Assembly: GCA_019359045.1 (NCBI GenBank)
Contig: JAHHIA010000002.1
Location: forward strand, 614,401 to 678,400
From: Scytolyngbya sp. HA4215-MV1
GTDB taxonomy: Bacteria; Cyanobacteriota; Cyanobacteriia; Leptolyngbyales; Leptolyngbyaceae
Direction of reading: 5' to 3'
DNA length: 64,000 nucleotides
Positions 1 to 64,000 of this stretch are shown piece after piece. The notes below the pieces were generated by a model, which was not told where the DNA came from, did no database searches, and was given only the letters and a program-made list of their open reading frames with translations. Positions within the stretch are counted from its first letter, which is position 1; each line of letters opens with the position of its first letter. The position numbers and the translations under genes are program-made.

Positions 1-2467
1 AAAGTTCGTAGATCACCAGTTCAATTTTGACAATATCTCCCCCGATGGTCAGGTTGTTATCGTTATGCACCTGTGACCAGATTTGGCGTTGTTTCAAAAA
101 GCTATCGACTCGGTCGATCGATCGCTTTAGCAGACTCACTAACGGCACCGTCGAATAATACGTCCGCAAGCGCCACTGTTCTTCTCTCAGTAATTGGGTG
201 ATTGACCCCATTGAGTCGCCCAGCTGCCGCAAAATTTGTTGGTAGCGGGTTCCCGAAAGGGGATCGGTCTGGCTACTCAGCTCATTTAAGCGGCGCAGAT
301 TCCAGCCTACAGCACGGTACACCTCTTCCAATCGACGGTGCTTGTACCAGTTCAACCGCTCCAGTTCTTCGCGTTGAGATTGGAGCATCTTGGTCAACAT
401 CAGATAGCGACGCGACCAGGCTAGTTGGCTTACCAGGGTGCCAAAAGCAGTCAGGTGACGCTCTGTCCAGATGCGGTCTAGTTCATCAGCAACGATTACC
501 ACACCCGTCGGTTCATGCTCAGGTGCCGTTCTCAGAGCCATGACCAAAATTTGACCGATCCCCGGAGAATTTAGCCACTGACGAGTTTCAGGGGTCAAAT
601 CGTGTGCACTCAGTTCAATTAAGCCATCGTTTTGCAATGCCCACTGAATCAATGAATCAGTCTGTATCTGAATCACAATTTCAGAATTGAGTGCAAACTT
701 GTCTTGATTGTTGATTGGGGCGACAATCCGCCCTGCTCGGCGACCAGGTGCCCAATTGACCAAAATAGTCAGAGGTGCCTGAAGAACTTGATTGAGATGT
801 TGTAGTGCTGATTGTTCTAGGCGATCGACCTGATGAGATTGCTGAATGCTAGTCAGCCCCCATTGAATGGTCTGGTAAATTTTTTGCTGTTGTTCCGTCT
901 GACGTTGGAGTTGCCACTGATGCAACATTAAGCCAATTTGTTGGCTTACAACCTTGACCAGATCACGCTCAACTCGACTCCAACTTCGGGGAGCCTCGTG
1001 ACAAATCATCAGCACCCCTTCTAGCGGTTGATCTAGAGAGGTATTGCAGAGCAACAGCGATCGAACCCCCGACTCCAGCAACAAATGTCGCCATGCCAGC
1101 AGCCGCAAATCATCATCCAGATTTTCAATAGAAACTGTTTCGAGTGTGCGCTCGAGCAATTCCCAATCTGACTGGTTCAGCGGTTCCAACCCAGTAGGCA
1201 ATAACCGTCGGTTATTGGGCTGGCTTTGGTAACAAACTTCAAAATGATTTTGGTCTTTATTATGTAGAAGCACCACAAAACGCTCAGCCTGCAAGCGTTT
1301 GCAAAGATTATCTGCACAATTTTTCAGCGTATTCTTCCAATCATCATCTCCATAGATGGCTCGGGCAATCTCGGCAGTTAACACCTGATCCAGCTTGGCT
1401 TGCTGGATAGAGGTTTCCATTTCATGGAGGGGAGTAGTGAGGGCAATTAATTGAGCCACTGCTCGTAGAAACTCTTTTTCTTCTTTCTCCCAAATTCGAG
1501 CTTCATTGCCTTCAACGGCAAGAAATCCCAGCAATTCATTTTGAAACAGAATGGGGGCTGCCAGCAGCGATCGCGCTCGAATTTGTTGCATCAAGCGACT
1601 GGTTGTATCCGCCTTGAGGGAACTGTGCGCCTCGCCAATCGACACCACCTGATCAGACAACAAGGCTTGATAGAAGCTATTGACTTCCTGAACCGTGATC
1701 CCGGAAGAAGGCTGATTGGCTTCCCCAAAAGCCGTTGCTTTTTGTCGATTGCTCACTCGTCGCCAAAAATAGCGCCGTTCTCGCTCAAACCAATAGATAT
1801 TGGTACGGGTGGGGCTAATAAAGCGATGGGTTTCCTCAACGACCGTTTCTAACCGATCGCCTAAACTGGAAAGCGTTCGCAACTTGTTTAATAGCGCAAA
1901 CATCGGCTCATCCGGGCGCTTGGTTTGTTGGCGCTGCCAGTCAGTTTCAATTTGGTCGAGCGATGCTGCCAGATTTCCCAATACCATGGACAGCCGAGCT
2001 TTTTCATCAGGACGAGGAGAAATTCCCCATAAGGAAGAGCCCATCATCGCCACTCCAAAACAGCGATCGCGATGCCGAATCGGGAAAATAACCGTTCCTT
2101 GAATGTTGAACTTTTGGGCAGCCTTACGCCATTCGCCAGCATGGAGTTCCGCCCGTAGATCGGGCACCCCAACCGGACGCTGCTGAATCACCACTTGCTC
2201 TAGTAAATCGCCTGAATTGAGGGCAAACTTTTGTTTCAAGAAGGTATTTTCCCCCGTGGGCGTAAATCCTCCTTTACCAAAGAGGCGATGATCTAGCCGA
2301 TCGTATAGCCCTATCCAGATCAGGTGATAGTCAAACTCGTTATGAATATAGTTGAGAATTGTATCAATTAAAACATCAGGATTCTCCTCTTCCCGCAGGG
2401 TTTGGAGAACACGCCCCAAGGAAACTAGCTGTTTGTCGTGTGCAGTAGAATCTTTCTGCTGAACCAT
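1..2467 (-). CDS. Multi-GAF sensor histidine kinase, C-terminus cut off by window edge
   Basis: The frame is open from an ATG at 2467 to the window edge (about 822 residues visible). My own translation starts MVQQKDSTAHDKQ and reads through at least three GAF-like sensor domains, roughly residues 20-165, 180-340 and 370-530, followed by a further GAF-like stretch and a helical segment near residue 707 (LERLNWYKHRRLEEVYR). That His is the best candidate phosphoacceptor. The last visible residues, GGDIVKIELVIYEL, resemble the start of a HATPase_c N-box, so the catalytic domain lies outside the window. No membrane segment is visible, so the protein is probably a cytosolic sensor with small-molecule or bilin-type GAF domains. 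I see no clear chromophore-binding Cys motif. The ligand and the cognate response regulator are unknown. The kinase call is inferred from the domain order; the GAF assignment is firmer. Confidence 0.7.
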   Translation of the reverse strand, partial: MVQQKDSTAHDKQLVSLGRVLQTLREEENPDVLIDTILNYIHNEFDYHLIWIGLYDRLDHRLFGKGGFTPTGENTFLKQKFALNSGDLLEQVVIQQRPVGVPDLRAELHAGEWRKAAQKFNIQGTVIFPIRHRDRCFGVAMMGSSLWGISPRPDEKARLSMVLGNLAASLDQIETDWQRQQTKRPDEPMFALLNKLRTLSSLGDRLETVVEETHRFISPTRTNIYWFERERRYFWRRVSNRQKATAFGEANQPSSGITVQEVNSFYQALLSDQVVSIGEAHSSLKADTTSRLMQQIRARSLLAAPILFQNELLGFLAVEGNEARIWEKEEKEFLRAVAQLIALTTPLHEMETSIQQAKLDQVLTAEIARAIYGDDDWKNTLKNCADNLCKRLQAERFVVLLHNKDQNHFEVCYQSQPNNRRLLPTGLEPLNQSDWELLERTLETVSIENLDDDLRLLAWRHLLLESGVRSLLLCNTSLDQPLEGVLMICHEAPRSWSRVERDLVKVVSQQIGLMLHQWQLQRQTEQQQKIYQTIQWGLTSIQQSHQVDRLEQSALQHLNQVLQAPLTILVNWAPGRRAGRIVAPINNQDKFALNSEIVIQIQTDSLIQWALQNDGLIELSAHDLTPETRQWLNSPGIGQILVMALRTAPEHEPTGVVIVADELDRIWTERHLTAFGTLVSQLAWSRRYLMLTKMLQSQREELERLNWYKHRRLEEVYRAVGWNLRRLNELSSQTDPLSGTRYQQILRQLGDSMGSITQLLREEQWRLRTYYSTVPLVSLLKRSIDRVDSFLKQRQIWSQVHNDNNLTIGGDIVKIELVIYEL

Positions 2468-3423
2468 GTTACGAGGCGCGGTAGAGTTCAAAAGTTCTGC
2501 TGATAGGTTAGAGCTTGAAAGATTAAAGCTTTTGTATCTATCAACCCTGTATCTATAACATGACCTGATATATGGCAATCCCAAATCCGTTGTAGACGAA
2601 AGCGATTGGATAAGACAAGTTTTCTAGAGAAAAGCTCCCCTATCGGATCGCGATTTCAGCCCTCAAGCGTTGGCGCAATTAGAGCCGATAAAGAGAAAAA
2701 CTTCCCCAGAGAAATGCTTCTTTTATCCCCGAGAGGATTGCGATAGGGATGAAAATAGTTAGGACAATTTGCTATCAAAAAGTAACACTTCTTACCCATA
2801 GGATAGCAACGTAAAAAGCGACAAACGGTCTGAGTCTAAAACTTTTTACAGCCTGGTGCAAAATGCCTAACTTGACCTTTCCAAAATGAGCAAATCACGA
2901 CTGATGAGAACGGGATGGAATCTTGGCAGTTTGAGATGCCATCAATTCTTACAGTTATGTTGTCTATCGTAGAGTGTTCTCTCCATTTCGTCAGAAATTA
3001 ATAGAAATGAGCGTGGTTCATTAGAATCGTCATATCAGCATCGTCTATGCTTTCTCAAGGCGTTTTTGCCGAGTCTTGTGACTCGTCACGCATCGATCAC
3101 TTCTCCCGGATTCCCTAAGTTAGCGTGTTGCTTCTTCAGAAGAAAGGGGAGTTCTACGCTCAATTCTACTTTTAAGAAGAAAGTGAGGGAATCTTTGAGT
3201 ATCTGGCATAATCGACCACATTTTCCTGACCAGACGCTTATACAGAGGGGCAACCAACGTCAGTGATATCAAGTGAATTGAGGGAATTTGTTGACTGAGC
3301 GGTTGCACTCTAAGAAATCTCTCAATTGCACTCAAAATGTTATATACCTGAAAACTTATCCTATCATTAGCACTTTTGGTAACATCTGTTTTAATTTCCT
3401 GTCCTAATTCAGTACTAAAAAAA
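2468..3423. other. Long intergenic region without a convincing gene
   Basis: About 950 bp lie between the divergent sensor kinase and pyrD. Short open frames at 3066-3266 and on the opposite strand at 3120-3335 overlap each other and show no recognisable domain. Two degenerate copies of a motif (agaaaagctcccctatcgg near 2633 and agaaaaacttccccagag near 2694) suggest decayed repeat DNA. The region must contain promoters for both flanking genes, but I see no clear -10/-35 pair, no tRNA and no terminator. Confidence 0.5.
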
Positions 3424-4659
3424 TTGGATGTTTACCAGACTGCAATTCGTCCCCTCTTATTTTCTGGGCTAAAGGCAGATCCAGAATGGCTGCACCAACA
3501 AACCATCCGCTGGTTGGCTTGGCTTGACCAAGTAGGCGATCGCGCCGCCGGAGATTGGCTCCATACTCAACTTCAACAATCGTATGGTTTTGCAGATGCT
3601 CGCTTAGGACAAAAAATTTGGGGATCGCCTTTTGCCAATCCGGTGGGTTTGGCGGCTGGGTTTGACAAAGACGGCGTTGCTTCTGGCATGTGGACGCGCT
3701 TGGGCTTCGGGTTTGCCGAGTTGGGTACTGTTACCTTTCATGCCCAACCCGGAAATCCCAAACCCCGTCTGTTTCGCTTACCCCAAGACCAGGCAGCCCT
3801 CAACCGCATGGGCTTTAATAATCAAGGAGCCGCTGCCATGGCGGAACGGTTGAAACATCGCTGGCAGAGAATCGGAGCGGGAAGTTTGGCGTTCGGCGCG
3901 GAACTCAACCCTCAGAACTTAGCCCTCAAAACTTGTCCGCGCTCTGCACCGATCGGAATTAATCTGGGCAAATCAAAAATTACTCCCCTTGAGGAGGCTG
4001 CGACCGATTATCTGAATAGTTTTCGTCTACTGAAGCCCTGGGGAGATTATTTCGTAGTCAATGTCAGCTCACCTAACACACCTGGATTGCGATCGCTCCA
4101 GGCAACTGAACAACTAGAACCAATTTTGGCAGTGCTCCAGCAAGAAAATGCAGGCGAAAAGCCGCTTCTCATCAAAATTGCGCCTGACTTAGAGTGGGAT
4201 GAAATTGCTGCGATCATTACCCTGGCGCAACGATACAACCTGGCTGGAATAATTGCGACCAACACCACTATTCAGCGCGATCGACTCACAACTCAAACCC
4301 TGGCAGCGACAGGGACCCTAGTCCACGAAGAAGCCGGGGGAATTAGTGGTGCTCCTTTGCGGCAGCGATCGACCGATATCATTCGCTTCATCTACCAGTC
4401 CACCCAGGGGCAACTTCCCATTATTGGGGTAGGGGGAGTTTTCACGACTGAACATGCCTGGGAAAAAATCACTGCTGGAGCCAGTCTGCTCCAGGTCTAC
4501 ACGGGCTGGATTTATGAAGGTCCCTGGATGGTACGCCGCATTTTGCAAGGATTGGTACAGAAATTAGAGGATCAGGGATTGGAACATTTAAGCGAGGCGG
4601 TGGGGATCGCAACGGGTATAAGGGGTGCGGCAGGAGAAAATAAAAGTTTTGAGCTTTGA
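3424..4659 (+). CDS. pyrD: Dihydroorotate dehydrogenase (quinone), class 2
   Basis: Oxidises dihydroorotate to orotate with FMN and passes electrons to membrane quinone, the fourth step of pyrimidine synthesis. Visible motifs are the FMN-binding [13 protein letters not shown], the segment [19 protein letters not shown], the class 2 substrate loop [11 protein letters not shown] with its catalytic Ser, [21 protein letters not shown] and the phosphate-binding GVGG near the C-terminus. The N-terminal helix [12 protein letters not shown] matches the membrane-associating end of class 2 enzymes. No ATG fits. I chose the TTG at 3424 because it places Met directly before DVYQ, as in the family (411 residues). 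Another in-frame TTG lies at 3376. A stretch around residues 155-190 ([16 protein letters not shown]) is somewhat longer than in enterobacterial PyrD. The HAD gene follows about 110 bp downstream on the same strand. Confidence 0.95.
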
Positions 4660-4771
4660 AGTTTGAGGTCGCTGTTGGTTAAAAGCAGCGTTATTACTGC
4701 AATCTACTCACGAATTTCCTCACCACTCAGCCTGCAAAATTTGATGAGTATAATTTAGAATTCTGGTGCCA

Positions 4772-5647
4772 ATGACACAACATTCTTCCATAACTGGACA
4801 GTCAGCCAGGCAAACGACTGCAAATGCTGACGATATTCGTCTGCTGGTGCTAGACATTGACGGTACGATTTCTGGGCGCTCTAATCAAGTACGAGAGCCT
4901 GTGAAGCAAGCGATTCGGGCAGCACAAGCCAAGGGAATTCAGGTGGCGATCGCCACAGGGCGGATGTACCGTTCAGCGCTACGATTTCACGCTGAAATCG
5001 GCTCCAGGTTGCCACTGATGGCATACCAAGGGGCATGGATTCAAGATCCAACCAATGGCACAACCCATCGCCATTGGTCGGTGCCGAAACCCTTGGTACT
5101 CCAGTTGTTAGACGACTTTGAGCAACCGGAACTCAGGCATCTGCTCTCAGTCCATTTTTATATTGACGATCAGCTTGTTGTCCGGGAAATCACAGAAGAG
5201 ACCCGCCTCTATGCTGAGCGATCTGGCATTGAGCCGATCGTCGTGGGTGATTTGCGCCGAACCTTAACCACCGAACCCACTAAAGTCTTGGCGCTCAGTG
5301 ACGATAGTGCTTTAATTACAAAGCTTTTGGGAAATTTACGGCAAAAATACCCCCCTGCCGAGCTATATTTAACCACTTCGGTTGCTACTTTTTTTGAAGC
5401 CACTCATCCCCTGGTGAGTAAAGGCACTGCAGTTCGTTATTTGGCGGAAGAAATTTTGGGCTGGCAAGCAGCCAATGTCATGGCAATCGGCGATAACTTC
5501 AATGATGTAGAGATGCTTGAGTATGCCGGGATCGGAGTCGCCATGGCTGAGTCGCCTGAAGCAGTAAAGGCGATCGCGCAATGGGTTGCTCCCAGTGTTG
5601 AGACCGATGGGGTTGCCGCAGCGATCGAGCAGTTTTTGTTACAGTAG
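4772..5647 (+). CDS. Cof-type HAD-IIB family phosphatase
   Basis: A haloacid-dehalogenase hydrolase of the Cof/IIB subfamily (291 residues), which usually dephosphorylates small metabolites such as sugar phosphates or flavin and pyridoxal intermediates. Motif I is LDIDGTISG (nucleophile and acid Asp), motif II is AIATGRMY, and motif IV is MAIGDNFNDVEML. The C2-type cap lies between motifs II and III. All catalytic acidic residues are present, so it should be active; the substrate cannot be inferred. I used the ATG at 4772; an in-frame GTG two codons upstream (4766) is possible. It probably shares transcription with or follows pyrD, and it converges with the DALR gene across a strong hairpin at 5739-5779. 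Confidence 0.88.
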   Translation: MTQHSSITGQSARQTTANADDIRLLVLDIDGTISGRSNQVREPVKQAIRAAQAKGIQVAIATGRMYRSALRFHAEIGSRLPLMAYQGAWIQDPTNGTTHRHWSVPKPLVLQLLDDFEQPELRHLLSVHFYIDDQLVVREITEETRLYAERSGIEPIVVGDLRRTLTTEPTKVLALSDDSALITKLLGNLRQKYPPAELYLTTSVATFFEATHPLVSKGTAVRYLAEEILGWQAANVMAIGDNFNDVEMLEYAGIGVAMAESPEAVKAIAQWVAPSVETDGVAAAIEQFLLQ

Positions 5648-5738
5648 CTTCGTGTCCAAGCCAGGTTTACCTCTTGGCGCTGGCGCTGGCACGGCTTGCT
5701 AATGGCTGAAGGGCAGCCTGTAGAATCTTTAGATCAGA

Positions 5739-5779
5739 AAGAGCGCCGACGACTGACCGTGTTTCGTCTCGGCGCTCTT
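5739..5779. terminator. Hairpin between convergent genes, likely bidirectional terminator
   Basis: An 11-bp perfect inverted repeat, AAGAGCGCCGA (5739-5749) and TCGGCGCTCTT (5769-5779), flanks a 19-nt loop. It lies between the HAD gene (+) and the DALR gene (-). There is no long T-tract, so termination is inferred from the position and the strong stem. Confidence 0.6.
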
Positions 5780-5943
5780 GCTGGTTCGCTCCTCACACGT
5801 TCTTACTATAACCGACTGACATAAGATTGTCACCTATTTGAAAAATCAGAAAAAATTATGTTAAATCCACTTGCTATCAGGAACCCTGTACCTAGCGGCA
5901 GAATAGCCTACTAATGATCATTAACAGATTATCCTTTTTCTGC

Positions 5944-6939
5944 TCACAGCTCTGGTGGAGCAGGAGTTGCCAGCCGATCAACTAAAATTTGCCCCAACAA
6001 GAGTTGACAGACTTGCAAAAGTGCCAGGCGCGCCTGAGCCAAGGGCAGTTCCCGATTCACGGCTCCCCAGATGCTGCATCCCTGATGAAATTGCTGAAAA
6101 AATTGACTGAGACGCTTTGCCCGCTTTGCCCAGAGGATGGTATCTACTCCTCGCCAGTTCGATTCCGCATCGTTTAACTCATCCCAGACTCCTAATAACT
6201 GACAGATGAATTGTTGCTCAACGGTTGAAGAGAGACGAAAGGGGCTGGACTGAGCGTTGGAAAGGGTGGAGTCTATACACAGCCAGGGAATGGGCTGGGG
6301 CTGACGAATTTGCCAAAGTTTAGGTATCTGTTCTGAGTTTGCCAGGGTGATCAGATTTTGCCCGTGGGCAAGGCGGAGCAAAGCGCAACACCGAGCGTAG
6401 GTATGCTGAATTGCGAATCGATCGATCTCAGGTAGACAGGGTTTGGTCACCTGAAAATTCGACTTTGGCAAACGATGATTGCTGGGGCTTAAATCTACCG
6501 CCAATCGATTTAACCAGGCCGCCAGACCCCGATCGCTCAACTCGAACCGCATAAGACCCGATGGCACAACGGCCACCGAAAACGCTGCCAGGTCTGGATC
6601 AGGCAACAGCTCTGGCGTTGGTGGGTTGGTCGTGAGCTGGAGTTGGGCAAATTGATCGGCAAGCCGATGAGCTAGCTCATGTGCCGAAATTTGACACCTC
6701 CCTGCCCAACGTAACGCGATCGCAGACGCATAAGTGGGACGAGGCAAATTCTCAATTCGTTTAAGGAGAGAAGATGCGGCGGATATTTCAATCGCTGGGA
6801 GATGAGCGTTTGAATTACAACACGGGTATAAATCTATCTCTCGGTGGATGGCACTTTGAAGTTTGATGAATAACAATGACCGGGTGGTTAAATCAGACTG
6901 GAGAATTTGTTTTTTGGTAGAAATAAATTTTTGTTTCAA
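5944..6939 (-). CDS. DALR anticodon-binding domain protein, ArgRS-related
   Basis: A 331-residue protein whose C-terminal part resembles the all-helical DALR anticodon-binding domain of arginyl-tRNA synthetase. Features supporting this are a helix with YARCCALLRLAHG, the later LSQFFQQFHQGCSIWG, and the end LLQVCQLLLGQILVDRLATPAP, close to the conserved ArgRS C-terminus. The HIGH and KMSKS catalytic motifs of a synthetase are absent, so it cannot charge tRNA. Such free-standing DALR proteins occur in cyanobacteria; their role is unknown, and tRNA or RNA binding is only an inference. The N-terminal 40 residues are poorly conserved in character (MKQKFISTKKQ), so the true start might be a little further in. 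It is monocistronic and converges with the HAD phosphatase. Confidence 0.7.
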   Translation of the reverse strand: MKQKFISTKKQILQSDLTTRSLLFIKLQSAIHREIDLYPCCNSNAHLPAIEISAASSLLKRIENLPRPTYASAIALRWAGRCQISAHELAHRLADQFAQLQLTTNPPTPELLPDPDLAAFSVAVVPSGLMRFELSDRGLAAWLNRLAVDLSPSNHRLPKSNFQVTKPCLPEIDRFAIQHTYARCCALLRLAHGQNLITLANSEQIPKLWQIRQPQPIPWLCIDSTLSNAQSSPFRLSSTVEQQFICQLLGVWDELNDAESNWRGVDTILWAKRAKRLSQFFQQFHQGCSIWGAVNRELPLAQARLALLQVCQLLLGQILVDRLATPAPPEL

Positions 6940-7458
6940 AATCCAGCAATTCCCAACGGATTGAATTTGTTTTTATCTTTTGAGATAGAATGTTTTCTTC
7001 CCCATCATGAGTGCACCTAAACTTAACACTCCAGTGAAGCTTCATCCTCAAATCATGTATCAAAATCATGCATCAGGTTGATAGGTTTGTGTTTTTGATC
7101 AATTATCTGGGGGCATCAATAATCGCTGAATTAGGCTCAATTGAACCGTTTTAGTTCCATTGAAACTACCAGGGACGCTGTATTTGAGGGTCGATCGCCT
7201 ACTTGTGCCAGTTGAGATATCTGTCCACTCTCCCGTAACATTACTAACCAAACATGTTTCAAAATAGACGGGGAACAAACATAAAGCACTGCTCATTTTT
7301 TTACATGATTCTTTACAAATAGACGAAGTCTATAAAAAAGATGTAAAGCTAAGCTAGTCCTAAGTGCCTGGACGACCTGGGCTAGAAGGTTAGCTTTGTT
7401 TCCTGAACCTCGGAACCAATTTTCCCGTAACCAGTAACTCTCCAAGAGCCTCCCGCTT
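6940..7458. other. Divergent promoter region upstream of the Crp-family regulator
   Basis: About 520 bp between divergent genes. It contains a tandem 13-mer at 7050-7075, three TTTACA-type motifs (7300-7305, 7312-7317, and one inverted near 7342) and an AT-rich TATAAA at 7331. An open frame at 7099-7296 on the minus strand (ending FNGTKTVQLSLIQRLL) has no domain and no initiation signal; it may be decayed coding sequence. I see no tRNA or terminator. Confidence 0.45.
7050..7075. repeat. Tandem 13-bp repeat
   Basis: AAATCATGTATCA is followed directly by AAATCATGCATCA (12 of 13 identical). It could be an operator for either flanking gene, but no known regulator motif matches. Confidence 0.7.
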
Positions 7459-8145
7459 ATGTATTCCACATCTTCTAATTCAGAGGCATCAAGACCTTTT
7501 CTAACCTGGCAGCGAATCATTGATTGGTCCCAGGAGCACTACCGTACCCGCACCTTTAACAAGGACGAAAAGATCCCAGCACGCTCAGGACTGTTGTATT
7601 TGGTACAGCGAGGGTCGGTTCGGCTGGTGGGCACCGCTCAGGTGAATGCAACTGGCAGCAACTCGCGCATTGCTCGCGTTAGCCAGGAAGAAGCCTTCTT
7701 GGGCTTTGTGGGAGCAGGACAGCCCTTTGAAATTGTGGCGCAGTCTCCGTTTACGTTGCAGAGTTACGCGCATGTTGACCAAACTTCAGTCGTATGGATG
7801 TACTGGCACGATTTAGATAATTGGCCCCATTTCCGCCGAGAGGTGCTGGATGCTTTCCGCTATCAACATCAGCGTAAGTTGCTCTGGCTCAGTACCTTGG
7901 GGCAACGCCGCACGATCGACCGTTTATTAGGCTTTTTAACGCTGCTCATTGAAGAGTATGGGGAACCCTCGGAGCAGGGCTATTGCTTGCCCTGGCCCCT
8001 TACCCATGCGCAGATTGGCAGTGCGATCGGCTCCACGCGGGTCACAGTGACTCGTTTGATGGGCAAACTGCGTCAGCGCGGCATGATTAAAACGCAGGGC
8101 GATAATTTGCTCTGCTTACCGACCGAATTTGCTGCCAATCGCTAG
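7459..8145 (+). CDS. Crp/Fnr family transcription regulator, NtcA-like HTH
   Basis: A 228-residue regulator with an N-terminal cupin-like effector domain (about residues 35-125) and a C-terminal winged HTH. The recognition helix region HAQIGSAIGSTRVTVTRLMGKLR is very close to that of the nitrogen regulator NtcA, so it may bind a GTA-N8-TAC-like site. The effector domain is more divergent: I do not see the cAMP phosphate-binding signature, and the sequence around LGFVGAGQPFEIVAQ differs from NtcA. It is therefore an NtcA paralogue rather than NtcA itself. The target genes and the ligand are unknown. It stands alone, transcribed away from the DALR gene and ending at a strong terminator before alaS. 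Confidence 0.82.
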   Translation: MYSTSSNSEASRPFLTWQRIIDWSQEHYRTRTFNKDEKIPARSGLLYLVQRGSVRLVGTAQVNATGSNSRIARVSQEEAFLGFVGAGQPFEIVAQSPFTLQSYAHVDQTSVVWMYWHDLDNWPHFRREVLDAFRYQHQRKLLWLSTLGQRRTIDRLLGFLTLLIEEYGEPSEQGYCLPWPLTHAQIGSAIGSTRVTVTRLMGKLRQRGMIKTQGDNLLCLPTEFAANR

Positions 8146-8167
8146 AGAATGAGACTCTAACTTGTGG

Positions 8168-8203
8168 ACTTAAGACTCCCATCTAAACTTGGGAGTCTTA
8201 AGT
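8168..8203. terminator. Perfect 14-bp hairpin, bidirectional terminator
   Basis: ACTTAAGACTCCCA (8168-8181) pairs perfectly with TGGGAGTCTTAAGT (8190-8203) around an 8-nt loop, followed by TTTAG. It sits between the convergent Crp-family gene and alaS, fitting a terminator for both. Confidence 0.85.
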
Positions 8204-8217
8204 TTAGCGTTCGTCTC

Positions 8218-10839
8218 TTACTGCAAACCCGCTTCCAGTTGACTACGCGCTTCTGCTAGGGCGGACGGGAGCTTGCTCGCATCACGCCCGCCTGCTTGCG
8301 CCAGATTCGGTCGTCCGCCGCCGCCACCCCCACATAATTTGGCGATCGCTCCGATAAACTTGCCAGCCTGTAAGCCTTGCTTGTTCACACTGGGGCTAAA
8401 AGCAGCCACTAAACTGACCTTGTCGGTTTCGGGCACTGATCCGAGTACAACCGCGCCTTCGCCAAGTTTTTGTAGCAAAGTTTCGGCTGCGGTTTTTAGC
8501 GACTCTGGATCAATGCCTTCCATCTGCGCCACCAGTACTTTCCAATTGCCAATCGGCGTGGCTTGAGTCAAGAGACTATCGGCTTTTGCTAGCGCCAGTT
8601 GGGCTTTCAAGGTTTCCAATTGCTTTTGGGTCGCTTTCAACTCGGTTTGCAGGTTAGTGATGCGATCGGGCAATTCTTCGGGTTTGACTTTGAAGCGATC
8701 GCTCAAGTCGCGTACGACACTCTCCCGCACGTTGAGATACTCCAGCACCGAGGGTCCGGCAACTGCTTCGATCCGACGGATGCCTGCTGCCACCCCTGCT
8801 TCCGAGACGATTTTGAATAGCCCAATTTCTGCTGTGTTGCTGACATGGGTGCCGCCACACAGTTCCATAGAAACCCCGGGAAAATCTAGGACGCGCACTG
8901 CTTCGCCGTATTTTTCGCCAAACATCGCGATCGCGCCTTTGGCTTTGGCTTCGGCGATCGGCATCACAGCAATATGTGCCAAATGGGCTTCGGCAATCCA
9001 GGTATTGACTTGATCTTCTACCTGTTGCACCTGCTCTGGGGTGAGCGGTTGAACATAGTTAAAATCGAAGCGCAGCCGATCGAACGCAACTAGCGACCCT
9101 GCCTGGGAGATCGATGCATCTACCAGTTTTTTCAGGGCTGCCTGTAGGAGGTGGGTGGCAGTGTGATTTGCCTGGACGCGACGACGACAGGCAAGGTCAA
9201 TTTGGGCGGTCACGCGATCGCCCACCTGCAAGCTGCCTCGCTCTACCCGTCCATGATGGACAAAGAAACCAGATTCCTTCTGGACATCTTCCACCCGGAT
9301 AAGCAGGGTGTCGCCGGTAAGGTAGCCGCGATCGCCCATTTGCCCTCCCGATTCAGCATAGAACGGGGTTTGGTCGAGAATTACCTGCACAAGTGTTCCG
9401 GCTTCTGCAGTAGTGACCGATTTCCCTTCTATTAGAATCAATTTAATGATGGATTGACTTACCGCCTGGGTATAGCCCAAGAACTCGGTTTCGTGCAGGT
9501 CTTCTGCCAATTGGTCGAGTGATTCCTGCACCGTCAAGTCAATGGTTTCATGGGCGGCTCGGGAACGATCGCGCTGCGCCTGCATCTCAGCCGCAAAGCC
9601 TTTCAGATCGACTTCCAGTCCTTTTTCAGCAGCAATTTCTTGTGTCAGTTCTAAGGGAAAACCGTAAGTGTCGTAGAGAATGAAGGCATCCTGACCTGAA
9701 ATTTGTTGAGTCGCCTGTGCCAAAATATCTCCCAACAGTTTTTCGCCCCGTTCCAGGGTTTCGCCAAAGCGTGCTTCTTCCCGTTGCAGTTCGGTTTTAA
9801 TCGTAGCTTCGCGGATGCGGGTATTGGGGTAGGCGCTTTCAGACAGAGCGATCGCCGTTTCTGCCACGATCGGGATAAATTCTTGCTCAATCCCAATTAA
9901 GCGTCCATGCCTGACCACCCGTCGCAGTAACCGCCGTAATATATAGCCCCGTCCTTCATTCGATGCGGTAATGCCATCAGTAATCATGTGCACCACCGCT
10001 CGAATATGATCCCCGATCACCTTGAGCGAAACTTGGGTCGCCTCATCGGCTTTGGCATAGTCGATCCCCGCCAATTTGGCAGCAGTTTGAATAATTGGGA
10101 AGATTAAATCGGTTTCATAGTTGTTGGGCTTTTTCTGAAGAATTTGTGCCATGCGCTCCAGCCCCAGCCCAGTGTCAATGTTCTGGCTCTGCAAGGGAGT
10201 GAGCTTGCCCTCAACATCCCGGTTATATTGCATGAACACCAGATTATAGAACTCGATAAAACGAGTATCATCTTCCAGATCGATCATCCGATCGCCCAAT
10301 TCGGGCTTGAAATCGTAGTAGATTTCGGAACAGGGACCACAGGGACCCGTAGGACCCGACACCCAGAAATTATCTTTTTCGCCCATGCGCTGGATGCGGT
10401 GTGCCGGAATGCCAATTTCGTCGCGCCAGATGGCAAAGGCTTCGTCATCCTCTTCAAACACGCTGACCACCAACTGCTCTGGCGGCAACTGGTAAATCTG
10501 GGTTGATAGCTCCCACGCCCAGGCAATCGCTTGCGACTTAAAATAATCCCCGAAGCTAAAGTTGCCCAACATTTCAAAGAAGGTATGGTGCCGGGCAGTG
10601 CGCCCCACATTCTCGATGTCATTGGTGCGAATGCACTTTTGTGAGGTGGTCGCACGGGGAAATTCGGGCGATCGCTGTCCTAAGAAAATCGGCTTAAACG
10701 GCAACATTCCGGCGATTGTCAACAGAACCGTTGGATCTTCGGGCACGAGAGACGCACTCGGGAGAATCTGGTGTCCTTTGGCCGCATAAAACTCAAGAAA
10801 CTGTTGTCGAATGTGAGCGCCGCTGAGAGGAGTTGACAT
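8218..10839 (-). CDS. alaS: Alanyl-tRNA synthetase
   Basis: Charges tRNA-Ala and edits mischarged Ser and Gly. The 873-residue length is normal for bacteria. The class II catalytic core shows [21 protein letters not shown] and [12 protein letters not shown]. The editing domain has the zinc-binding HTATH and CGGTH motifs. A coiled linker near residues 720-760 leads to the C-Ala domain, with a long glycine run ([16 protein letters not shown]) close to the end. The start ATG at 10839 gives [18 protein letters not shown], as usual. It is a single-gene unit with a 600-bp upstream region on its 5' side. Confidence 0.98.
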
Positions 10840-11451
10840 GGGAGTTCTGGCTTTTAATCGAAAATCTGAGGGAAAAATAGCTGGCTCGGTTCTTGACGAG
10901 TGGCGGATATTTTTTGGAACATCGCCCAGACCACAAACAACAAGACGTAGGATTTCCTATCTTAATCATGCCGTATTAACAAAGTGTATCCGGAGCTTTG
11001 AACCGAGCGCTTCACTCCGCCTAGAATAATACTTTCGGGAGACGCTGCGACGGCAGTCAACACGATTCTCGATAAACCAACCAAAATCTCCCAATTCAAT
11101 TTGCGGTAATGATTTAGAGAGATGATGGCTATTTTTCTCCCCACCTAGATAGATTGCGATGGTTCAGCGCCATTTTCCGTGGAAAAAATGACCCAAATGG
11201 GCATCCTAAGGGTAGTGCGTTGTCCAGATCGATCAATGCTAGGTTCCTGGTATGTGCGGTTGCTGATCGCCTTTTGCTCCTCTAAGTTACAGAATTTACC
11301 TCTTTGATTGCGTAGCTTTAGATTGGTATAAAAGATTACATCCAATGACATAGTTCATCTATATTGGAATATTCTTCTTTAAATCTGTGATTCCCGTTTT
11401 ATTTCGTCAGCCCTATTGCTCGTGTCTACTGGGATGGATTATTAGAAACCG
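10840..11451. other. Divergent intergenic region between alaS and the diguanylate cyclase
   Basis: About 610 bp without a supportable gene. Short open frames on both strands lack domains. It carries a small palindrome TTTTCCGTGGAAAA near 11175 and AT-rich stretches suited to promoters for alaS (leftwards) and the cyclase (rightwards). I see no RNA gene. Confidence 0.45.
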
Positions 11452-12576
11452 ATGGATGCTTCAATTCTTATCGTCGGAAGTAGTGATTTCTCCGCAGAAC
11501 TTCTGGAGCAGATTCATCGGATACAGATGTTTGCCATTGTTGCGCCTAATTCTAGTGAGGCAATGCCCCTCATTCAGGCACAGCAGCCCGATCTAATTGT
11601 GCTGCAAGCCAATACAGATAGCTTGGAATTGTGCAGTTTAATCAAACAACAAAAAAATCTGTCCTGGATTTATTGCATTCTGGTCGATCAATTGCCCATC
11701 GCCCCTGTGGCAGCCAACGAGATGGAAAAGATACTGGAACTCCGGGCTGAAGCGCTAGAGAAAGGAGCAGACGCTTATCTGAATCTTTCACAAGATGCGA
11801 CTGGAACAGGTGGTATTCCGGATCGACGGGTCCGGTTGCTACAGGCACAAATTAAAACTGGACTGCGATCGGTGCTCAATCACCGTGAACTGATGCGAAC
11901 CAATGATATTTTGTCCGCGATCGCGCTGTCTGACCCCCTCACTGAACTCAACAACCGCCGCGCCTTCGACTGGGAGTTGCCTCGACAGATCAAGAATTCA
12001 CGCGATCGATCAGAACCGCTCAGTTTACTCATGCTGGATGTAGATTATTTCAAATCCATCAACGACACCTATGGGCATCGAGTGGGCGACCAGGCATTAC
12101 AGCTCGTCTCTGCCCGCTTGCGGCACAATCTACGGTTTCACGACACCCTCTTCCGTTACGGCGGAGAAGAATTTGTCATTATTCTTAGCAAAACGGAAGG
12201 GCAAGAAGCCGACCTGGTTGCCCGTCGCCTCTGTCGCTTAATTGGGGGACAGCCCTTTACCATTAGTGACAAACAGGACCTCAACATCACTATTAGTGCT
12301 GGAGCTGCCTCTCTCTTATCCGAAGATGATGCCAAAGGAGCCAGCCTAATCCATCGAGCTGACCAAAACTTGCTGCGCGCCAAAGCAACCGGACGCAATC
12401 GGGTGGTGAGTAGCTTTGAGACGGCTTCTGAGGAGCGGAAGGGCGATGGGGTAAGGCGGCGAGAAGAAGCCACGGAAAAGCCAGCGAGTGGCGAAATGGG
12501 GAAGCGGGAAGATGGGGAAGTGGGAAAGCAAAGAGAAGGGGCAGATGGAGAGATAGAACAGATGGGGGAGTCCTAA
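11452..12576 (+). CDS. Diguanylate cyclase with degenerate receiver domain
   Basis: Makes cyclic di-GMP. Residues 1-125 have the layout of a response-regulator receiver, but the acidic pair after the first strand is missing (ILIVGSSD) and the phosphoacceptor Asp is Gln (DLIVLQAN), so this is a pseudo-receiver. The GGDEF domain (about 155-325) carries the active-site RYGGEEF and, five residues upstream, the inhibitory I-site RFHD, so product feedback is likely. The final 50 residues are highly charged and low in complexity (EERKGDGVRRREEA and following) and appear to be translated intergenic repeat DNA. No membrane segment is seen, so it is probably cytosolic and controlled by protein contacts rather than phosphorylation. 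rnpB lies about 95 bp downstream. Confidence 0.92.
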   Translation: MDASILIVGSSDFSAELLEQIHRIQMFAIVAPNSSEAMPLIQAQQPDLIVLQANTDSLELCSLIKQQKNLSWIYCILVDQLPIAPVAANEMEKILELRAEALEKGADAYLNLSQDATGTGGIPDRRVRLLQAQIKTGLRSVLNHRELMRTNDILSAIALSDPLTELNNRRAFDWELPRQIKNSRDRSEPLSLLMLDVDYFKSINDTYGHRVGDQALQLVSARLRHNLRFHDTLFRYGGEEFVIILSKTEGQEADLVARRLCRLIGGQPFTISDKQDLNITISAGAASLLSEDDAKGASLIHRADQNLLRAKATGRNRVVSSFETASEERKGDGVRRREEATEKPASGEMGKREDGEVGKQREGADGEIEQMGES

Positions 12577-12670
12577 AGGTGGGGAGTTCTGAGTTTTGGA
12601 TGGTCTTCCTCCTTTATCCCTCTACCCTCTCTCCCTACCACCGAATCCCGACACCGATTAATATCAACAC

Positions 12671-13098
12671 AGGAGGGGAGTAGGCGCAGGCGGTTGCGGA
12701 CGGGGAATGGCTCTGCCAAACCTGCCAGTCTGAGGAAAGTCCGGGCTCCCGAAAGACCAAACTTGCTGGGTAACGCCCAGTGCGAGCGATCGTGAGGAAA
12801 GTGCCACAGAAACATACCGCCGATGGAGTTTCTAGCTAGCAGCGAAAGCTGATTGCGAAGGCTCACAGGTAAGGGTGCAAGGGTGCGGTAAGAGCGCACC
12901 AGCAGCATCGAGAGGTGCTGGCTCGGTAAACCCCGGTTGGGAGCAAGGTCGAAGGGGCAAGGGTTGGTCTTTTTCCTAGCTCCGTGCAAAGGTACCGCTT
13001 GAGGTGTTTGGTAACAAACATCCCAGATAGATAACTGCCCTCTACTTTGCTTCGGTAATTTGGAGAACAGAACCCGGCTTATGTCTTGCTCCCCTCCT
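12671..13098 (+). ncRNA. rnpB: RNase P RNA, cyanobacterial type A
   Basis: The catalytic RNA that matures the 5' ends of tRNAs. Recognised from the conserved core: GAGGAAAGTCCGGGCTC near 12730, the ACAGAAA segment near 12808, GGTAAACCCC near 12926 and the 3' core AGATAGATAACTGCC near 13025. The ends pair as P1: AGGAGGGGAG at 12671 with CTCCCCTCCT at 13089-13098. The length of about 428 nt is usual for cyanobacteria. The long open frame on the opposite strand is an artefact of this structured RNA. Confidence 0.97.
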
Positions 13099-13157
13099 TT
13101 CAAGTCATTTTGGATTTTGAAATGCTTACCCGGATGCGATATCAGTAATTGGTCGAA

Positions 13158-15179
13158 ATGAAACGCATAAGCCCAAAATTGTTTTTGCTATCACGATGCC
13201 TGCTTTCAACCAGGTTGCCACGCTCACTCCGGTTTTCCCTTTTGGCGATCGTTGCCATTTTCATTTCTATCTTTTGTTCTATGACACTCTCTTTTGCCCA
13301 AAATGCCACGATCGTTCCCAATGAGAATCTAGTTGCTGAAGGCATTCCGCCGATTCCGGCTGAGTTGTCGAGCACAGTGCAACGCTATACGGAGTTTCGG
13401 GCAGCCGTTTTTTCCAGTTGGCATCCAGTGAAACGGGAGATGCTGATCTCGACTCGGTTTGCCGACACCCCTCAGGTGCATCGGGTCAAGGTACCTTTGG
13501 GAATGCGGCAGCAGTTGACGTTCTTCCCGGAACGGGTGTCGGGAGCGACCTATCAACCAACCCAGGGTGATTATTTTGTCTTTAGCAAAGATACCGGGGG
13601 CAATGAGTTTAGCCAAAATTATCGCTATGACCTGGCAACGGGCGATGTAACGTTGCTGACGGATGGTAAATCGAAGAACAGTCGTGGTATCTGGTCGAAC
13701 CGGGGCGATCGTATGGTGTACACGTCAACGCGTCGTACCGGACAAGACAATGACCTGTATATCATTGACCCAACCCATCCTAAAAGCGATCGCTTGTTGG
13801 CACAGCTTCAGGGTGGCGGTTGGTCGCCGAATGACTGGTCACCTGACGATCGGCAGTTGCTCGTAGGCGAGTTTGTTTCGATTAACGAATCTTACCTCTG
13901 GTTAATGGATGTTGATTCTGGAGAGAAAAAGCTGATTACTCCCAAGGGCGAAGCGGAGAAGGTTGCCTATCCAGCTGCGGTATTTAGCAAGGATGGTAAG
14001 GGGTTGTACGCACTGACCGATCGCGGTTCCGAATTCGCCCGCCTTGTCTACATTGACCTCGCCACCCAGCAACATACTGATTTGAGCAGTCAAATTCCCT
14101 GGGACGTGGAAGATTTTGATCTCTCTGAAGATGGCAAGTTGCTGGCATTTGTCACCAACGAAGATGGAATTAGTATCCTCCATTTGCTCGACACTGCCAC
14201 CCGTGAGGAAATCCCGCTGCCTAAATTACCCACCGGGTTGATTGGGGGAATTGCCTGGCACCGCAACAGCCGAGATTTGGCAATTACCTTTGTTGCTGCC
14301 CGATCGACCGCCGATGTTTACGCCATCAATGTGATCACCAACACCCTGGAACGCTGGACCGAGAGCGAAACTGGGGGACTCAACACCAGCAATTTTGCGG
14401 AACCGGAACTGGTTCGTTGGCAAAGCTTTGATGGTAAAACCATTTCTGGTTTTCTCTACCGTCCTCCAGCAAAATTCACCGGCAAACGTCCGGTAATGAT
14501 CGACATTCACGGTGGACCCGAAGGACAGTCTCGTCCCGTATTTTTAGGACGCAATAACTTTTACCTGAATGAACTGGGAGTGGCGATTTTATTGCCCAAT
14601 GTGCGTGGCTCTTCGGGTTATGGCAAAAACTTCTTGAAATTGGATAATGGTTTTCTACGCGAGGATTCGGTCAAAGATATCGGTGCCTTGCTGGATTGGA
14701 TTAAAGCCCGACCTGACTTGGATAGCGATCGCATTTTAGTGACAGGCGGTAGTTACGGTGGCTATATGTCTCTGGCTGTGGCAACTCACTACAGCGATCG
14801 CATCCGGGCTTCCATTGACATCGTCGGCATCTCCAACTTCGTCAGTTTTCTAGAACGCACCGAAGGCTACCGACGTGACCTGCGGCGAGTCGAATATGGT
14901 GACGAACGCGATCCTAAAATGCGCGCCTTCCTAGAGAAAATTTCTCCTCTCAATAATGCTCACAAAATCCAAAAACCGTTGTTTGTCATCCACGGTAAAA
15001 ATGACCCGCGCGTACCGCTCAACGAAGCCGAACAAATCATCGCAACGGTTCGCAAAAGTGATACCCCTGTTTGGTATCTGATGGCAAAAGACGAAGGACA
15101 CGGCTTTGGTAAGAAGAAAAATGTAGATTTCCAGTTTTATGCCACGGTGATGTTTATTAAGGAGTATCTGCTGAAGTGA
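13158..15179 (+). CDS. Secreted S9 family peptidase (prolyl oligopeptidase / acylaminoacyl-peptidase type)
   Basis: A serine peptidase of clan SC that trims short peptides or acylated N-termini. From the ATG at 13158 it has 673 residues. The N-terminus holds a basic stretch and a hydrophobic segment (FSLLAIVAIFISIFCSM) ending in LSFAQ, a likely signal peptide or anchor, so it should act in the periplasm. The middle is a WD40-like beta-propeller with repeats such as RGIWSNRGDRMVYTS and WSPDDRQLLVGE. The C-terminal alpha/beta hydrolase has the nucleophile GGSYGGY, an Asp in HGKNDPRVP and the His in DEGHGF, so the triad is complete. The preceding TTG at 13149 is less likely as start. Confidence 0.93.
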   Translation: MKRISPKLFLLSRCLLSTRLPRSLRFSLLAIVAIFISIFCSMTLSFAQNATIVPNENLVAEGIPPIPAELSSTVQRYTEFRAAVFSSWHPVKREMLISTRFADTPQVHRVKVPLGMRQQLTFFPERVSGATYQPTQGDYFVFSKDTGGNEFSQNYRYDLATGDVTLLTDGKSKNSRGIWSNRGDRMVYTSTRRTGQDNDLYIIDPTHPKSDRLLAQLQGGGWSPNDWSPDDRQLLVGEFVSINESYLWLMDVDSGEKKLITPKGEAEKVAYPAAVFSKDGKGLYALTDRGSEFARLVYIDLATQQHTDLSSQIPWDVEDFDLSEDGKLLAFVTNEDGISILHLLDTATREEIPLPKLPTGLIGGIAWHRNSRDLAITFVAARSTADVYAINVITNTLERWTESETGGLNTSNFAEPELVRWQSFDGKTISGFLYRPPAKFTGKRPVMIDIHGGPEGQSRPVFLGRNNFYLNELGVAILLPNVRGSSGYGKNFLKLDNGFLREDSVKDIGALLDWIKARPDLDSDRILVTGGSYGGYMSLAVATHYSDRIRASIDIVGISNFVSFLERTEGYRRDLRRVEYGDERDPKMRAFLEKISPLNNAHKIQKPLFVIHGKNDPRVPLNEAEQIIATVRKSDTPVWYLMAKDEGHGFGKKKNVDFQFYATVMFIKEYLLK

Positions 15180-15300
15180 GGGAGCAGGAGTTAGGAGTCA
15201 GAAATCAGGAGGCAGAAGTTAGGAGTCAGGATCCAGAATTCAGAAAACTGCCTCATTCCCCCCTCCCCTTATTCCCCCCTCCCTCATCCCCCCCTATTTC
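15180..15300. repeat. Heptanucleotide (STRR-like) and C-rich low-complexity repeats
   Basis: Units related to aggagtc recur about every seven bases from 15186 to 15240 (for example gttaggagtcagaaatcagg), followed by runs of ccccctccc. This matches the short tandemly repeated sequences known from cyanobacterial spacers. It separates the S9 peptidase from the pentapeptide gene; any coding frame across it would be artefactual. Confidence 0.75.
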
Positions 15301-15316
15301 CAAGGAGCGCTCATCA

Positions 15317-16600
15317 ATGAACCCTAAGATTCGACGAGTACTGATCCTGGCAACGATCGGTGGAATGATGCAAGGGACGATCGTCCAAGCTGCCAATCCT
15401 GACCATGTGCAACGATTGCTCAAAACCAATCAGTGCCCAGGGTGTGACCTAAGCAGCGCCGAACTGAAGGATGCCAATCTCTATGGGGCAAATCTGGTCA
15501 ATGCGAATCTCAAAAATGCTGACCTGAGCGGTGCCAACTTAGGATCCGTCAACCTGACTGACGCAGACTTGACGGGGGCTAAACTGACCCATGCCTATCT
15601 CCATGCCGCAATTTTGGATGGCACGAACCTGAGTCAGGCAGACCTCAGCAATAGCTATCTCAGAGAAGCGAACTTCAGCAATACGACTCAACTGAGCGGT
15701 GCCATCCTGCAACAAGTCAACCTCAGTCGTTCTAATCTGAGTGGGGTCAATTTTCAAGGGGTGGATTTGAGGGGTGCCAACCTATCGGGAGCCATGTTGA
15801 CGGGGATGATTCCGGGCGCTTTCAGCCGTAGTCTTGGCTTCTCTGGCAGCGCTTCTTTTGGGGAAACCTATTTCCGACAAAGTTTGTGTGATGCTGGCAA
15901 GAGTAGCAGTGCGCCGCCTCCACCTGAAGAACTGGAACGCTACGGCATTGCTCTGGCAAAACTGCAAGGGGCAAACTTGCAGTCATCTGACCTTAGTCAA
16001 GCCCTCTTAGTGGCAGGGGATTTGCAGGGAACTAACTTAAGTCAGGCTAACTTGACGGGTGCTTGTATGGGCTACGCCAAGTTGAATAATGCGGTGCTGG
16101 ATGGGGCTAATCTTCAAAATGCCCGGTTAGAAAATGCGGTTTTAGAAGGTGCCAGCCTCAAAGATGTGAAAAATGCCAATTTGAAAGATGCTTTTACCTC
16201 GCAGGCGGCAATGGAGGCACAACCGCTACAATCGCAGGCAAAGCAATGGGTGGGATCCATGAATCGATCGCAACAAGCGCATTTTCTGGAAAAGAATGCG
16301 TTTGCCAAAACCCTCGATCAACTTTATTTGGGCATCAAACCCGAAACTGAAAGTTATCTCTACCGAATTTTTGTGTTGGGGAAAGGCGATCGCGTCATCA
16401 ATGCAGGCATTGCCAAACAAAATGGACTTAAGAGCTACATTGGCTTTGTCCGACTCTCCAAACTCGCTGGGACCAATGAAGTCACCAGTATGGCTACCCT
16501 CTGTGAAAGTGAGCAACCAACTAAATTACTGCCTTCCAGAGAAGCCCTCAATCAACTGAATGAAAAAGCGCCCTGTCCGACTGGTTACAAACCGTTTTAG
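15317..16600 (+). CDS. Secreted pentapeptide-repeat protein
   Basis: A 427-residue protein built mainly from A(D/N)LxX pentapeptide repeats in two blocks, about residues 40-160 and 215-290, which fold as right-handed quadrilateral beta helices. I placed the start at the ATG at 15317 because an AAGGAG lies ten bases upstream and the new N-terminus is a signal peptide (RRVLILATIGGMMQGTIVQA). The upstream in-frame extension is repeat DNA. After the signal, the short motif TNQCPGCDLSSAEL is frequent at the start of cyanobacterial pentapeptide proteins. The C-terminal 130 residues are globular and contain a YLYRIFVLGKGDRV segment and several Cys. Function is unknown; periplasmic or thylakoid-lumen location is inferred. 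Confidence 0.88.
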   Translation: MNPKIRRVLILATIGGMMQGTIVQAANPDHVQRLLKTNQCPGCDLSSAELKDANLYGANLVNANLKNADLSGANLGSVNLTDADLTGAKLTHAYLHAAILDGTNLSQADLSNSYLREANFSNTTQLSGAILQQVNLSRSNLSGVNFQGVDLRGANLSGAMLTGMIPGAFSRSLGFSGSASFGETYFRQSLCDAGKSSSAPPPPEELERYGIALAKLQGANLQSSDLSQALLVAGDLQGTNLSQANLTGACMGYAKLNNAVLDGANLQNARLENAVLEGASLKDVKNANLKDAFTSQAAMEAQPLQSQAKQWVGSMNRSQQAHFLEKNAFAKTLDQLYLGIKPETESYLYRIFVLGKGDRVINAGIAKQNGLKSYIGFVRLSKLAGTNEVTSMATLCESEQPTKLLPSREALNQLNEKAPCPTGYKPF

Positions 16601-16606
16601 ATGGGG

Positions 16607-17062
16607 TCATATCGGATCGCAACGAATTTCAATCAGAAATCCATCGGGGTCGTAGAAATAGAATCCTCTCCCGGTTGGACGAGTTACGGGACCGTGGTCG
16701 ATCGTCACCTGATTTTGCTGAATTACCGCAACCGCGCGATCGAATAGCGCCGGATCAATATCAAACGCCAGATGATTGGCGCGGGTAAACTGGCGTTGCG
16801 GGTCAGCATCGGGTGGGGCTAAATCGGGTTCATAGAATAAATCAATTACCGTGCCATCGGGGGTGACAAAGTTGGCAACTTTCCCCTCGGCTACCAGCGT
16901 TTTGAGCGTTGAAGGCACTTCTTCGCCCGTTAGCTCATGCAACCCCAAAATCTGACCATAGAAGTGACGCGAAGCATTCAGATCAACAACATTGAACGCG
17001 ATATGATGCACACGACGCAGAATACCGGGTGTTAAGGCAAAGGTTGAAGTCGTCGATAGCAT
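16607..17062 (-). CDS. VOC superfamily (glyoxalase/bleomycin-resistance fold) protein
   Basis: A 151-residue vicinal-oxygen-chelate protein with two beta-alpha-beta-beta-beta modules. Metal-type positions are visible: His in RVHHIAFNV, Glu/Asp in VIDLFYEP, His in NHLAFDI and Glu in GFLIEIRCD. Members include glyoxalase I, extradiol dioxygenases and fosfomycin-resistance proteins; the substrate here cannot be told. I chose the ATG at 17062 (MLSTTSTFAL). An upstream in-frame ATG at 17128 adds 22 residues unlike the family. It is convergent with the pentapeptide gene and divergent from the permease. Confidence 0.8.
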   Translation of the reverse strand: MLSTTSTFALTPGILRRVHHIAFNVVDLNASRHFYGQILGLHELTGEEVPSTLKTLVAEGKVANFVTPDGTVIDLFYEPDLAPPDADPQRQFTRANHLAFDIDPALFDRAVAVIQQNQVTIDHGPVTRPTGRGFYFYDPDGFLIEIRCDPI

Positions 17063-17155
17063 AGCGCAAAGAGGAGGATGGTTGTGAATTGGGGGAATGA
17101 ACTGATGATATTTGTCAGCGCATCCCAATCTTTAATCTAAGCACTTCCCTCTAAA

Positions 17156-18190
17156 ATGGGAGGGCTCCTGAGCACAAAACGACTGGCAATGCCTCAATCT
17201 CTGGATCACGAAAGCTCGCCCTCACCGCTTACTGCCAAACGACAAGCCAAGTTAGGTTTTTCTGGAGTGGGCAAATTGGTTTTGCCCCTGTTTATTTTGA
17301 CCCTGGCGATCGTCACTGGGTTGATTGAGCCTCGCTTCTGGTCGAATGAAAACCTGCTGAACTTGAGCCGTCAACTGGCTGCTTTGATGGTAATTTCCGT
17401 CGGACAAACCTTTGCGGTGATTAGTGGGGGATTGGATTTGTCGATTACAGCGGCGCTGGCGCTGGGCGGTGTGTATGGTGTCCTGGTAATGAACAAACTG
17501 GGTCTGGTGGCAGGTGTACTGGCAATGCTGTTCACTGGGGTGGTGTTTGGCTTCGTCAATGGCTTGATTGTGACGCTGTTTCGGGTTTCCCCGTTTATTG
17601 TCACTCTGGGTACCGCTTCCATTGGTCGTGGGTTGGCACTGATGGCGACGGGGGGCACTCCTATCTATGATGTGCCAGAAGCCTTTAGTAACTGTTTTGG
17701 TTACGGCTTTTTGTTGGGATTGCCTGCGCCTGCATTAATGGCGGGATTCACATTATTGGTTGGACATGTTTTGTTGCGTCATACGGTTTTTGGGCGCTAT
17801 GTCTACGCGATCGGCTCCAATATCAGAGCTGCCTTCAACTCTGGCGTCGATGTGCAGTTGCAGATGTTGCTGATCTATACGCTGGCTGGTGCCACTGCTG
17901 GTATTGCGGCGATTGTCCTGACTGCCTGGGTCGAAGCAGCGCAACCTCTAGCAGCCTCTGGTTTAGAGCTGCAATCGATCGCTAGCGTGGTGGTCGGTGG
18001 CGTTGCCCTCACTGGTGGCACAGGCAACCTACTCAACACCTTCTACGGCGTGTTGATTTTGGGGATGCTTTCCAATTCCCTCAACATGATTGGAGTCTCT
18101 TCCTTCATGCAAACTCTGGTGATTGGCTTAGTGATTGTGGTAGCTGTCGTGCTTGATCGGTTTCGCCAACGTCATAATTTCGATGGCTAA
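17156..18190 (+). CDS. ABC transporter permease, ribose/RbsC type
   Basis: A 344-residue inner-membrane permease of the BPD_transp_2 family, which carries sugars or purine-type solutes. About nine hydrophobic segments are visible, and the family signature SLNMIGVSSFMQTLVIGLVIV lies near the end. GGTGNLLNTFYGVL also matches RbsC. The ATG at 17156 or that at 17189 could be used. No cognate ATPase or substrate-binding protein lies beside it; the neighbouring ABC genes are an unrelated export pair on the opposite strand. Its stop codon overlaps the stop of the convergent ATPase gene in the four bases CTAA. Confidence 0.87.
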   Translation: MGGLLSTKRLAMPQSLDHESSPSPLTAKRQAKLGFSGVGKLVLPLFILTLAIVTGLIEPRFWSNENLLNLSRQLAALMVISVGQTFAVISGGLDLSITAALALGGVYGVLVMNKLGLVAGVLAMLFTGVVFGFVNGLIVTLFRVSPFIVTLGTASIGRGLALMATGGTPIYDVPEAFSNCFGYGFLLGLPAPALMAGFTLLVGHVLLRHTVFGRYVYAIGSNIRAAFNSGVDVQLQMLLIYTLAGATAGIAAIVLTAWVEAAQPLAASGLELQSIASVVVGGVALTGGTGNLLNTFYGVLILGMLSNSLNMIGVSSFMQTLVIGLVIVVAVVLDRFRQRHNFDG

Positions 18191-18978
18191 CACAACACTT
18201 CTTTTAAGCCAAAATTCCACTCTTGCGAATCCAGATCCAACTCCTGGCGCACGGTGTAGAGATACTGATCCACCACATCATTAGCAGAACCTTGCATTTT
18301 TAACTGTCCCCGATCGAGCCAAATCGCCTGATCACATTCTTGTCGCACAAACTCCAGATCGTGCGAAACCAGCAGCACTGTGGTGTTTGAGTTCCAAAAA
18401 CGCTCAATTCGCTGTTTGCACTTGCGCTTAAAGCTGGCATCTCCTACCGACAACACTTCATCCAGGATTAAAATATCGGGCTGGACATCGGTGGCGATCG
18501 CAAACCCCAATCGGGCAACCATACCCGACGAAAGCGATTTAACTGGAACCAAAGCATAATCCTCCAGCCCCGAAAATGCCAGAATTGAGGGGGTTCGACC
18601 TTGCATTTCTCGTCGCGAGAACCCCAACAAAACACCGTAGAGAATAATGTTATCCAGGACTGAAAGTTCAGGTTCAAATCCGGCTTCCAGCTCAATCAGA
18701 GGGGCAATTCTACCGCGCACTCGCACCTGACCGCTGGTGGGTTGCAAAATGCCACAAATCAGCTTCAACAGGGTTGACTTCCCGGCACCATTCGCGCCAA
18801 TAATCCCTACTTTTCGACCCGACTCGATCGCCAGATCCAGCCGATCTAACACCAAATGCTTCGGAGGCTTATGATACTTACCCTCCAAAATGGACAAAAT
18901 GGTTTTCTTCAGGTCGTAAGAGAACTCTTCTTGTGTCCGTCGCCACAGGGAAACCCGATCAAGGCAAATGGTTTGCAT
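18187..18978 (-). CDS. ABC transporter ATP-binding protein, polysaccharide export (Wzt/TagH type)
   Basis: The ATPase of an O-antigen or teichoic-acid type exporter (263 residues). Walker A is GANGAGKSTLL, the signature motif is KSLSSGMVARLGFA (a variant typical of this family), Walker B is ILILDEVLS and the H-loop is LLVSHDLEF. The ATG at 18978 overlaps the stop of the preceding permease gene as TAATG, a strong sign of translational coupling, so I preferred it to an ATG 48 bases upstream. There is no long C-terminal carbohydrate-binding domain, so it is a short Wzt. With the permease it should form a 2+2 complex that moves lipid-linked glycan across the inner membrane. Confidence 0.9.
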   Translation of the reverse strand: MQTICLDRVSLWRRTQEEFSYDLKKTILSILEGKYHKPPKHLVLDRLDLAIESGRKVGIIGANGAGKSTLLKLICGILQPTSGQVRVRGRIAPLIELEAGFEPELSVLDNIILYGVLLGFSRREMQGRTPSILAFSGLEDYALVPVKSLSSGMVARLGFAIATDVQPDILILDEVLSVGDASFKRKCKQRIERFWNSNTTVLLVSHDLEFVRQECDQAIWLDRGQLKMQGSANDVVDQYLYTVRQELDLDSQEWNFGLKEVLC

Positions 18979-19796
18979 TACAACAAATCCATAAACTGGT
19001 GATGCCACCGCTTGAAACATATCCATCCTACCACCAAGGTCAGCGCTCCACTGAGCAGGGCGTGTCCAATGAGACTGTAATCGGGTGCGTGCCCCGAAAT
19101 CGCAATTTGCCGCAGACTGGCAATAATGCTGGACAGCGGATTGAACACCAAAATTGCCCTTACATTTGCCGGGACAATTTCCTGAGGATAAAAGATGGGG
19201 CTACTAATCAGCAGGAGAAACAAAACTAATTCATAGAAATAGCTTAAATCTCGAAAGAATACAAATAGGGCACTGACCAGTAGCCCCACCCCAGATGCAA
19301 CCAGGATCAACGCCAGTAGGGGCAAGAACAATACCACCACATTTGTCAGGCTATGGGAAATCAGTAAGGTCATCATCATCAGCAACGGCAACGCCCCCAC
19401 GGCAAATTGGAAGACATTTGCTGCAATCATAGAAACAGGGAAGATGCTGACTGGCAACCGGATCTTATTCATTAGCGACCCATTCAGGACAATGCTGGTG
19501 AGTGCCTGGGTGGTGGATGAAGAGAAAAAGTTGAGCACTGCCAGCCCAGAAAAAGCCCCCAACATATATCGCACGATGGAATTGTCATAATAGGAGGCAA
19601 ACGCAGTGCCAAAAATCAGCGTATAAACGCTGGTCATAATTAGGGGATTGAGCAGTGACCAATACACTCCCAGTAAAGAACCGCGATACCGCACTTTCAG
19701 GTTTCGGCTCACTAATACATACAGCACTTCTCGATACCGCATGAATGAGTTTTGAGCGCCGAGATCCCAGAAGTCTCTCCCTTCACTTTGATACAC
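18978..19796 (-). CDS. ABC-2 type permease, polysaccharide export (Wzm/TagG type)
   Basis: A 272-residue membrane partner of the ATPase just downstream. The cytosolic N-terminus (NLKVRYRGSLLGVYWSLLNPL) is the conserved amphipathic entry of Wzm/TagG proteins. Six hydrophobic segments follow, and the late FYPQEIVP turn is also family-specific. It ends in a TAATG overlap with the ATPase, so the two are one operon. The exported glycan is not indicated by the neighbours: no glycosyltransferase is nearby. proA is divergent, about 85 bp away. Confidence 0.92.
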   Translation of the reverse strand: MYQSEGRDFWDLGAQNSFMRYREVLYVLVSRNLKVRYRGSLLGVYWSLLNPLIMTSVYTLIFGTAFASYYDNSIVRYMLGAFSGLAVLNFFSSSTTQALTSIVLNGSLMNKIRLPVSIFPVSMIAANVFQFAVGALPLLMMMTLLISHSLTNVVVLFLPLLALILVASGVGLLVSALFVFFRDLSYFYELVLFLLLISSPIFYPQEIVPANVRAILVFNPLSSIIASLRQIAISGHAPDYSLIGHALLSGALTLVVGWICFKRWHHQFMDLL

Positions 19797-19880
19797 AAAT
19801 ACACCCTTAAAATCTGAGAGATTACCATAGATTTCAGGTGTTTGTCTCCCTACAGCACGACTATTTTTCCCTCAACGACT

Positions 19881-21215
19881 ATGACAGCTTCATCCATTCC
19901 GACCTCTTCTCCTCTAGCGGCCGAGTCCTCCTCGGCGTCTTTAATTACAACGGCGCAAAAAACTCGGGCTGCGGCTCGGCAACTGGCAAGTTTGCCCACT
20001 GATGCCAAAAATCGGGCACTGGAAGCGATCGCCCAAGCCCTGGAAGCCTCTGCTCCCGAAATTTTGGCGGCAAATGCTGCCGATCGCGAAGCCGCGCAAC
20101 AAGCCGGCATTGCCCCTGCGTTGGATGCCCGGCTGAAGTTGGATGCGGACAAGCTGAAGGGGGCGATCGCCGGGGTACGGGATGTGATTCGGCTGGCAGA
20201 TCCTGTAGGGGCGGTACAGATCCATCGCCAACTGGACGAAGGATTGGTACTCAAGCGGGTCACCTGTCCACTGGGCGTTTTAGGAATTATTTTTGAAGCC
20301 CGTCCCGATGCGGTGGTGCAGATTTCTTCGCTGGCGATTAAGTCGGGCAATGGGGTGATTTTGAAAGGCGGACGGGAAGCGGTGCGATCGTGCGAGGCAT
20401 TAGTGAAGGCAATTCACCAAGGGCTAGTGCAATCTGAGGTCGATCCGTCAGTGGTGCAACTGCTGACCACGCGGGAAGAAACCCTGGCGTTGCTGAAGCT
20501 CGATCAGTATGTCGATCTGATTATTCCCAGAGGCTCCAATTCCTTTGTCCGCTTTGTGCAGGAGAATACACGCATTCCGGTGTTGGGTCATGCCGATGGC
20601 ATTTGCCACCTTTATGTCGATCGCGCTGCTGACATTTCGCAGGCAGTGAAGATCGCGGTGGATGCCAAAACCCAGTATCCCGCTGCCTGTAACGCGATCG
20701 AAACCTTGCTGGTGCATCAGGCGATCGCGTCGGAGTTTTTGCTGGAAGCGGTGACGGCGCTGCAAGCTCAGGGGGTGGCGTTGCGCGGGGACGATCTCAC
20801 CCTGGAGATTCTCAATATCCCACCCGCCACCGAGGCAGATTGGAGCACAGAATATTCAGATTTGACCCTGGCGATCAAGATTGTGGATTCAACAGAGGCA
20901 GCGATCACCCACATCAATACCTATGGGTCGCGGCATACCGAGGCGATCGTGACGGAAGATGCTCAAACGGCGCGTCAATTTATGGCAGAGGTAGATGCGG
21001 CGGGCGTATTTCACAATTGCTCGACCCGCTTTGCCGATGGCTTCCGCTATGGCTTGGGGGCGGAGGTGGGCATCAGTACGCAAAAGATGCCGCCACGCGG
21101 TCCGGTGGGGTTGGAGGGGTTGGTGACGTATAAGTATGAACTGGTGGGGGATGGGCATGTTGCCGCGACCTATGCTGGCAAAGATGCCAAACCCTTTCAA
21201 CATCGAGATTTGTAA
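19881..21215 (+). CDS. proA: Glutamate-5-semialdehyde dehydrogenase
   Basis: Reduces glutamyl 5-phosphate to glutamate semialdehyde with NADPH, the second step of proline synthesis. The 444 residues from the ATG at 19881 fit the family; a TTG at 19842 would add 13. The catalytic Cys lies in [10 protein letters not shown], the cofactor region includes ILKGGREA and the segment [17 protein letters not shown] is diagnostic. The C-terminus [23 protein letters not shown] is typical of ProA. proB is not in the window. The gene is divergent from the Wzm/Wzt pair and 68 bp ahead of the P-loop ATPase. Confidence 0.96.
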
Positions 21216-21283
21216 TTCGTTGGCGAGGCGCTTCGGTATGATGAGAGGGAAAATTCTCAGCCCTCTGGCATTTCCTTTCTGGT

Positions 21284-22573
21284 ATGGAGACCGATCGCCT
21301 CGACCGTTTGACGCAAGCCTACCGCAACCTGGAGCTTTTTCCGCTAATCGAACCTGCCCAGATCAAGGCGTTTCGAGTGGAGTATGGCAAGCGCACGCTG
21401 GCAAAACTGAAGCAAGAAATCCAGGTCTCCCAGCCCGATAGCAAGCTGATTTTTACGGGACATCGAGGCTGCGGCAAATCGACGCTACTGGCGCAGTTTG
21501 CCCAGGATATGCGAGAGCGTAAGCTGTTTGTGGTGTTTTTCTCCATTGCCGACACCGTAGAAATGTCGGATGTAAACCATGTCAATATTTTGTATGCGAT
21601 CGCCTTGCAACTCCTCAGCCAAGCCACTCGGCTTCAGGTGCCCATTCAGGAGGCGACGAAACAGGCATTGCTGACCTGGTTTACCCAAACCAAAAGCCAG
21701 ATCTATTCTGACCAACTCAAAGCAGAATATTCAGCCGGGGTAGACCTGTTTAAGCTGCTGACCGGCAAGCTGCAAAAAGAAGATACGTTCCGCGAAGAAA
21801 TTAAAATTACTTACGAGCGGCGGGTTTCCGAACTCTCCAGAAAAATTGACGAAATTGCCGCCGCCATTCAAATTGCCACCAAAAAAGAAGTGCTGGTGGT
21901 GATTGATGATTTGGATAAGTTGGATCTGTCGGTGGTGGAATCGATTTATCGCGACAACATCAATGCCCTGACCTCGCCCAACATCCGCATCGTCTACACC
22001 ATTCCGATTTCGGTGGTGCGCGAACTGAGACTGCTGGCAACGCTGGAATCGGCGGTTAGCCAAATTATTTTGCTGTCTGTGACGAAGTTTTATCCCCAAG
22101 AAGTGGCACACCAGGCTGAGGCGGAACCGATCGCCGCAAATGTCGAGATGCTCTTATCAGTTTTGCAAAGGCGGATTCCGTCCGACCTGGCAGCGCCGGA
22201 GATTTTGCGGCAAATGGTGTTGCTGAGTGGGGGCGTGTTGCGGGAACTGGTGCGACTGGGACGAGAATGTTGTCGGGAATGTATGTTGGCGCTGGAAGAC
22301 AATCCAGCAGCGACGATCGATGCCAACATTCTGGCAAGGGCAGTAAAGAATTTGCGGCATCAGTTTGACCGCAGTTTGGGCAGCCAACTTTATGACCTGC
22401 TGGTGACGGTCTACCAAAACTTCACGCCGCCCGATGCCCGCAGTGCCGAGTTTTTGGAACTGTTGCATGGCTTGTATGTGTTGGAGTATGAAAATGATGA
22501 TCTGTGGTATGACTTGCATCCGCTGATTACGGATCTGTTACGTCGTAAACATCTGTTGCCTGCGGTCGCGTAA
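21284..22573 (+). CDS. P-loop ATPase of unknown function (AAA/STAND-like)
   Basis: A 429-residue soluble ATPase. Walker A is GHRGCGKST (residues 59-67), Walker B is VLVVIDDLD (203-211) and a sensor-like strand NIRIVYTIPIS follows at 233-243. Between them lies a helical insertion (about 140-200) with coiled-coil character. The C-terminal part (250-429) is helical and ends in a winged-helix-like block (YDLHPLITDLLRR). The architecture resembles the NTPase switches of conflict and signalling systems rather than a housekeeping AAA protein. The gene is followed, after a repeat-filled spacer, by a TPR protein with an equally unusual N-terminal domain; I infer a functional pair. Possible roles are defence, regulated cell response or scaffold control. 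I do not recognise a named family. Confidence 0.7.
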   Translation: METDRLDRLTQAYRNLELFPLIEPAQIKAFRVEYGKRTLAKLKQEIQVSQPDSKLIFTGHRGCGKSTLLAQFAQDMRERKLFVVFFSIADTVEMSDVNHVNILYAIALQLLSQATRLQVPIQEATKQALLTWFTQTKSQIYSDQLKAEYSAGVDLFKLLTGKLQKEDTFREEIKITYERRVSELSRKIDEIAAAIQIATKKEVLVVIDDLDKLDLSVVESIYRDNINALTSPNIRIVYTIPISVVRELRLLATLESAVSQIILLSVTKFYPQEVAHQAEAEPIAANVEMLLSVLQRRIPSDLAAPEILRQMVLLSGGVLRELVRLGRECCRECMLALEDNPAATIDANILARAVKNLRHQFDRSLGSQLYDLLVTVYQNFTPPDARSAEFLELLHGLYVLEYENDDLWYDLHPLITDLLRRKHLLPAVA

Positions 22574-22657
22574 ACAGCTTTCCAGCGATAGTTTGGAAAA
22601 AGTTTTACAGTGATGCAAAATGCTTGGCGATCGTCCTTTACTCTCTTGCCAAAGGTT

Positions 22658-23103
22658 ACGGTGTCCACATCCTCTCAGATTCAAGGCGAAACCGCTGGAG
22701 ATCCCCCCACCCCCCTTAATAAACTACGGTGTACACACAAATCTCAGATTCAAGGCGAGACTCCTGGAGATCCCCCCAACCCCCCTTAAAAAGGGTAGGG
22801 CTGATTCTTTAGAAAAAGATTAATTCTTGAACCCCTATTCTGCTGTAAACCACTGAAATGGTTTTAACGGAAGAATGAGGCTTTTAAGGAATGTCTCTCG
22901 CAAGAGAATCAACCCTACCTTAAAAAGGGGGGCTTCAGATTTCAAAGTCCCCCTTTTTTCTAGCGCAGCGGCGCGCCAGCGCGGGGATTTAGGGGGATCA
23001 ACCCACTCAATGACATCACTGATTACTTGTGTGTACACGGTAGCCTTAATAGGGGGAGCTTCAGACTTCAAAGTCCCCCTTTTGAAGGGGGATTTAGGGG
23101 GAT
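22658..23103. repeat. Cluster of interspersed and inverted repeats (gatcccccc family)
   Basis: The first part is a 68-bp tandem duplication (22658-22725 and 22726-22793), each copy holding ctcagattcaaggcgaaac-like sequence and ggagatcccccca. The end of copy two (ccttaaaaagggtagggctgattc) is repeated in inverted form near 22905-22932 (gaatcaaccctaccttaaaa). A second inverted match links gtgtacacaca near 22730 with tgtgtgtacac near 23030. Two gggggcttcagatttcaaagtccccc units (about 22925-23003 and 23045-23103) form strong hairpins. The first of these is interrupted by a GC-rich insert (ctagcgcagcggcgcgcc). The block sits between the ATPase and TPR genes. Confidence 0.8.
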
Positions 23104-23152
23104 CGTGCTTGTGGCGATGCACGACAAGATCTTTAAAATATCCCCGAAAACC

Positions 23153-25189
23153 ATGTCCAATCTGCCGCCGCTCTCAGAACTAGAAGCCCTCAACCAACGC
23201 GAGTTGCGGAAACTGGTGCTGTCGGTGCGCGCCAGCAGCCAACGGCTCGATTTGTTGCTTGCCATCTGCGACGATCGCAACCTGCAAATGCAACTGATCG
23301 AAGCCTACGAAACCCAACTGCGGCAAGCAGGCTTTACGCCCTATCGGGCACTGCTGAGCAACCAACAACCCAGCCTCAAAACCACCCTCACCAACCTGGT
23401 GGCTCAGAAGCCCCACATGCAAACGGACGATCGCATCATTGTCACCATCCTGGGAGCCACCGAACTGCTGGGTGTGCGCCTCACCACCGACACGTCTGAA
23501 CAAGAGCAATTTTTCTTTTCGTTGCAATGGACAAGGGAGAGCCTGCGCGAGTTTCAGTTTCCGATTGTTTTGTGGTTGACCGATCGCATTGCCACCGAGC
23601 TATCCAAAAAAGCCCCCGATTTTTGGAGTTGGCGCAGTGGTGTGTTTGAGTTTGTTGCCCTGTCCCAGCACCCCTTGATCTCCACCGATCTGAGCACAAC
23701 TCGCCCCTCTGACCCAGCCCAGACAGAACCCCCCGCCGACCCCCGCACCCCCGCCGACTGGCAAGCCCAAATCACCGAGTTGGAGCAACAAAACCCCAAA
23801 TCCCCTTTGCTGGTGACGCTCTACAACAATCTGGGGGATGCATATCGATGGCAATATGCCTATGAGCCAGCCTTGCAAGCCTATGAACAAGCCTTGACGC
23901 TGGCAAAAAACCAGAAGAATCAGGAAGGCGAGGCAAATTCGCTCCTGAACCTGGGCATCGCCATGAATGGCTGTAGTCGTTACCGAAAAGCCATTGAGTT
24001 TTGTCAACGGTCTTTAGAAATCTATCGCGAAATTGGCGATCGTCGTGGAGAATCTAGTTCTCTGAACAATTTGGGCAATGCCTACTATTCTCTAGGGCAA
24101 TACCAACGGGCGATCGAGTACTACGAGCAATCCCTGGAGATCGATCGCGAAATTGGCAATCGTGCTGGTGAAGCCATTTCTTTAGGCAATTTGGGAATTG
24201 CCTACGATTTTCTAGGGCAATACCAACGGGCGATCGATTACCACGAGCAATCTCTGGCGATTAAGCGCGAAATTGGAAATCGTTTTGGGGAAGCTACGTC
24301 TCTAAACAGTTTAGGCTATGCCTACGAATCTCTAGGGCAATACCAACGGGCGATCGAGTACCACGAACAAGGCTTGGTAATTGAACGCGAAATTGGCAAT
24401 CGTTCCGGTGAAGCTAGTCCTCTGATTGGTTTGGGCAAGGTCTACGATTCTTTAGGGCAATACCAACGCGCGATTAAATACTACGAGCAATCCTTAGTGA
24501 TCGAACGCGAAATTGGAAATCGTTTTGGAGAAGCCACGTCTCTAAACAGTTTAGGCTATGCCTACGAATCTCTAGGGCAATACCAACGCGCGATTGAGTA
24601 CCACGAACAAGGCTTAGTAATTGAACGCGAAATTGGCAATCGTTCCGGTGAAGCTAATTCCCTGATTGGTTTGGGTAACGCTTACCAATCTTTAGGGCAA
24701 TACCAACGCGCGATCGAGTATCAGGAGCAATCTCTGGCGATCAAACGCGAAATTGGCGATCGCTCTGGTGAAGCTATTGCTCTGGGCAATTTGGGCTATG
24801 CCTATAATTCTCTAGGGCAATACCAGCAGGCGATCGAGTATTACGAACAATCCTTAGCGATCAAACACAAAATTGGTGAGCGTCACGGTGAAGCAAATGC
24901 TTTATTCAACCTGGCATTAGCGCTGGGTAAGGTCGATCGGCACTTTGAAGGCATCTCATGTCTCCAGCAAGCACTAGCCATCTACCAAACTCTGCAACTC
25001 GATCATGAGGTCGAAAACTGTAAAAAAGGAATTGCGACTTATCATCAAATCATTGCCGTGGAGCGTCGTCGTGCGCCCGCGATTGGGGACGATGCACCCC
25101 AGCAGCGTTCCCGCCAACTTCCGCCTTTTTGGTTCTGGGTGGCAGTGGGCTTGGCTGGGGCGCTACTCATCTGGTGGCTCATGCAATAG
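23153..25189 (+). CDS. TPR protein with N-terminal unknown domain and C-terminal membrane anchor
   Basis: A 678-residue protein in three parts. Residues 1-190 are an alpha/beta domain with LDLLLAICDDRN, a strand-rich DDRIIVTILGA, FPIVLWLTDRI and APDFWSWRSGVFEF. It looks like a degenerate P-loop or Rossmann-like module without Walker A, of a kind I associate with bacterial NTPase-linked conflict proteins. Residues 218-595 are about nine 40-residue TPR units, the central ones nearly identical (QYQRAIEY.EQSL.I.REIGNR.GEA). The C-terminus (about 656-678) is a hydrophobic segment WFWVAVGLAGALLIWWLM, a tail anchor. I chose the ATG at 23153; one at 23117 is also possible. Frames further upstream are repeat DNA. 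I infer that it works with the ATPase, with the TPRs binding a partner at the membrane. Confidence 0.78.
   Translation: MSNLPPLSELEALNQRELRKLVLSVRASSQRLDLLLAICDDRNLQMQLIEAYETQLRQAGFTPYRALLSNQQPSLKTTLTNLVAQKPHMQTDDRIIVTILGATELLGVRLTTDTSEQEQFFFSLQWTRESLREFQFPIVLWLTDRIATELSKKAPDFWSWRSGVFEFVALSQHPLISTDLSTTRPSDPAQTEPPADPRTPADWQAQITELEQQNPKSPLLVTLYNNLGDAYRWQYAYEPALQAYEQALTLAKNQKNQEGEANSLLNLGIAMNGCSRYRKAIEFCQRSLEIYREIGDRRGESSSLNNLGNAYYSLGQYQRAIEYYEQSLEIDREIGNRAGEAISLGNLGIAYDFLGQYQRAIDYHEQSLAIKREIGNRFGEATSLNSLGYAYESLGQYQRAIEYHEQGLVIEREIGNRSGEASPLIGLGKVYDSLGQYQRAIKYYEQSLVIEREIGNRFGEATSLNSLGYAYESLGQYQRAIEYHEQGLVIEREIGNRSGEANSLIGLGNAYQSLGQYQRAIEYQEQSLAIKREIGDRSGEAIALGNLGYAYNSLGQYQQAIEYYEQSLAIKHKIGERHGEANALFNLALALGKVDRHFEGISCLQQALAIYQTLQLDHEVENCKKGIATYHQIIAVERRRAPAIGDDAPQQRSRQLPPFWFWVAVGLAGALLIWWLMQ
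24262..24710. repeat. Near-identical 240-bp duplication within the TPR array
   Basis: Within a general 120-bp periodicity, the two-unit block starting near 24262 recurs at near 24502. In the 120 bases from 24301 versus those from 24541 I count only five differences. Other units are more diverged, so this block was duplicated or gene-converted recently. Confidence 0.88.
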
Positions 25190-25231
25190 CTTCACTTGGC
25201 TTATGATGGATGCACGACATCCATTTCATCA

Positions 25232-25471
25232 ATGAGCCAGGTTGCCATGTCATCCCTAGCACATGTGGTTCACCGCGATCCCGATATATTAGGGGGCACC
25301 CCCGTTTTTATCGGTACCCGTGTGCCTGTAAAAACCTTGCTTGATTATCTTGAGGCAGGCGAATCACTCGGTGAATTCTTAGACCATTTCCCCAGTGTGA
25401 GTCATGAACAAGCGATCGCAGCCCTTGAATTAGCAAAAGAAATGCTGACCACCGATGCGAATCTTGCTTGA
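25232..25471 (+). CDS. DUF433 family antitoxin
   Basis: A 79-residue protein with the DUF433 pattern: HVVHRDPDILGGTPVFIGTRVPVKTLLDYLEAG and a following DHFPSVSHEQAIAALE helix, which forms a winged HTH-like fold. In many genomes this family is the antitoxin partner of a PIN-like DUF5615 protein, as here: the stop overlaps the next gene by 17 bases. Starts at 25232 or 25247 are both possible. It probably binds and masks the toxin and represses the pair. Confidence 0.88.
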   Translation: MSQVAMSSLAHVVHRDPDILGGTPVFIGTRVPVKTLLDYLEAGESLGEFLDHFPSVSHEQAIAALELAKEMLTTDANLA

Positions 25472-25784
25472 TGAGTGTGTACCACGTCCTCTAAAGCGTG
25501 AACTGAGGGACTATGAGGTACAAACGGTAACAGAAGTGGGATGGTCGGGGAAAAAGAATGGTGAGCTACTGCAACTGATGGCTCAAGAAGGTTTTACGAT
25601 TCTACTCACAACCGATCAAAATCTGCGATATCAACAAAACTTGCAACAGGCTGGGATTGCGATCGTTGTCTTAATAGCACCGACTAATCGACTGACTGAT
25701 TTACTTCCACTGATGCCAGGAACTCGCAACTTGCTAAACACAATCGTTCCCGGTGAAGTCGTTGAGGTTGGCAAGTTCGGCTGA
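25455..25784 (+). CDS. DUF5615 family PIN-like toxin
   Basis: A 109-residue PIN-like protein, likely a ribonuclease. The N-terminal MRILLDECVPRPLKREL gives the first acidic cluster, and the central TILLTTDQNLRYQQN the second Asp, both characteristic of DUF5615 toxins. The predicted active-site acids are intact and the frame is whole, so the pair looks functional. The overlap with the DUF433 gene implies coupled translation. Position directly after the ATPase/TPR genes suggests an accessory locus. Confidence 0.88.
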   Translation: MRILLDECVPRPLKRELRDYEVQTVTEVGWSGKKNGELLQLMAQEGFTILLTTDQNLRYQQNLQQAGIAIVVLIAPTNRLTDLLPLMPGTRNLLNTIVPGEVVEVGKFG

Positions 25785-25870
25785 TTCCCCTTCATTTCAC
25801 CCGATCGCTGAACGGGCTATCCTGGACAATAGATGAGACTGGACCATAGACGAAATAAGTGGGCAACAGC

Positions 25871-26917
25871 ATGGTTGCATCGATCGATCGAATTGAAAAA
25901 GACCTGGCAGCATTGGAAGCGGCGATCGTGGCGATCGCCCAAGAATTCCACAAAACCTATGCCAGCTATCTCGAGGCATTGGGCAAAACTACCCGCCAGC
26001 AGCTCATCCTGGCGAGCTATTATCTCTGTACTCAAGCCTATCCCCGGCATTTTTTGCACCTGTCGCTCAGCCATCGGCAAGAACTCCAGCAAACCCTACG
26101 CGACCTAGGCACCCAGACCCAACAAGAACTCCTGGCAAAACTGATTCCGCCCCTCGCCCATCAGCAACCCGATGCTGTTGCAGGCGCTGAAGCCGCTACT
26201 TCGCCAGAATTGATCACAACCGAGCTGAACCCGATCGTCGAATCCCCCATTGCCAATTCTCCCGAAATCGAATCGACAGACACCGCCACTGCCGCGATCG
26301 AATTTTCAGAAACTGAGCGCTTCAGTCCTGCACCCGAAATTTCCCAAGGCAATTTCTTTGCAACAACCAACCCCTCGGCTGGAATGAATCTGGGAGAGGC
26401 CTTCTTTCAGGCTCGTCCTCATGCCAAACCCAACCCTCTAGAAGAACTGTTGCTCTGGCAAGAAACCCTGGAACGAGCGATCGGCGAAGAATTGCGATCG
26501 CTGTCCCATGCGGTCAACCGACTGTTTCAGCAAACCGGAATTTTGCCCAAAAAATTGCCCGAACCCATTCTGGAAGCCGCCATTCGGGCAGAAGCCACCG
26601 AAATGGTCGGCGGTCCTCCCAACCTGCTCAACCTGATGATTGAAACCGTCGGCGATTCGCCAAAACACCCCTCAGACGACAAAGACGAAGATGAAGACGA
26701 AGACGAAGATGGTTCATCCTTGATGCGAGTCACCACCGTCCACCTGCGCCTCTCTGACATTGAGTTTGCCGACAGTACCACCATGGCGTGGCGAACTCGC
26801 CTGCGGAGCCTCGCCGCTCGCCTCAAAACCCTGGCACGAGATTATCGGAAAAAGCAGCAGGAACGGACGATCGCGGAAGCGGAGGCTGCGTGGCGGAGTG
26901 TTTGGGTAGATGAGTGA
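25871..26917 (+). CDS. Conserved cyanobacterial hypothetical protein upstream of recG
   Basis: A 348-residue protein without a known domain. Residues 1-90 form helices (DRIEKDLAALEAAIVAIAQEFHKTY, then TRQQLILASYYLCTQAYP). Residues 95-175 are a low-complexity, Pro/Glu/Thr-rich linker. Residues 180-250 are again helical (LEELLLWQETLERAIGEELRSL and LFQQTGILPKKLPEPI). An acidic run of alternating Asp and Glu follows near 275, and a basic C-terminus (TRLRSLAARLKTLARDYRKKQQER). No membrane segment. A GTG at 25859 is an alternative start. It ends 63 bp before recG on the same strand, so co-transcription is likely, but a role in DNA repair is only a guess. Confidence 0.65.
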   Translation: MVASIDRIEKDLAALEAAIVAIAQEFHKTYASYLEALGKTTRQQLILASYYLCTQAYPRHFLHLSLSHRQELQQTLRDLGTQTQQELLAKLIPPLAHQQPDAVAGAEAATSPELITTELNPIVESPIANSPEIESTDTATAAIEFSETERFSPAPEISQGNFFATTNPSAGMNLGEAFFQARPHAKPNPLEELLLWQETLERAIGEELRSLSHAVNRLFQQTGILPKKLPEPILEAAIRAEATEMVGGPPNLLNLMIETVGDSPKHPSDDKDEDEDEDEDGSSLMRVTTVHLRLSDIEFADSTTMAWRTRLRSLAARLKTLARDYRKKQQERTIAEAEAAWRSVWVDE

Positions 26918-26980
26918 AGGGGTAGAGAGGTGAAGGGTTGGTGGTTCGTAGCCTGAATCGGCGACTAAGATTAAGAACGA

Positions 26981-29551
26981 ATGGCTGATCGCGAACTTAT
27001 GGACTGGGTACGCCTACAAAAAGCGCTATCGGTGGAAGCAGATCGGGGATTTAATGATCTGGAGGGTAAGCAATACCGCTTCAGCGAATTTCTCCGTCTG
27101 AATCTGAGTGAACCGCCGATCGACTTGCCCGATCGGGAGCAACGGCGCTGTCAGGAAATCGCCACTCAGTTTTCTAGCTATGCCGAACTCAGCTTTGCCC
27201 AACGTCAACATCTGGTTGCAGATACGCGACGGTTTCTTTATGAGACGCGGAGGACGATCGAGGAGTTACCTGGCAAGCGGGGAGTCAGGAGTCAAGAGTC
27301 AGGAGGCAAGGCTTCTGATTCCACCAGCGAAGCAGGAATTAGAAGTGTTGAAAGGATTCAGCAGTCGGGAGTTGGGGGGAAAGCAGCAAAACCAGCAGCG
27401 ATCAATTCGCTCAAAGCTAAAGTTTCCACTGCAACTGCATCCGCGTTGCCGTCCCTCGACCAAGACCTCACCTATCTCAGCGGCATTGGACCCAAGAATG
27501 CAGAACGGTTGGCAAAGCTGGGACTCCGTACCGTGCGGGATTTGCTTTACTACTATCCGCGTGACTATATCGACTATGCTCGTCAGGTGGATATTCGATC
27601 GCTGGAGCCAGGAGAAACTGTGACGATCGTTGGCACGATCAAGCGGTTCAACTGCTTTACCAGTCCTCGGAATTCCAAACTTACCATTGTGGAACTCACC
27701 CTGTCTGATCGCAGCGGACAGATTAAGCTGAGTCGTTTTTTTGCTGGAACCCGCTTCAGCAATCGCGGTTGGCAAGAGCAGCAGAAAAAACTCTATCCCG
27801 TGGGCGCGACGATCGCTGCATCGGGCTTGGTCAAACAAAGCAAATTTGGCATTACCTTGGAAGATCCTGAACTGGAAGTCTTGAACCAGTCGGGAGATCC
27901 GCTCGACTCTTTGACGATCGGGCGGGTAGTTCCCGTCTATCCTCTAACTGAAGGAGTGGGAGCCGATCTGGTGCGTCGGGCGGTACTTGCTGCTCTGCCT
28001 GCTGCCCAGACCCTGGACGATGCCCTGCCGAAAAATGTACGCGATCAGTATGGGTTGATTGGGGTGACCGATGCGATCGCCCAGATTCACTTTCCTGCTG
28101 ACCCACCCAGCCTGGACGATGCCCGTCGCCGTTTGGTATTCGATGAATTCTTTTACTTACAACTGGGGTTGCTCAAACGCCGCAAGCTTCAACAAGCTGC
28201 CCAAACTAGCGCCATTCTTGCCCCTACCGGAGAATTGATCGATCAGTTCTATCGCCTGCTGCCCTTTGCCATGACGGGGGCACAGCAACGGGTGATTAAC
28301 GACATTCTCACTGACCTGGCAAAGCCCACTCCCATGAATCGACTGATTCAGGGTGATGTGGGATCAGGAAAAACCGTAGTGGCAGTAGTGGCATCGCTGG
28401 CGGCGATTCAGTCGGGCTATCAGGTGGCATTTATGGCACCGACGGAGGTCCTGGCAGAGCAGCACTACCGCAAGTTGGTGGGTTGGTTCAACCTGTTGCA
28501 TTTGCCTGTGGAGTTGCTGACGGGTTCAACCAAAGTCGCCAAACGGCGACAAATTCATGCCCATCTGGAAACAGGCGAATTACCATTGCTGGTGGGCACT
28601 CATGCCTTGATTCAAGATGCAGTGACGTTTCAGCGTTTGGGGTTGGTGGCGATCGATGAGCAACATCGTTTCGGCGTGCAACAACGTGCCCGTCTCCAGC
28701 AAAAAGGGATCAATCCCCATGTGCTAACCATGACTGCTACCCCCATTCCTCGGACTCTGGCATTGACCTTGCATGGCGATCTGGATGTCAGCCAGATCGA
28801 TGAACTGCCACCGGGACGCAAACCCATCCAAACTACCGTACTGGCAGGGCGCGATCGGCTTCATGCCTATGACCTGATGCGACGTGAAATTGCCCAGGGA
28901 CGGCAGGTTTACGTAGTATTGCCGCTGGTGGAAGAATCGGAAAAGCTGGATCTAAAATCGGCGATCGATGAGCATCAAGAACTTCAAACCAATGTCTTTC
29001 CAGACTTTCGAGTGGGCTTGTTGCACGGACGCATGAACTCAGCCGACAAAGATGATGCCATCACCCGCTTTCGCGACAACGAAACCCAAATTTTGGTGTC
29101 AACGACGGTGGTGGAAGTGGGGGTAGACGTGCCCAACGCCACGGTGATGCTGATCGAACACGCCGATCGCTTTGGACTGTCCCAACTGCATCAATTGCGG
29201 GGACGAGTGGGTCGCGGGGGTTCCCAATCTTTTTGCTTATTGATGAGCAGTTCCAAAAGCGAAACCGCTCGTCAACGCCTGAAAGTCTTGGAACAATCCC
29301 AAGACGGTTTCTTCATTTCCGAAATGGATATGCGGTTTCGCGGTCCGGGTCAGGTGTTGGGCACTCGTCAGTCAGGCTTGCCCGATTTTGCCCTGGCAAG
29401 TCTGGTGGAAGATCAAGCAGTGCTGGAACTGGCACGAGAAGCCGCCGAAAAGGTAATTGCTCAAGATGAAACCTTAGGTGGTTGGTCACTGATGCAACAG
29501 GAATTGGACTATCGCTATCAACGCCTCATGGGCGGCGCAATTTTGACCTAA
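26981..29551 (+). CDS. recG: ATP-dependent DNA helicase RecG
   Basis: Remodels stalled replication forks and branch-migrates Holliday junctions. The 856 residues are longer than the usual 690 because of an N-terminal extension of about 160 residues typical of cyanobacterial RecG. The wedge/OB domain starts near residue 165 (LTYLSGIGPKNAERLAKLGL). Helicase motifs include Walker A QGDVGSGKT, DEQHRFG (DEQH box), TMTATPIPRTL, VSTTVVEVGVDVPNA and QLRGRVGRG. Part of the extension (residues about 98-140) is encoded by tandem ggagtca-type repeats, suggesting that intergenic repeat DNA was captured in frame as a linker. The gene is intact. Confidence 0.96.
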   Translation: MADRELMDWVRLQKALSVEADRGFNDLEGKQYRFSEFLRLNLSEPPIDLPDREQRRCQEIATQFSSYAELSFAQRQHLVADTRRFLYETRRTIEELPGKRGVRSQESGGKASDSTSEAGIRSVERIQQSGVGGKAAKPAAINSLKAKVSTATASALPSLDQDLTYLSGIGPKNAERLAKLGLRTVRDLLYYYPRDYIDYARQVDIRSLEPGETVTIVGTIKRFNCFTSPRNSKLTIVELTLSDRSGQIKLSRFFAGTRFSNRGWQEQQKKLYPVGATIAASGLVKQSKFGITLEDPELEVLNQSGDPLDSLTIGRVVPVYPLTEGVGADLVRRAVLAALPAAQTLDDALPKNVRDQYGLIGVTDAIAQIHFPADPPSLDDARRRLVFDEFFYLQLGLLKRRKLQQAAQTSAILAPTGELIDQFYRLLPFAMTGAQQRVINDILTDLAKPTPMNRLIQGDVGSGKTVVAVVASLAAIQSGYQVAFMAPTEVLAEQHYRKLVGWFNLLHLPVELLTGSTKVAKRRQIHAHLETGELPLLVGTHALIQDAVTFQRLGLVAIDEQHRFGVQQRARLQQKGINPHVLTMTATPIPRTLALTLHGDLDVSQIDELPPGRKPIQTTVLAGRDRLHAYDLMRREIAQGRQVYVVLPLVEESEKLDLKSAIDEHQELQTNVFPDFRVGLLHGRMNSADKDDAITRFRDNETQILVSTTVVEVGVDVPNATVMLIEHADRFGLSQLHQLRGRVGRGGSQSFCLLMSSSKSETARQRLKVLEQSQDGFFISEMDMRFRGPGQVLGTRQSGLPDFALASLVEDQAVLELAREAAEKVIAQDETLGGWSLMQQELDYRYQRLMGGAILT

Positions 29552-29799
29552 GTAACGTCAGTTCGGTTTAAGCACGAACGTCACTCCCTATGTCCACCAT
29601 TCTTCCCTTGCTGTATTGTCCTAATTTTGGGTTCGATGACGTCATGAAAAATGGCACCCCCAGGCGAAGCAAACAAAACCACAAATCCCACGTACGCCTT
29701 TGGCGGGGCGAAGCCTCATATGATCGTCAATTTATCAAGAATCCGACTTTACCAAGGTAAGACTACGAATCAAGAATTTTAGGGGGGTCACAAGCGCTC

Positions 29800-30648
29800 A
29801 TGTCTCAGCGAGAAATTGTTCAGCGGAATTACGATAAGCAAGCCTCCACTTATGTAACACGTAAACACTTACAAACAGCCAACCTAAATCGACTACTGAA
29901 TATTCTATTTACACAGCCCCAAGTCCCCTTAGAGGGAACGCTATTAGATGTGGGTTGTGGTGACGGAATATTACTGGATGTCTTGATGGCACGGTTTCCT
30001 GCGTTACCGTATCGCTATCAAGGAATTGACCTTTCACCTGAGATGATTCGCATAGCACAGGAATTACACAGAACACCTGGTTGTTTCGATGTATGTGATG
30101 CAGAAAATCTACCATTTGAAGATGACTCTCAAGACTTAGTCATCTCGAACTCAGTCTTTCACTGGCTTAATGTGCCTGAACAGGGCATCACTCCAGAAGC
30201 AGCTATCAGAGAAGTTTCTCGGATTTTACGTAAAGACGGGAAATTTGCATTGAGTATCGCAGGCTTCGGTACTACTATGCGCTTCCTCAAAGCTTACCGG
30301 AATGTAATGGATCGTCTTATAGCAAATGGTAAGTTAATGGATAATACTTTTTATCGAAGTGATCCGATTGGTAGTATGAATTTACACACTGCCGTTAATA
30401 TGCTGCTATCCTCGGATTTCAGAATAGACTTCGCTCACCTTGAATATGAGCCTGTAATATATGAATCGCCATTAAAGTTCGCTGAGGTGGTAGAAGCTTA
30501 CGGATATGATGTTTTTTTGAATTTAGTCCTGGAGAGTGAAAAACCAGATGTATGGTGCTCAATTGTAAAAGAATTCGAGCATTCTCTTCAAGCTGGCACT
30601 TATGTGCATGATCAATATATGATTTACGTCGTTGCTACTCGAAAATAA
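29800..30648 (+). CDS. Class I SAM-dependent methyltransferase
   Basis: A 282-residue methyltransferase. Motif I is LLDVGCGDGILLDVL, motif II is YQGIDLSPEMIRIAQ, and the motif around CDAENLPFEDDSQDLVISNSVFHWLN matches the BioC/Tam group. The substrate is unknown; biotin-pathway and small-acid methylation are both compatible, and no pathway neighbours help. The first 60 residues (YDKQASTYVTRKHLQTANLNRL) are the usual cap. Base composition is more AT-rich than in recG, and codons such as tta and ata are frequent, which hints at transfer. It stands alone between recG (+) and the hybrid kinase (-). Confidence 0.85.
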   Translation: MSQREIVQRNYDKQASTYVTRKHLQTANLNRLLNILFTQPQVPLEGTLLDVGCGDGILLDVLMARFPALPYRYQGIDLSPEMIRIAQELHRTPGCFDVCDAENLPFEDDSQDLVISNSVFHWLNVPEQGITPEAAIREVSRILRKDGKFALSIAGFGTTMRFLKAYRNVMDRLIANGKLMDNTFYRSDPIGSMNLHTAVNMLLSSDFRIDFAHLEYEPVIYESPLKFAEVVEAYGYDVFLNLVLESEKPDVWCSIVKEFEHSLQAGTYVHDQYMIYVVATRK

Positions 30649-30724
30649 AACTTAGGAGAGCAAGTTCTACCTGATAATCATTGAATAGTCAACATAGTGA
30701 GTTGGTTTTTCTCGTTCTAGTGCA

Positions 30725-33700
30725 TTACTTAAAATCTAAATCTGTTACTCCGTCCCATCCTTCCAGTACACCAGATTGCTTATATTTTTGGCAGCGTCTC
30801 ACATAAAGTATTGCTGCCTTATCTTCAGGATTTATAGCCAAAACCTCCTCAAATGCAGATTGCGCTCCTACCAAATCTTGTTTGTGATAAGCCATAACTG
30901 CAGGTTCAAAAGTGTGTTTGGTTTGAGTCTTTAGTTGATTAATTAGATCTTGTGTTTCACCGCATAACTCATAAATTGATACCACATCACTCTTACCTTT
31001 CACTCGTACTCGATCAAGAAATCTAAAGTTATAGTTTTGGGGTTCCTTGAGTTGAGTCAAAGTATGTTCACTAATCAAGATTCCCGCACCATATAGCTTT
31101 GTTAACCCTTCCAAACGTGAGGCTAAGTTTACTGCATCGGCAATTACCGTAGTTTCCATTCGCTCTGGTTCGCCGATCGTTCCCAGCGTTAAATTGCCTG
31201 TATGCAAGCCAATTCCAATTTCGATCGGAATAAATCCTTTTTGTTGCCGCTCTTGATTATAAAGTGCAACCTTTCCCTGCATAGAAATTGCTGCCTGAAC
31301 CGCTGCATCTACTGATTTGGGAAACAGTGCCATGATTGCATCACCGATATACTTATCAATAAAGCCATTGTGCTCTCTAATCACCGGACTGACTCGACTT
31401 AAATAGGAATTAATAAAATCAAACGTCTCTTGGGGGGTCATTTGTTCAGCAAGGGTTGCAAACGATCTAATATCTGCAAACATTACTGTCATTTCTTGTT
31501 GAACTTGGTTACCGATTTGCACATCAATAATACTTTCTTTATCTAAAAAGTTGAGAAAATCGCGGGGAACAAATCGCCCATATGCTAAAGTCAGTTTGGC
31601 TAAATTCAGATGCGTCTTCATCCGAGCCAACATTTCTTGTTTTTGAATCGGCTTAGCTAGATAGTCATTCGCACCTGATGTAAACCCTTCAACAATATTT
31701 TCGACCTGGCTTTTTGCAGTTAACATTACAATAGGGAGTTCATGAGCAAAAAAACGTTCGCGAATTTTCTGGCAAACTTCATAACCTGTCATCCGAGGCA
31801 TCATTACATCTAGTAAAACCAAGTCAGGGATTAGCCCATTTTCTATCACTGTCAAAGCTTCTTGACCATTACTTGCTTCGGTAATTGCATAATTGTAAAA
31901 AGAAAGGTTGTTGATTAGTACTTGCCGATTAATGGGTTCGTCATCAACAATGAGAATCTTAAATTGTTGCTCGCCAGCGGCAGAGTCACTCACTTGTAGA
32001 AGCGAGGCTAAAGGCATGATTGTAGGACTCACACTGTCATGAAGCACCGAAATCGGCTTCATACTTTTATTTTGTTCTAAGACAATAGGTAAGGTAAAGG
32101 TAAATTGTGAGCCAACGCCAATTTGGGATTGCACGCTAATCTCACCCCCGTGCAATTCTACAAGTTGTTTGGTAATCGCTAGTCCCAAACCAGTGCCACC
32201 ATGTTCCCTGGCAGTTGAACCTTCCGCTTGTTCAAAGGATTGAAAGATGCGATCTAGTTTGTCCTCAGCAATCCCAATACCTGTATCGGAAACAGTGACA
32301 GCTATAAGTTTTCTCGCTTCTGAATTTATGACTTGTGCAGACACTTCTACAGTACCCGATGGAGTGAACTTAATGGCATTGCCAACCAGGTTGTAGAGGA
32401 TTTGTTGTAAGCGATTTTCATCTGCTGCGGCATTAGGTAGGTCTGGAGAAATAGCATTGATAAGCTGTAGATTTTTCTGATTTGCTAGAGGCTGGCTAAG
32501 GGTGAGAATGACTTGAGTAATACTTCTTAAATCTACTGATGACAATTGCAGTTCAAGGTTCCGATGCCTGAGTTTAGAGAAGTCGAGAATATCATTAATT
32601 AAGTTGGAAAGGCGATGACCACTGGAAACAATCAATTGAAGATTCGTTTGAGTGAGTACTGAAAGCTCTCCAGTTGCCCCATCAATCAGGGATTCAGCAA
32701 TCCCAATAATGCCATTGAGTGGTGTGCGGAGTTCATGGGAGGTATTTGCCAAAAATTCGTCTTTGAGTTGATCAAGACGTTGCAGTTCTTCATTTTGATT
32801 AGCTAAGGTTTCTTTCTGGGCTTCAAGGGTTGTAAAAAAGTCCTTGAGTTGTGTAGCCATGCTGTTGAAGGACTGCTCTAGGGTCTCAATTTCTTCAATC
32901 TCAATCACATCAATCGTTTCTACCTGTTTGTCCAGTTGTCCTGCGGCTAGCTCTTTAGAGGCTTGAGTCAGTCTAAGCACAGGTTGGGTGATCAATCGCG
33001 CTGTAAAGATGCCAATCATAATTGCTAGTCCTAGTGCCCCTAGACTCAGCCATAAGGCATTTTGCCGACCTGCATTAATCTGCGCCATAAAGTCCGATTC
33101 AGGTACTGTCAACACAATCAGCCAATCCAGGTTACGATTTTGGAAAGGTGCGACCTGAATGTATTGCCGTTCACCATTCAGGCTAAAGTTAAGTTGTTGA
33201 ACGGATTGAACCTGGTTCAAATCGGTAAAGCGACTGTCCAAATAGTTGGCAGTTTCTTGAATCGCAAGATTTTCACTATCTCGGGCAAACAGTCGCTTGG
33301 TATTTTCTCCGCTACCCTGAATCATGGGTTCTTGGGTCGAAGTTGCGACCAACTTCCCGGAACGTTCGATAATAAAAGCAGTTCCATTTTTCCCTATTTT
33401 TAGAGATTGTAAAAATTTGCTTAGTTCCTGTGGTAAAAAGAAGTCAACTCCACAGGAACCGATGAATGAGTTATCAACTTTACTGTAGATCGGAATGCTA
33501 GCAGTAACGGTTGGGAGAAGAATGGAAAAATCCAAATAGATTTCGCTCCAGACAGCCTTTTCTGCTGTTTTTGCTGCTTTATACCAAGGACGCAGGCGAG
33601 GATCGTAAGGTTTAGTAAATATGATGCCAGTCTTTCCTGTATGATTGCCCTGACTATCAAGCTCAATACTTTTTCTAACAAATTGGGTGGATGGATTAAC

Positions 33701-34111
33701 AAGCTGGAACCTTAACCTAAGTTGATTCTGTTCCATGTAGCGTGCAACACCCATAAATGCCCCGCTCTCATTACCGCAGTAGATGTAGCTTATGTCAGGA
33801 TAAATCTGCATCTGCTGCCAGAATTGATATTCTCCGGCGCCATTGAGGATATCAATATCTCCCTGGGCGACGGCACTGGCATTTAAGCGATTAATGGTAT
33901 GAGGGATTTCGGCATAAGACGCTAGTTTTTCGTTAATGCGGTTTGTCAACTCATCGCGTAGTTGGCTTGCAACTTCATTCACAGCTTGTTGTCCGCTACG
34001 GAAAGAGAAATAACCTACCAAGCTCGAAGCAGCGACTATTTGCAGAACGAAGGGCATAAGAAGCGTATTACGGAGGCGGAACTTTTTTCGGATAGTTTTC
34101 TTCGGTTCCAT
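30725..34111 (-). CDS. Membrane hybrid histidine kinase fused to receiver and class III nucleotidyl cyclase
   Basis: A 1128-residue signalling protein (CyaC-like). Order: membrane helix (about 13-40), double-Cache sensor outside the membrane (about 45-345), second helix ALGLAIMIGIFTARLI, HAMP, coiled coil, HisKA with SHELRTP, HATPase_c (NLVGNAIKFT, DTGIGI, GTGLGL), receiver ILIVDDEPINR with phosphoacceptor in LLDVMMPRM, then a type III cyclase (VMFADIRSF and DKYIGDAIMALF carry both metal Asp; NLASR carries transition-state residues) and a short TPR-like tail. All catalytic residues are present. A bound extracellular ligand, probably a small organic acid or amino acid, should drive phosphotransfer to the receiver and set cAMP or cGMP output. 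The start at 34111 (MEPKKTIRKK) is preferred; an upstream frame extends to 34168. Confidence 0.9.
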   Translation of the reverse strand: MEPKKTIRKKFRLRNTLLMPFVLQIVAASSLVGYFSFRSGQQAVNEVASQLRDELTNRINEKLASYAEIPHTINRLNASAVAQGDIDILNGAGEYQFWQQMQIYPDISYIYCGNESGAFMGVARYMEQNQLRLRFQLVNPSTQFVRKSIELDSQGNHTGKTGIIFTKPYDPRLRPWYKAAKTAEKAVWSEIYLDFSILLPTVTASIPIYSKVDNSFIGSCGVDFFLPQELSKFLQSLKIGKNGTAFIIERSGKLVATSTQEPMIQGSGENTKRLFARDSENLAIQETANYLDSRFTDLNQVQSVQQLNFSLNGERQYIQVAPFQNRNLDWLIVLTVPESDFMAQINAGRQNALWLSLGALGLAIMIGIFTARLITQPVLRLTQASKELAAGQLDKQVETIDVIEIEEIETLEQSFNSMATQLKDFFTTLEAQKETLANQNEELQRLDQLKDEFLANTSHELRTPLNGIIGIAESLIDGATGELSVLTQTNLQLIVSSGHRLSNLINDILDFSKLRHRNLELQLSSVDLRSITQVILTLSQPLANQKNLQLINAISPDLPNAAADENRLQQILYNLVGNAIKFTPSGTVEVSAQVINSEARKLIAVTVSDTGIGIAEDKLDRIFQSFEQAEGSTAREHGGTGLGLAITKQLVELHGGEISVQSQIGVGSQFTFTLPIVLEQNKSMKPISVLHDSVSPTIMPLASLLQVSDSAAGEQQFKILIVDDEPINRQVLINNLSFYNYAITEASNGQEALTVIENGLIPDLVLLDVMMPRMTGYEVCQKIRERFFAHELPIVMLTAKSQVENIVEGFTSGANDYLAKPIQKQEMLARMKTHLNLAKLTLAYGRFVPRDFLNFLDKESIIDVQIGNQVQQEMTVMFADIRSFATLAEQMTPQETFDFINSYLSRVSPVIREHNGFIDKYIGDAIMALFPKSVDAAVQAAISMQGKVALYNQERQQKGFIPIEIGIGLHTGNLTLGTIGEPERMETTVIADAVNLASRLEGLTKLYGAGILISEHTLTQLKEPQNYNFRFLDRVRVKGKSDVVSIYELCGETQDLINQLKTQTKHTFEPAVMAYHKQDLVGAQSAFEEVLAINPEDKAAILYVRRCQKYKQSGVLEGWDGVTDLDFK

Positions 34112-34369
34112 AACTGGGTAAGATGTCGAATTACTTGAATTGATTCTTCCTTGGTGGAACTGACACAATCAATTACTCGCTTTCTTTACAAGTCAGTTCT
34201 GATATCGCACACCCAATTGCCCATCTCGTCACCCCAGAAAAAAGTTGCGCCTATGCACCTATCTTGACATGCAGTAGTCTAACGTCTCAAAACAGCGGCA
34301 GCAAAGAACTTGAATCGTATGTCCGCTGCCTTTGAATAGTTGGGATGCTGGCTGTAAGTGAAGCTTGTG

Positions 34370-34654
34370 CTAACACTGAGTTATTTCGCCTAATGCCTCT
34401 TGAATAACTTTATCACTTACACCATGACGCTTTAAGCTATCAATCAGTGCAGACACTGTATCCCCTTCTAGCCGTTCCAAGTCAGCTCGCAACCCTTGTC
34501 CAATGTAAGCACGCACGAGAGGTTGATAACCAGAAAAACCAAGCAACGGCGCAACCCGCTTTAAATCTTCAATCACATCTTCGGGCATACGAATCGTGAT
34601 CGTAGTCATGGGTCGATTTCTATCTAATCGTTTTTTTAATGCTTCAATTTTCAT
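34370..34654 (-). CDS. brnA: BrnA-like antitoxin
   Basis: A 94-residue protein of the BrnA/CopG type. A ribbon-like MTTITIRMPEDVIEDLKRVAPLLG and a following helix GYQPLVRAYIGQGLR are characteristic. The ATG at 34654 overlaps the end of the upstream toxin remnant, the arrangement of brnT-brnA operons. It should bind DNA at its own promoter and neutralise BrnT. Here it seems to have outlived its toxin, which carries a frameshift. The symbol rests on family resemblance and context. Confidence 0.75.
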   Translation of the reverse strand: MKIEALKKRLDRNRPMTTITIRMPEDVIEDLKRVAPLLGFSGYQPLVRAYIGQGLRADLERLEGDTVSALIDSLKRHGVSDKVIQEALGEITQC

Positions 34655-34939
34655 AGTATTCACGTTCCTTGCGGGTTGCTTTACGAGCCGAAATGATCCG
34701 AAAGATGTTGTTTTCACGCTCAATGTAGACAACATACAAAAGATTACATCGCCTATCTAGACCAATAACAGCCTCGCGCGCCTCTTCATTGCGACTGGCA
34801 TAACCACCAGCAGCAGCGGATCGAAGAAAGCTTCTGCGGCTTGCTGAAAGGTAACACCGTCATGATTTATCGGGTTGATCCTAGCTTTTTCCTTATTCCA
34901 GACAAAGGTAACGCCGTTCAGTATGAAATACACATCCAT
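34644..34939 (-). pseudogene. brnT: Frameshifted BrnT-like toxin
   Basis: A BrnT family ribonuclease toxin split by a one-base shift. The first frame reads from the ATG at 34939 (MDVYFILNGVTFVWNKEKA...FFDPLLLVV) and then leaves the family. The neighbouring frame continues it (SRNEEAREAVIGLDRRC, then YVVYIERENNIFRIISARKA) up to a stop at 34644 that overlaps brnA. Adding one base at 34801/34802 (a C on the plus strand) restores the expected VVDASRNEEA. The total of 296 bases is one short of a 98-residue gene. The RIISARKATRKER signature of BrnT is in the detached part, so the toxin is probably inactive unless the shift is a sequencing error or is recoded. Confidence 0.82.
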
Positions 34940-35149
34940 GCCATAGTGTAGGCAAGGCGTATTTACACTGTCAATACATATTTGCTGTCGTTGCGTTGAT
35001 GCGATCGCTGTAAACACCCAGTCGAGCAATTTCAGTACCGTCCTACTAATAAGCATTGCAGAATCGACATCCGAGAAATTCATCTGTCTCGTTCGCCCTT
35101 CAAATCGGTATGAGATAGTGAGATAGAAAAATATTGGGACAGGGATCGA

Positions 35150-36715
35150 ATGACTGTAACCGGGGAAGGAGCAACGCTAAAGCGATGGATTTTAGCTGGG
35201 TTGACAATACTGGCGATCGTGTTCACCACTCTACAACTCTTGAGTAGCTGGAACCAACCGCAGTTTCAAAGCCGCCTGGAACTTTACCAAACTAATTTGC
35301 TCCTGCGTGCTAGCGAATGGCAGGGCCCGCCTGGGGAAGAAGCCAACTTATCAACCACTCGGCGAGCGATCGTGGGGGCAGATCCTATCCAAGCTGCCAC
35401 CAAGCAATATCAAGAAGCGCGACAATCCAACCAGGAAAGCCTGGACAAAATTCGCACCCGTTTAGCGTCGTCCAATCCTGACGAAGAAAATGCTCAATTG
35501 CAAGCTTCTGTCCAAAAATTAGCGCGCCTCACTGCCGAATTAGATTTGAACTTAGGCGTTTTGCAAGCTCATCAAGGGCAAACCCAAGCTGCCCTAGAAA
35601 CCTGGAAACAGTTGCAGCAATCTGACCAGGCAAACCCTCTCTCCTCGCTGCCCCAAACTGCCCAAGTTCTGTCGGGGTTATGGCGTAACCCCCCCCAACT
35701 CTTGCCCGACGCCGAAACTAGTTTGCAAACTGACCTCTCAGGCTGGTTTCGCGATCAGGCACTAGAACGGCTGTTTCAACTGCAACAGCGCCAGGATGTC
35801 TTACAAGCGTTGCACGCCACAGAACAGCAGGCAGCAGAACAAGCTTTTATCAAATTGGGTCTGGTTTCGCTGTTACCAGGATTGGGACTGTTGATCGGGG
35901 GCGGCTTATTGATTTTTTGGCTGGGAGGATGGTTGCTCTGGCTGATTCGGGGTAGACAACCATTGCCCGTGGAAAAGCAACTGACCGTCTGGCAAGTCCC
36001 CTGGGACTGGGAAGTGATGGTACAGGGATTAGTGATTGGCTTTTTCTTTGTTGGACAATTTCTAATTGGTCAGTTCCTGTTGCCATTGGGTTTGGGGCTG
36101 TTGAAGATTACCCCCACCAGTTTGGATAACCGAGGGCAGGCAGGCCTAATTCTTCTGAGCTATTTAATGCTGGCAGTGGGGGGTGGTTTGGTTATCTATC
36201 TTTCCCTAAAGCCCTTTTTCCCGCTGCCGGAAGGATGGTTTCGGTTCCGATTGGACCGGGAAGGGCTGTTTTGGGGCGTTGCGGGTTATTGTGTGGCGTG
36301 GCCCGTGGTATTGGGAGTTTCACAGGTCAATCAGCTGATTTGGCAGGGACAGGGGGGCAGCAACCCGATTTTGCCGATCGCCCTGGAAGGCAAAGACCCC
36401 ACCGCGATCGCCATCTTTTTCATCACCGCATCACTTGCCGCGCCGATTTTTGAAGAAATCCTGTTTCGGGGATTTTTGTTGCCTTCACTGACGCGCTATT
36501 TGCCTGTATGGGGCGCGATCGCTGCCAGCGGGCTATTGTTTGCCGTTGCCCACTTGAGCCTGTCAGAAATCCTGCCGCTGACAGCCTTGGGCATGGTGCT
36601 GGGTTATGTGTATGTACGATCGCGCAATCTCCTGGCTTGTATGTTGCTGCACAGCCTGTGGAATGGGGGGACACTGCTGAGCCTGTTTATTTTGGGGGGG
36701 AGTTCCGGAGTGTGA
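35150..36715 (+). CDS. CPBP family intramembrane metalloprotease
   Basis: A 521-residue membrane protein with a C-terminal CPBP (Abi/CAAX-protease-like) domain. Catalytic-type motifs are EEILFRGF (the paired Glu and Arg), a downstream His in VAHLSLSEI and HSLWN near the end. Residues 1-30 hold a membrane anchor; residues 55-230 are a hydrophilic, helical region with TPR-like character (YQEARQSNQESLDKIRTRL). Seven or eight hydrophobic segments follow from residue 235. Eukaryotic relatives process prenylated proteins; bacterial ones act in bacteriocin immunity or membrane-protein cleavage. The large N-terminal extension is seen in cyanobacterial members. It converges on the giant kinase gene. 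Confidence 0.85.
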   Translation: MTVTGEGATLKRWILAGLTILAIVFTTLQLLSSWNQPQFQSRLELYQTNLLLRASEWQGPPGEEANLSTTRRAIVGADPIQAATKQYQEARQSNQESLDKIRTRLASSNPDEENAQLQASVQKLARLTAELDLNLGVLQAHQGQTQAALETWKQLQQSDQANPLSSLPQTAQVLSGLWRNPPQLLPDAETSLQTDLSGWFRDQALERLFQLQQRQDVLQALHATEQQAAEQAFIKLGLVSLLPGLGLLIGGGLLIFWLGGWLLWLIRGRQPLPVEKQLTVWQVPWDWEVMVQGLVIGFFFVGQFLIGQFLLPLGLGLLKITPTSLDNRGQAGLILLSYLMLAVGGGLVIYLSLKPFFPLPEGWFRFRLDREGLFWGVAGYCVAWPVVLGVSQVNQLIWQGQGGSNPILPIALEGKDPTAIAIFFITASLAAPIFEEILFRGFLLPSLTRYLPVWGAIAASGLLFAVAHLSLSEILPLTALGMVLGYVYVRSRNLLACMLLHSLWNGGTLLSLFILGGSSGV

Positions 36716-36732
36716 CACAAAAATCGGGCTTT

Positions 36733-39700
36733 TCAGTCCGAAAGCGGTAATCGAATGCAGAACTCGCTACCTTGACCTAACTCAGACTGCACTTCCAGAC
36801 TGCCGGCGTGGGTCTCGGTCACAATTTGGTAGGCGATCGTCAATCCCAAGCCGGTGCCCTTACCCACCCCCTTGGTCGTAAACAAATGGTCAAAGATTTT
36901 CGCTTTCACGTCTTCGTCCATCCCTTTGCCGTTATCGAGAATTTGAATTTGCACCTGATTGGAGTCAACTGTGGTGCGAATCGTAATTTGTTGAGGATTA
37001 GCTTCCAGTTCCGAAAAAGATAAGGATTGCGCCATTTCATCAAACATATCGATCGCATTTGCCAGGAGATTCATAAATACCTGGTTTAATTGTCCAGGGA
37101 AACATTCGATGAGCGGCAATTCACCATAGTCTTGAATGACCTGAATCGCCGGTCGATGTTCATTGGCTTTGAGCCGATATTTGAGAATCAACAGCGCACT
37201 ATCAATGCCTTCATGCAAGTTGGCGCTGACTTTATGCTCCGTGTCGGCACGGGAGAAAGTCCGCAGACTCGTGCTGATGGACTTGATCCGATCGATCGCG
37301 CCTTTCATCGAGTCCATCAGTTTGGGTAGGTCTTCGCAGAGGTAGTCTAGCTCAATATCTTCCGCATTCTCCTGCACAGACTCAGCCGCATGGGGATAAT
37401 GCTGTTGATAGAGCGTCAAGTGACCCAAGAGATCTTGAAAATACTCTCTCACATTTTTCATGCTGCCATTCAGGAAGCCGATCGGGTTATTGATTTCGTG
37501 CGCCACCCCTGCCACCAGGTTGCCCAAAGACGCCATTTTTTCGTTTTGTACCAGCTGGAGTTGGGCTTGTTGAAGCTCTCGCAGGGCTTGTTCTAGCTGA
37601 GTTGCCTGACGACGAGTTTCGAGAAGCAATTCGGTTTGTTGCAGCGCTATCCCCATCTGAGCGGCGACTTGTTGGGCAAACTGACTCTCAGCTGGTTGCC
37701 AGTTGCGCGTGCGATCGCATTGGTGAATGCAAAGTAGTCCCCAAAGATTACTGTCTTGCAAAATCGGCACAACTAGCGAAGCTTGAATACCAAATTGCAT
37801 CAAAATTGCCCGATGGCAGTCTGGTATTTCGGCAGCTTGTACATCACGGATGGTGCAGATGCGTCCCTGTTTATAAAGGGTTGCATAGTCTTCACTAAAA
37901 CAATGATCTTGTACCTTGATCGCTAAAGCCGATGGAAATTCGGGGCGAACATCTTCTGCAATAAACTCACCATATTCGTAGTTCTGTTCTGTATGAAACT
38001 GATAGATGCCCACGCGATCGGCACTGAGAATCGAGCGCACATTCTGAGTAACTGACTGAAAGATCGTCTCCAAATCCAAAGACTCGCGCATCTGGGTAAC
38101 CACATTGAACAAGATTTGCTGTTGTTCAAGTGCCAACTCCACCTGTTGCGCATGCGCTTGCGATTCCTGGTACAAGCGGGCATTTTCTAGGGAAATCGCT
38201 GCTTGGGTACAGAGGAAGTTGAGAATGAGGATGCGATCGTGGGTAAAGACGCCACGAGTTGATTGATTATTTAGATATAGAATACCGAGCAATTTTCCCT
38301 GGTTGAGGATAGGCAAGCATAAGATACTTTTGGGTTGTTGCTGCACTAAATACTCATCCAGGATAGGCAAATCGGTTTTGAGGTCATCAATGACCACGAC
38401 CTCTCGGGTATTTTTGACGTACTGAATCAGTTTGACAGGCAAGTTCGGATGCTGCTCCAAAGGCTCGGAACAAAGTTGGGTTGCTTCTGGCGTAGCAATG
38501 GTTTGTACCTGCCATTGCCCTTGACGATCGGGTCGAATCAGGGCGTAGCGATCGCTGCCAGAATTTTGCAAAATAATTTGGGTGAGTTGATGCAGTAGCT
38601 CATCCAACTGAATGGTTCCGGATAGGCTCTGGGAGGCTTTCAGAATAGTGGTAAGATCCAGAGCCGTATTCACACTCGTGCTGGAAGAACGGCTCAGTTC
38701 ACTGGTAGGATTCAAGGCATAGGGATTGGTAATTTTTGCCAGCGTCTCGATCACATTCAACGGTTGTGCTGTTGGCTGGAGAATGGGGTGCAGCAAACGT
38801 GGGTAACGCTTTTCCAGATCATTCGTTTTAGCTTTGGCTCTCCAACGTACATAGCAGTAGTAAGCATCTTGCATATACCCTGCGGCAACTTTCTCTTTAC
38901 CCCAGTCAAGGTAAAACTTGGCAGCCAACTCGTTCGCTAAAGCTTCGTCCTGAAGATACCCATTCGCCTGAGCGCCCGCGATCGCCAGGTCAAAGTGTTC
39001 GATCGCTTCAGCCTGCTGTTGCAAGACACGATACTGCTCGGCAGCCACCAGTTGCCAGTGATGTTGATGATTAAAAGGGGCATGAGTTGCCCATCCCTTC
39101 AACTTGCCCTGATGCATTTCCACTCGGTCAAGAATTTGGCGCTGCGCTTCTTCGGAAGCATTTCTACACCTTGCTAACTGCACCAGTGAGTCGTAGAAAG
39201 AATACAGAGGCACCATAAAAGTACCGATTCCACCGTCGAGATGATGCTCTGCCAGGAGAGAGTCCTGAGCAGCTTGTTGATAGTCACCAAACAAGTAACC
39301 CAGAACCATTTGATTAAAGTGCAAATAAAATAAGGCTGTCCGGTGATTGGCTGCCTGTAACCGGGGGCGTGAGACTGCTTCGTTAAAGACTGTCCCCCTG
39401 AGTTGCACAGGCACTTCATTGCGTCCCAATAAGTTGAATACTGTTTGTTGATAGATCTCTAGATAAAGCTGTGAGGTGGTTTGCTTGAGTTGACCGATCG
39501 TCTGACGGTAAGCTTCGATCGTGTCAGCCAACTCGATCAGTTCCTGCCCAGCCCAATAGGCGTAATAGCAATAGGCTGCGGCACTCAGGGCAGTCGTTTC
39601 AATGTCTCCAGTTTCTAGCCCGCTTTGGTAAGCTTCTTGTAATTGTGGAATCGATTCCTGTAATGGAGTTTTCCAGTGTTGAATATAGGTATAGACAACA

Positions 39701-42700
39701 TACCAGGCTCTACATTTGAAGGGAGTAACCTGCGATTGCGCTAGCAACTGCAACGCCAATTGACCAAAGTCATAACCTGATGGAATATCTCCAATGACAC
39801 CGCACAGAATCAGACCATAATCCACATAGCCATAGATGGAGATTGGGCAATTGCCATGCTGGATAGACAATTCCACTTGCTTGAAAATCAGTAGCACCAT
39901 TAAAGTGGGATTTGCCACATACGCACAGGGCACCAACCAGCTCAGAATTTTCATTGCTGCTAGATGGCTAGGATCAATCATTGGGGGCAAACCGAGTAAA
40001 CTTAGAGGCGCTTGGTCCTGCCAGAGCTGGCAAGATGCCCCAAAAGCTTGCTCAATATCTGCTTGCGTAGGCTGAGCGGGAAACTCTACTCCCAGTGACT
40101 GTAAGACCTGTAAGCCAAGCTGAAGTGCAGGCAGAAGTTGCCCCTGAGCTTTCGTCCCCATTAACCGGGTGTGCTGGACTGGAATCGTGTCTAATAAGGT
40201 TTTGGCATGTTGCAACACTAGAGTCGCCCATTGCTCCATCTGTTCAAAATCAGTGTTGAGATAGGCTGCCTCTGCCACTTCTCGATGAAGTGCTAGCGTC
40301 AGATCGTAGTGACGCTCCCAGGCATCGGTGGGCAAGCAGGCGATGCCAGTAGTGAAATAATCTACCGCTGCCCCATAAGCCGTAGCAGCTCTGGCTTTCT
40401 GTCCTGCCCTCAGGTTCAATTGCGCCAATTCTACTTGTTCTTGGGAACGCGCGATGAGGGAACGTCCCACATTCAAATGATTGACAATTTCAAAGAGTCG
40501 TTCTTCCTGTTCACTGGCTGGAGTATTGCGTAATAGGAGTTGCCCGATTTGCCAGTGTGCCGTTTGGCGCTGATCTTCGGCAATGAGTGAGTAGGCAGCT
40601 TGCTGCACCCGATCGTGCAAAAAACGATAAGTACAGGCATCCACCTGACGCGGGGATAATTTTACTGACTGCTGGCTGCTGGCGATCGCCTCTGCTTGGA
40701 AGAACTTATAAATTTCATTCAGCGGTAAAATCAATCCCGCTTGCAACGCCGCCCATAGGTTTAAAGCAACTACAGTGGGTGGCTGTTCACAGACAGTTGC
40801 GAGTGTGGTTAAGTCAAATTGGCTGCCGATACAGGCCGCTAACTTGAGCATCTCCTGACAGGAGGCAGGGAGTTTCTGCAATTGCAGCCTCATGAATGCC
40901 ACCACATCATCGCTGAGCACGAGCGATTGAACCCAGGTCATATCGCACTGCCACTGATGGGTTTCCTGATTCAAGGCAATTAAGCCTTCAGCATGAAGAG
41001 ATTTAAGCAGTTGAGTTGTAAAAAAGGGGTTCCCCTGCGCCTTTTGATCGATCAGTTGGGTCAGGGACAAGGCAGCATCAACAGAGCAATTGAGGGTATC
41101 CGCAATGAGGTGATTAATATTTTCTTGGCTAAGCGGAGGCAGGGTCAGCGTATGAATTGGCATCTTGGCTTTGCCCAGTTTATCCACCAGCCGTATCAGA
41201 GGATGGGTTGCACTCACTTCATTACTGCGATAGGCTCCAATCAGCAGCAGAAAGCGACATTCATGCTGCTCTACTAGACGTTCTATTAAGCTTAAGGAAG
41301 CTAGATCTGCCCATTGTAGGTCATCCAGGAAAATCACTAGTGGATGTGCTGCTGTCGCGAAGACGTGAATAAACTGTTGTAATAAACGATGGAATCGATT
41401 TTGTGCTTCACTGCCCGATAGTTCGGGCACAGGGGGTTGGGGTCCCAGAATCGCTGCCAGTTCCGGAACCACATCGATGATGACCTGCCCACTTTCACCA
41501 AGTACTGTGAGAATTTTGGCTTGCCATTGTACTAATTGAGCATCGCTTTCGGTCAGCAGTTGCTGCATCAAATTTCGCAACGCTTGGACAAAGGCGGAAA
41601 AAGGAATGTTGCGATTGAATTGGTCAAATTTGCCTTTGATAAAGTAGCCGCGTTGGCGAACAATGGGTTTATGAACTTCGTTGACCACGGCTGTTTTGCC
41701 AATTCCAGAGGATCCAGCAACCAGCATCAATTCGGATGTGCCGTTGGCAACACGGTCAAAAGCAGCCAAAAGCCGATGGACTTCTACTGCTCGACCATAG
41801 AGCTTTTCGGGAAGCAGGAACCGATCGTTAACATCTCGCAAGGCGATTGTAAAGGGTTCAATTTGACCCGTTTCCTGCAATTGACTCAGGCAATTTTGCA
41901 AATCATGCCGCAAACCTAATGCACTTTGATAGCGGTCTTCGGCATTTTTCGCCATGAGTTTGCCGACGATCTCCGACAGCACCCCAGGAATTTCGGGACA
42001 AAGACTCTGAACAGTGGGAGGCTGTTTTGCTAAATGACAATGCACCAATTCCATTGGGTCAGATGATGAGAAGGGGAGTTGTCCAGTCAATAACTCAAAC
42101 AACGTTGCCCCAAATGCATAGAAATCGACGCGGTAATCAATCCCTCGATTCATCCGCCCGGTCTGTTCCGGAGCCAGATAAGCAAGCGTTCCTTCTAGTC
42201 CATGGGGGGGGCTCAGTTCTGGCGTTTCTTTCGGCAACAGCGAAGCAATACTGAAGTCGATCAGCTTGACCTGTTTAGACGTTGGACAGATTAGAATGTT
42301 GGCTGGTTTGATATCTTTGTGGATAACGTGGGCTTGGTGTAAGTCATGCAGGATTTCGGTAAGTTGCAGGGCGATCGCCAAAGTCTCTGGCAGCGCCAGG
42401 GTATGCGTTTGGACATACTGCTGTAAAGAGACACCGCCAAAATCTTCCATGACTAAAGCATAGCCATTACCGTAGAATTCCAAGTTGTAGGAACGAATAA
42501 TGCCTGGAATATTCAGATTTTGAGCGATCGTATACTGATTACGAAATTGCAATAGCTCGTTAAAGGTCGGATAGCTCTGTTGCAACAGCTTGATGACCAC
42601 CGGACGCTGACTAGAGTTCTCAACTGCTCGATAGACGATCGTTCGCGAACCCACATAAAGCTGCTCAACTATGGAGTACCCAGGAATGTGAGGCAAGCGA

Positions 42701-42729
42701 TTAGGGTCGGTGTTAGCTGTTGGTACCAT
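36733..42729 (-). CDS. Giant HstK-type Ser/Thr kinase - AAA - GAF - histidine kinase
   Basis: A 1998-residue dual-kinase protein. Residues 15-280 are a Ser/Thr kinase with VVIKLL (Lys), [13 protein letters not shown] (catalytic loop) and LIDFSIA in place of DFG. Residues about 300-700 hold an AAA/STAND ATPase with Walker [10 protein letters not shown] and a Walker [14 protein letters not shown] long helical, TPR-like region covers 750-1350. Two GAF domains follow (about 1420-1570 and 1590-1740), then a coiled coil and a histidine kinase with H-box [25 protein letters not shown] and GTGLGL. This is the architecture of Anabaena HstK proteins. No membrane segment is seen. The two kinase outputs could link phospho-Ser/Thr and two-component signalling; its regulator is not adjacent. 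Confidence 0.93.
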
Positions 42730-43111
42730 AGAATTGAACGAATGGTTCCAGTCGGCTCGTGGGTTGTCAACTTACGGTTTGAGAGGTTGCTGAATTGCAG
42801 TATGAAGTGGAACGAAGTTTCAATTCATACAACTCCAAATTTATACCTTGATTCAGCAACGCCGTTTTGATGGGTTGGTTGTGTGAGCGTCTTGTTCACG
42901 ACGAGAGCAAGATTCTATCTCTCATTTCAACCTTGATGGATCACTAGGATGAGGCTCTAATAGGTTCAAAACAACGGAGATCGCACCCAATGCCTGAATG
43001 ACTCATTGAGAACTATCCTGTAGCGGATTATTCTAGCCAGAATTCTAAACTACCAACACATTAGCATTCTGAACTTAGGCAGACAACGATCGGAGGTTCG
43101 TCCGCAGTCAA
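42730..43111. other. Intergenic region with a miniature inverted-repeat element
   Basis: About 380 bp between the giant kinase gene and radA, both on the minus strand. It contains the 78-bp element described separately; the remainder shows no open frame of interest and should hold the kinase promoter. Confidence 0.5.
42786..42863. repeat. 78-bp inverted-repeat element, copy A
   Basis: Perfect 10-bp terminal inverted repeats GTTGCTGAAT (42786-42795) and ATTCAGCAAC (42851-42860), followed by GCC. An inner inverted repeat, GTATGAA with TTCATAC, gives a two-level hairpin. It is about 72 per cent identical over the same 78-bp length to a copy at 56117-56194. It has no coding capacity, as expected for a MITE- or REP-type element mobilised by a transposase elsewhere. 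Confidence 0.85.
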
Positions 43112-44632
43112 TTATTCTGTCTCTGACTGGATGGGGGTTCCTGCTAAAGCAATCCCGATCGCATCGACCACTCGTGCCACTGGAATCACTTCCAACCCGA
43201 CTTTGGGAACCGTTTGCCCTTTGGGGATAATTGCCCGTTGAAACCCTAGCTTTGCTGCTTCCTTCAGGCGTAATTCCATTTGCGAAACTACGCGCACCTG
43301 TCCGCCTAACCCCACTTCTCCAATTAAAACGGTCTTAGGATCCACGATCCGATCGCGAAAACTGGCAACCACTGCGATCGCCACCCCCAGATCGGCTGCC
43401 GGTTCCCCCACATTTAGCCCACCCGAAGAGGCGACATAGGCATCTAGCCGAGACAGGGGAATGCCAACTCGTTTTTCTAGCACTGCCAGAATTTGTAGCA
43501 GCCGGTTGAACTCAATTCCTGTGGTCGATCGTCGAGGCGAACTGTAACTGGTCGGACTCACCAATGCCTGGAGTTCTACCAAAATGGGGCGTGTTCCTTC
43601 ACAAGCCACGATCGTGGCAGTCCCCGGCGAAAATTCTTCTCGATTACCCAAAAACAGAGCGGAAGGATTGGTCACTTCTTCCAGTCCCACATCGACCATT
43701 TCAAACACGCCCAGTTCATGGGTTGCCCCAAAACGATTCTTAACCGATCGTAACAGACGGTGACTGGCAAAGCGATCGCCCTCAAAATACAGCACGGTAT
43801 CGACCAAATGCTCCAGCACCTTGGGACCAGCGATCGCGCCATCCTTGGTGACATGCCCCACGATGAATAGGGTGATGTTCTGCTGCTTTGCCACTCGCAT
43901 CAATACCGATGTGCACTCCCGCACCTGTGCGACTGACCCCGGAGCCGAAGTCAGCGCACTAAAAAAAAGTGCCTGGATACTGTCAATCACTGCCACTTGA
44001 GGTCTTAGTGACTCCAACTCCACCAAAATGGCATCCAAATCAGTTTCGGGTAACAGATAAAGATCCCCCTCTCCGTTTCTCTCCGCTTCCCTCTCTTCTC
44101 CCTCTCCCCCTTCTCCCTGCCTCTCTCCCCGCGTCTCCGTGTCCCTCTCCCGGCGCTCTACCGCGACCCCCAATCGGTGCGCGCGCAACTTCACTTGTTG
44201 CCCCGATTCTTCTGCACACACATATAACGTGCGGTAATGCTGCGCCAACCGATTGGCAACTTGCAGGAGCAACGTCGATTTACCAATTCCTGGATCGCCG
44301 CCAATTAAAACTAGAGAACCGGGGACAATCCCCCCCCCCAGAACGCGATCGAGTTCTGAATAACCAGAAGAGAGCCGCGTCTGGGGATGGTCAGAAATTT
44401 GTGCTAGGGTCAAAGCAGCAAAAGGTTTGGCTGGAGTATTTTTGCTGACATGGCGTCCTTTGCTAATGCGAGTTGCAGCTTTCAAGGTAGAGGAATTGGC
44501 AGAACTCGTACTCGGTAAAACCACTTGCTCTTCTAAGGAATTCCAACTATTGCAGGCAGGGCATTTGCCAAAATATTGTGAAAACTCAGCCCCGCATTCG
44601 TTACAAACATACTGCGATCGTGCTTTTGGCAT
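43112..44632 (-). CDS. radA: DNA repair protein RadA
   Basis: A RecA-like, ring-forming ATPase that extends D-loops in recombination. The N-terminal zinc finger is CNECG...CPACNSW. Walker A is GGDPGIGKSTLL, the RadA-specific KNRFG motif lies in SVKNRFGATHELG, and a Lon-like C-terminal domain follows (SGGLNVGEPAADLGVAIAVV). The length of 506 exceeds the usual 455-460 chiefly through an insertion at about residues 155-190 rich in Arg, Glu and Gly (ERRERDTETRGERQGEGGEG). On the plus strand this is a ctccct-type low-complexity tract (about 44066-44160) like those in spacers, so repeat DNA has been inserted in frame next to the ATPase core. The rest is intact. Confidence 0.95.
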   Translation of the reverse strand: MPKARSQYVCNECGAEFSQYFGKCPACNSWNSLEEQVVLPSTSSANSSTLKAATRISKGRHVSKNTPAKPFAALTLAQISDHPQTRLSSGYSELDRVLGGGIVPGSLVLIGGDPGIGKSTLLLQVANRLAQHYRTLYVCAEESGQQVKLRAHRLGVAVERRERDTETRGERQGEGGEGEEREAERNGEGDLYLLPETDLDAILVELESLRPQVAVIDSIQALFFSALTSAPGSVAQVRECTSVLMRVAKQQNITLFIVGHVTKDGAIAGPKVLEHLVDTVLYFEGDRFASHRLLRSVKNRFGATHELGVFEMVDVGLEEVTNPSALFLGNREEFSPGTATIVACEGTRPILVELQALVSPTSYSSPRRSTTGIEFNRLLQILAVLEKRVGIPLSRLDAYVASSGGLNVGEPAADLGVAIAVVASFRDRIVDPKTVLIGEVGLGGQVRVVSQMELRLKEAAKLGFQRAIIPKGQTVPKVGLEVIPVARVVDAIGIALAGTPIQSETE

Positions 44633-44808
44633 TTCTCAATACTTAAATGATCAAAAAGAAACAAAGTGATACGAATATTAAGAAAGTCTGAAAAACCGAC
44701 CCGATAAGAGCTTTGGCGATCCCAAAATCCCCGATCGGGTTACGATTTTAGTGATACAGTACTGAAAATTAATGATTAAGAGATAGAGCTTTAAGGAGTA
44801 TCAAGAAG

Positions 44809-45540
44809 TTGGAAAACCACAAGGAAAAAATATTGGTAGTGGATGATGAGGCGAGTATTCGTCGCATCCTAGAAACCCGTCTCTCAATGATTGGCTATGA
44901 TGTTGTCACGGCAGCTGACGGTGAAGAGGCTCTAGAAACCTTCCGCAATGCCGATCCCGATCTGGTGGTTTTGGATGTCATGATGCCCAAATTAGACGGG
45001 TATGGGGTCTGTCAGGAGCTACGGAAAGAATCTGACGTGCCTATCATTATGCTAACAGCCTTGGGAGATGTGGCTGACCGAATTACCGGCTTGGAATTGG
45101 GAGCCGATGACTATGTGGTCAAACCATTCTCTCCCAAAGAACTGGAAGCACGTATTCGGTCAGTCCTACGTCGTGTAGAAAAGACGGGAACTTCTGGGAT
45201 TCCCAGTTCTGGCGTAATTCATGTCAATACAATTCGGATTGATACAAACAAACGCCAGGTTTATAAAGGGGATGAGCGCATCCGGTTAACCGGTATGGAG
45301 TTTAGTCTGCTCGAACTCTTGGTCAGCCGTTCTGGGGAACCCTACTCGCGCTCCGAAATTTTGCAAGAAGTGTGGGGCTACACACCCGAGCGCCATGTGG
45401 ATACTCGTGTGGTCGATGTCCACATTTCGCGACTGCGGGCGAAACTGGAAGATGACCCCAGCAATCCCGAATTGATCTTGACGGCGCGTGGCACAGGTTA
45501 TCTGTTCCAACGCATTGTTGAACCCGGTGAACTTGAATAA
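44809..45540 (+). CDS. rpaB: Response regulator RpaB (OmpR family, Ycf27)
   Basis: An essential cyanobacterial master regulator that binds HLR1 sites and controls high-light and photosystem genes, and also circadian output. The receiver (residues 8-120) has KILVVDDEAS, phosphoacceptor in VVLDVMMPKLDG, Thr in MLTALGD and Lys in VVKPFSP. The winged-helix domain (about 140-235) ends ARGTGYLFQRIVE. The sequence matches the RpaB/Ycf27 family closely. The start is a TTG at 44809, supported by AAGGAG ten bases upstream and by the usual N-terminus MENHKEK. The usual partner kinase (Hik33/NblS) is not in the window. The gene is divergent from radA. Confidence 0.95.
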   Translation: MENHKEKILVVDDEASIRRILETRLSMIGYDVVTAADGEEALETFRNADPDLVVLDVMMPKLDGYGVCQELRKESDVPIIMLTALGDVADRITGLELGADDYVVKPFSPKELEARIRSVLRRVEKTGTSGIPSSGVIHVNTIRIDTNKRQVYKGDERIRLTGMEFSLLELLVSRSGEPYSRSEILQEVWGYTPERHVDTRVVDVHISRLRAKLEDDPSNPELILTARGTGYLFQRIVEPGELE

Positions 45541-45988
45541 TTCTTTAAAGATTTCAATGAATGCTTTTGGAGTAAGAAGTTTCAGATTTTTACTTCTCTG
45601 TTCTGCTTTTCAGTCGGTTTCTGGATGTTAGCCATCCGCCTGGATGGGGTGCGAATGTTTGAGGAGCGATCGCGATCAAGGCAGAATTTACCGCGCTACA
45701 GTTGAACAGATGCGATCCTTATGGGGTAAAGCGGTGATGCTCAATGAAGGGCTGCAAAGCTGATTCAGGCTCACACAGACGAGCCAAAGTTGTCAATCCA
45801 AAATGCTGCGAGTGGGTGCTTCAATCATCATGAGGGAATGTGGAACATGCGATTTAACTGAACGTTCCCGAAAACTGGTAGGTCGGTTGTGAAGCTTGAC
45901 GACGAGATTTGTCGAGTTACAAAAGGCTTTCGTTAGGCACAATGTCCTTCTGGTAAAATTTCTAAGGTTTCTACAAATTTGTTAATCA
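45541..45988. other. Intergenic region between rpaB and plsX
   Basis: About 450 bp. A short coding-like stretch near 45625-45700 (MLAIRLDGVRMFEERS) is too short to support as a gene and may be decayed sequence. I see no hairpin terminator, repeat or RNA gene. Confidence 0.4.
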
Positions 45989-47038
45989 ATGGGATCGACT
46001 CAGGCACGGATTGCAGTTGACGCGATGGGCGGGGACAATGCCCCTGCCGAAATTGTTGCTGGAGCTTTAAGAGCACGGGAAGAATTGGGTGTCGAGGTGC
46101 TGCTAGTCGGTAACCCGGAGCAAATCCAGGCATCGGTAAAACACCACGCAAACTTCTCCCAAATTGAAATTGTGCCGGCGGAAGGCACGATCGAGATGCA
46201 CGAAGAACCGTTGGGGGCGCTCCGGCGTAAACCCAAGGCTTCGATTAATGTGGCGATGGATCTCGTCAAGCAGAAACGAGCAGATGCGGTGGTTTCTGCG
46301 GGACACTCCGGTGCTGCGATGGCAGCAGCCCTATTGCGCTTGGGGCGGTTGTCCGGGATCGATCGCCCTGCGATCGGGGCTGTTTTGCCCACCATGATTG
46401 CTGGCAAACCTGTCCTCATTCTGGATGTCGGGGCAAATGTAGACTGTCGCCCTAAGTTTTTAGAGCAGTTTGCAGTAATGGGATCGATCTACTCTCAGCA
46501 TGTGCTGGGAACGGTTGATCCAAAAATTGGGCTACTCAATATTGGGGAAGAAACCACAAAGGGCAATGAACTAGCGGTTCGCACCCATGAAATGCTCCAG
46601 GAAAATACCCAGATCTCCTTTATTGGCAATGCTGAAGGGCGGGATGTGCTCTCAGGGCATTTTGATGTCATTGTCTGCGATGGGTTCGTTGGCAATGTAT
46701 TGCTCAAGTTTGCGGAAGCTGTTGGCGAAGTCGCCCTCCAAATTCTTCGAGAGGAGTTACCTCAAGGGTTGAATGGCAAACTAGGCGTGACCTTGCTAAA
46801 GCCGAATTTGAAACGGATTAAGCAACGCATGGATCATGCTGAGCATGGCGGTGGATTGCTGCTCGGTGTGGCTGGGGTTTGCATTATTAGTCATGGAAGT
46901 TCTCAAGCACCCTCCATTTTTAATGCCATTCGTTTGGCGAAAGAGGCAACGGATCATCAGGTACTTGAGTTAATTCAATCTCGTTACCAGAAGGGTGTGA
47001 AGGAGCCAGCCATGGGTGAAGTGAGGGCAGAAGAGTGA
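45989..47038 (+). CDS. plsX: Phosphate acyltransferase PlsX
   Basis: Converts acyl-ACP to acyl-phosphate for phosphatidic-acid synthesis. A 349-residue protein with AVDAMGGDNAP at the start, the family segment VSAGHSGAAMAAALLRLG, NIGEETTKGNE, CDGFVGNVLLKFAE and the end EHGGGLLLGVAGVCIISHG. The ATG at 45989 gives an N-terminus MGSTQARIAVDAMGG. It overlaps fabH by four bases (GTGA), so the two are translationally coupled. fabD and acpP, which follow in many bacteria, are not here. Confidence 0.97.
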   Translation: MGSTQARIAVDAMGGDNAPAEIVAGALRAREELGVEVLLVGNPEQIQASVKHHANFSQIEIVPAEGTIEMHEEPLGALRRKPKASINVAMDLVKQKRADAVVSAGHSGAAMAAALLRLGRLSGIDRPAIGAVLPTMIAGKPVLILDVGANVDCRPKFLEQFAVMGSIYSQHVLGTVDPKIGLLNIGEETTKGNELAVRTHEMLQENTQISFIGNAEGRDVLSGHFDVIVCDGFVGNVLLKFAEAVGEVALQILREELPQGLNGKLGVTLLKPNLKRIKQRMDHAEHGGGLLLGVAGVCIISHGSSQAPSIFNAIRLAKEATDHQVLELIQSRYQKGVKEPAMGEVRAEE

Positions 47039-48069
47039 GCAGCGAAGATGCCATGGAGCCGATGTCAGCGCAATTTTTTACAGGCTTAGGCGTTGCCATT
47101 ACGGGAAGTGGCTCAGCCACGCCAGAAACCAATTTGGACAACGCTGCTTTGAGCCAAATTGTGGAAACGTCGGATGAGTGGATCTCAACTCGCACGGGGA
47201 TTCGACAACGGCGGCTGTCCAGTGCCTACGGGTCGCTGAACGAGATTGCCGCTCAGGCTGCCCAAAATGCACTGGAGATGGCAGGCGTTAGCCCGCAAGA
47301 GGTGGATCTGATCATTCTGGCAACTTCTACGCCGGATGATTTGTTTGGCACTGCCTGTCTGGTACAGGCACGGCTGGGAGCCACGAAGGCGGTGGCGTTT
47401 GATCTTACGGCAGCTTGTTCGGGCTTCGTGTTTGGGCTGGTAACAGCAGCCCAGTTTATCCGCACAGGGGTTTACCAAACGATCGTGCTGATTGGGGCAG
47501 ATGTGCTGTCCCGTTGGGTGGATTGGGGCGATCGTCGCACCTGTGTGTTGTTTGGCGATGGGGCGGGAGCTGTGGTGATCCAGGCAAATGCTCGCGATCG
47601 GCTACTGGGGTTTGAGTTGCGGAGTGACGGCAGCCAAAACGCTTCGCTAACCCTGGCATATCAAGGGCAGGCGCATCCGTTGCTAGAAAATTTGGCGATC
47701 GCCCAGGGAACTTTTTCGCCCATCGGTATGAATGGTCAAGAGGTGTATCGCTTTGCTGCCAGACAGGTGCCAGAAGTGATTGAAAAGGCGCTGTTTCGTG
47801 CCAATCTCAGTGTTGAACAAATAGATTGGCTATTACTGCACCAGGCAAACCAACGAATTTTAGATGCGGTGGCTCAGCGATTAAAAATACCCAATGAGAA
47901 GGTGATTAGCAATTTGGCGAATTATGGGAATACTTCGGCTGCTTCAATTCCGCTAGCACTGGATGAAGCGGTGCGCCAGGGCAAAGTGCAAGCGAATCAT
48001 ATTATTGCCTCTTCTGGCTTTGGCGCAGGGCTGAGTTGGGGATCAGCAATTTTTCAGTGGGGCAGGTAG
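47035..48069 (+). CDS. fabH: 3-oxoacyl-ACP synthase III
   Basis: Starts fatty-acid synthesis by condensing acetyl-CoA with malonyl-ACP. The catalytic triad is visible: Cys in LTAACSGFVFGL, His in LLLHQANQRI, and Asn in ANYGNTSAAS. The 344-residue reading from the GTG at 47035 includes about nine extra N-terminal residues; ATG codons at 47053 and 47062 are alternatives. The GTGA overlap with plsX favours the first for coupling. The plsX-fabH order is classical and ties phospholipid to fatty-acid initiation. Confidence 0.96.
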   Translation: MSSEDAMEPMSAQFFTGLGVAITGSGSATPETNLDNAALSQIVETSDEWISTRTGIRQRRLSSAYGSLNEIAAQAAQNALEMAGVSPQEVDLIILATSTPDDLFGTACLVQARLGATKAVAFDLTAACSGFVFGLVTAAQFIRTGVYQTIVLIGADVLSRWVDWGDRRTCVLFGDGAGAVVIQANARDRLLGFELRSDGSQNASLTLAYQGQAHPLLENLAIAQGTFSPIGMNGQEVYRFAARQVPEVIEKALFRANLSVEQIDWLLLHQANQRILDAVAQRLKIPNEKVISNLANYGNTSAASIPLALDEAVRQGKVQANHIIASSGFGAGLSWGSAIFQWGR

Positions 48070-48172
48070 GATTGAGCCAATTTTCGGTTTAGGGTATGAC
48101 ATGGATAGGGGTGTAAGGCGTTATGCCCTTAGAGGATGTTTTAAAAGTCCTTTCGCAAGTAGCAACAGACAC

Positions 48173-48245
48173 GATCCCCCCAAATCCCCCTTACAAAGGG
48201 GGACTTTGAGGCTGATCCCCCTTTGTAAGGGGAGCTAGGGGGGAT
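48173..48245. repeat. gatcccccc-family palindromic repeat
   Basis: A 73-bp inverted-repeat unit: outer GATCCCCCC and GGGGGGATC, inner CCCCCTTACAAAGGGGG and CCCCCTTTGTAAGGGG. The same family occurs at 22.7-23.1 kb. It lies between fabH and murD and could work as a terminator, but it is primarily an interspersed repeat. Confidence 0.85.
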
Positions 48246-48317
48246 CTCTGAGTGATCAACATCACACACAGCGAACACCTTTTCAAACACCCCCTTACAG
48301 TTGGTTGAGGATATCCT

Positions 48318-49682
48318 ATGGGCAACGCTTTTGTAATTGGTCTCGGCAAGTCGGGAGTGGCTGCGGCACGACTGTTAAACCGAGAAGGTTGGCAGGTCAC
48401 GGTGAGCGATCGCGGCACTTCTGCAACCTTGCAACAACAGCAGCAGGAGCTGGGAACAGAGGGGATTCTGGTCAAACTGGGTCATTCGTTTGCCCCCACC
48501 ACCTCTAGTGAGGCTGATTTGGTGGTCGTTAGCCCGGGTGTGCCCTGGGATATTCCAGGTTTGATCCAAGCACGTGCCTTGGGCATCCCTACGATCGGTG
48601 AAACAGAACTGGCATGGCAGCATTTGCAGACAATTCCTTGGGTGGGGATTACGGGTACCAATGGTAAAACGACGACGACAATGTTGATTGCTGCTATCTT
48701 CCAGGCAGCCGGTTTTTATGCTCCCGCATTTGGCAATATTGGCTATGCTGCCTGCGAAGTTTTGCTGGCAGCGCGTCAACCGGATTGGGCGATCGCGGAA
48801 CTCAGTAGCTACCAGATCGAGTCGTCGCCTTCGATCGCGCCACAGATTGCCGTTTGGACGACCTTTACACCCGACCACCTCAGCCGCCATAAAACGCTAG
48901 AGAACTACGCTAATCTCAAAGCCTATCTGCTCCGCCAAGCAAAATATCAGGTTTTCAATGGCGATGATCCTTATCTGCATCAGTTAGGGAAATCGGGCAA
49001 TGCTCCTATCCGTCCAGATGCTTGCTGGACTAGTGTTCAGGGTAAAGCCGCGCTATTGGGCGATCCTGATCTGGGGGTTTACATCGAAGATGGCTGGGTC
49101 AGAACCACCAAAGAACTGATTTTGCCTACCAATTTACTCAAAATGCCCGGTGCCCACAATCGACAAAATTTACTGATGGCGGTGGCAGTGGCACGCTTGG
49201 CAGGCATCGAAAAAAACGCGATTGCTGAGGCAATGGCTGCTTTTTCAGGGGTGCCTCATCGGTTGGAGCAGATTCTTACTTGGCAAGGCATCGACTTCAT
49301 TAATGACAGCAAAGCCACCAATTATGATGCAGCGGAAGTAGGCTTAGCCGCTGTCTCCAACCCAGCCATCCTGATTGCTGGTGGAGAAGCGAAAGTGGGG
49401 GATGATACCCGTTGGCTGCAAACGATTCACACCCAGACAGTAGCTGTTTTGCTAATTGGCAGTGCGGCGCCTGCATTCGCTCAGCGCTTGGATCAAATCG
49501 GGTATGCTGCCTATGAAATCGTTGAAACGATGGAACGGGCAGTGCAGCGATCGACGGAGCTTGCGCCCCGACTTGGGGCTAAGGTGGTGTTACTATCCCC
49601 TGCTTGTGCCAGCTTTGATCAGTATCCCAATTTTGAGCAACGGGGAGAGCATTTCCGTCAGCTCTGCTTGAGCCTACTTTAA
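48318..49682 (+). CDS. murD: UDP-N-acetylmuramoylalanine-D-glutamate ligase
   Basis: Adds D-glutamate to UDP-MurNAc-L-Ala in the cytosol, during peptidoglycan synthesis. 454 residues. The N-terminal Rossmann domain begins [19 protein letters not shown], the ATP-binding loop is [13 protein letters not shown], and the central and C-terminal parts show [34 protein letters not shown] and [12 protein letters not shown], all typical of MurD. Complete and normal in length. It is preceded by a palindromic repeat after fabH and has no other mur gene beside it, as is common in cyanobacteria. Confidence 0.97.
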
Positions 49683-49797
49683 GACGCTCGTTGTGCTCAG
49701 AATGAACGCCTTCTCTGTCAAGTCAGAGGGCTTTGCAATTCGCTGAAGGTTACTCCTTAGATTTTGGACAATTGACTTTAGACTGGATTGACATTCT

Positions 49798-50832
49798 CTA
49801 GAGCGCGTAAACCTGTCCGTCAATTAAGAGGCGAGTAATTCCCTTCGCTTGCAGATGGGAGGAGGTTTTTTGCAAAACTCGCCCATCTGGCACTTTAATT
49901 ACTCTTTGAGTGCGGTGATTAGAAAACCGTTTGGCAACTCGATGATTGTCGAACACCGGCAGCGTCTTTGCCTGAATCTCTTCAGTTGGAATTTGCCCCA
50001 AATCGGCAAACTCTCGCAGTGGACGGGCAACTAACTCAGCAGTGCGATCAACCACCAGATAGCAGGGACGCGGAATAGCAGCATCGGCAAGCGGCAAAAC
50101 CTTAACAAAAGTTTCTGCTCGAATGTGAAGTGATCTGAGATCAGGAGCCTCATCGTCCTCATCAGTCAGAGCGACATCATCGTCCAGATCATCATCCAGA
50201 TCATCCTCGTCGTCCTCATCCTCTAAATCGTCCTCATCCTCTAGATCCAAAAGGTCGGTTTCTTGATCCAGCAACGTTTCCTCTATCAACTCTTCGGCAA
50301 CGGCTGCGGTTTTGTAGGGTTTTTCTGCTTCTTCAGCTTTGAGGGGGATCGACAGTTGCGCCAAGGCAGCATCGAGTTCTAACTGGGCTTCAGCGATCGA
50401 CTCAAACGTCACCTCCGAACGCTTACGAGAGCGCTTGCGAGAAGTCTCTTCAGGGGCACTGGGAGGTGATATCGCAGGTTTGCTAATTTCTTCTTCCAGC
50501 GATCGCGATGGCGCTGATCTCAACTTAGGCGGTGCAATTTTAGGTTGGGTTGGGATTTCCACCAGCACTGGCGCTGCTTCCGCAGGTTTGCTCACTGGGG
50601 CTGCCGCCGCAGTCGATTCAGCCAGGGGAGCGTCAGAAGCCGTTCGTGCAACTCTTTTTTGCTGAATCAGTGATTCATACTCTTGCTCAGACAGTTGACT
50701 TTTGAGCAGTCGGCTGATGGTCGTATTGCTCACGCCATAGCGACCAGCCAAGGTCGAAGTTGTCTCGCCTGTTTGCCGATACAGGTGAAGAATATCTTGA
50801 ATGTCGGAATCAGTTAGCTTTCTGGGAGTCAT
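49798..50832 (-). CDS. HTH-domain protein with acidic linker, conserved in cyanobacteria
   Basis: A 344-residue protein. Residues 1-50 form a resolvase/transposase-like helix-turn-helix (DSDIQDILHLYRQTGETTSTLAGRYGVSNTTISRLLKS). A long Ala/Pro-rich linker (70-150) and a very acidic run (about 195-225, mainly Asp and Glu) follow. The C-terminal 110 residues are globular (KVLPLADAAIPRPCYLVVDRTAELVARPLREFADLG, then VFDNHRVAKRFSNHRTQRVIKVPDGRVL). This C-terminal domain argues against a transposase, though such proteins are often labelled so from the HTH. It is probably a DNA-binding protein of unknown role. It is convergent with murD. Confidence 0.7.
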   Translation of the reverse strand: MTPRKLTDSDIQDILHLYRQTGETTSTLAGRYGVSNTTISRLLKSQLSEQEYESLIQQKRVARTASDAPLAESTAAAAPVSKPAEAAPVLVEIPTQPKIAPPKLRSAPSRSLEEEISKPAISPPSAPEETSRKRSRKRSEVTFESIAEAQLELDAALAQLSIPLKAEEAEKPYKTAAVAEELIEETLLDQETDLLDLEDEDDLEDEDDEDDLDDDLDDDVALTDEDDEAPDLRSLHIRAETFVKVLPLADAAIPRPCYLVVDRTAELVARPLREFADLGQIPTEEIQAKTLPVFDNHRVAKRFSNHRTQRVIKVPDGRVLQKTSSHLQAKGITRLLIDGQVYAL

Positions 50833-50989
50833 GCCGGGGATTTAGCAAACAGGCGTATTCATTCTATAAGCTGTTGCCAGCTTAATTTCAGTTTTGCAAG
50901 AAAGAAACTCATGTTTTAATGCTCAATTCTTTCATCAAGCATCAAAACACTAACCTTATCTTGACTTAAATCTTGAGGATTGGGTGAAA

Positions 50990-52078
50990 TTACGATCGTC
51001 TACGACTTGTCCGTCGAGAACGACTGGATAAGTCATACTCCAGTGCTGCCCCAACCCCAAACAAAACCGCGCTAAATACCCAAAAAACTTCGGGTAACCC
51101 CCCACTTTGATAGTTCTGCAAATTACTGGTTGCGTACTTAAACCAGATATCCGCGATATAGAGAGAGAAGGCCGCCGCCGCAATCACCTTCCAGGATTGG
51201 GAGAATCTGCCTCCCCAAAATGCGAGGAGCAGCGTGGTGGCAATGACCAGCAAGCAAACATCCCCAACCACATACAGCCAATCCAGAATTGGTTTCAGGG
51301 GCCTCAGGGCGTCTTCCAAACTGCTTGCCCATGCAGGCACCGGTTTCTCAGGCTCTGCTGATGGTGCTCCTGGGGCTGGGCTAGCTTGCCCTTTCACAGG
51401 CGCAGTGGATGGATGAACACCTTTAGGCTTGGCTACCGAAGGTTTGGGGCTAGCTTTAACTGCTGGAGTCGTGGCTTTGGCTGAGGGCTTTACTGGCGCA
51501 GTAGGGGTCGCCTGAGCGATCGCTGGAGCCTCTAACCACAATTGGGAAGATGGCACCGGTTCCGCAGCGGGTTTGCTCAACGAAAGTGCCAAGGCAACCC
51601 CAACAATGGCAATGCCACCGACCGTCAACCATTGCCAAAGTAGCAAATTTAGCCGCCGTGAAATGACTGCCAGCGCCATTCCCCAGGTCAAGAAAATGTA
51701 GGTCAGAACAAAGAAAAAATCACCCGGTGAAACGTCTGGCTCAATGCCCAGCACCAGTTCCCAATAACTGAAGAGAGTACTACCGATGCCGTAGAATAAC
51801 ATGCCCAAGCCAATGCCTAGCCAGACACTGCGTCCACTCACAATTTGAGAACTGCGATAGTTTCGGAAGCACAATGCTGCTGCAGCAAAAAAAGCGACAA
51901 TCTCAAAAATCGAGGTTCCCCACGAGTACCAAACGGGTCGAGACTGTCCGGGTGGGGTTGCACTGAATAGTAGAAAGAACAGTAGTGCTAGTACTGCCCA
52001 GGCAATTTCAGCCAGAATGATCATCTGGACTGAAGGAAATGATTTAGAACCGGATGACTTATCCACGGAGCCGCTCAT
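50990..52078 (-). CDS. Conserved integral membrane protein of unknown function
   Basis: A 362-residue protein. About seven hydrophobic segments: one near 20-45 (ILAEIAWAVLALLFFLLFSA), several to residue 170, then a Pro/Ala/Lys-rich cytosolic or lumenal linker (about 175-255, with AKATTPAVKASPKPSVAKPKG) and four further segments to 345. The basic C-terminus is RSRRTSRRRS. No enzymatic motif is visible. It might be a sensor or structural component. The following gene on the minus strand is the HTH protein, 160 bp away, so an operon is possible but not shown. Confidence 0.6.
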   Translation of the reverse strand: MSGSVDKSSGSKSFPSVQMIILAEIAWAVLALLFFLLFSATPPGQSRPVWYSWGTSIFEIVAFFAAAALCFRNYRSSQIVSGRSVWLGIGLGMLFYGIGSTLFSYWELVLGIEPDVSPGDFFFVLTYIFLTWGMALAVISRRLNLLLWQWLTVGGIAIVGVALALSLSKPAAEPVPSSQLWLEAPAIAQATPTAPVKPSAKATTPAVKASPKPSVAKPKGVHPSTAPVKGQASPAPGAPSAEPEKPVPAWASSLEDALRPLKPILDWLYVVGDVCLLVIATTLLLAFWGGRFSQSWKVIAAAAFSLYIADIWFKYATSNLQNYQSGGLPEVFWVFSAVLFGVGAALEYDLSSRSRRTSRRRS

Positions 52079-52284
52079 AGAAATTTCAAAGAAAGGGCTG
52101 GCAAGAAAATAGGAAGCCAGTTAAGCAGTCACAAAACACAATTTTACGCATGGGGCGCAAATTGGGAAGAAAATCAGGCGTTTATCAAACATTTCTTCAA
52201 GCAATTTGCTGGTTTTATCCTTTTACAAAATTCTTGCCGAAAATAACGGAGAGCCTCTGAAATGTAATGAGTCTTCCCAGCGGC

Positions 52285-52947
52285 TCATTTCCAAAGTTTA
52301 CCCAGAGGAGATTGCTTAAGCCAATTTAAGAACTGGTTGCGATCGGCGGCGGGTAAATCTTGCAATAACTCACCAACCTGCTCAGCAAAACTGGTATTCC
52401 CAAAATATCGCTTACCGATGCGATGAAGTTCTTGCAGCAACGTATTGAGATGGTGTTCTTGCCAGTTGGGCACCTGCCCAGACTGTAAAGGATCGGCTGT
52501 CAGTAAATATTTCACTGCATCAGGGGTCTCTGCCTGGGGAAACCGCCATTGCTTCATCACCTCAGTGATATCTTTTTGGAAACCAGTGGCTTGTTTCGCA
52601 CCAAATAAGTCTTCAATATCGAGGTAGACGGCTTGCAGGATGAGCAAACAAGCCTGGGTCAATCCTGGCGGTGATTCCCCACTTGCTGCAGCATCTGTTT
52701 CAATCTGATCCAGCCGAATCTTCCCCCACACACTGTAGCGCTCTGGCTCTTCTAACAGAACGCAGGCTTTGCCCTGGTTGTCTGTCAAGTCGCGCCAAAA
52801 AGCTTTGGCATCCTCTTCCTGGCTGGCATTAAAGACACTAATCAGCCGGAATGTCTGTCCCTGATAGGTAAGAATCGGAATTTGTTGGTCCTTTTTAGGA
52901 TGCTGGACGTTTGAGATTTCAACATCCTGCCTTTTCAGAATAAACAT
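52285..52947 (-). CDS. Conserved cyanobacterial protein of unknown function
   Basis: A 220-residue soluble protein. The N-terminal half is a beta-rich module (TYQGQTFRLISVFNASQEEDAKAFW, then ACVLLEEPERYSVWGKIRLDQ). The second half is helical (LTQACLLILQAVYLDIEDLFGAKQA, HLNTLLQELHRIGKRYFG). Clean cyanobacterial codon use and a plausible ATG make it real. I believe it belongs to a family known only from cyanobacteria (perhaps that named after Npun_F0813), but this is from memory. It flanks the DnaA-box region, transcribed away from it. Confidence 0.65.
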   Translation of the reverse strand: MFILKRQDVEISNVQHPKKDQQIPILTYQGQTFRLISVFNASQEEDAKAFWRDLTDNQGKACVLLEEPERYSVWGKIRLDQIETDAAASGESPPGLTQACLLILQAVYLDIEDLFGAKQATGFQKDITEVMKQWRFPQAETPDAVKYLLTADPLQSGQVPNWQEHHLNTLLQELHRIGKRYFGNTSFAEQVGELLQDLPAADRNQFLNWLKQSPLGKLWK

Positions 52948-53432
52948 GACACTACCAATGAACTCCTATCAGGGCTGGGGGTGTCAGGCGGGTGAAGCAC
53001 TACAGAAATTGCTCATCGGGAAAAGCCCCAGTTTAGGAGCAAGTTGCTTTGCTCATGCCGTCGTGACTAACACACTACTTTAACTAAAGCCATTGTGTGG
53101 CTTCTTTTGTACATATTATTCCCTAGCATCGGGAAGCGATCGTCCTAAGTAAATCAGGACTGATATCAATTCTGGATTCAGAAAACCCAGGGCTACATCA
53201 GGAAGCTTGAACATTCTAAAGCTTAAAGTCTGTAATATAACAGCCTCAGATTATTATTCACACCCTTCTGCCAAATCCATCGACCTTGGGACCTTTACGA
53301 TTCACAACACAATTCGGTCATAAAGCCACCCCCCGCCTGCCTTCTATTAGGAGGCAGGTCAAAGACATAAACGGTCTACACCCATGCCTGAAGCCGATCC
53401 CAATGCCCGAAGACAGATTGAACAAACTGCCT

Positions 53433-53470
53433 TTGCTCAGTCCTATCCAGTGCTGGATAGGACTGAGCAA
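53433..53470. repeat. 38-nt near-perfect palindrome
   Basis: TTGCTCAGTCCTATCCAG (53433-53450) is followed after two bases by its exact reverse complement (53453-53470), then CTTTTG. It is followed by TCTGCTCT-C-AGAGCAGA (53497-53513) and AATCAG-T-CTGATT (53513-53525). A looser pair CCTGCCT/AGGCAGG lies at 53336-53358. These could be terminators, structural RNA or protein-binding sites. Confidence 0.85.
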
Positions 53471-53609
53471 CTTTTGCATCACCCATCATCAAAAAATCTG
53501 CTCTCAGAGCAGAATCAGTCTGATTTTGAACCCTCTCAAACAGATGTCAGCAGAGAATGAGCAGCCATCCCGCAGACAGCCGCAATTTGGCACTTCAGAA
53601 ACTCCTGAC

Positions 53610-54088
53610 TTTTCCACATTTTGCAATTCTTATTTTTCGCCCAAGTTTTCCCCACGTATTCCACAGAGTTTCCACAGGTGAGTGGGATCTTTTCCACAGG
53701 TTAAGGAAAGTTTTCCACAGGGTTGAACGAGAGAATAAGGCTTTGGGGGATTGCTGGGGATTTCTTGGCTAGCACGTCCAATTCACATGGGAAAGGAATT
53801 TTTGTTTAGAAATATTACAAAAAATAGGCTGAAACCCTTATTGTTTCGTTGAGGCGTTTTGGGTAAGCGTAGATTTGCAACATTTTGCAGCATTGACAAC
53901 CCCACCCCCTCATAGCGCAGAATGATGCGACCAACCTAAAAAGTGTCCGGCTTTTTCCACAAAGCCGCTGAAAAAACTTCGTCTGGCACGTTGCTCTCAA
54001 GCCAGGTTCATTCCTGTTCAAAGGGTGGAGTTCTGTGGGTCTATGCACAGAAATGTTTGTGCTGCCTTGTTTTCACAAGTTTTCCACA
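53610..54088. other. oriC: Cluster of TTTTCCACA DnaA boxes, candidate oriC
   Basis: Five exact copies of the cyanobacterial DnaA box TTTTCCACA occur in one orientation at 53610, 53690, 53711, 53953 and 54080. Three one-mismatch copies lie among them: TTTTCCCCA at 53646, TATTCCACA at 53657 and GTTTCCACA at 53668. Such density is far above chance. The AT-rich stretch at 53790-53830 would suit unwinding. Alternatives are a DnaA-titration site or a DnaA-controlled promoter for the DUF2811/hemJ genes. Confidence 0.55.
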
Positions 54089-54148
54089 CCTTTTTCTGTC
54101 ACCCAGCCACTTCTCCTGCATTCACCTACCAAACAAATCGAGGTTCTT

Positions 54149-54352
54149 ATGATGAACGCAACGGTTAGTATCCTGGCAGAAATTCCTGAAGGTCTTCATG
54201 ATTCGCTCAGAATGTATTTGGAAACCCATCCTGATTGGGATCACGATCGCGTCTTTGCGGCTGCGTTATCGCTCTTTTTGTTGCAGAATGGAGATTCCGA
54301 TCGCCGGGCAGCACGGGTTTATCTCGACACGTTGTTCAAGCACCCAGTCTAG
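54149..54352 (+). CDS. Small DUF2811-type cyanobacterial protein
   Basis: A 67-residue protein, MMNATVSILAEIPEGLHDSL, with helix LETHPDWDHDRVFAAALSLFLLQNG and end ARVYLDTLFKHPV. The pattern fits the small cyanobacterial DUF2811 family, with a ribbon-helix-like character, hence possible DNA binding. A GAGG lies eight bases upstream of two adjacent ATG codons (54149 and 54152). It starts just downstream of the last DnaA box, and hemJ follows after a heptamer-repeat spacer. Confidence 0.75.
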   Translation: MMNATVSILAEIPEGLHDSLRMYLETHPDWDHDRVFAAALSLFLLQNGDSDRRAARVYLDTLFKHPV

Positions 54353-54354
54353 CG

Positions 54355-54425
54355 ATCGTAGATTACAGATTGTGGATTTCGGATTGTAGATGACGGACTT
54401 CAAGTTGTAAATTGCAGTTTGTGTG
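54355..54425. repeat. Heptanucleotide tandem repeats (STRR)
   Basis: Units related to agattgt recur every seven bases: agattac, agattgt, ggatttc, ggattgt, agatgac, ggacttc, aagttgt, aaattgc, agtttgt. This is typical of cyanobacterial short tandemly repeated sequences; non-coding. Confidence 0.85.
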
Positions 54426-54486
54426 CTGAAATCTAGAATCTTCAATCTCGGCGTTTTGATCTGCAATTTCTTGGGGGCGATTGTCC

Positions 54487-55080
54487 ATGGCTTACTCCTG
54501 GTTTAAGGCATTCCATATTGTTGGGTTTGTTTGCTGGTTCGCTGGCATGTTTTACCTGCCTCGGTTGTTTGTGTATCATGCGGAAGCAAACGAACAGCCC
54601 GAACCTGCTCGCAGCATTCTGAAAAACCAGTATCAGATTATGGAAAAACGCCTCTACAGCATTATTATGACTCCGGCAATGCTGTTGACAATCGCCATGG
54701 CGATCGGGCTGGTCACCACAGAGCCAGATGTTTTGAAACAGCCTTGGCTGCATGTCAAGCTTGCCTGTGTCCTATTTCTACTGGGCTATCACCACTACTG
54801 CAAGCGGATTATGAAAAAACTGGCAGCAGATGAGTGTCAGATGACGGGGCAACATTTTCGCTGGTTTAATGAGCTGCCGACAATATTTTTTGTCATCGTT
54901 GTGATGCTGGCAGTGTTTAAGAATAGCCTGCCTGCCGATGGCACGACTTGGACGATTGTGGCAATGGTCGTTGCGATGGCTGTAACAATTCAGCTCTATG
55001 CCCGTAAGCGGCGTCTAGACAGAGAGCGTTTGGCTGCGGAGGCAATGAGTTCTGAAAGCCCGACTGGGGCAGGTGCTTAA
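54487..55080 (+). CDS. hemJ: Protoporphyrinogen IX oxidase HemJ
   Basis: Oxidises protoporphyrinogen IX to protoporphyrin IX, the last step shared by haem and chlorophyll synthesis, in the membrane. From the ATG at 54487 it has 197 residues. The start AYSWFKAFHIVGFVCWFAGMFYLPRLFVYHAEA carries the conserved haem-type His positions and the second helix is MEKRLYSIIMTPAMLLTIAMA. Four hydrophobic segments. KLACVLFLLGYHHYCKR and FRWFNELPTIFFVIVVMLAV are family-specific. Cyanobacteria with HemJ generally lack HemG. The C-terminal tail (RERLAAEAMSSESPTG) is unique. It ends at a strong terminator before tatC. Confidence 0.95.
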   Translation: MAYSWFKAFHIVGFVCWFAGMFYLPRLFVYHAEANEQPEPARSILKNQYQIMEKRLYSIIMTPAMLLTIAMAIGLVTTEPDVLKQPWLHVKLACVLFLLGYHHYCKRIMKKLAADECQMTGQHFRWFNELPTIFFVIVVMLAVFKNSLPADGTTWTIVAMVVAMAVTIQLYARKRRLDRERLAAEAMSSESPTGAGA

Positions 55081-55099
55081 AGATTCTGAATCAGTCGAA

Positions 55100-55134
55100 A
55101 CAAGGGCGCGCAGATTTAATCTGTGCGCCCTTGT
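55100..55134. terminator. 16-bp hairpin, terminator between hemJ and tatC
   Basis: ACAAGGGCGCGCAGAT (55100-55115) pairs with ATCTGTGCGCCCTTGT (55119-55134), one G-U pair, with a 3-nt loop, then TTTTGG on the plus strand. It serves the convergent hemJ and tatC genes. Confidence 0.88.
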
Positions 55135-55141
55135 TTTGGGC

Positions 55142-55963
55142 CTATTTGCCCAGAAGCTTCACTAATCCAATGCCGCCAAAATAAAGCCCAATAACAGCCC
55201 CTCCCAGTAAACTCTGTGTCAATGGATCAGTCGATGGCGTCAAAACAGCTCCCAATACGGCAGCGCCTAATAACACATAGCGCCAGCCTGATAGCATTTG
55301 CTGAGAAGAGACAATGCCCAGTAACCCTAGCAATGCCTGAATCACTGGAATCTGGAATGCCAGCCCAGTGCTGAACATCAGCAGTAAAACGAATTCAAAG
55401 TATTTATCGATCGACCACAACTGCTCTACGACATCTTCGCCATAGCTGATGAAGAAGTTGAGCGCAGCTGGGATCAAGGCAACGTAGGAGAAACAAAGAC
55501 CGGCAACGAACAAAATGCTAGAACCGAGAACGATCGGACCCAGCAAGCGTTTTTCTCGGCGAGTTAGCCCTGGCAAAACAAAAGCAATCACCTGGTACAG
55601 AATGAAGGGGCTGGATACCAACATGCCGCTGTAAGCCGCGACTTTGAGCGAAACGAAGAAGTATTCTCCTGGAGCCAGTTGCAGAAATTTGACGCCCTGA
55701 GCTGGGACTTCGAGCAACTGCACGATCGATTTCACCACTGCGAAGCAGGCAACGATGCCAATGCCCACTGCAATCAACGCATAAAAGATCCGCTGGCGTA
55801 ACTCCTCCAAATGGTCGAATAGTGACATTTCGACATCGTTGAGTTCATCTTCATCCGCGATCGCGTCACCGCTCAGAGCATTGGCAACCACGCTGGCGGG
55901 ACTGGCATCTGCCAATTCTAGATTTGGCTGGGCGGTAGTCTCTAATTCGGAGGGAGCAGTCAT
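55142..55963 (-). CDS. tatC: Sec-independent protein translocase subunit TatC
   Basis: The receptor of the twin-arginine export pathway, which recognises folded proteins with RR signal peptides and moves them across the thylakoid or plasma membrane with TatA. 273 residues from the ATG at 55963 (a GTG at 55972 is possible). After an acidic N-terminal extension of about 45 residues comes the conserved [17 protein letters not shown]. Six membrane segments follow, including [14 protein letters not shown]. Complete. tatA/B is not adjacent. Confidence 0.95.
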
Positions 55964-55972
55964 GGGTTCCAC

Positions 55973-56369
55973 AGTCGAGCAACAGGATAGGCAAAACTGA
56001 AGTGATCACGGCAAACTGAGTCTGCATCATTCAGTCGCATCGCAATCCATACTAGCCTAGCGCTTTCTCGGCGTATAGCTCATCCGGGACGATCGGGGGA
56101 TGGGGAGATGGGAGATGCTGCTGAAAAGCAGGATGATTTGGAAAGAAATTTCAAATCATTCAGCATCATTTTCATCCTGTTGTTGAGCAACGCCAGATGG
56201 GGAGATAGGGAATTGAGGAGATGGGGAGAGCTCAAGTTTTCTCTGAGATGTAAATTTCAGGAAATGTAACGTAAGATTACGATCCTTTCAAAAAGATTGA
56301 GAAACTACCCAAACCCTCATCAGGGCTTTACCTTATAAACTCATAAGCAATGTTATATAGAGGCAGGTC
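55973..56369. other. Intergenic region with a repeat element and ggggaga-type repeats
   Basis: About 400 bp. It contains low-complexity agatgggga repeats (56096-56116 and 56195-56230) split by the second 78-bp inverted-repeat element. The last 130 bp are AT-rich and should contain the promoter of the small membrane gene and sdhA. No gene is visible. Confidence 0.6.
56117..56194. repeat. 78-bp inverted-repeat element, copy B
   Basis: It shares the 78-bp length, the end GCAACGCC and about 72 per cent identity (56 of 78 by hand) with copy A at 42786. Imperfect ends are GCTGCTGAA and TTGAGCAAC. Inner inverted repeats are ATGATTTG with CAAATCAT. It interrupts an agatgggga repeat and is flanked by AGATG on both sides (56113-56117 and 56195-56199), compatible with a 5-bp target duplication. 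Confidence 0.8.
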
Positions 56370-56684
56370 ATGAACGCACAGCGCTATCGGTTTGTCTGTA
56401 CGTTATCTTTTGGCGACATCTACGGTCAGATTATTGTTTGGTTAATCGTAATTTTTATCAGTTTGGCAGCGGCAATGGCTCTGATGGGAGCCAGTCGCCC
56501 AGTTTATGCTCTGGCAACCGTTGGCATCATTTTGGTACTGTCTTTGCCCTTCCTGCTTTTTGCGTTTGTCACCACTCTTTTGAATCATATTGAGTTTTCC
56601 GCAGTGGATTCTGCCACGGCAGCCCGCCCCACGGTGAGTGGTGCCGATCCAATGGGGCAACGTCCTGCCCAGGCTGCGGGTTAG
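56370..56684 (+). CDS. Small membrane protein upstream of sdhA
   Basis: A 104-residue protein with two hydrophobic helices (IIVWLIVIFISLAAAMALMG and YALATVGIILVLSLPFLLFAFVTTLL), separated by a short turn, and a soluble C-terminus (TAARPTVSGADP). The two-helix topology is usual for small cyanobacterial membrane proteins of unknown role. It ends five bases before the likely sdhA start, so both are probably in one mRNA. It does not resemble SdhC or SdhD, which bind haem. Confidence 0.7.
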   Translation: MNAQRYRFVCTLSFGDIYGQIIVWLIVIFISLAAAMALMGASRPVYALATVGIILVLSLPFLLFAFVTTLLNHIEFSAVDSATAARPTVSGADPMGQRPAQAAG

Positions 56685-56688
56685 CCGG

Positions 56689-58416
56689 GTGATTGATCAC
56701 GACGTCGTTATCATTGGGGGTGGTCTGGCAGGCTCGCGGGCTGCCCTGGAAATCGTTCGCACCAATCCCCGCCTGAGTGTGGCACTGGTTGCAAAAACGC
56801 ACCCGATTCGGTCGCACTCAGTGGCAGCACAGGGAGGGATTGCTGCCACCCTCAAAAATGTGGACGAGGCAGATAGTTGGGAAGCCCATGCTTTCGACAC
56901 GGTCAAAGGGTCTGATTATCTGGCAGACCAGGATGCGGTTGAAATTCTCACCCGTGAAGCGCCCGATGTGGTGATTGACCTGGAGCACATGGGTGTGTTG
57001 TTTTCTCGCTTACCAGACGGGCGTATCGCTCAGCGGGCATTTGGCGGGCATTCGCATAACCGCACCTGCTATGCCGCTGACAAAACCGGACATGCTATCT
57101 TGCACGAATTGATTTGTAACCTGATGCGCTACGGAGTCAAGGTTTACGACGAGTGGTATGTGATGCAGCTCATCCTGGAAGAAGGTCAAGCCAAAGGGGT
57201 GGTGATGTATCACCTGTTGGACGGACAGATAGAAGTGATCCGTGCCAAAGCGGTAATGTTTGCAACAGGGGGGTATGGCAGAGTCTTTAACACCACGTCA
57301 AATGATTTTGCTTCGACGGGGGATGGACTGGCGATGACTGCGATCGCCGGATTGCCCTTAGAAGATATGGAGTTTGTCCAGTTTCACCCCACTGGGTTAT
57401 ACCCGGTGGGGGTCTTGATCTCCGAAGCCGTGCGGGGAGAAGGGGCGTATTTGATCAACAGCGAAGGGCAGCGGTTTATGGAAAACTACGCGCCCAGTCG
57501 TATGGAGTTGGCTCCCAGAGATATTACGTCGCGGGCGATCGCGCGAGAAATTCGCGCAGGGCGGGGCATTCATCCCGATGGCAGTGCGGGTGGACCCTTT
57601 ATTTATCTGGACTTGCGCCACATGGGACAAGAAAAGATTATGAGCCGGGTGCCGTTTTGCTGGGAAGAAGCCCATCGGCTTTTGGGAATTGATGCAGTTC
57701 ATCAGCCCATGCCTGTGCGTCCCACTGTGCATTACTCGATGGGTGGCATTCCGGTCAATACGGAGGGTCGGGTGCGTAGTTATGGCGAAGCGCTGGTAGA
57801 CGGGTTTTTTGCCGCTGGCGAAGCGGCTTGTGTGTCGGTACATGGAGCAAATCGCCTTGGTAGCAATTCCTTACTGGAATGTGTGGTGTATGGCAAGCGT
57901 ACGGGAGCAGCGATCGCTGAGTTTGTCGAAAATCGTAAACTTCCTCCGCTGGATGCCTCTCCCTATCTACAAGTGGCACGGCAACAACTCCAGTCCCTGC
58001 TCGATCAGGCAGGGCAATATCGCATTGCTCAAGTACGGCAGGCATATCAGGACTGCATGACCGAACATTGCGGTGTGTTTCGGCAGGAATCAGTCATGCG
58101 GGAAGGTTTGGCAAAATTGAAGCAAATTCAGCAGCAATATGCCCAAATTCGGCTGGATGATTCTGGCAAACTCTGGAATACCGAAATCATCGAAGCTCTG
58201 GAACTGAAGTATCTGATGATTGTGGGTGAAATCATTCTCACGGCAGCACTGAATCGTAAGGAAAGTCGAGGCTCCCATGCCCGTGAGGACTATCCCGATC
58301 GCGACGATCTCAACTTCCTGCAACACACTCTAGCATATTATTCTCCTGCAGGAATTGATTTAACCTATCGCCCCGTCTGCATCACCCTATTTCAACCGCA
58401 GGAGCGAAAGTACTAA
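56689..58416 (+). CDS. sdhA: Succinate dehydrogenase / fumarate reductase flavoprotein subunit
   Basis: Catalyses succinate-to-fumarate oxidation and feeds the plastoquinone pool. The FAD-binding start is DHDVVIIGGGLAGSRAALEI. Other motifs are HSVAAQGGIAA (covalent-FAD region), ATGGYGRVFNTTSN, FHPTGLYPVGVLISEAVRGEGAYL with active-site Arg, and SMGGIPVNTEGRV. The best start is the GTG at 56689, five bases after the previous stop, giving 575 residues; a GTG at 56638 overlaps the upstream gene and reads unlike the family. The iron-sulphur subunit sdhB is not adjacent, as often in cyanobacteria. Confidence 0.95.
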   Translation: MIDHDVVIIGGGLAGSRAALEIVRTNPRLSVALVAKTHPIRSHSVAAQGGIAATLKNVDEADSWEAHAFDTVKGSDYLADQDAVEILTREAPDVVIDLEHMGVLFSRLPDGRIAQRAFGGHSHNRTCYAADKTGHAILHELICNLMRYGVKVYDEWYVMQLILEEGQAKGVVMYHLLDGQIEVIRAKAVMFATGGYGRVFNTTSNDFASTGDGLAMTAIAGLPLEDMEFVQFHPTGLYPVGVLISEAVRGEGAYLINSEGQRFMENYAPSRMELAPRDITSRAIAREIRAGRGIHPDGSAGGPFIYLDLRHMGQEKIMSRVPFCWEEAHRLLGIDAVHQPMPVRPTVHYSMGGIPVNTEGRVRSYGEALVDGFFAAGEAACVSVHGANRLGSNSLLECVVYGKRTGAAIAEFVENRKLPPLDASPYLQVARQQLQSLLDQAGQYRIAQVRQAYQDCMTEHCGVFRQESVMREGLAKLKQIQQQYAQIRLDDSGKLWNTEIIEALELKYLMIVGEIILTAALNRKESRGSHAREDYPDRDDLNFLQHTLAYYSPAGIDLTYRPVCITLFQPQERKY

Positions 58417-58512
58417 ACTAGTCACACGCGAAACCCGGGAGACACGAAGAGAACCACCGTGTGCCTGTGTGCCTTTGGGTTTCTCGATCGTTCTCGAATA
58501 GGGTGATTGACT

Positions 58513-58977
58513 ATGCGATACGTTCTGACTCAAATACTGCTCGGTATTCTGGTTTGGTTTGGCGTCCTCGCAACGCCCTCGGCTCTGGCAGCATCCGCGC
58601 CAGCAAGTGCCGACCTTTCGCGTCAACCTGCGATCGAAATCACCGTTAGTATGGGCAATGCTGACAATGAACTCAAGTTTTTTCCCGATCGCTTGGAATT
58701 TGTTGCAGGCAAACGCTATAAACTCCTGCTCAGCAATCCCAGCAACCAAAAACACTACTTTACTGCCAAAGACTTTGCGGATGGAATCTGGACGCAAAAA
58801 GTGGAAGCTGGCAAAGTGGAAGTCAAAGGTACGATTCATGAGCTAGAGTTGAAACCCAGTGCAAAAGCAGAATGGCTATTTGTGCCCATCAAGCCAGGAA
58901 ATTACCAACTCTATTGCTCCATTCCGGGACATGCAGAGGCAGGGATGAAAGGCTCGATTCTGGTATCGGTTTTGTAA
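58513..58977 (+). CDS. Secreted cupredoxin (plastocyanin-like blue copper protein)
   Basis: A 154-residue protein with a signal peptide (ILLGILVWFGVLATPSALA) and a single plastocyanin-like domain. Type-1 copper ligands are complete: His81 in NQKHYFTA, Cys135 in YCSIPGH, His140 and Met145 in AGMKG. It is therefore probably an electron carrier or copper protein in the lumen or periplasm. It is not classical plastocyanin (petE): the His loop and length differ, and an acidic and Lys-rich segment (KVEAGKVEVKG) is inserted. Cytochrome-oxidase-type and auracyanin-like partners are possible; none is adjacent except sdhA upstream and map downstream. Confidence 0.85.
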   Translation: MRYVLTQILLGILVWFGVLATPSALAASAPASADLSRQPAIEITVSMGNADNELKFFPDRLEFVAGKRYKLLLSNPSNQKHYFTAKDFADGIWTQKVEAGKVEVKGTIHELELKPSAKAEWLFVPIKPGNYQLYCSIPGHAEAGMKGSILVSVL

Positions 58978-59169
58978 GGTGATGCCGAAAAGCTCAAAGA
59001 CTCCTTTTTTCTCGATGCCTTCTCATCACGAATTTGAGTTACCTTAGAAAGGAACGCGCCTCAGCCCGTTTAATTGGTAGTTGTCTGGCTGAATGCGATC
59101 CTTCAGTTTTTGCGTAATTGTCTTCAGACTTTTCTCCATCTCCTCCATTCCATTACTGACTTGATTCTC

Positions 59170-59994
59170 ATGAACATTCTCACCAATCTAATTCCCCAGT
59201 CTGCTCAACCCGCCGCGCCTAAGCAACGGAAAGGGATTGAAATCAAGTCAAAACGTGAAATTGAGATCATGCGTCAGGCATCGGCGATCGTTGCCACAGT
59301 ATTGAAAGAAATTTCGGAACTGGTGAAACCCGGAATGACGACTGCCGATTTGGACGCCTATGCCGAGAAGCGCATCCGGGAAATGGGAGCGGCTCCCAGT
59401 TTTAAGGGCTATCACGGCTTCCCAGCGTCTATTTGCTCCAGCATCAACAACGAAGTTGTGCATGGCATTCCCAATGCGAAGAAAGTGATTCGTTCAGGGG
59501 ATGTTCTGAAAGTAGATACCGGCGCTTATTTTCAAGGCTTCCATGGGGATTCTTGCATCACGATCGGCGTAGGAGAAGTGACACCAGAAGCTGCCAAGCT
59601 GATTCGGGTGGCAGAAGAATCGCTCTACAAGGGGATCGAGCAGGTCAAACCGGGGAATTATCTGCTCGATCTGGCAGGGGCGATCGAAGACCATGTAAAA
59701 GCCAATGGCTTCAGCGTGGTGGAAGACTTTACCGGCCATGGCGTGGGTCGCAATCTGCACGAAGAACCTTCGGTGTTCAATTTCCGCACCCGCGAAATGC
59801 CCAACGTGAAGTTGCGGGCGGGCATGACCCTGGCGATCGAACCCATCGTGAATGCTGGCACCAAAGTCACCCGCATTTTGTCCGATCGCTGGACTGCTGT
59901 GACGGTAGACAATTCTCTGTCTGCTCAGTTCGAGCATACGGTTCTAGTGACCGAAGAGGGTTACGAAATTTTGACCGATCGCTCTAAAGTGTAG
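59170..59994 (+). CDS. map: Methionine aminopeptidase, type I
   Basis: Removes initiator Met from nascent proteins. 274 residues. The five metal ligands are seen in [14 protein letters not shown] (two Asp), [12 protein letters not shown] (His), AIEPIV (Glu) and [10 protein letters not shown] (Glu). The start at 59170 gives [15 protein letters not shown], a modest N-terminal extension before [14 protein letters not shown] longer frame begins at 59074 but its hydrophobic leader ([15 protein letters not shown]) is not usual for the family. It ends before a strong terminator facing ruvB. The extension might target it, but I have no proof. Confidence 0.95.
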
Positions 59995-60004
59995 TTCCGA
60001 CCCT

Positions 60005-60047
60005 AAATCCCTGGAATTTCTAAGATTCCGGGGATTTGATTTTTTTC
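60005..60047. terminator. Rho-independent terminator between map and ruvB
   Basis: AAATCCCTGGAAT (60005-60017) pairs with ATTCCGGGGATTT (60025-60037), one G-U pair, followed by GATTTTTTT. It lies between the convergent map and ruvB genes. Confidence 0.9.
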
Positions 60048-60050
60048 ACA

Positions 60051-61190
60051 TTAACCCAAAAAAGAAAGCTGACTATCTGGCGGTTGATAGCCCAAATGCT
60101 TCCAGGCAGCGGCAGCAGCAACTCGTCCACGAGCCGTCCGATTCAGATAGCCAATTTGCATCAGATAGGGTTCGTACACTTCTTCAATCGTTTGGACATC
60201 TTCTCCGGTCATCGCTGCTAGGGTTTCAATTCCTACCGGACCGCCGTTGTAATGCTCGATCATGATCGTGAGCAGGCGACGATCGGTCCAATCTAACCCA
60301 CAGGGATCGACATTGAAAAGTTGCAGGGCTTCCGCTGCGATCGTTTGGGTAATAGCACCAGGGGCTTTGACTTGAACATAATCGCGCACTCGCTTCAGCA
60401 GCCGATTGGCAATGCGAGGTGTACCACGAGCTCGCCGGGCAATCTCGTCTGCCCCATCAGCAGTAATTTCAGTCTTGAGCAACTCGGCAGTGCGGAGCAC
60501 AATCTGCGTCAACTCATCCAACTCATAAAAGCGCAGCCGTTGAATTAAGCCAAAGCGATCGCGCAGGGGGGAGGTTAGCGCACCCACACGAGTAGTTGCA
60601 CCGACCAGGGTAAACGGAGGCAGCGAAAGGCAACGCGTGCGGGCACTTTGCCCTTTTCCGATCGTAATATCCAAGCGCGAGTCTTCCATTGCCGGATAGA
60701 GAATCTCTTCTGTGACTCTGGGTAAGCGATGAATTTCATCAATAAACAACACATCCCCCGCTTGCAGGTTGACTAACAAGCCCACAATGTCGCGGGGACG
60801 CTCCAGCGATGGCGCACTGGAAATTTTGCAGCCCACCCCCATCTCAGATGCCAAAATTAGCGACATCGTGGTTTTGCCCAGACCAGGCGGACCGTAGAGC
60901 AACAAATGATCCAGCGGTTCCTTGCGGGCTTTGGCTGCCTGGATAGCAATCTCCAGGACTTCTTTCAGGTCTTTTTGTCCCACATAGTCTTTCAGAGTGC
61001 GGGGGCGGAGTTTTTCTTCCTGCTTACTTTTTTCCTCCGGAACCGCTTCTGATTGTAAAAGTGAATCTTCACTCGATGCAGACGTGAGGCGATCGGAAGA
61101 CACCGTGACAGAGGGAGTGCGTTTGGCGCTTGCCTCTGGCGGTTGGATCGGATCGGGATCGCTCGGTTGTTTAGAAGAAATGATTGCCAT
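60051..61190 (-). CDS. ruvB: Holliday junction branch migration ATPase RuvB
   Basis: A hexameric motor of the RuvABC resolvasome. 379 residues, with the first 50 being a hydrophilic extension ([20 protein letters not shown]). The core starts with [19 protein letters not shown]. Walker A is [10 protein letters not shown], Walker B is [11 protein letters not shown], sensor 1 is GATTRVG, and the C-terminal winged helix has GPVGIETLA and [18 protein letters not shown]. Complete. The M28 peptidase is upstream by 67 bp on the same strand. ruvA and ruvC are not in the window. Confidence 0.97.
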
Positions 61191-61257
61191 ACGACTCTCA
61201 TCATAGAGAGTTTTGAGGAAAGAAGAACAGATGTTCGTTTCGTTTTTACCTTTTCTC

Positions 61258-62289
61258 TCAATCTGCTAAATCGGCGATTACCCGTTCTAGCCCATAGACC
61301 ACGCGCGCCAGGCGATCGTAGTCCAGTTTATCGGGGGTATCGGCTTCGGTGTGGTAATGGGGATAACGGAACGGAGCGGTGTCTGTCACCATGACAGCAG
61401 CATATCCCTGTTGCCAGAATGCCCAATGATCAGACCAGCCAACCCCTGGCAAAGCATTGGGCAGAGCCGCGCCTTCCGAGGGGAACTGGGTATGCTGCCG
61501 GAAAGAGGCGATCGTCTGCCTAACCAAATTCCCTGATGCCACATTGCCGATAAAACTGATGAAGTTGCCCTGTAAGGGATAAATCAGTCCCAGAGGGATG
61601 GGATATTTCTGACTGCCCACCTCATCGGAATAGTAGCCCATGGTTTCCAGACTAAGCATGGCAACGATATTTTCCTGGCGCTGCTTACAACGTTTGGCAT
61701 AGACTAGACTCCCCATCTGATCCGTCCAAAAGAAGGGTGGTTCTTCGTTGACAAATTGGACAAATCGCAAAGTGCGGGAGGGGTGTTTTCCGACAAACCG
61801 CTTTGCCAGTTCCAGCGTGGCAGCGGCACCGGAGCCATTATCATTGGCAGCGGGGCTAAGATGAACGGAGTCGTAGTGCCCACCAATGACGACAATTTCA
61901 TCGGCGCGATCGCGTCCTGGAATCTCCACTTCCAAATTGTCGTAAGTTTGCTGCTCGATCGGGTAACTTTGCCGCTGTACCCGATACCCTGCTTGTACCA
62001 TCTGACTTTCTAAAAAATTTGCGGCTGCTGTTAACCCTTGGTAATACAAATAGTTGCGTCGTCCAATTTCCTCCGCCAGGACTTTGACATCTTGTTTCAG
62101 GGCCTCTCGCAGATCTATCTCAGTGGGGGTTAGAGGGGGTAACTTGCCTGTATAGCTTTGACCGGGCATTTTCATCATCACTCCCCATCCTCCCATGCCA
62201 ACCATAACCAGCAAGGCAAAAAGTATCCCCAACCGCATCAGCGCAAAACGGTTGAATCGTTTCAGTTTAAACCAAGATTTTTTTGCCAT
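61258..62289 (-). CDS. Membrane-anchored M28 family metallopeptidase
   Basis: A zinc aminopeptidase. 343 residues with an N-terminal signal-anchor ([20 protein letters not shown]). Zinc ligands and catalytic residues: His and Asp in GGHYDSVH, Asp in AANDNGSGA, the Glu pair in VNEEPPFF, and a late His in [15 protein letters not shown]. The dinuclear zinc set seems intact. Domain outside the cell or in the periplasm. 17 bp separate it from the Trp-rich gene upstream and 67 bp from ruvB downstream, suggesting an operon. Confidence 0.9.
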
Positions 62290-62306
62290 TAAGCGCTATT
62301 GGGATT

Positions 62307-62540
62307 CTACTCACGCTCTTGCAACGATTGCCATCCGGCTTGCCAAAGCCGACGATCTTTGAGTAGCCGAGCATTGAGCCAAAACCGAACATCGGAATCG
62401 CAAGCAGCCACCACTTCGGCAAATACCCAGGTTCCCTGATTTTTGCGATTGATGACCTGGAAATGCCGCCATCCCATCGTGGCTTGCTGCGCTGTCCACT
62501 TAGAACCTACTAAGTAGGGAAATTTCTGCTTTTTTGACAT
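62307..62540 (-). CDS. TIGR02450 family Trp-rich protein
   Basis: A 77-residue protein, MSKKQKFPYLVGSKWTAQQ, with Trp at regular positions (GSKWTA, MGWRHFQV, GTWVFAEVVA, RFWLNARLLKDRRLWQAGW). This matches the small Trp-rich TIGR02450 family of cyanobacteria and proteobacteria, of unknown function. It leads a likely operon with the M28 peptidase and ruvB. Confidence 0.88.
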   Translation of the reverse strand: MSKKQKFPYLVGSKWTAQQATMGWRHFQVINRKNQGTWVFAEVVAACDSDVRFWLNARLLKDRRLWQAGWQSLQERE

Positions 62541-62677
62541 TTCTCAAATCACGCCTGATATCCTATTAGAAGCTTTGTAACACTTTGTAAACTCCCTGGA
62601 CAAGTCTTGCGTCCTTTCAACCCTCAATCGATGGGGACTTTCTTCTTGCTATCCTATCCTGATTCTTTGCTTCAACC

Positions 62678-63238
62678 ATGACTGCACCGATCGTCCAGGA
62701 AAAAACCACCATTTTTCGGATTTCTCCCCTGATTCGCATTACCTTACTCAGCCTCTATCTGACGCTCACGTTGCCTTTGCCTTTTTTGGCACGGCTCACC
62801 GCTCCCTACATTCCGCTCTGGTTTTGGGCAATGGGCATCGGTTTGGGTTGGATGGCGCTCTACGCTGCACTCTGTGAGCGGGTGATTTTGAATGAGCAGG
62901 GGATTCAGGTGGGTTACCCAATCTGGGTGCCGCACGTTTTGCGCCAGGGTTGGTCGTTGTCTTGGTCAGAAGTGCAAGCTCTGAAACCTCGCACAACCGG
63001 GCAAGGTGGCATGGTGTACTATTTGGTCAGCCAGTCGGGACAGGCATACTTGCTGCCTATGCGAGTGGTGGGGTTTACTCACTTGGTGCAACAGGTGGAG
63101 GCAAAAACAGGGATTGATACGCGTGATGTGCGTCCCCTCGCCCAACCCTGGATGTATTTGATTTTGCTGGGGTTGACACTGTTACTTGCATGGGTCGATG
63201 GTTGGACAATTTGGACTGCGCTGACCGGAATAAATTGA
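62678..63238 (+). CDS. Conserved membrane protein of unknown function
   Basis: A 186-residue protein with two membrane segments near the start (ITLLSLYLTLTLPLPFLARL and WFWAMGIGLGWMALYAALC), a middle beta-rich part (RVILNEQGIQVGYPIWVPHVLRQGWSLSWSEVQALKPRTTGQGG) that resembles a bacterial PH-like fold, and a final segment (WMYLILLGLTLLLAWV). No catalytic motif. It is divergent from the Trp-rich gene. The ABC ATPase follows on the same strand after about 60 bases. The PH-like assignment is tentative. Confidence 0.65.
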   Translation: MTAPIVQEKTTIFRISPLIRITLLSLYLTLTLPLPFLARLTAPYIPLWFWAMGIGLGWMALYAALCERVILNEQGIQVGYPIWVPHVLRQGWSLSWSEVQALKPRTTGQGGMVYYLVSQSGQAYLLPMRVVGFTHLVQQVEAKTGIDTRDVRPLAQPWMYLILLGLTLLLAWVDGWTIWTALTGIN

Positions 63239-63295
63239 TCTCAACGGGGCGGATGAAAAGTCGATAGACTAAACTACAGAAGTTTTTTGAACCCA

Positions 63296-64000
63296 TTGCT
63301 GAAATCTTTGCCTTCTCCAACTGCCCAAATTCATGTTGATCAAGTCAGTCTGATTTCGAGACAGATCGTCCCTGGCGATAAGACTGATAAAAAACGGCTA
63401 CCGATGGGTGCTCAGTATTTGCTTCAGGATCTTTCATTGGAAATCTTTCGGGGCGATCGCATTGCCATCGTAGGTCCCTCGGGTGCCGGCAAAACCTCCC
63501 TCCTGCGCTTGCTCAATCGTCTCAGTGACCCCTTTCAGGGCACGATTTATTTGGAGGGGCAAGACATCCGTCGTATCCCAGTGACACAGTTTCGACAAAG
63601 CATCCCTCTGGTGCTGCAAGAATCTAAACTGCTGGGTATGACCGTGGAAGAAGCCCTCAGCTATCCGCTGATATTGCGTCATTTACCGCGTTCCACCATT
63701 CAGCCACGAATTCGCGACTGTCTGGAGCAACTCCGCATTCCGAGCGAGTGGTTGGAACGCACCGAAGCGCAACTCTCGGTTGGGCAACGACAACTGGTTG
63801 CGATCGCTCGGGCATTAGTCATTCAGCCGCCGATTTTGCTGCTAGATGAACCCACCTCATCACTGGATGCCGGTCGGGGAGACAATTTGATGGAAATCTT
63901 GCGAACCTTTTCCCAGACGCACCAAACCACTATTTTGATGGTCAACCACCAACTGAACCTGGCAGAACAGTTCAGCGATCGGTTGCTTTATCTCCAGCAG
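63296..64000 (+). CDS. ABC transporter ATP-binding protein, truncated at window edge
   Basis: The ATPase half of an ABC transporter; 235 residues visible. Walker A is VGPSGAGKTSLLRL, the Q-loop region is VLQESKLLG, the signature is AQLSVGQRQ (variant of LSGGQ), Walker B is ILLLDEPTSSLD and the H-loop is MVNHQLN. No ATG is available between the upstream stop (63254) and the first conserved residue; I chose the TTG at 63296, with others at 63287 and 63308. It resembles the YbbL/FetA type, usually paired with a permease beyond the window edge. The substrate is unknown. Confidence 0.85.
   Translation, partial: MLKSLPSPTAQIHVDQVSLISRQIVPGDKTDKKRLPMGAQYLLQDLSLEIFRGDRIAIVGPSGAGKTSLLRLLNRLSDPFQGTIYLEGQDIRRIPVTQFRQSIPLVLQESKLLGMTVEEALSYPLILRHLPRSTIQPRIRDCLEQLRIPSEWLERTEAQLSVGQRQLVAIARALVIQPPILLLDEPTSSLDAGRGDNLMEILRTFSQTHQTTILMVNHQLNLAEQFSDRLLYLQQ

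Follow-up and report, generated by a model that had tools for sequence, protein, structure and literature searches.

DnaA-box groups that lie apart from oriC are known from Escherichia coli, in which datA, DARS1 and DARS2 are intergenic, keep their chromosomal position relative to oriC, and drive DnaA-ATP hydrolysis or ADP release with the help of IHF or Fis. In Bacillus subtilis, intergenic DnaA-binding clusters outside of oriC regulate transcription (Ishikawa 2007, cited in PMC7198777). For cyanobacteria, published accounts state that DnaA binds TTTTCCACA in vitro, as pairs and not as single boxes (PMC4674748), and that in S. elongatus the binding of oriC seems to be better with the ATP form (PMC6478999). 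An oriC beside dnaN, such as that of Cyanothece 51142, carries several intergenic copies of this same box (PMC4674748). Deletion of dnaA is described as leaving growth unaffected in Synechocystis, Nostoc 7120 and PCC 7002, and the role of DnaA is stated to be unclear in those cyanobacteria that keep dnaA yet replicate without it (PMC7198777).

The window (the whole stretch of 64,000 nucleotides that was analyzed) contains a group of these boxes in the intergenic region upstream of a DUF2811 gene. Exact TTTTCCACA occurs five times, at 53610, 53690, 53711, 53953 and 54080, always on the forward strand, whereas shuffled versions of the window contained a mean of 0.92 exact copies, and none of 100 shuffles reached five. 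Three boxes with one mismatch, at 53646, 53657 and 53668, lie within the cluster. A motif scan therefore confirmed the original prediction of five exact and three one-mismatch boxes in a single orientation (53610-54088), and its description of the flanking genes as divergent, with neither dnaA nor dnaN adjoining, also held (dnaA is on contig C23 and dnaN on contig C5). The AT-rich DNA that it placed beside the cluster is indeed adjacent, but is only moderately AT-rich; a maximum of 44 A/T per 60 bases is reached, in stretches that start at 53787 and beyond, and the GC content of the window is 49.5%. The features of the locus are as follows.

52285-52947, reverse strand: DUF7469 gene, the divergent upstream neighbor (Pfam)
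53610-53618, forward strand: outlying exact box, directly before the conserved flank motif (some relatives are similar, e.g., L013 and L021)
53620-53633, forward strand: conserved motif TTTGCAATTCTTAT preceding the array (27-locus alignment; core kept in three dnaA-less genomes)
53646-53719, forward strand: core DnaA-box array, consisting of TTTTCCCCA at 53646, TATTCCACA at 53657, GTTTCCACA at 53668, and TTTTCCACA at 53690 and 53711 (box scan; conserved in the 27-locus alignment; exact boxes tallied at 134 distinct loci)
53804-53849, forward strand: conserved AT-rich block, downstream of the array and ahead of the candidate promoter, of the type TGTAAC-AAAAA ... AAACCCTTATT-TTTCGT (27-locus alignment)
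53893-53923, forward strand: candidate promoter, with TTGACA at 53893-53898, a 19-bp spacer and CAGAAT at 53918-53923 (conservation)
53953-53961, forward strand: exact box behind the candidate promoter, outside the conserved core
54080-54088, forward strand: exact box some 60 bp ahead of the DUF2811 gene, outside the conserved core
54149-54352, forward strand: DUF2811 gene, 67 amino acids (Pfam PF10929, E 3.9e-29)
54481-55080, forward strand: downstream neighbor of the UPF0093 family, HemJ type (Pfam)

The boxes of the core array follow one another on one strand at steps of 11, 11, 22 and 21 bp, and 182 bp separate the first base of the last core box from that of the TTGACA in the candidate promoter. 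We name this element as a candidate for the DUF2811 promoter by its conservation; a consensus scan limited to spacers of 16-18 bp did not report it. A few other DUF2811 loci likewise have a single box in the region from about -50 to -95. A mechanical open reading frame at 53286-53681, which overlaps four of the boxes wholly or partly, has no Pfam match and was taken as spurious. In a search of the whole window with Rfam at gathering thresholds, the sole match was a class A RNase P RNA gene at 12677-13096, with none at the array, although the intergenic region of the array may encode an RNA of a new kind.

The original prediction had proposed the cluster as a candidate replication origin, to be supported by a cumulative GC-skew minimum or a copy-number peak at about 53.7 kb and refuted by a skew minimum far away together with a flat copy-number profile. 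The skew gave the refuting outcome, with a minimum on a different contig, at C5:247291, and the window cluster is not oriC. In the whole genome (6.6 Mb in 33 contigs), exact TTTTCCACA occurs 75 times compared to 56 for the reversed motif, and just two dense groups of exact boxes are present, namely the window cluster and the following.

G000:C5:247616-247813 (L008, about 1408-1605), both strands: seven exact boxes beside dnaN and the skew minimum; likely oriC

Over 400 kb of C5, the skew minimum lies approximately 0.3 kb from this cluster, with sums of -1772 for the 100 kb to its left and +1984 to its right, and the cluster is adjoined by a match to the dnaN C-terminal domain at C5:246217-246579. 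At the window array, the 20-kb sums are +227 on the left and +308 on the right (where the contig continues for 27 kb), so that the skew does not switch. A location next to dnaN is common, although not universal, for oriC in cyanobacteria, and the C5 cluster is likely to be the oriC of this genome. The window array has the cluster of boxes in common with such an origin, but dnaN and a skew minimum are both missing there, its boxes all lie on a single strand, and it keeps a fixed spacing to the TTGACA that precedes DUF2811. The DUF2811 gene also has no fixed place with respect to dnaN, as the distance between the two ranges from 0.03 to 0.99 of half the chromosome in 26 single-contig genomes, with some excess of far positions (KS p 0.03).

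With the B. subtilis clusters, the window array shares the form of a DnaA-box group outside of oriC and near a gene start, although it precedes a different gene and its binding by DnaA is predicted. We know of no description, for the B. subtilis clusters, of regular phasing, a fixed 183-bp distance, or a class-wide correlated loss with dnaA. It likewise resembles datA and the DARS sites in lying outside of oriC, but is tied to one gene and the copies of that gene, and not to a chromosomal position. Among the titles and abstract openings listed for cyanobacterial DnaA, in a literature mostly outside subscription journals, we found no description of this array.

The array is widely conserved. 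DUF2811 is present in all 29 genomes searched as relatives (source genome included), and at 18 of the 30 loci from this set, a pair of exact forward boxes, spaced by 21 bp, lies upstream of the gene. For a larger comparison, 145 loci were pooled (the 30 of the relatives, 8 more, 27 of 29 new loci, the other two being repeats of earlier ones, and 80 of 438 relatives from a named collection), and removal of 11 whose final 300 bp of upstream sequence duplicate those of another locus left 134 distinct loci, a sample that is biased toward proteins most like the DUF2811 of the window. Within 800 bp upstream of DUF2811, these contain 218 exact boxes in the direction of the gene and 7 in reverse, compared to 2 forward and 1 reverse downstream of it, and to 3 forward and 0 reverse upstream for the reversed motif. 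At least one exact forward box is present at 125 of the 134 loci, and at least two, on either strand, at 69; with repeats included, the counts are 238 forward and 7 reverse boxes, with 135 loci having a forward box and 75 having two or more. Two of the nine loci with no exact forward box have less than 400 bp of upstream sequence. In an alignment of 27 loci, the conserved order is TTTGCAATTCTTAT, the boxes (corresponding to window positions 53646-53719), the AT-rich block, CATTGACA, and a CACAAT-like hexamer. Most Nostocales loci among the 80 from the named collection retain a smaller array, of a single exact box plus a single near box.

Between the last exact box and TTGACA, the distance is 182-184 bp at 86 of the 116 loci where it could be measured (the 134 minus 18 with no exact box or no TTGACA behind a box), with a median deviation of 1 bp, and takes other values at 30. 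Kinship among the loci inflates these counts; by family, for the 20 families of the relative and further genome sets, the 182-184 bp spacing is seen at 30 of 50 measurable loci and in 11 families, and in family f25 the spacing ranges from 142 to 191 bp. In contrast, the distance from TTGACA to the DUF2811 gene varies freely, from 34 to 414 bp, with a median deviation of about 31 bp, which suggests that the array and the promoter are held in register. The same arrangement accompanies additional copies of the gene. Thirteen of 18 second chromosomal copies of DUF2811 have an exact forward box upstream, and one of the five lacking it is cut by a contig end. DUF2811 was also found on 13 plasmids. 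Plasmid1 of Nostoc sp. HK-01 (L190) has two exact boxes and a TTGACA 182 bp behind the last of them, Acaryochloris pMB01 (L189) has one forward and one reverse box at DUF2811, and Leptolyngbya boryana pLBA carries the gene with no exact box. From these sequences, array and gene appear to move together as a unit.

The presence of the DUF2811 gene is correlated with that of dnaA. Among 289 genomes of at least 95% completeness, DUF2811 is found in 281 of the 283 with dnaA and in one of the six without it; dnaA is absent from 6, DUF2811 from 7, and both from five (Fisher p 7.7e-9, with kinship ignored). The two exceptions with dnaA but no DUF2811, G042 and G144, are assemblies of 380 and 460 contigs, respectively; because HemJ is also absent from G144, this genome fits an assembly gap, whereas G042 does not. 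In one order, 49 of 389 genomes, from several families, have no dnaA match at E 0.001, and six more have weak matches only. An enlarged set of 27 genomes without a normal dnaA was assembled from 20 of the 49, G137, and the six with weak matches (E 1.5e-12 to 4e-4, compared to about 1e-65 normally), and includes the six of the first set. DUF2811 is present in 3 of these 27, compared to 11 of 11 relatives that have dnaA; of the 24 in which both genes are missing, 22 still have HemJ, a frequent neighbor of DUF2811. The split runs inside three genera (g164, g139 and g86, the two dnaA-poor genomes of g86 having weak matches), so several of the losses were probably independent. Since there are two dnaA-containing genomes without DUF2811 and three dnaA-less genomes with it, the two genes are not strictly interdependent.

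In G143, G303 and G356, the three dnaA-less genomes in which DUF2811 is retained, the 800 bp upstream of the gene are devoid of exact boxes, whereas 11 of 12 controls with dnaA have at least one and the twelfth has three near boxes. In G143, the distance from the CAATTCTTA motif to TTGACA is 206 bp, compared to 274 in its dnaA-containing congener G272, and the shortfall of about 68 bp corresponds to the size of the array. In G356, the spacing from motif to TTGACA is kept, at 272 bp, and the boxes are absent. In G303, the motif and two near boxes are kept and TTGACA is absent; the lack of dnaA is least certain here because the genome is 95% complete. The motif of the type at 53620-53633 is retained in all three, and so is probably used by another factor. 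The identification of the boxes as DnaA boxes gains support from their loss in these genomes and from the in vitro binding of the motif by cyanobacterial DnaA (PMC4674748).

Tandem arrays of the same box are not confined to oriC and DUF2811. The tandem pattern was found in 87 of 116 genomes, compared to 0 of 116 for a reversed control, and many genomes have a third such place. Of 20 extra places picked by hand (L249-L268), 16 lie next to an ORF, on its 3' side, and these ORFs all fall into a single BLAST cluster; Pfam identifies the member from L250 as GMP synthase (GuaA). In all 16, the boxes read toward guaA, mostly as three exact boxes, and in 13, by our own reading of mechanical ORFs, the array lies between convergent ORFs. 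One example is the following.

L250:2991-3040: array on the 3' side of guaA, the gene being at L250:3215-4819

Among the four other extra places, L268 lies between dnaA and dnaN, and L257 is probably a DUF2811 locus. At L249:3046-3096, in genome G022, three forward tandem boxes lie beside an ORF of the NADH-quinone oxidoreductase / antiporter type. In the source genome, the surroundings of the 63 exact boxes that belong to neither dense group (55 stretches) contain no GuaA match and nowhere three boxes (one mismatch at most) within 150 bp, and GuaA was also not found in further stretches of C5 and C31. Promoter control is not expected between convergent genes, and the guaA arrays thereby count against DnaA control of DUF2811, as they imply that such arrays need not all be promoter elements.

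Several explanations of the array can be weighed on this evidence. That the cluster arose by chance and has no function is practically negligible, given the shuffled windows, and was already refuted by conservation over the 134 distinct loci. A second or conditional origin would agree with the several boxes and nearby AT-rich DNA, and with the several initiation sites of some cyanobacteria (PMC7198777), yet we regard it as very improbable, as the skew does not switch at the array while reaching a sharp minimum at the dnaN cluster, the position of DUF2811 relative to dnaN is scattered over the 26 genomes, and the window boxes occupy one strand only. The array might instead be the operator of another protein, for example of DUF2811 itself as a small DNA-binding autoregulator, with the likeness to DnaA boxes arising by convergence. 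The array does accompany 13 of 18 second chromosomal copies and two of the three plasmid copies examined, and the protein is small and, in a weak structure model (pLDDT 62), helical with no strand. However, the motif is identical in every letter to the DnaA box of cyanobacteria and makes up the dnaN cluster as well; exact boxes are missing from the three genomes that have DUF2811 but no dnaA; and no DNA-binding family was found among the Pfam matches of DUF2811, except for a weak match to a RecX helix domain (E 0.056, in 1 of 20). Such an operator is improbable in our estimation. A ribbon-helix-helix fold, guessed by eye for DUF2811, was not supported, as the low-confidence model is strandless and Foldseek returned nothing below E 4.8; families of this fold were also absent from Pfam and NCBIfam matches up to E 10. 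A search for solved relatives of DUF2811 gave no significant match (best E 1.1), and DUF2811 was not found in phages at E 1e-5.

The main rival is a control or titration site of the datA/DARS kind, in which the array would act on DnaA itself, through its storage or nucleotide state, and its placement at DUF2811 would be secondary. This is rather unlikely in our estimation, but is kept alive by the same-box tandem arrays 3' of guaA (16 of the 20 places, 13 of the 16 convergent), at which promoter control is not needed; the intergenic location outside of oriC is also as expected, and the correlated loss with dnaA fits it equally well. It is harder to reconcile with the fixed 182-184 bp to TTGACA, with the repetition of the array at second gene copies and, at the same spacing, on one of the three plasmids examined (L190), with the scattered position relative to dnaN, and with the loss of the DUF2811 gene itself along with dnaA.

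We consider it somewhat probable that the cluster is a DnaA-responsive element upstream of DUF2811, by which DnaA controls this gene, and that the DUF2811 protein works in the DnaA pathway. DnaA control of DUF2811 is the simplest explanation because it covers the phasing, the one-strand order, the fixed distance and the correlated loss together. It also makes specific the fallback of the original prediction, a regulatory or DnaA-titrating cluster, which is supported in the form of an element upstream of DUF2811. In this mechanism, DnaA, probably in its ATP form, would bind the phased one-strand array cooperatively, and the resulting complex, held about 183 bp away from TTGACA, would act on the DUF2811 promoter, while the two conserved motifs on either side of the array that are not boxes may be occupied by other factors. 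The DUF2811 protein itself would belong to the DnaA pathway, and its simplest role would be that of a partner of DnaA in a feedback loop. We infer the DnaA binding, the identity of TTGACA as the promoter, the sign of the control and the function of the protein from sequence. Against promoter control stand the loci with no exact forward box or with another spacing, the second gene copies that lack exact boxes, and the distance itself, since bacterial activators and repressors do not usually act from as far away as 183 bp. Since dnaA can be deleted with no growth effect, any DnaA control of DUF2811 is dispensable in the strains concerned.

DUF2811 is unmentioned in the literature searched, which lies mostly outside subscription journals, so an earlier notice of it is possible. 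More tentatively, DUF2811 may be an unrecognized, cyanobacteria-specific partner or regulator of DnaA that is itself under DnaA control, in a feedback loop that persists where replication no longer needs DnaA. This small protein of 67 amino acids thereby gains a candidate pathway, that of DnaA. The array and its gene would provide one site and one gene at which the role of DnaA can be tested where replication runs without it, and the array may point to further roles of DnaA in cyanobacteria.
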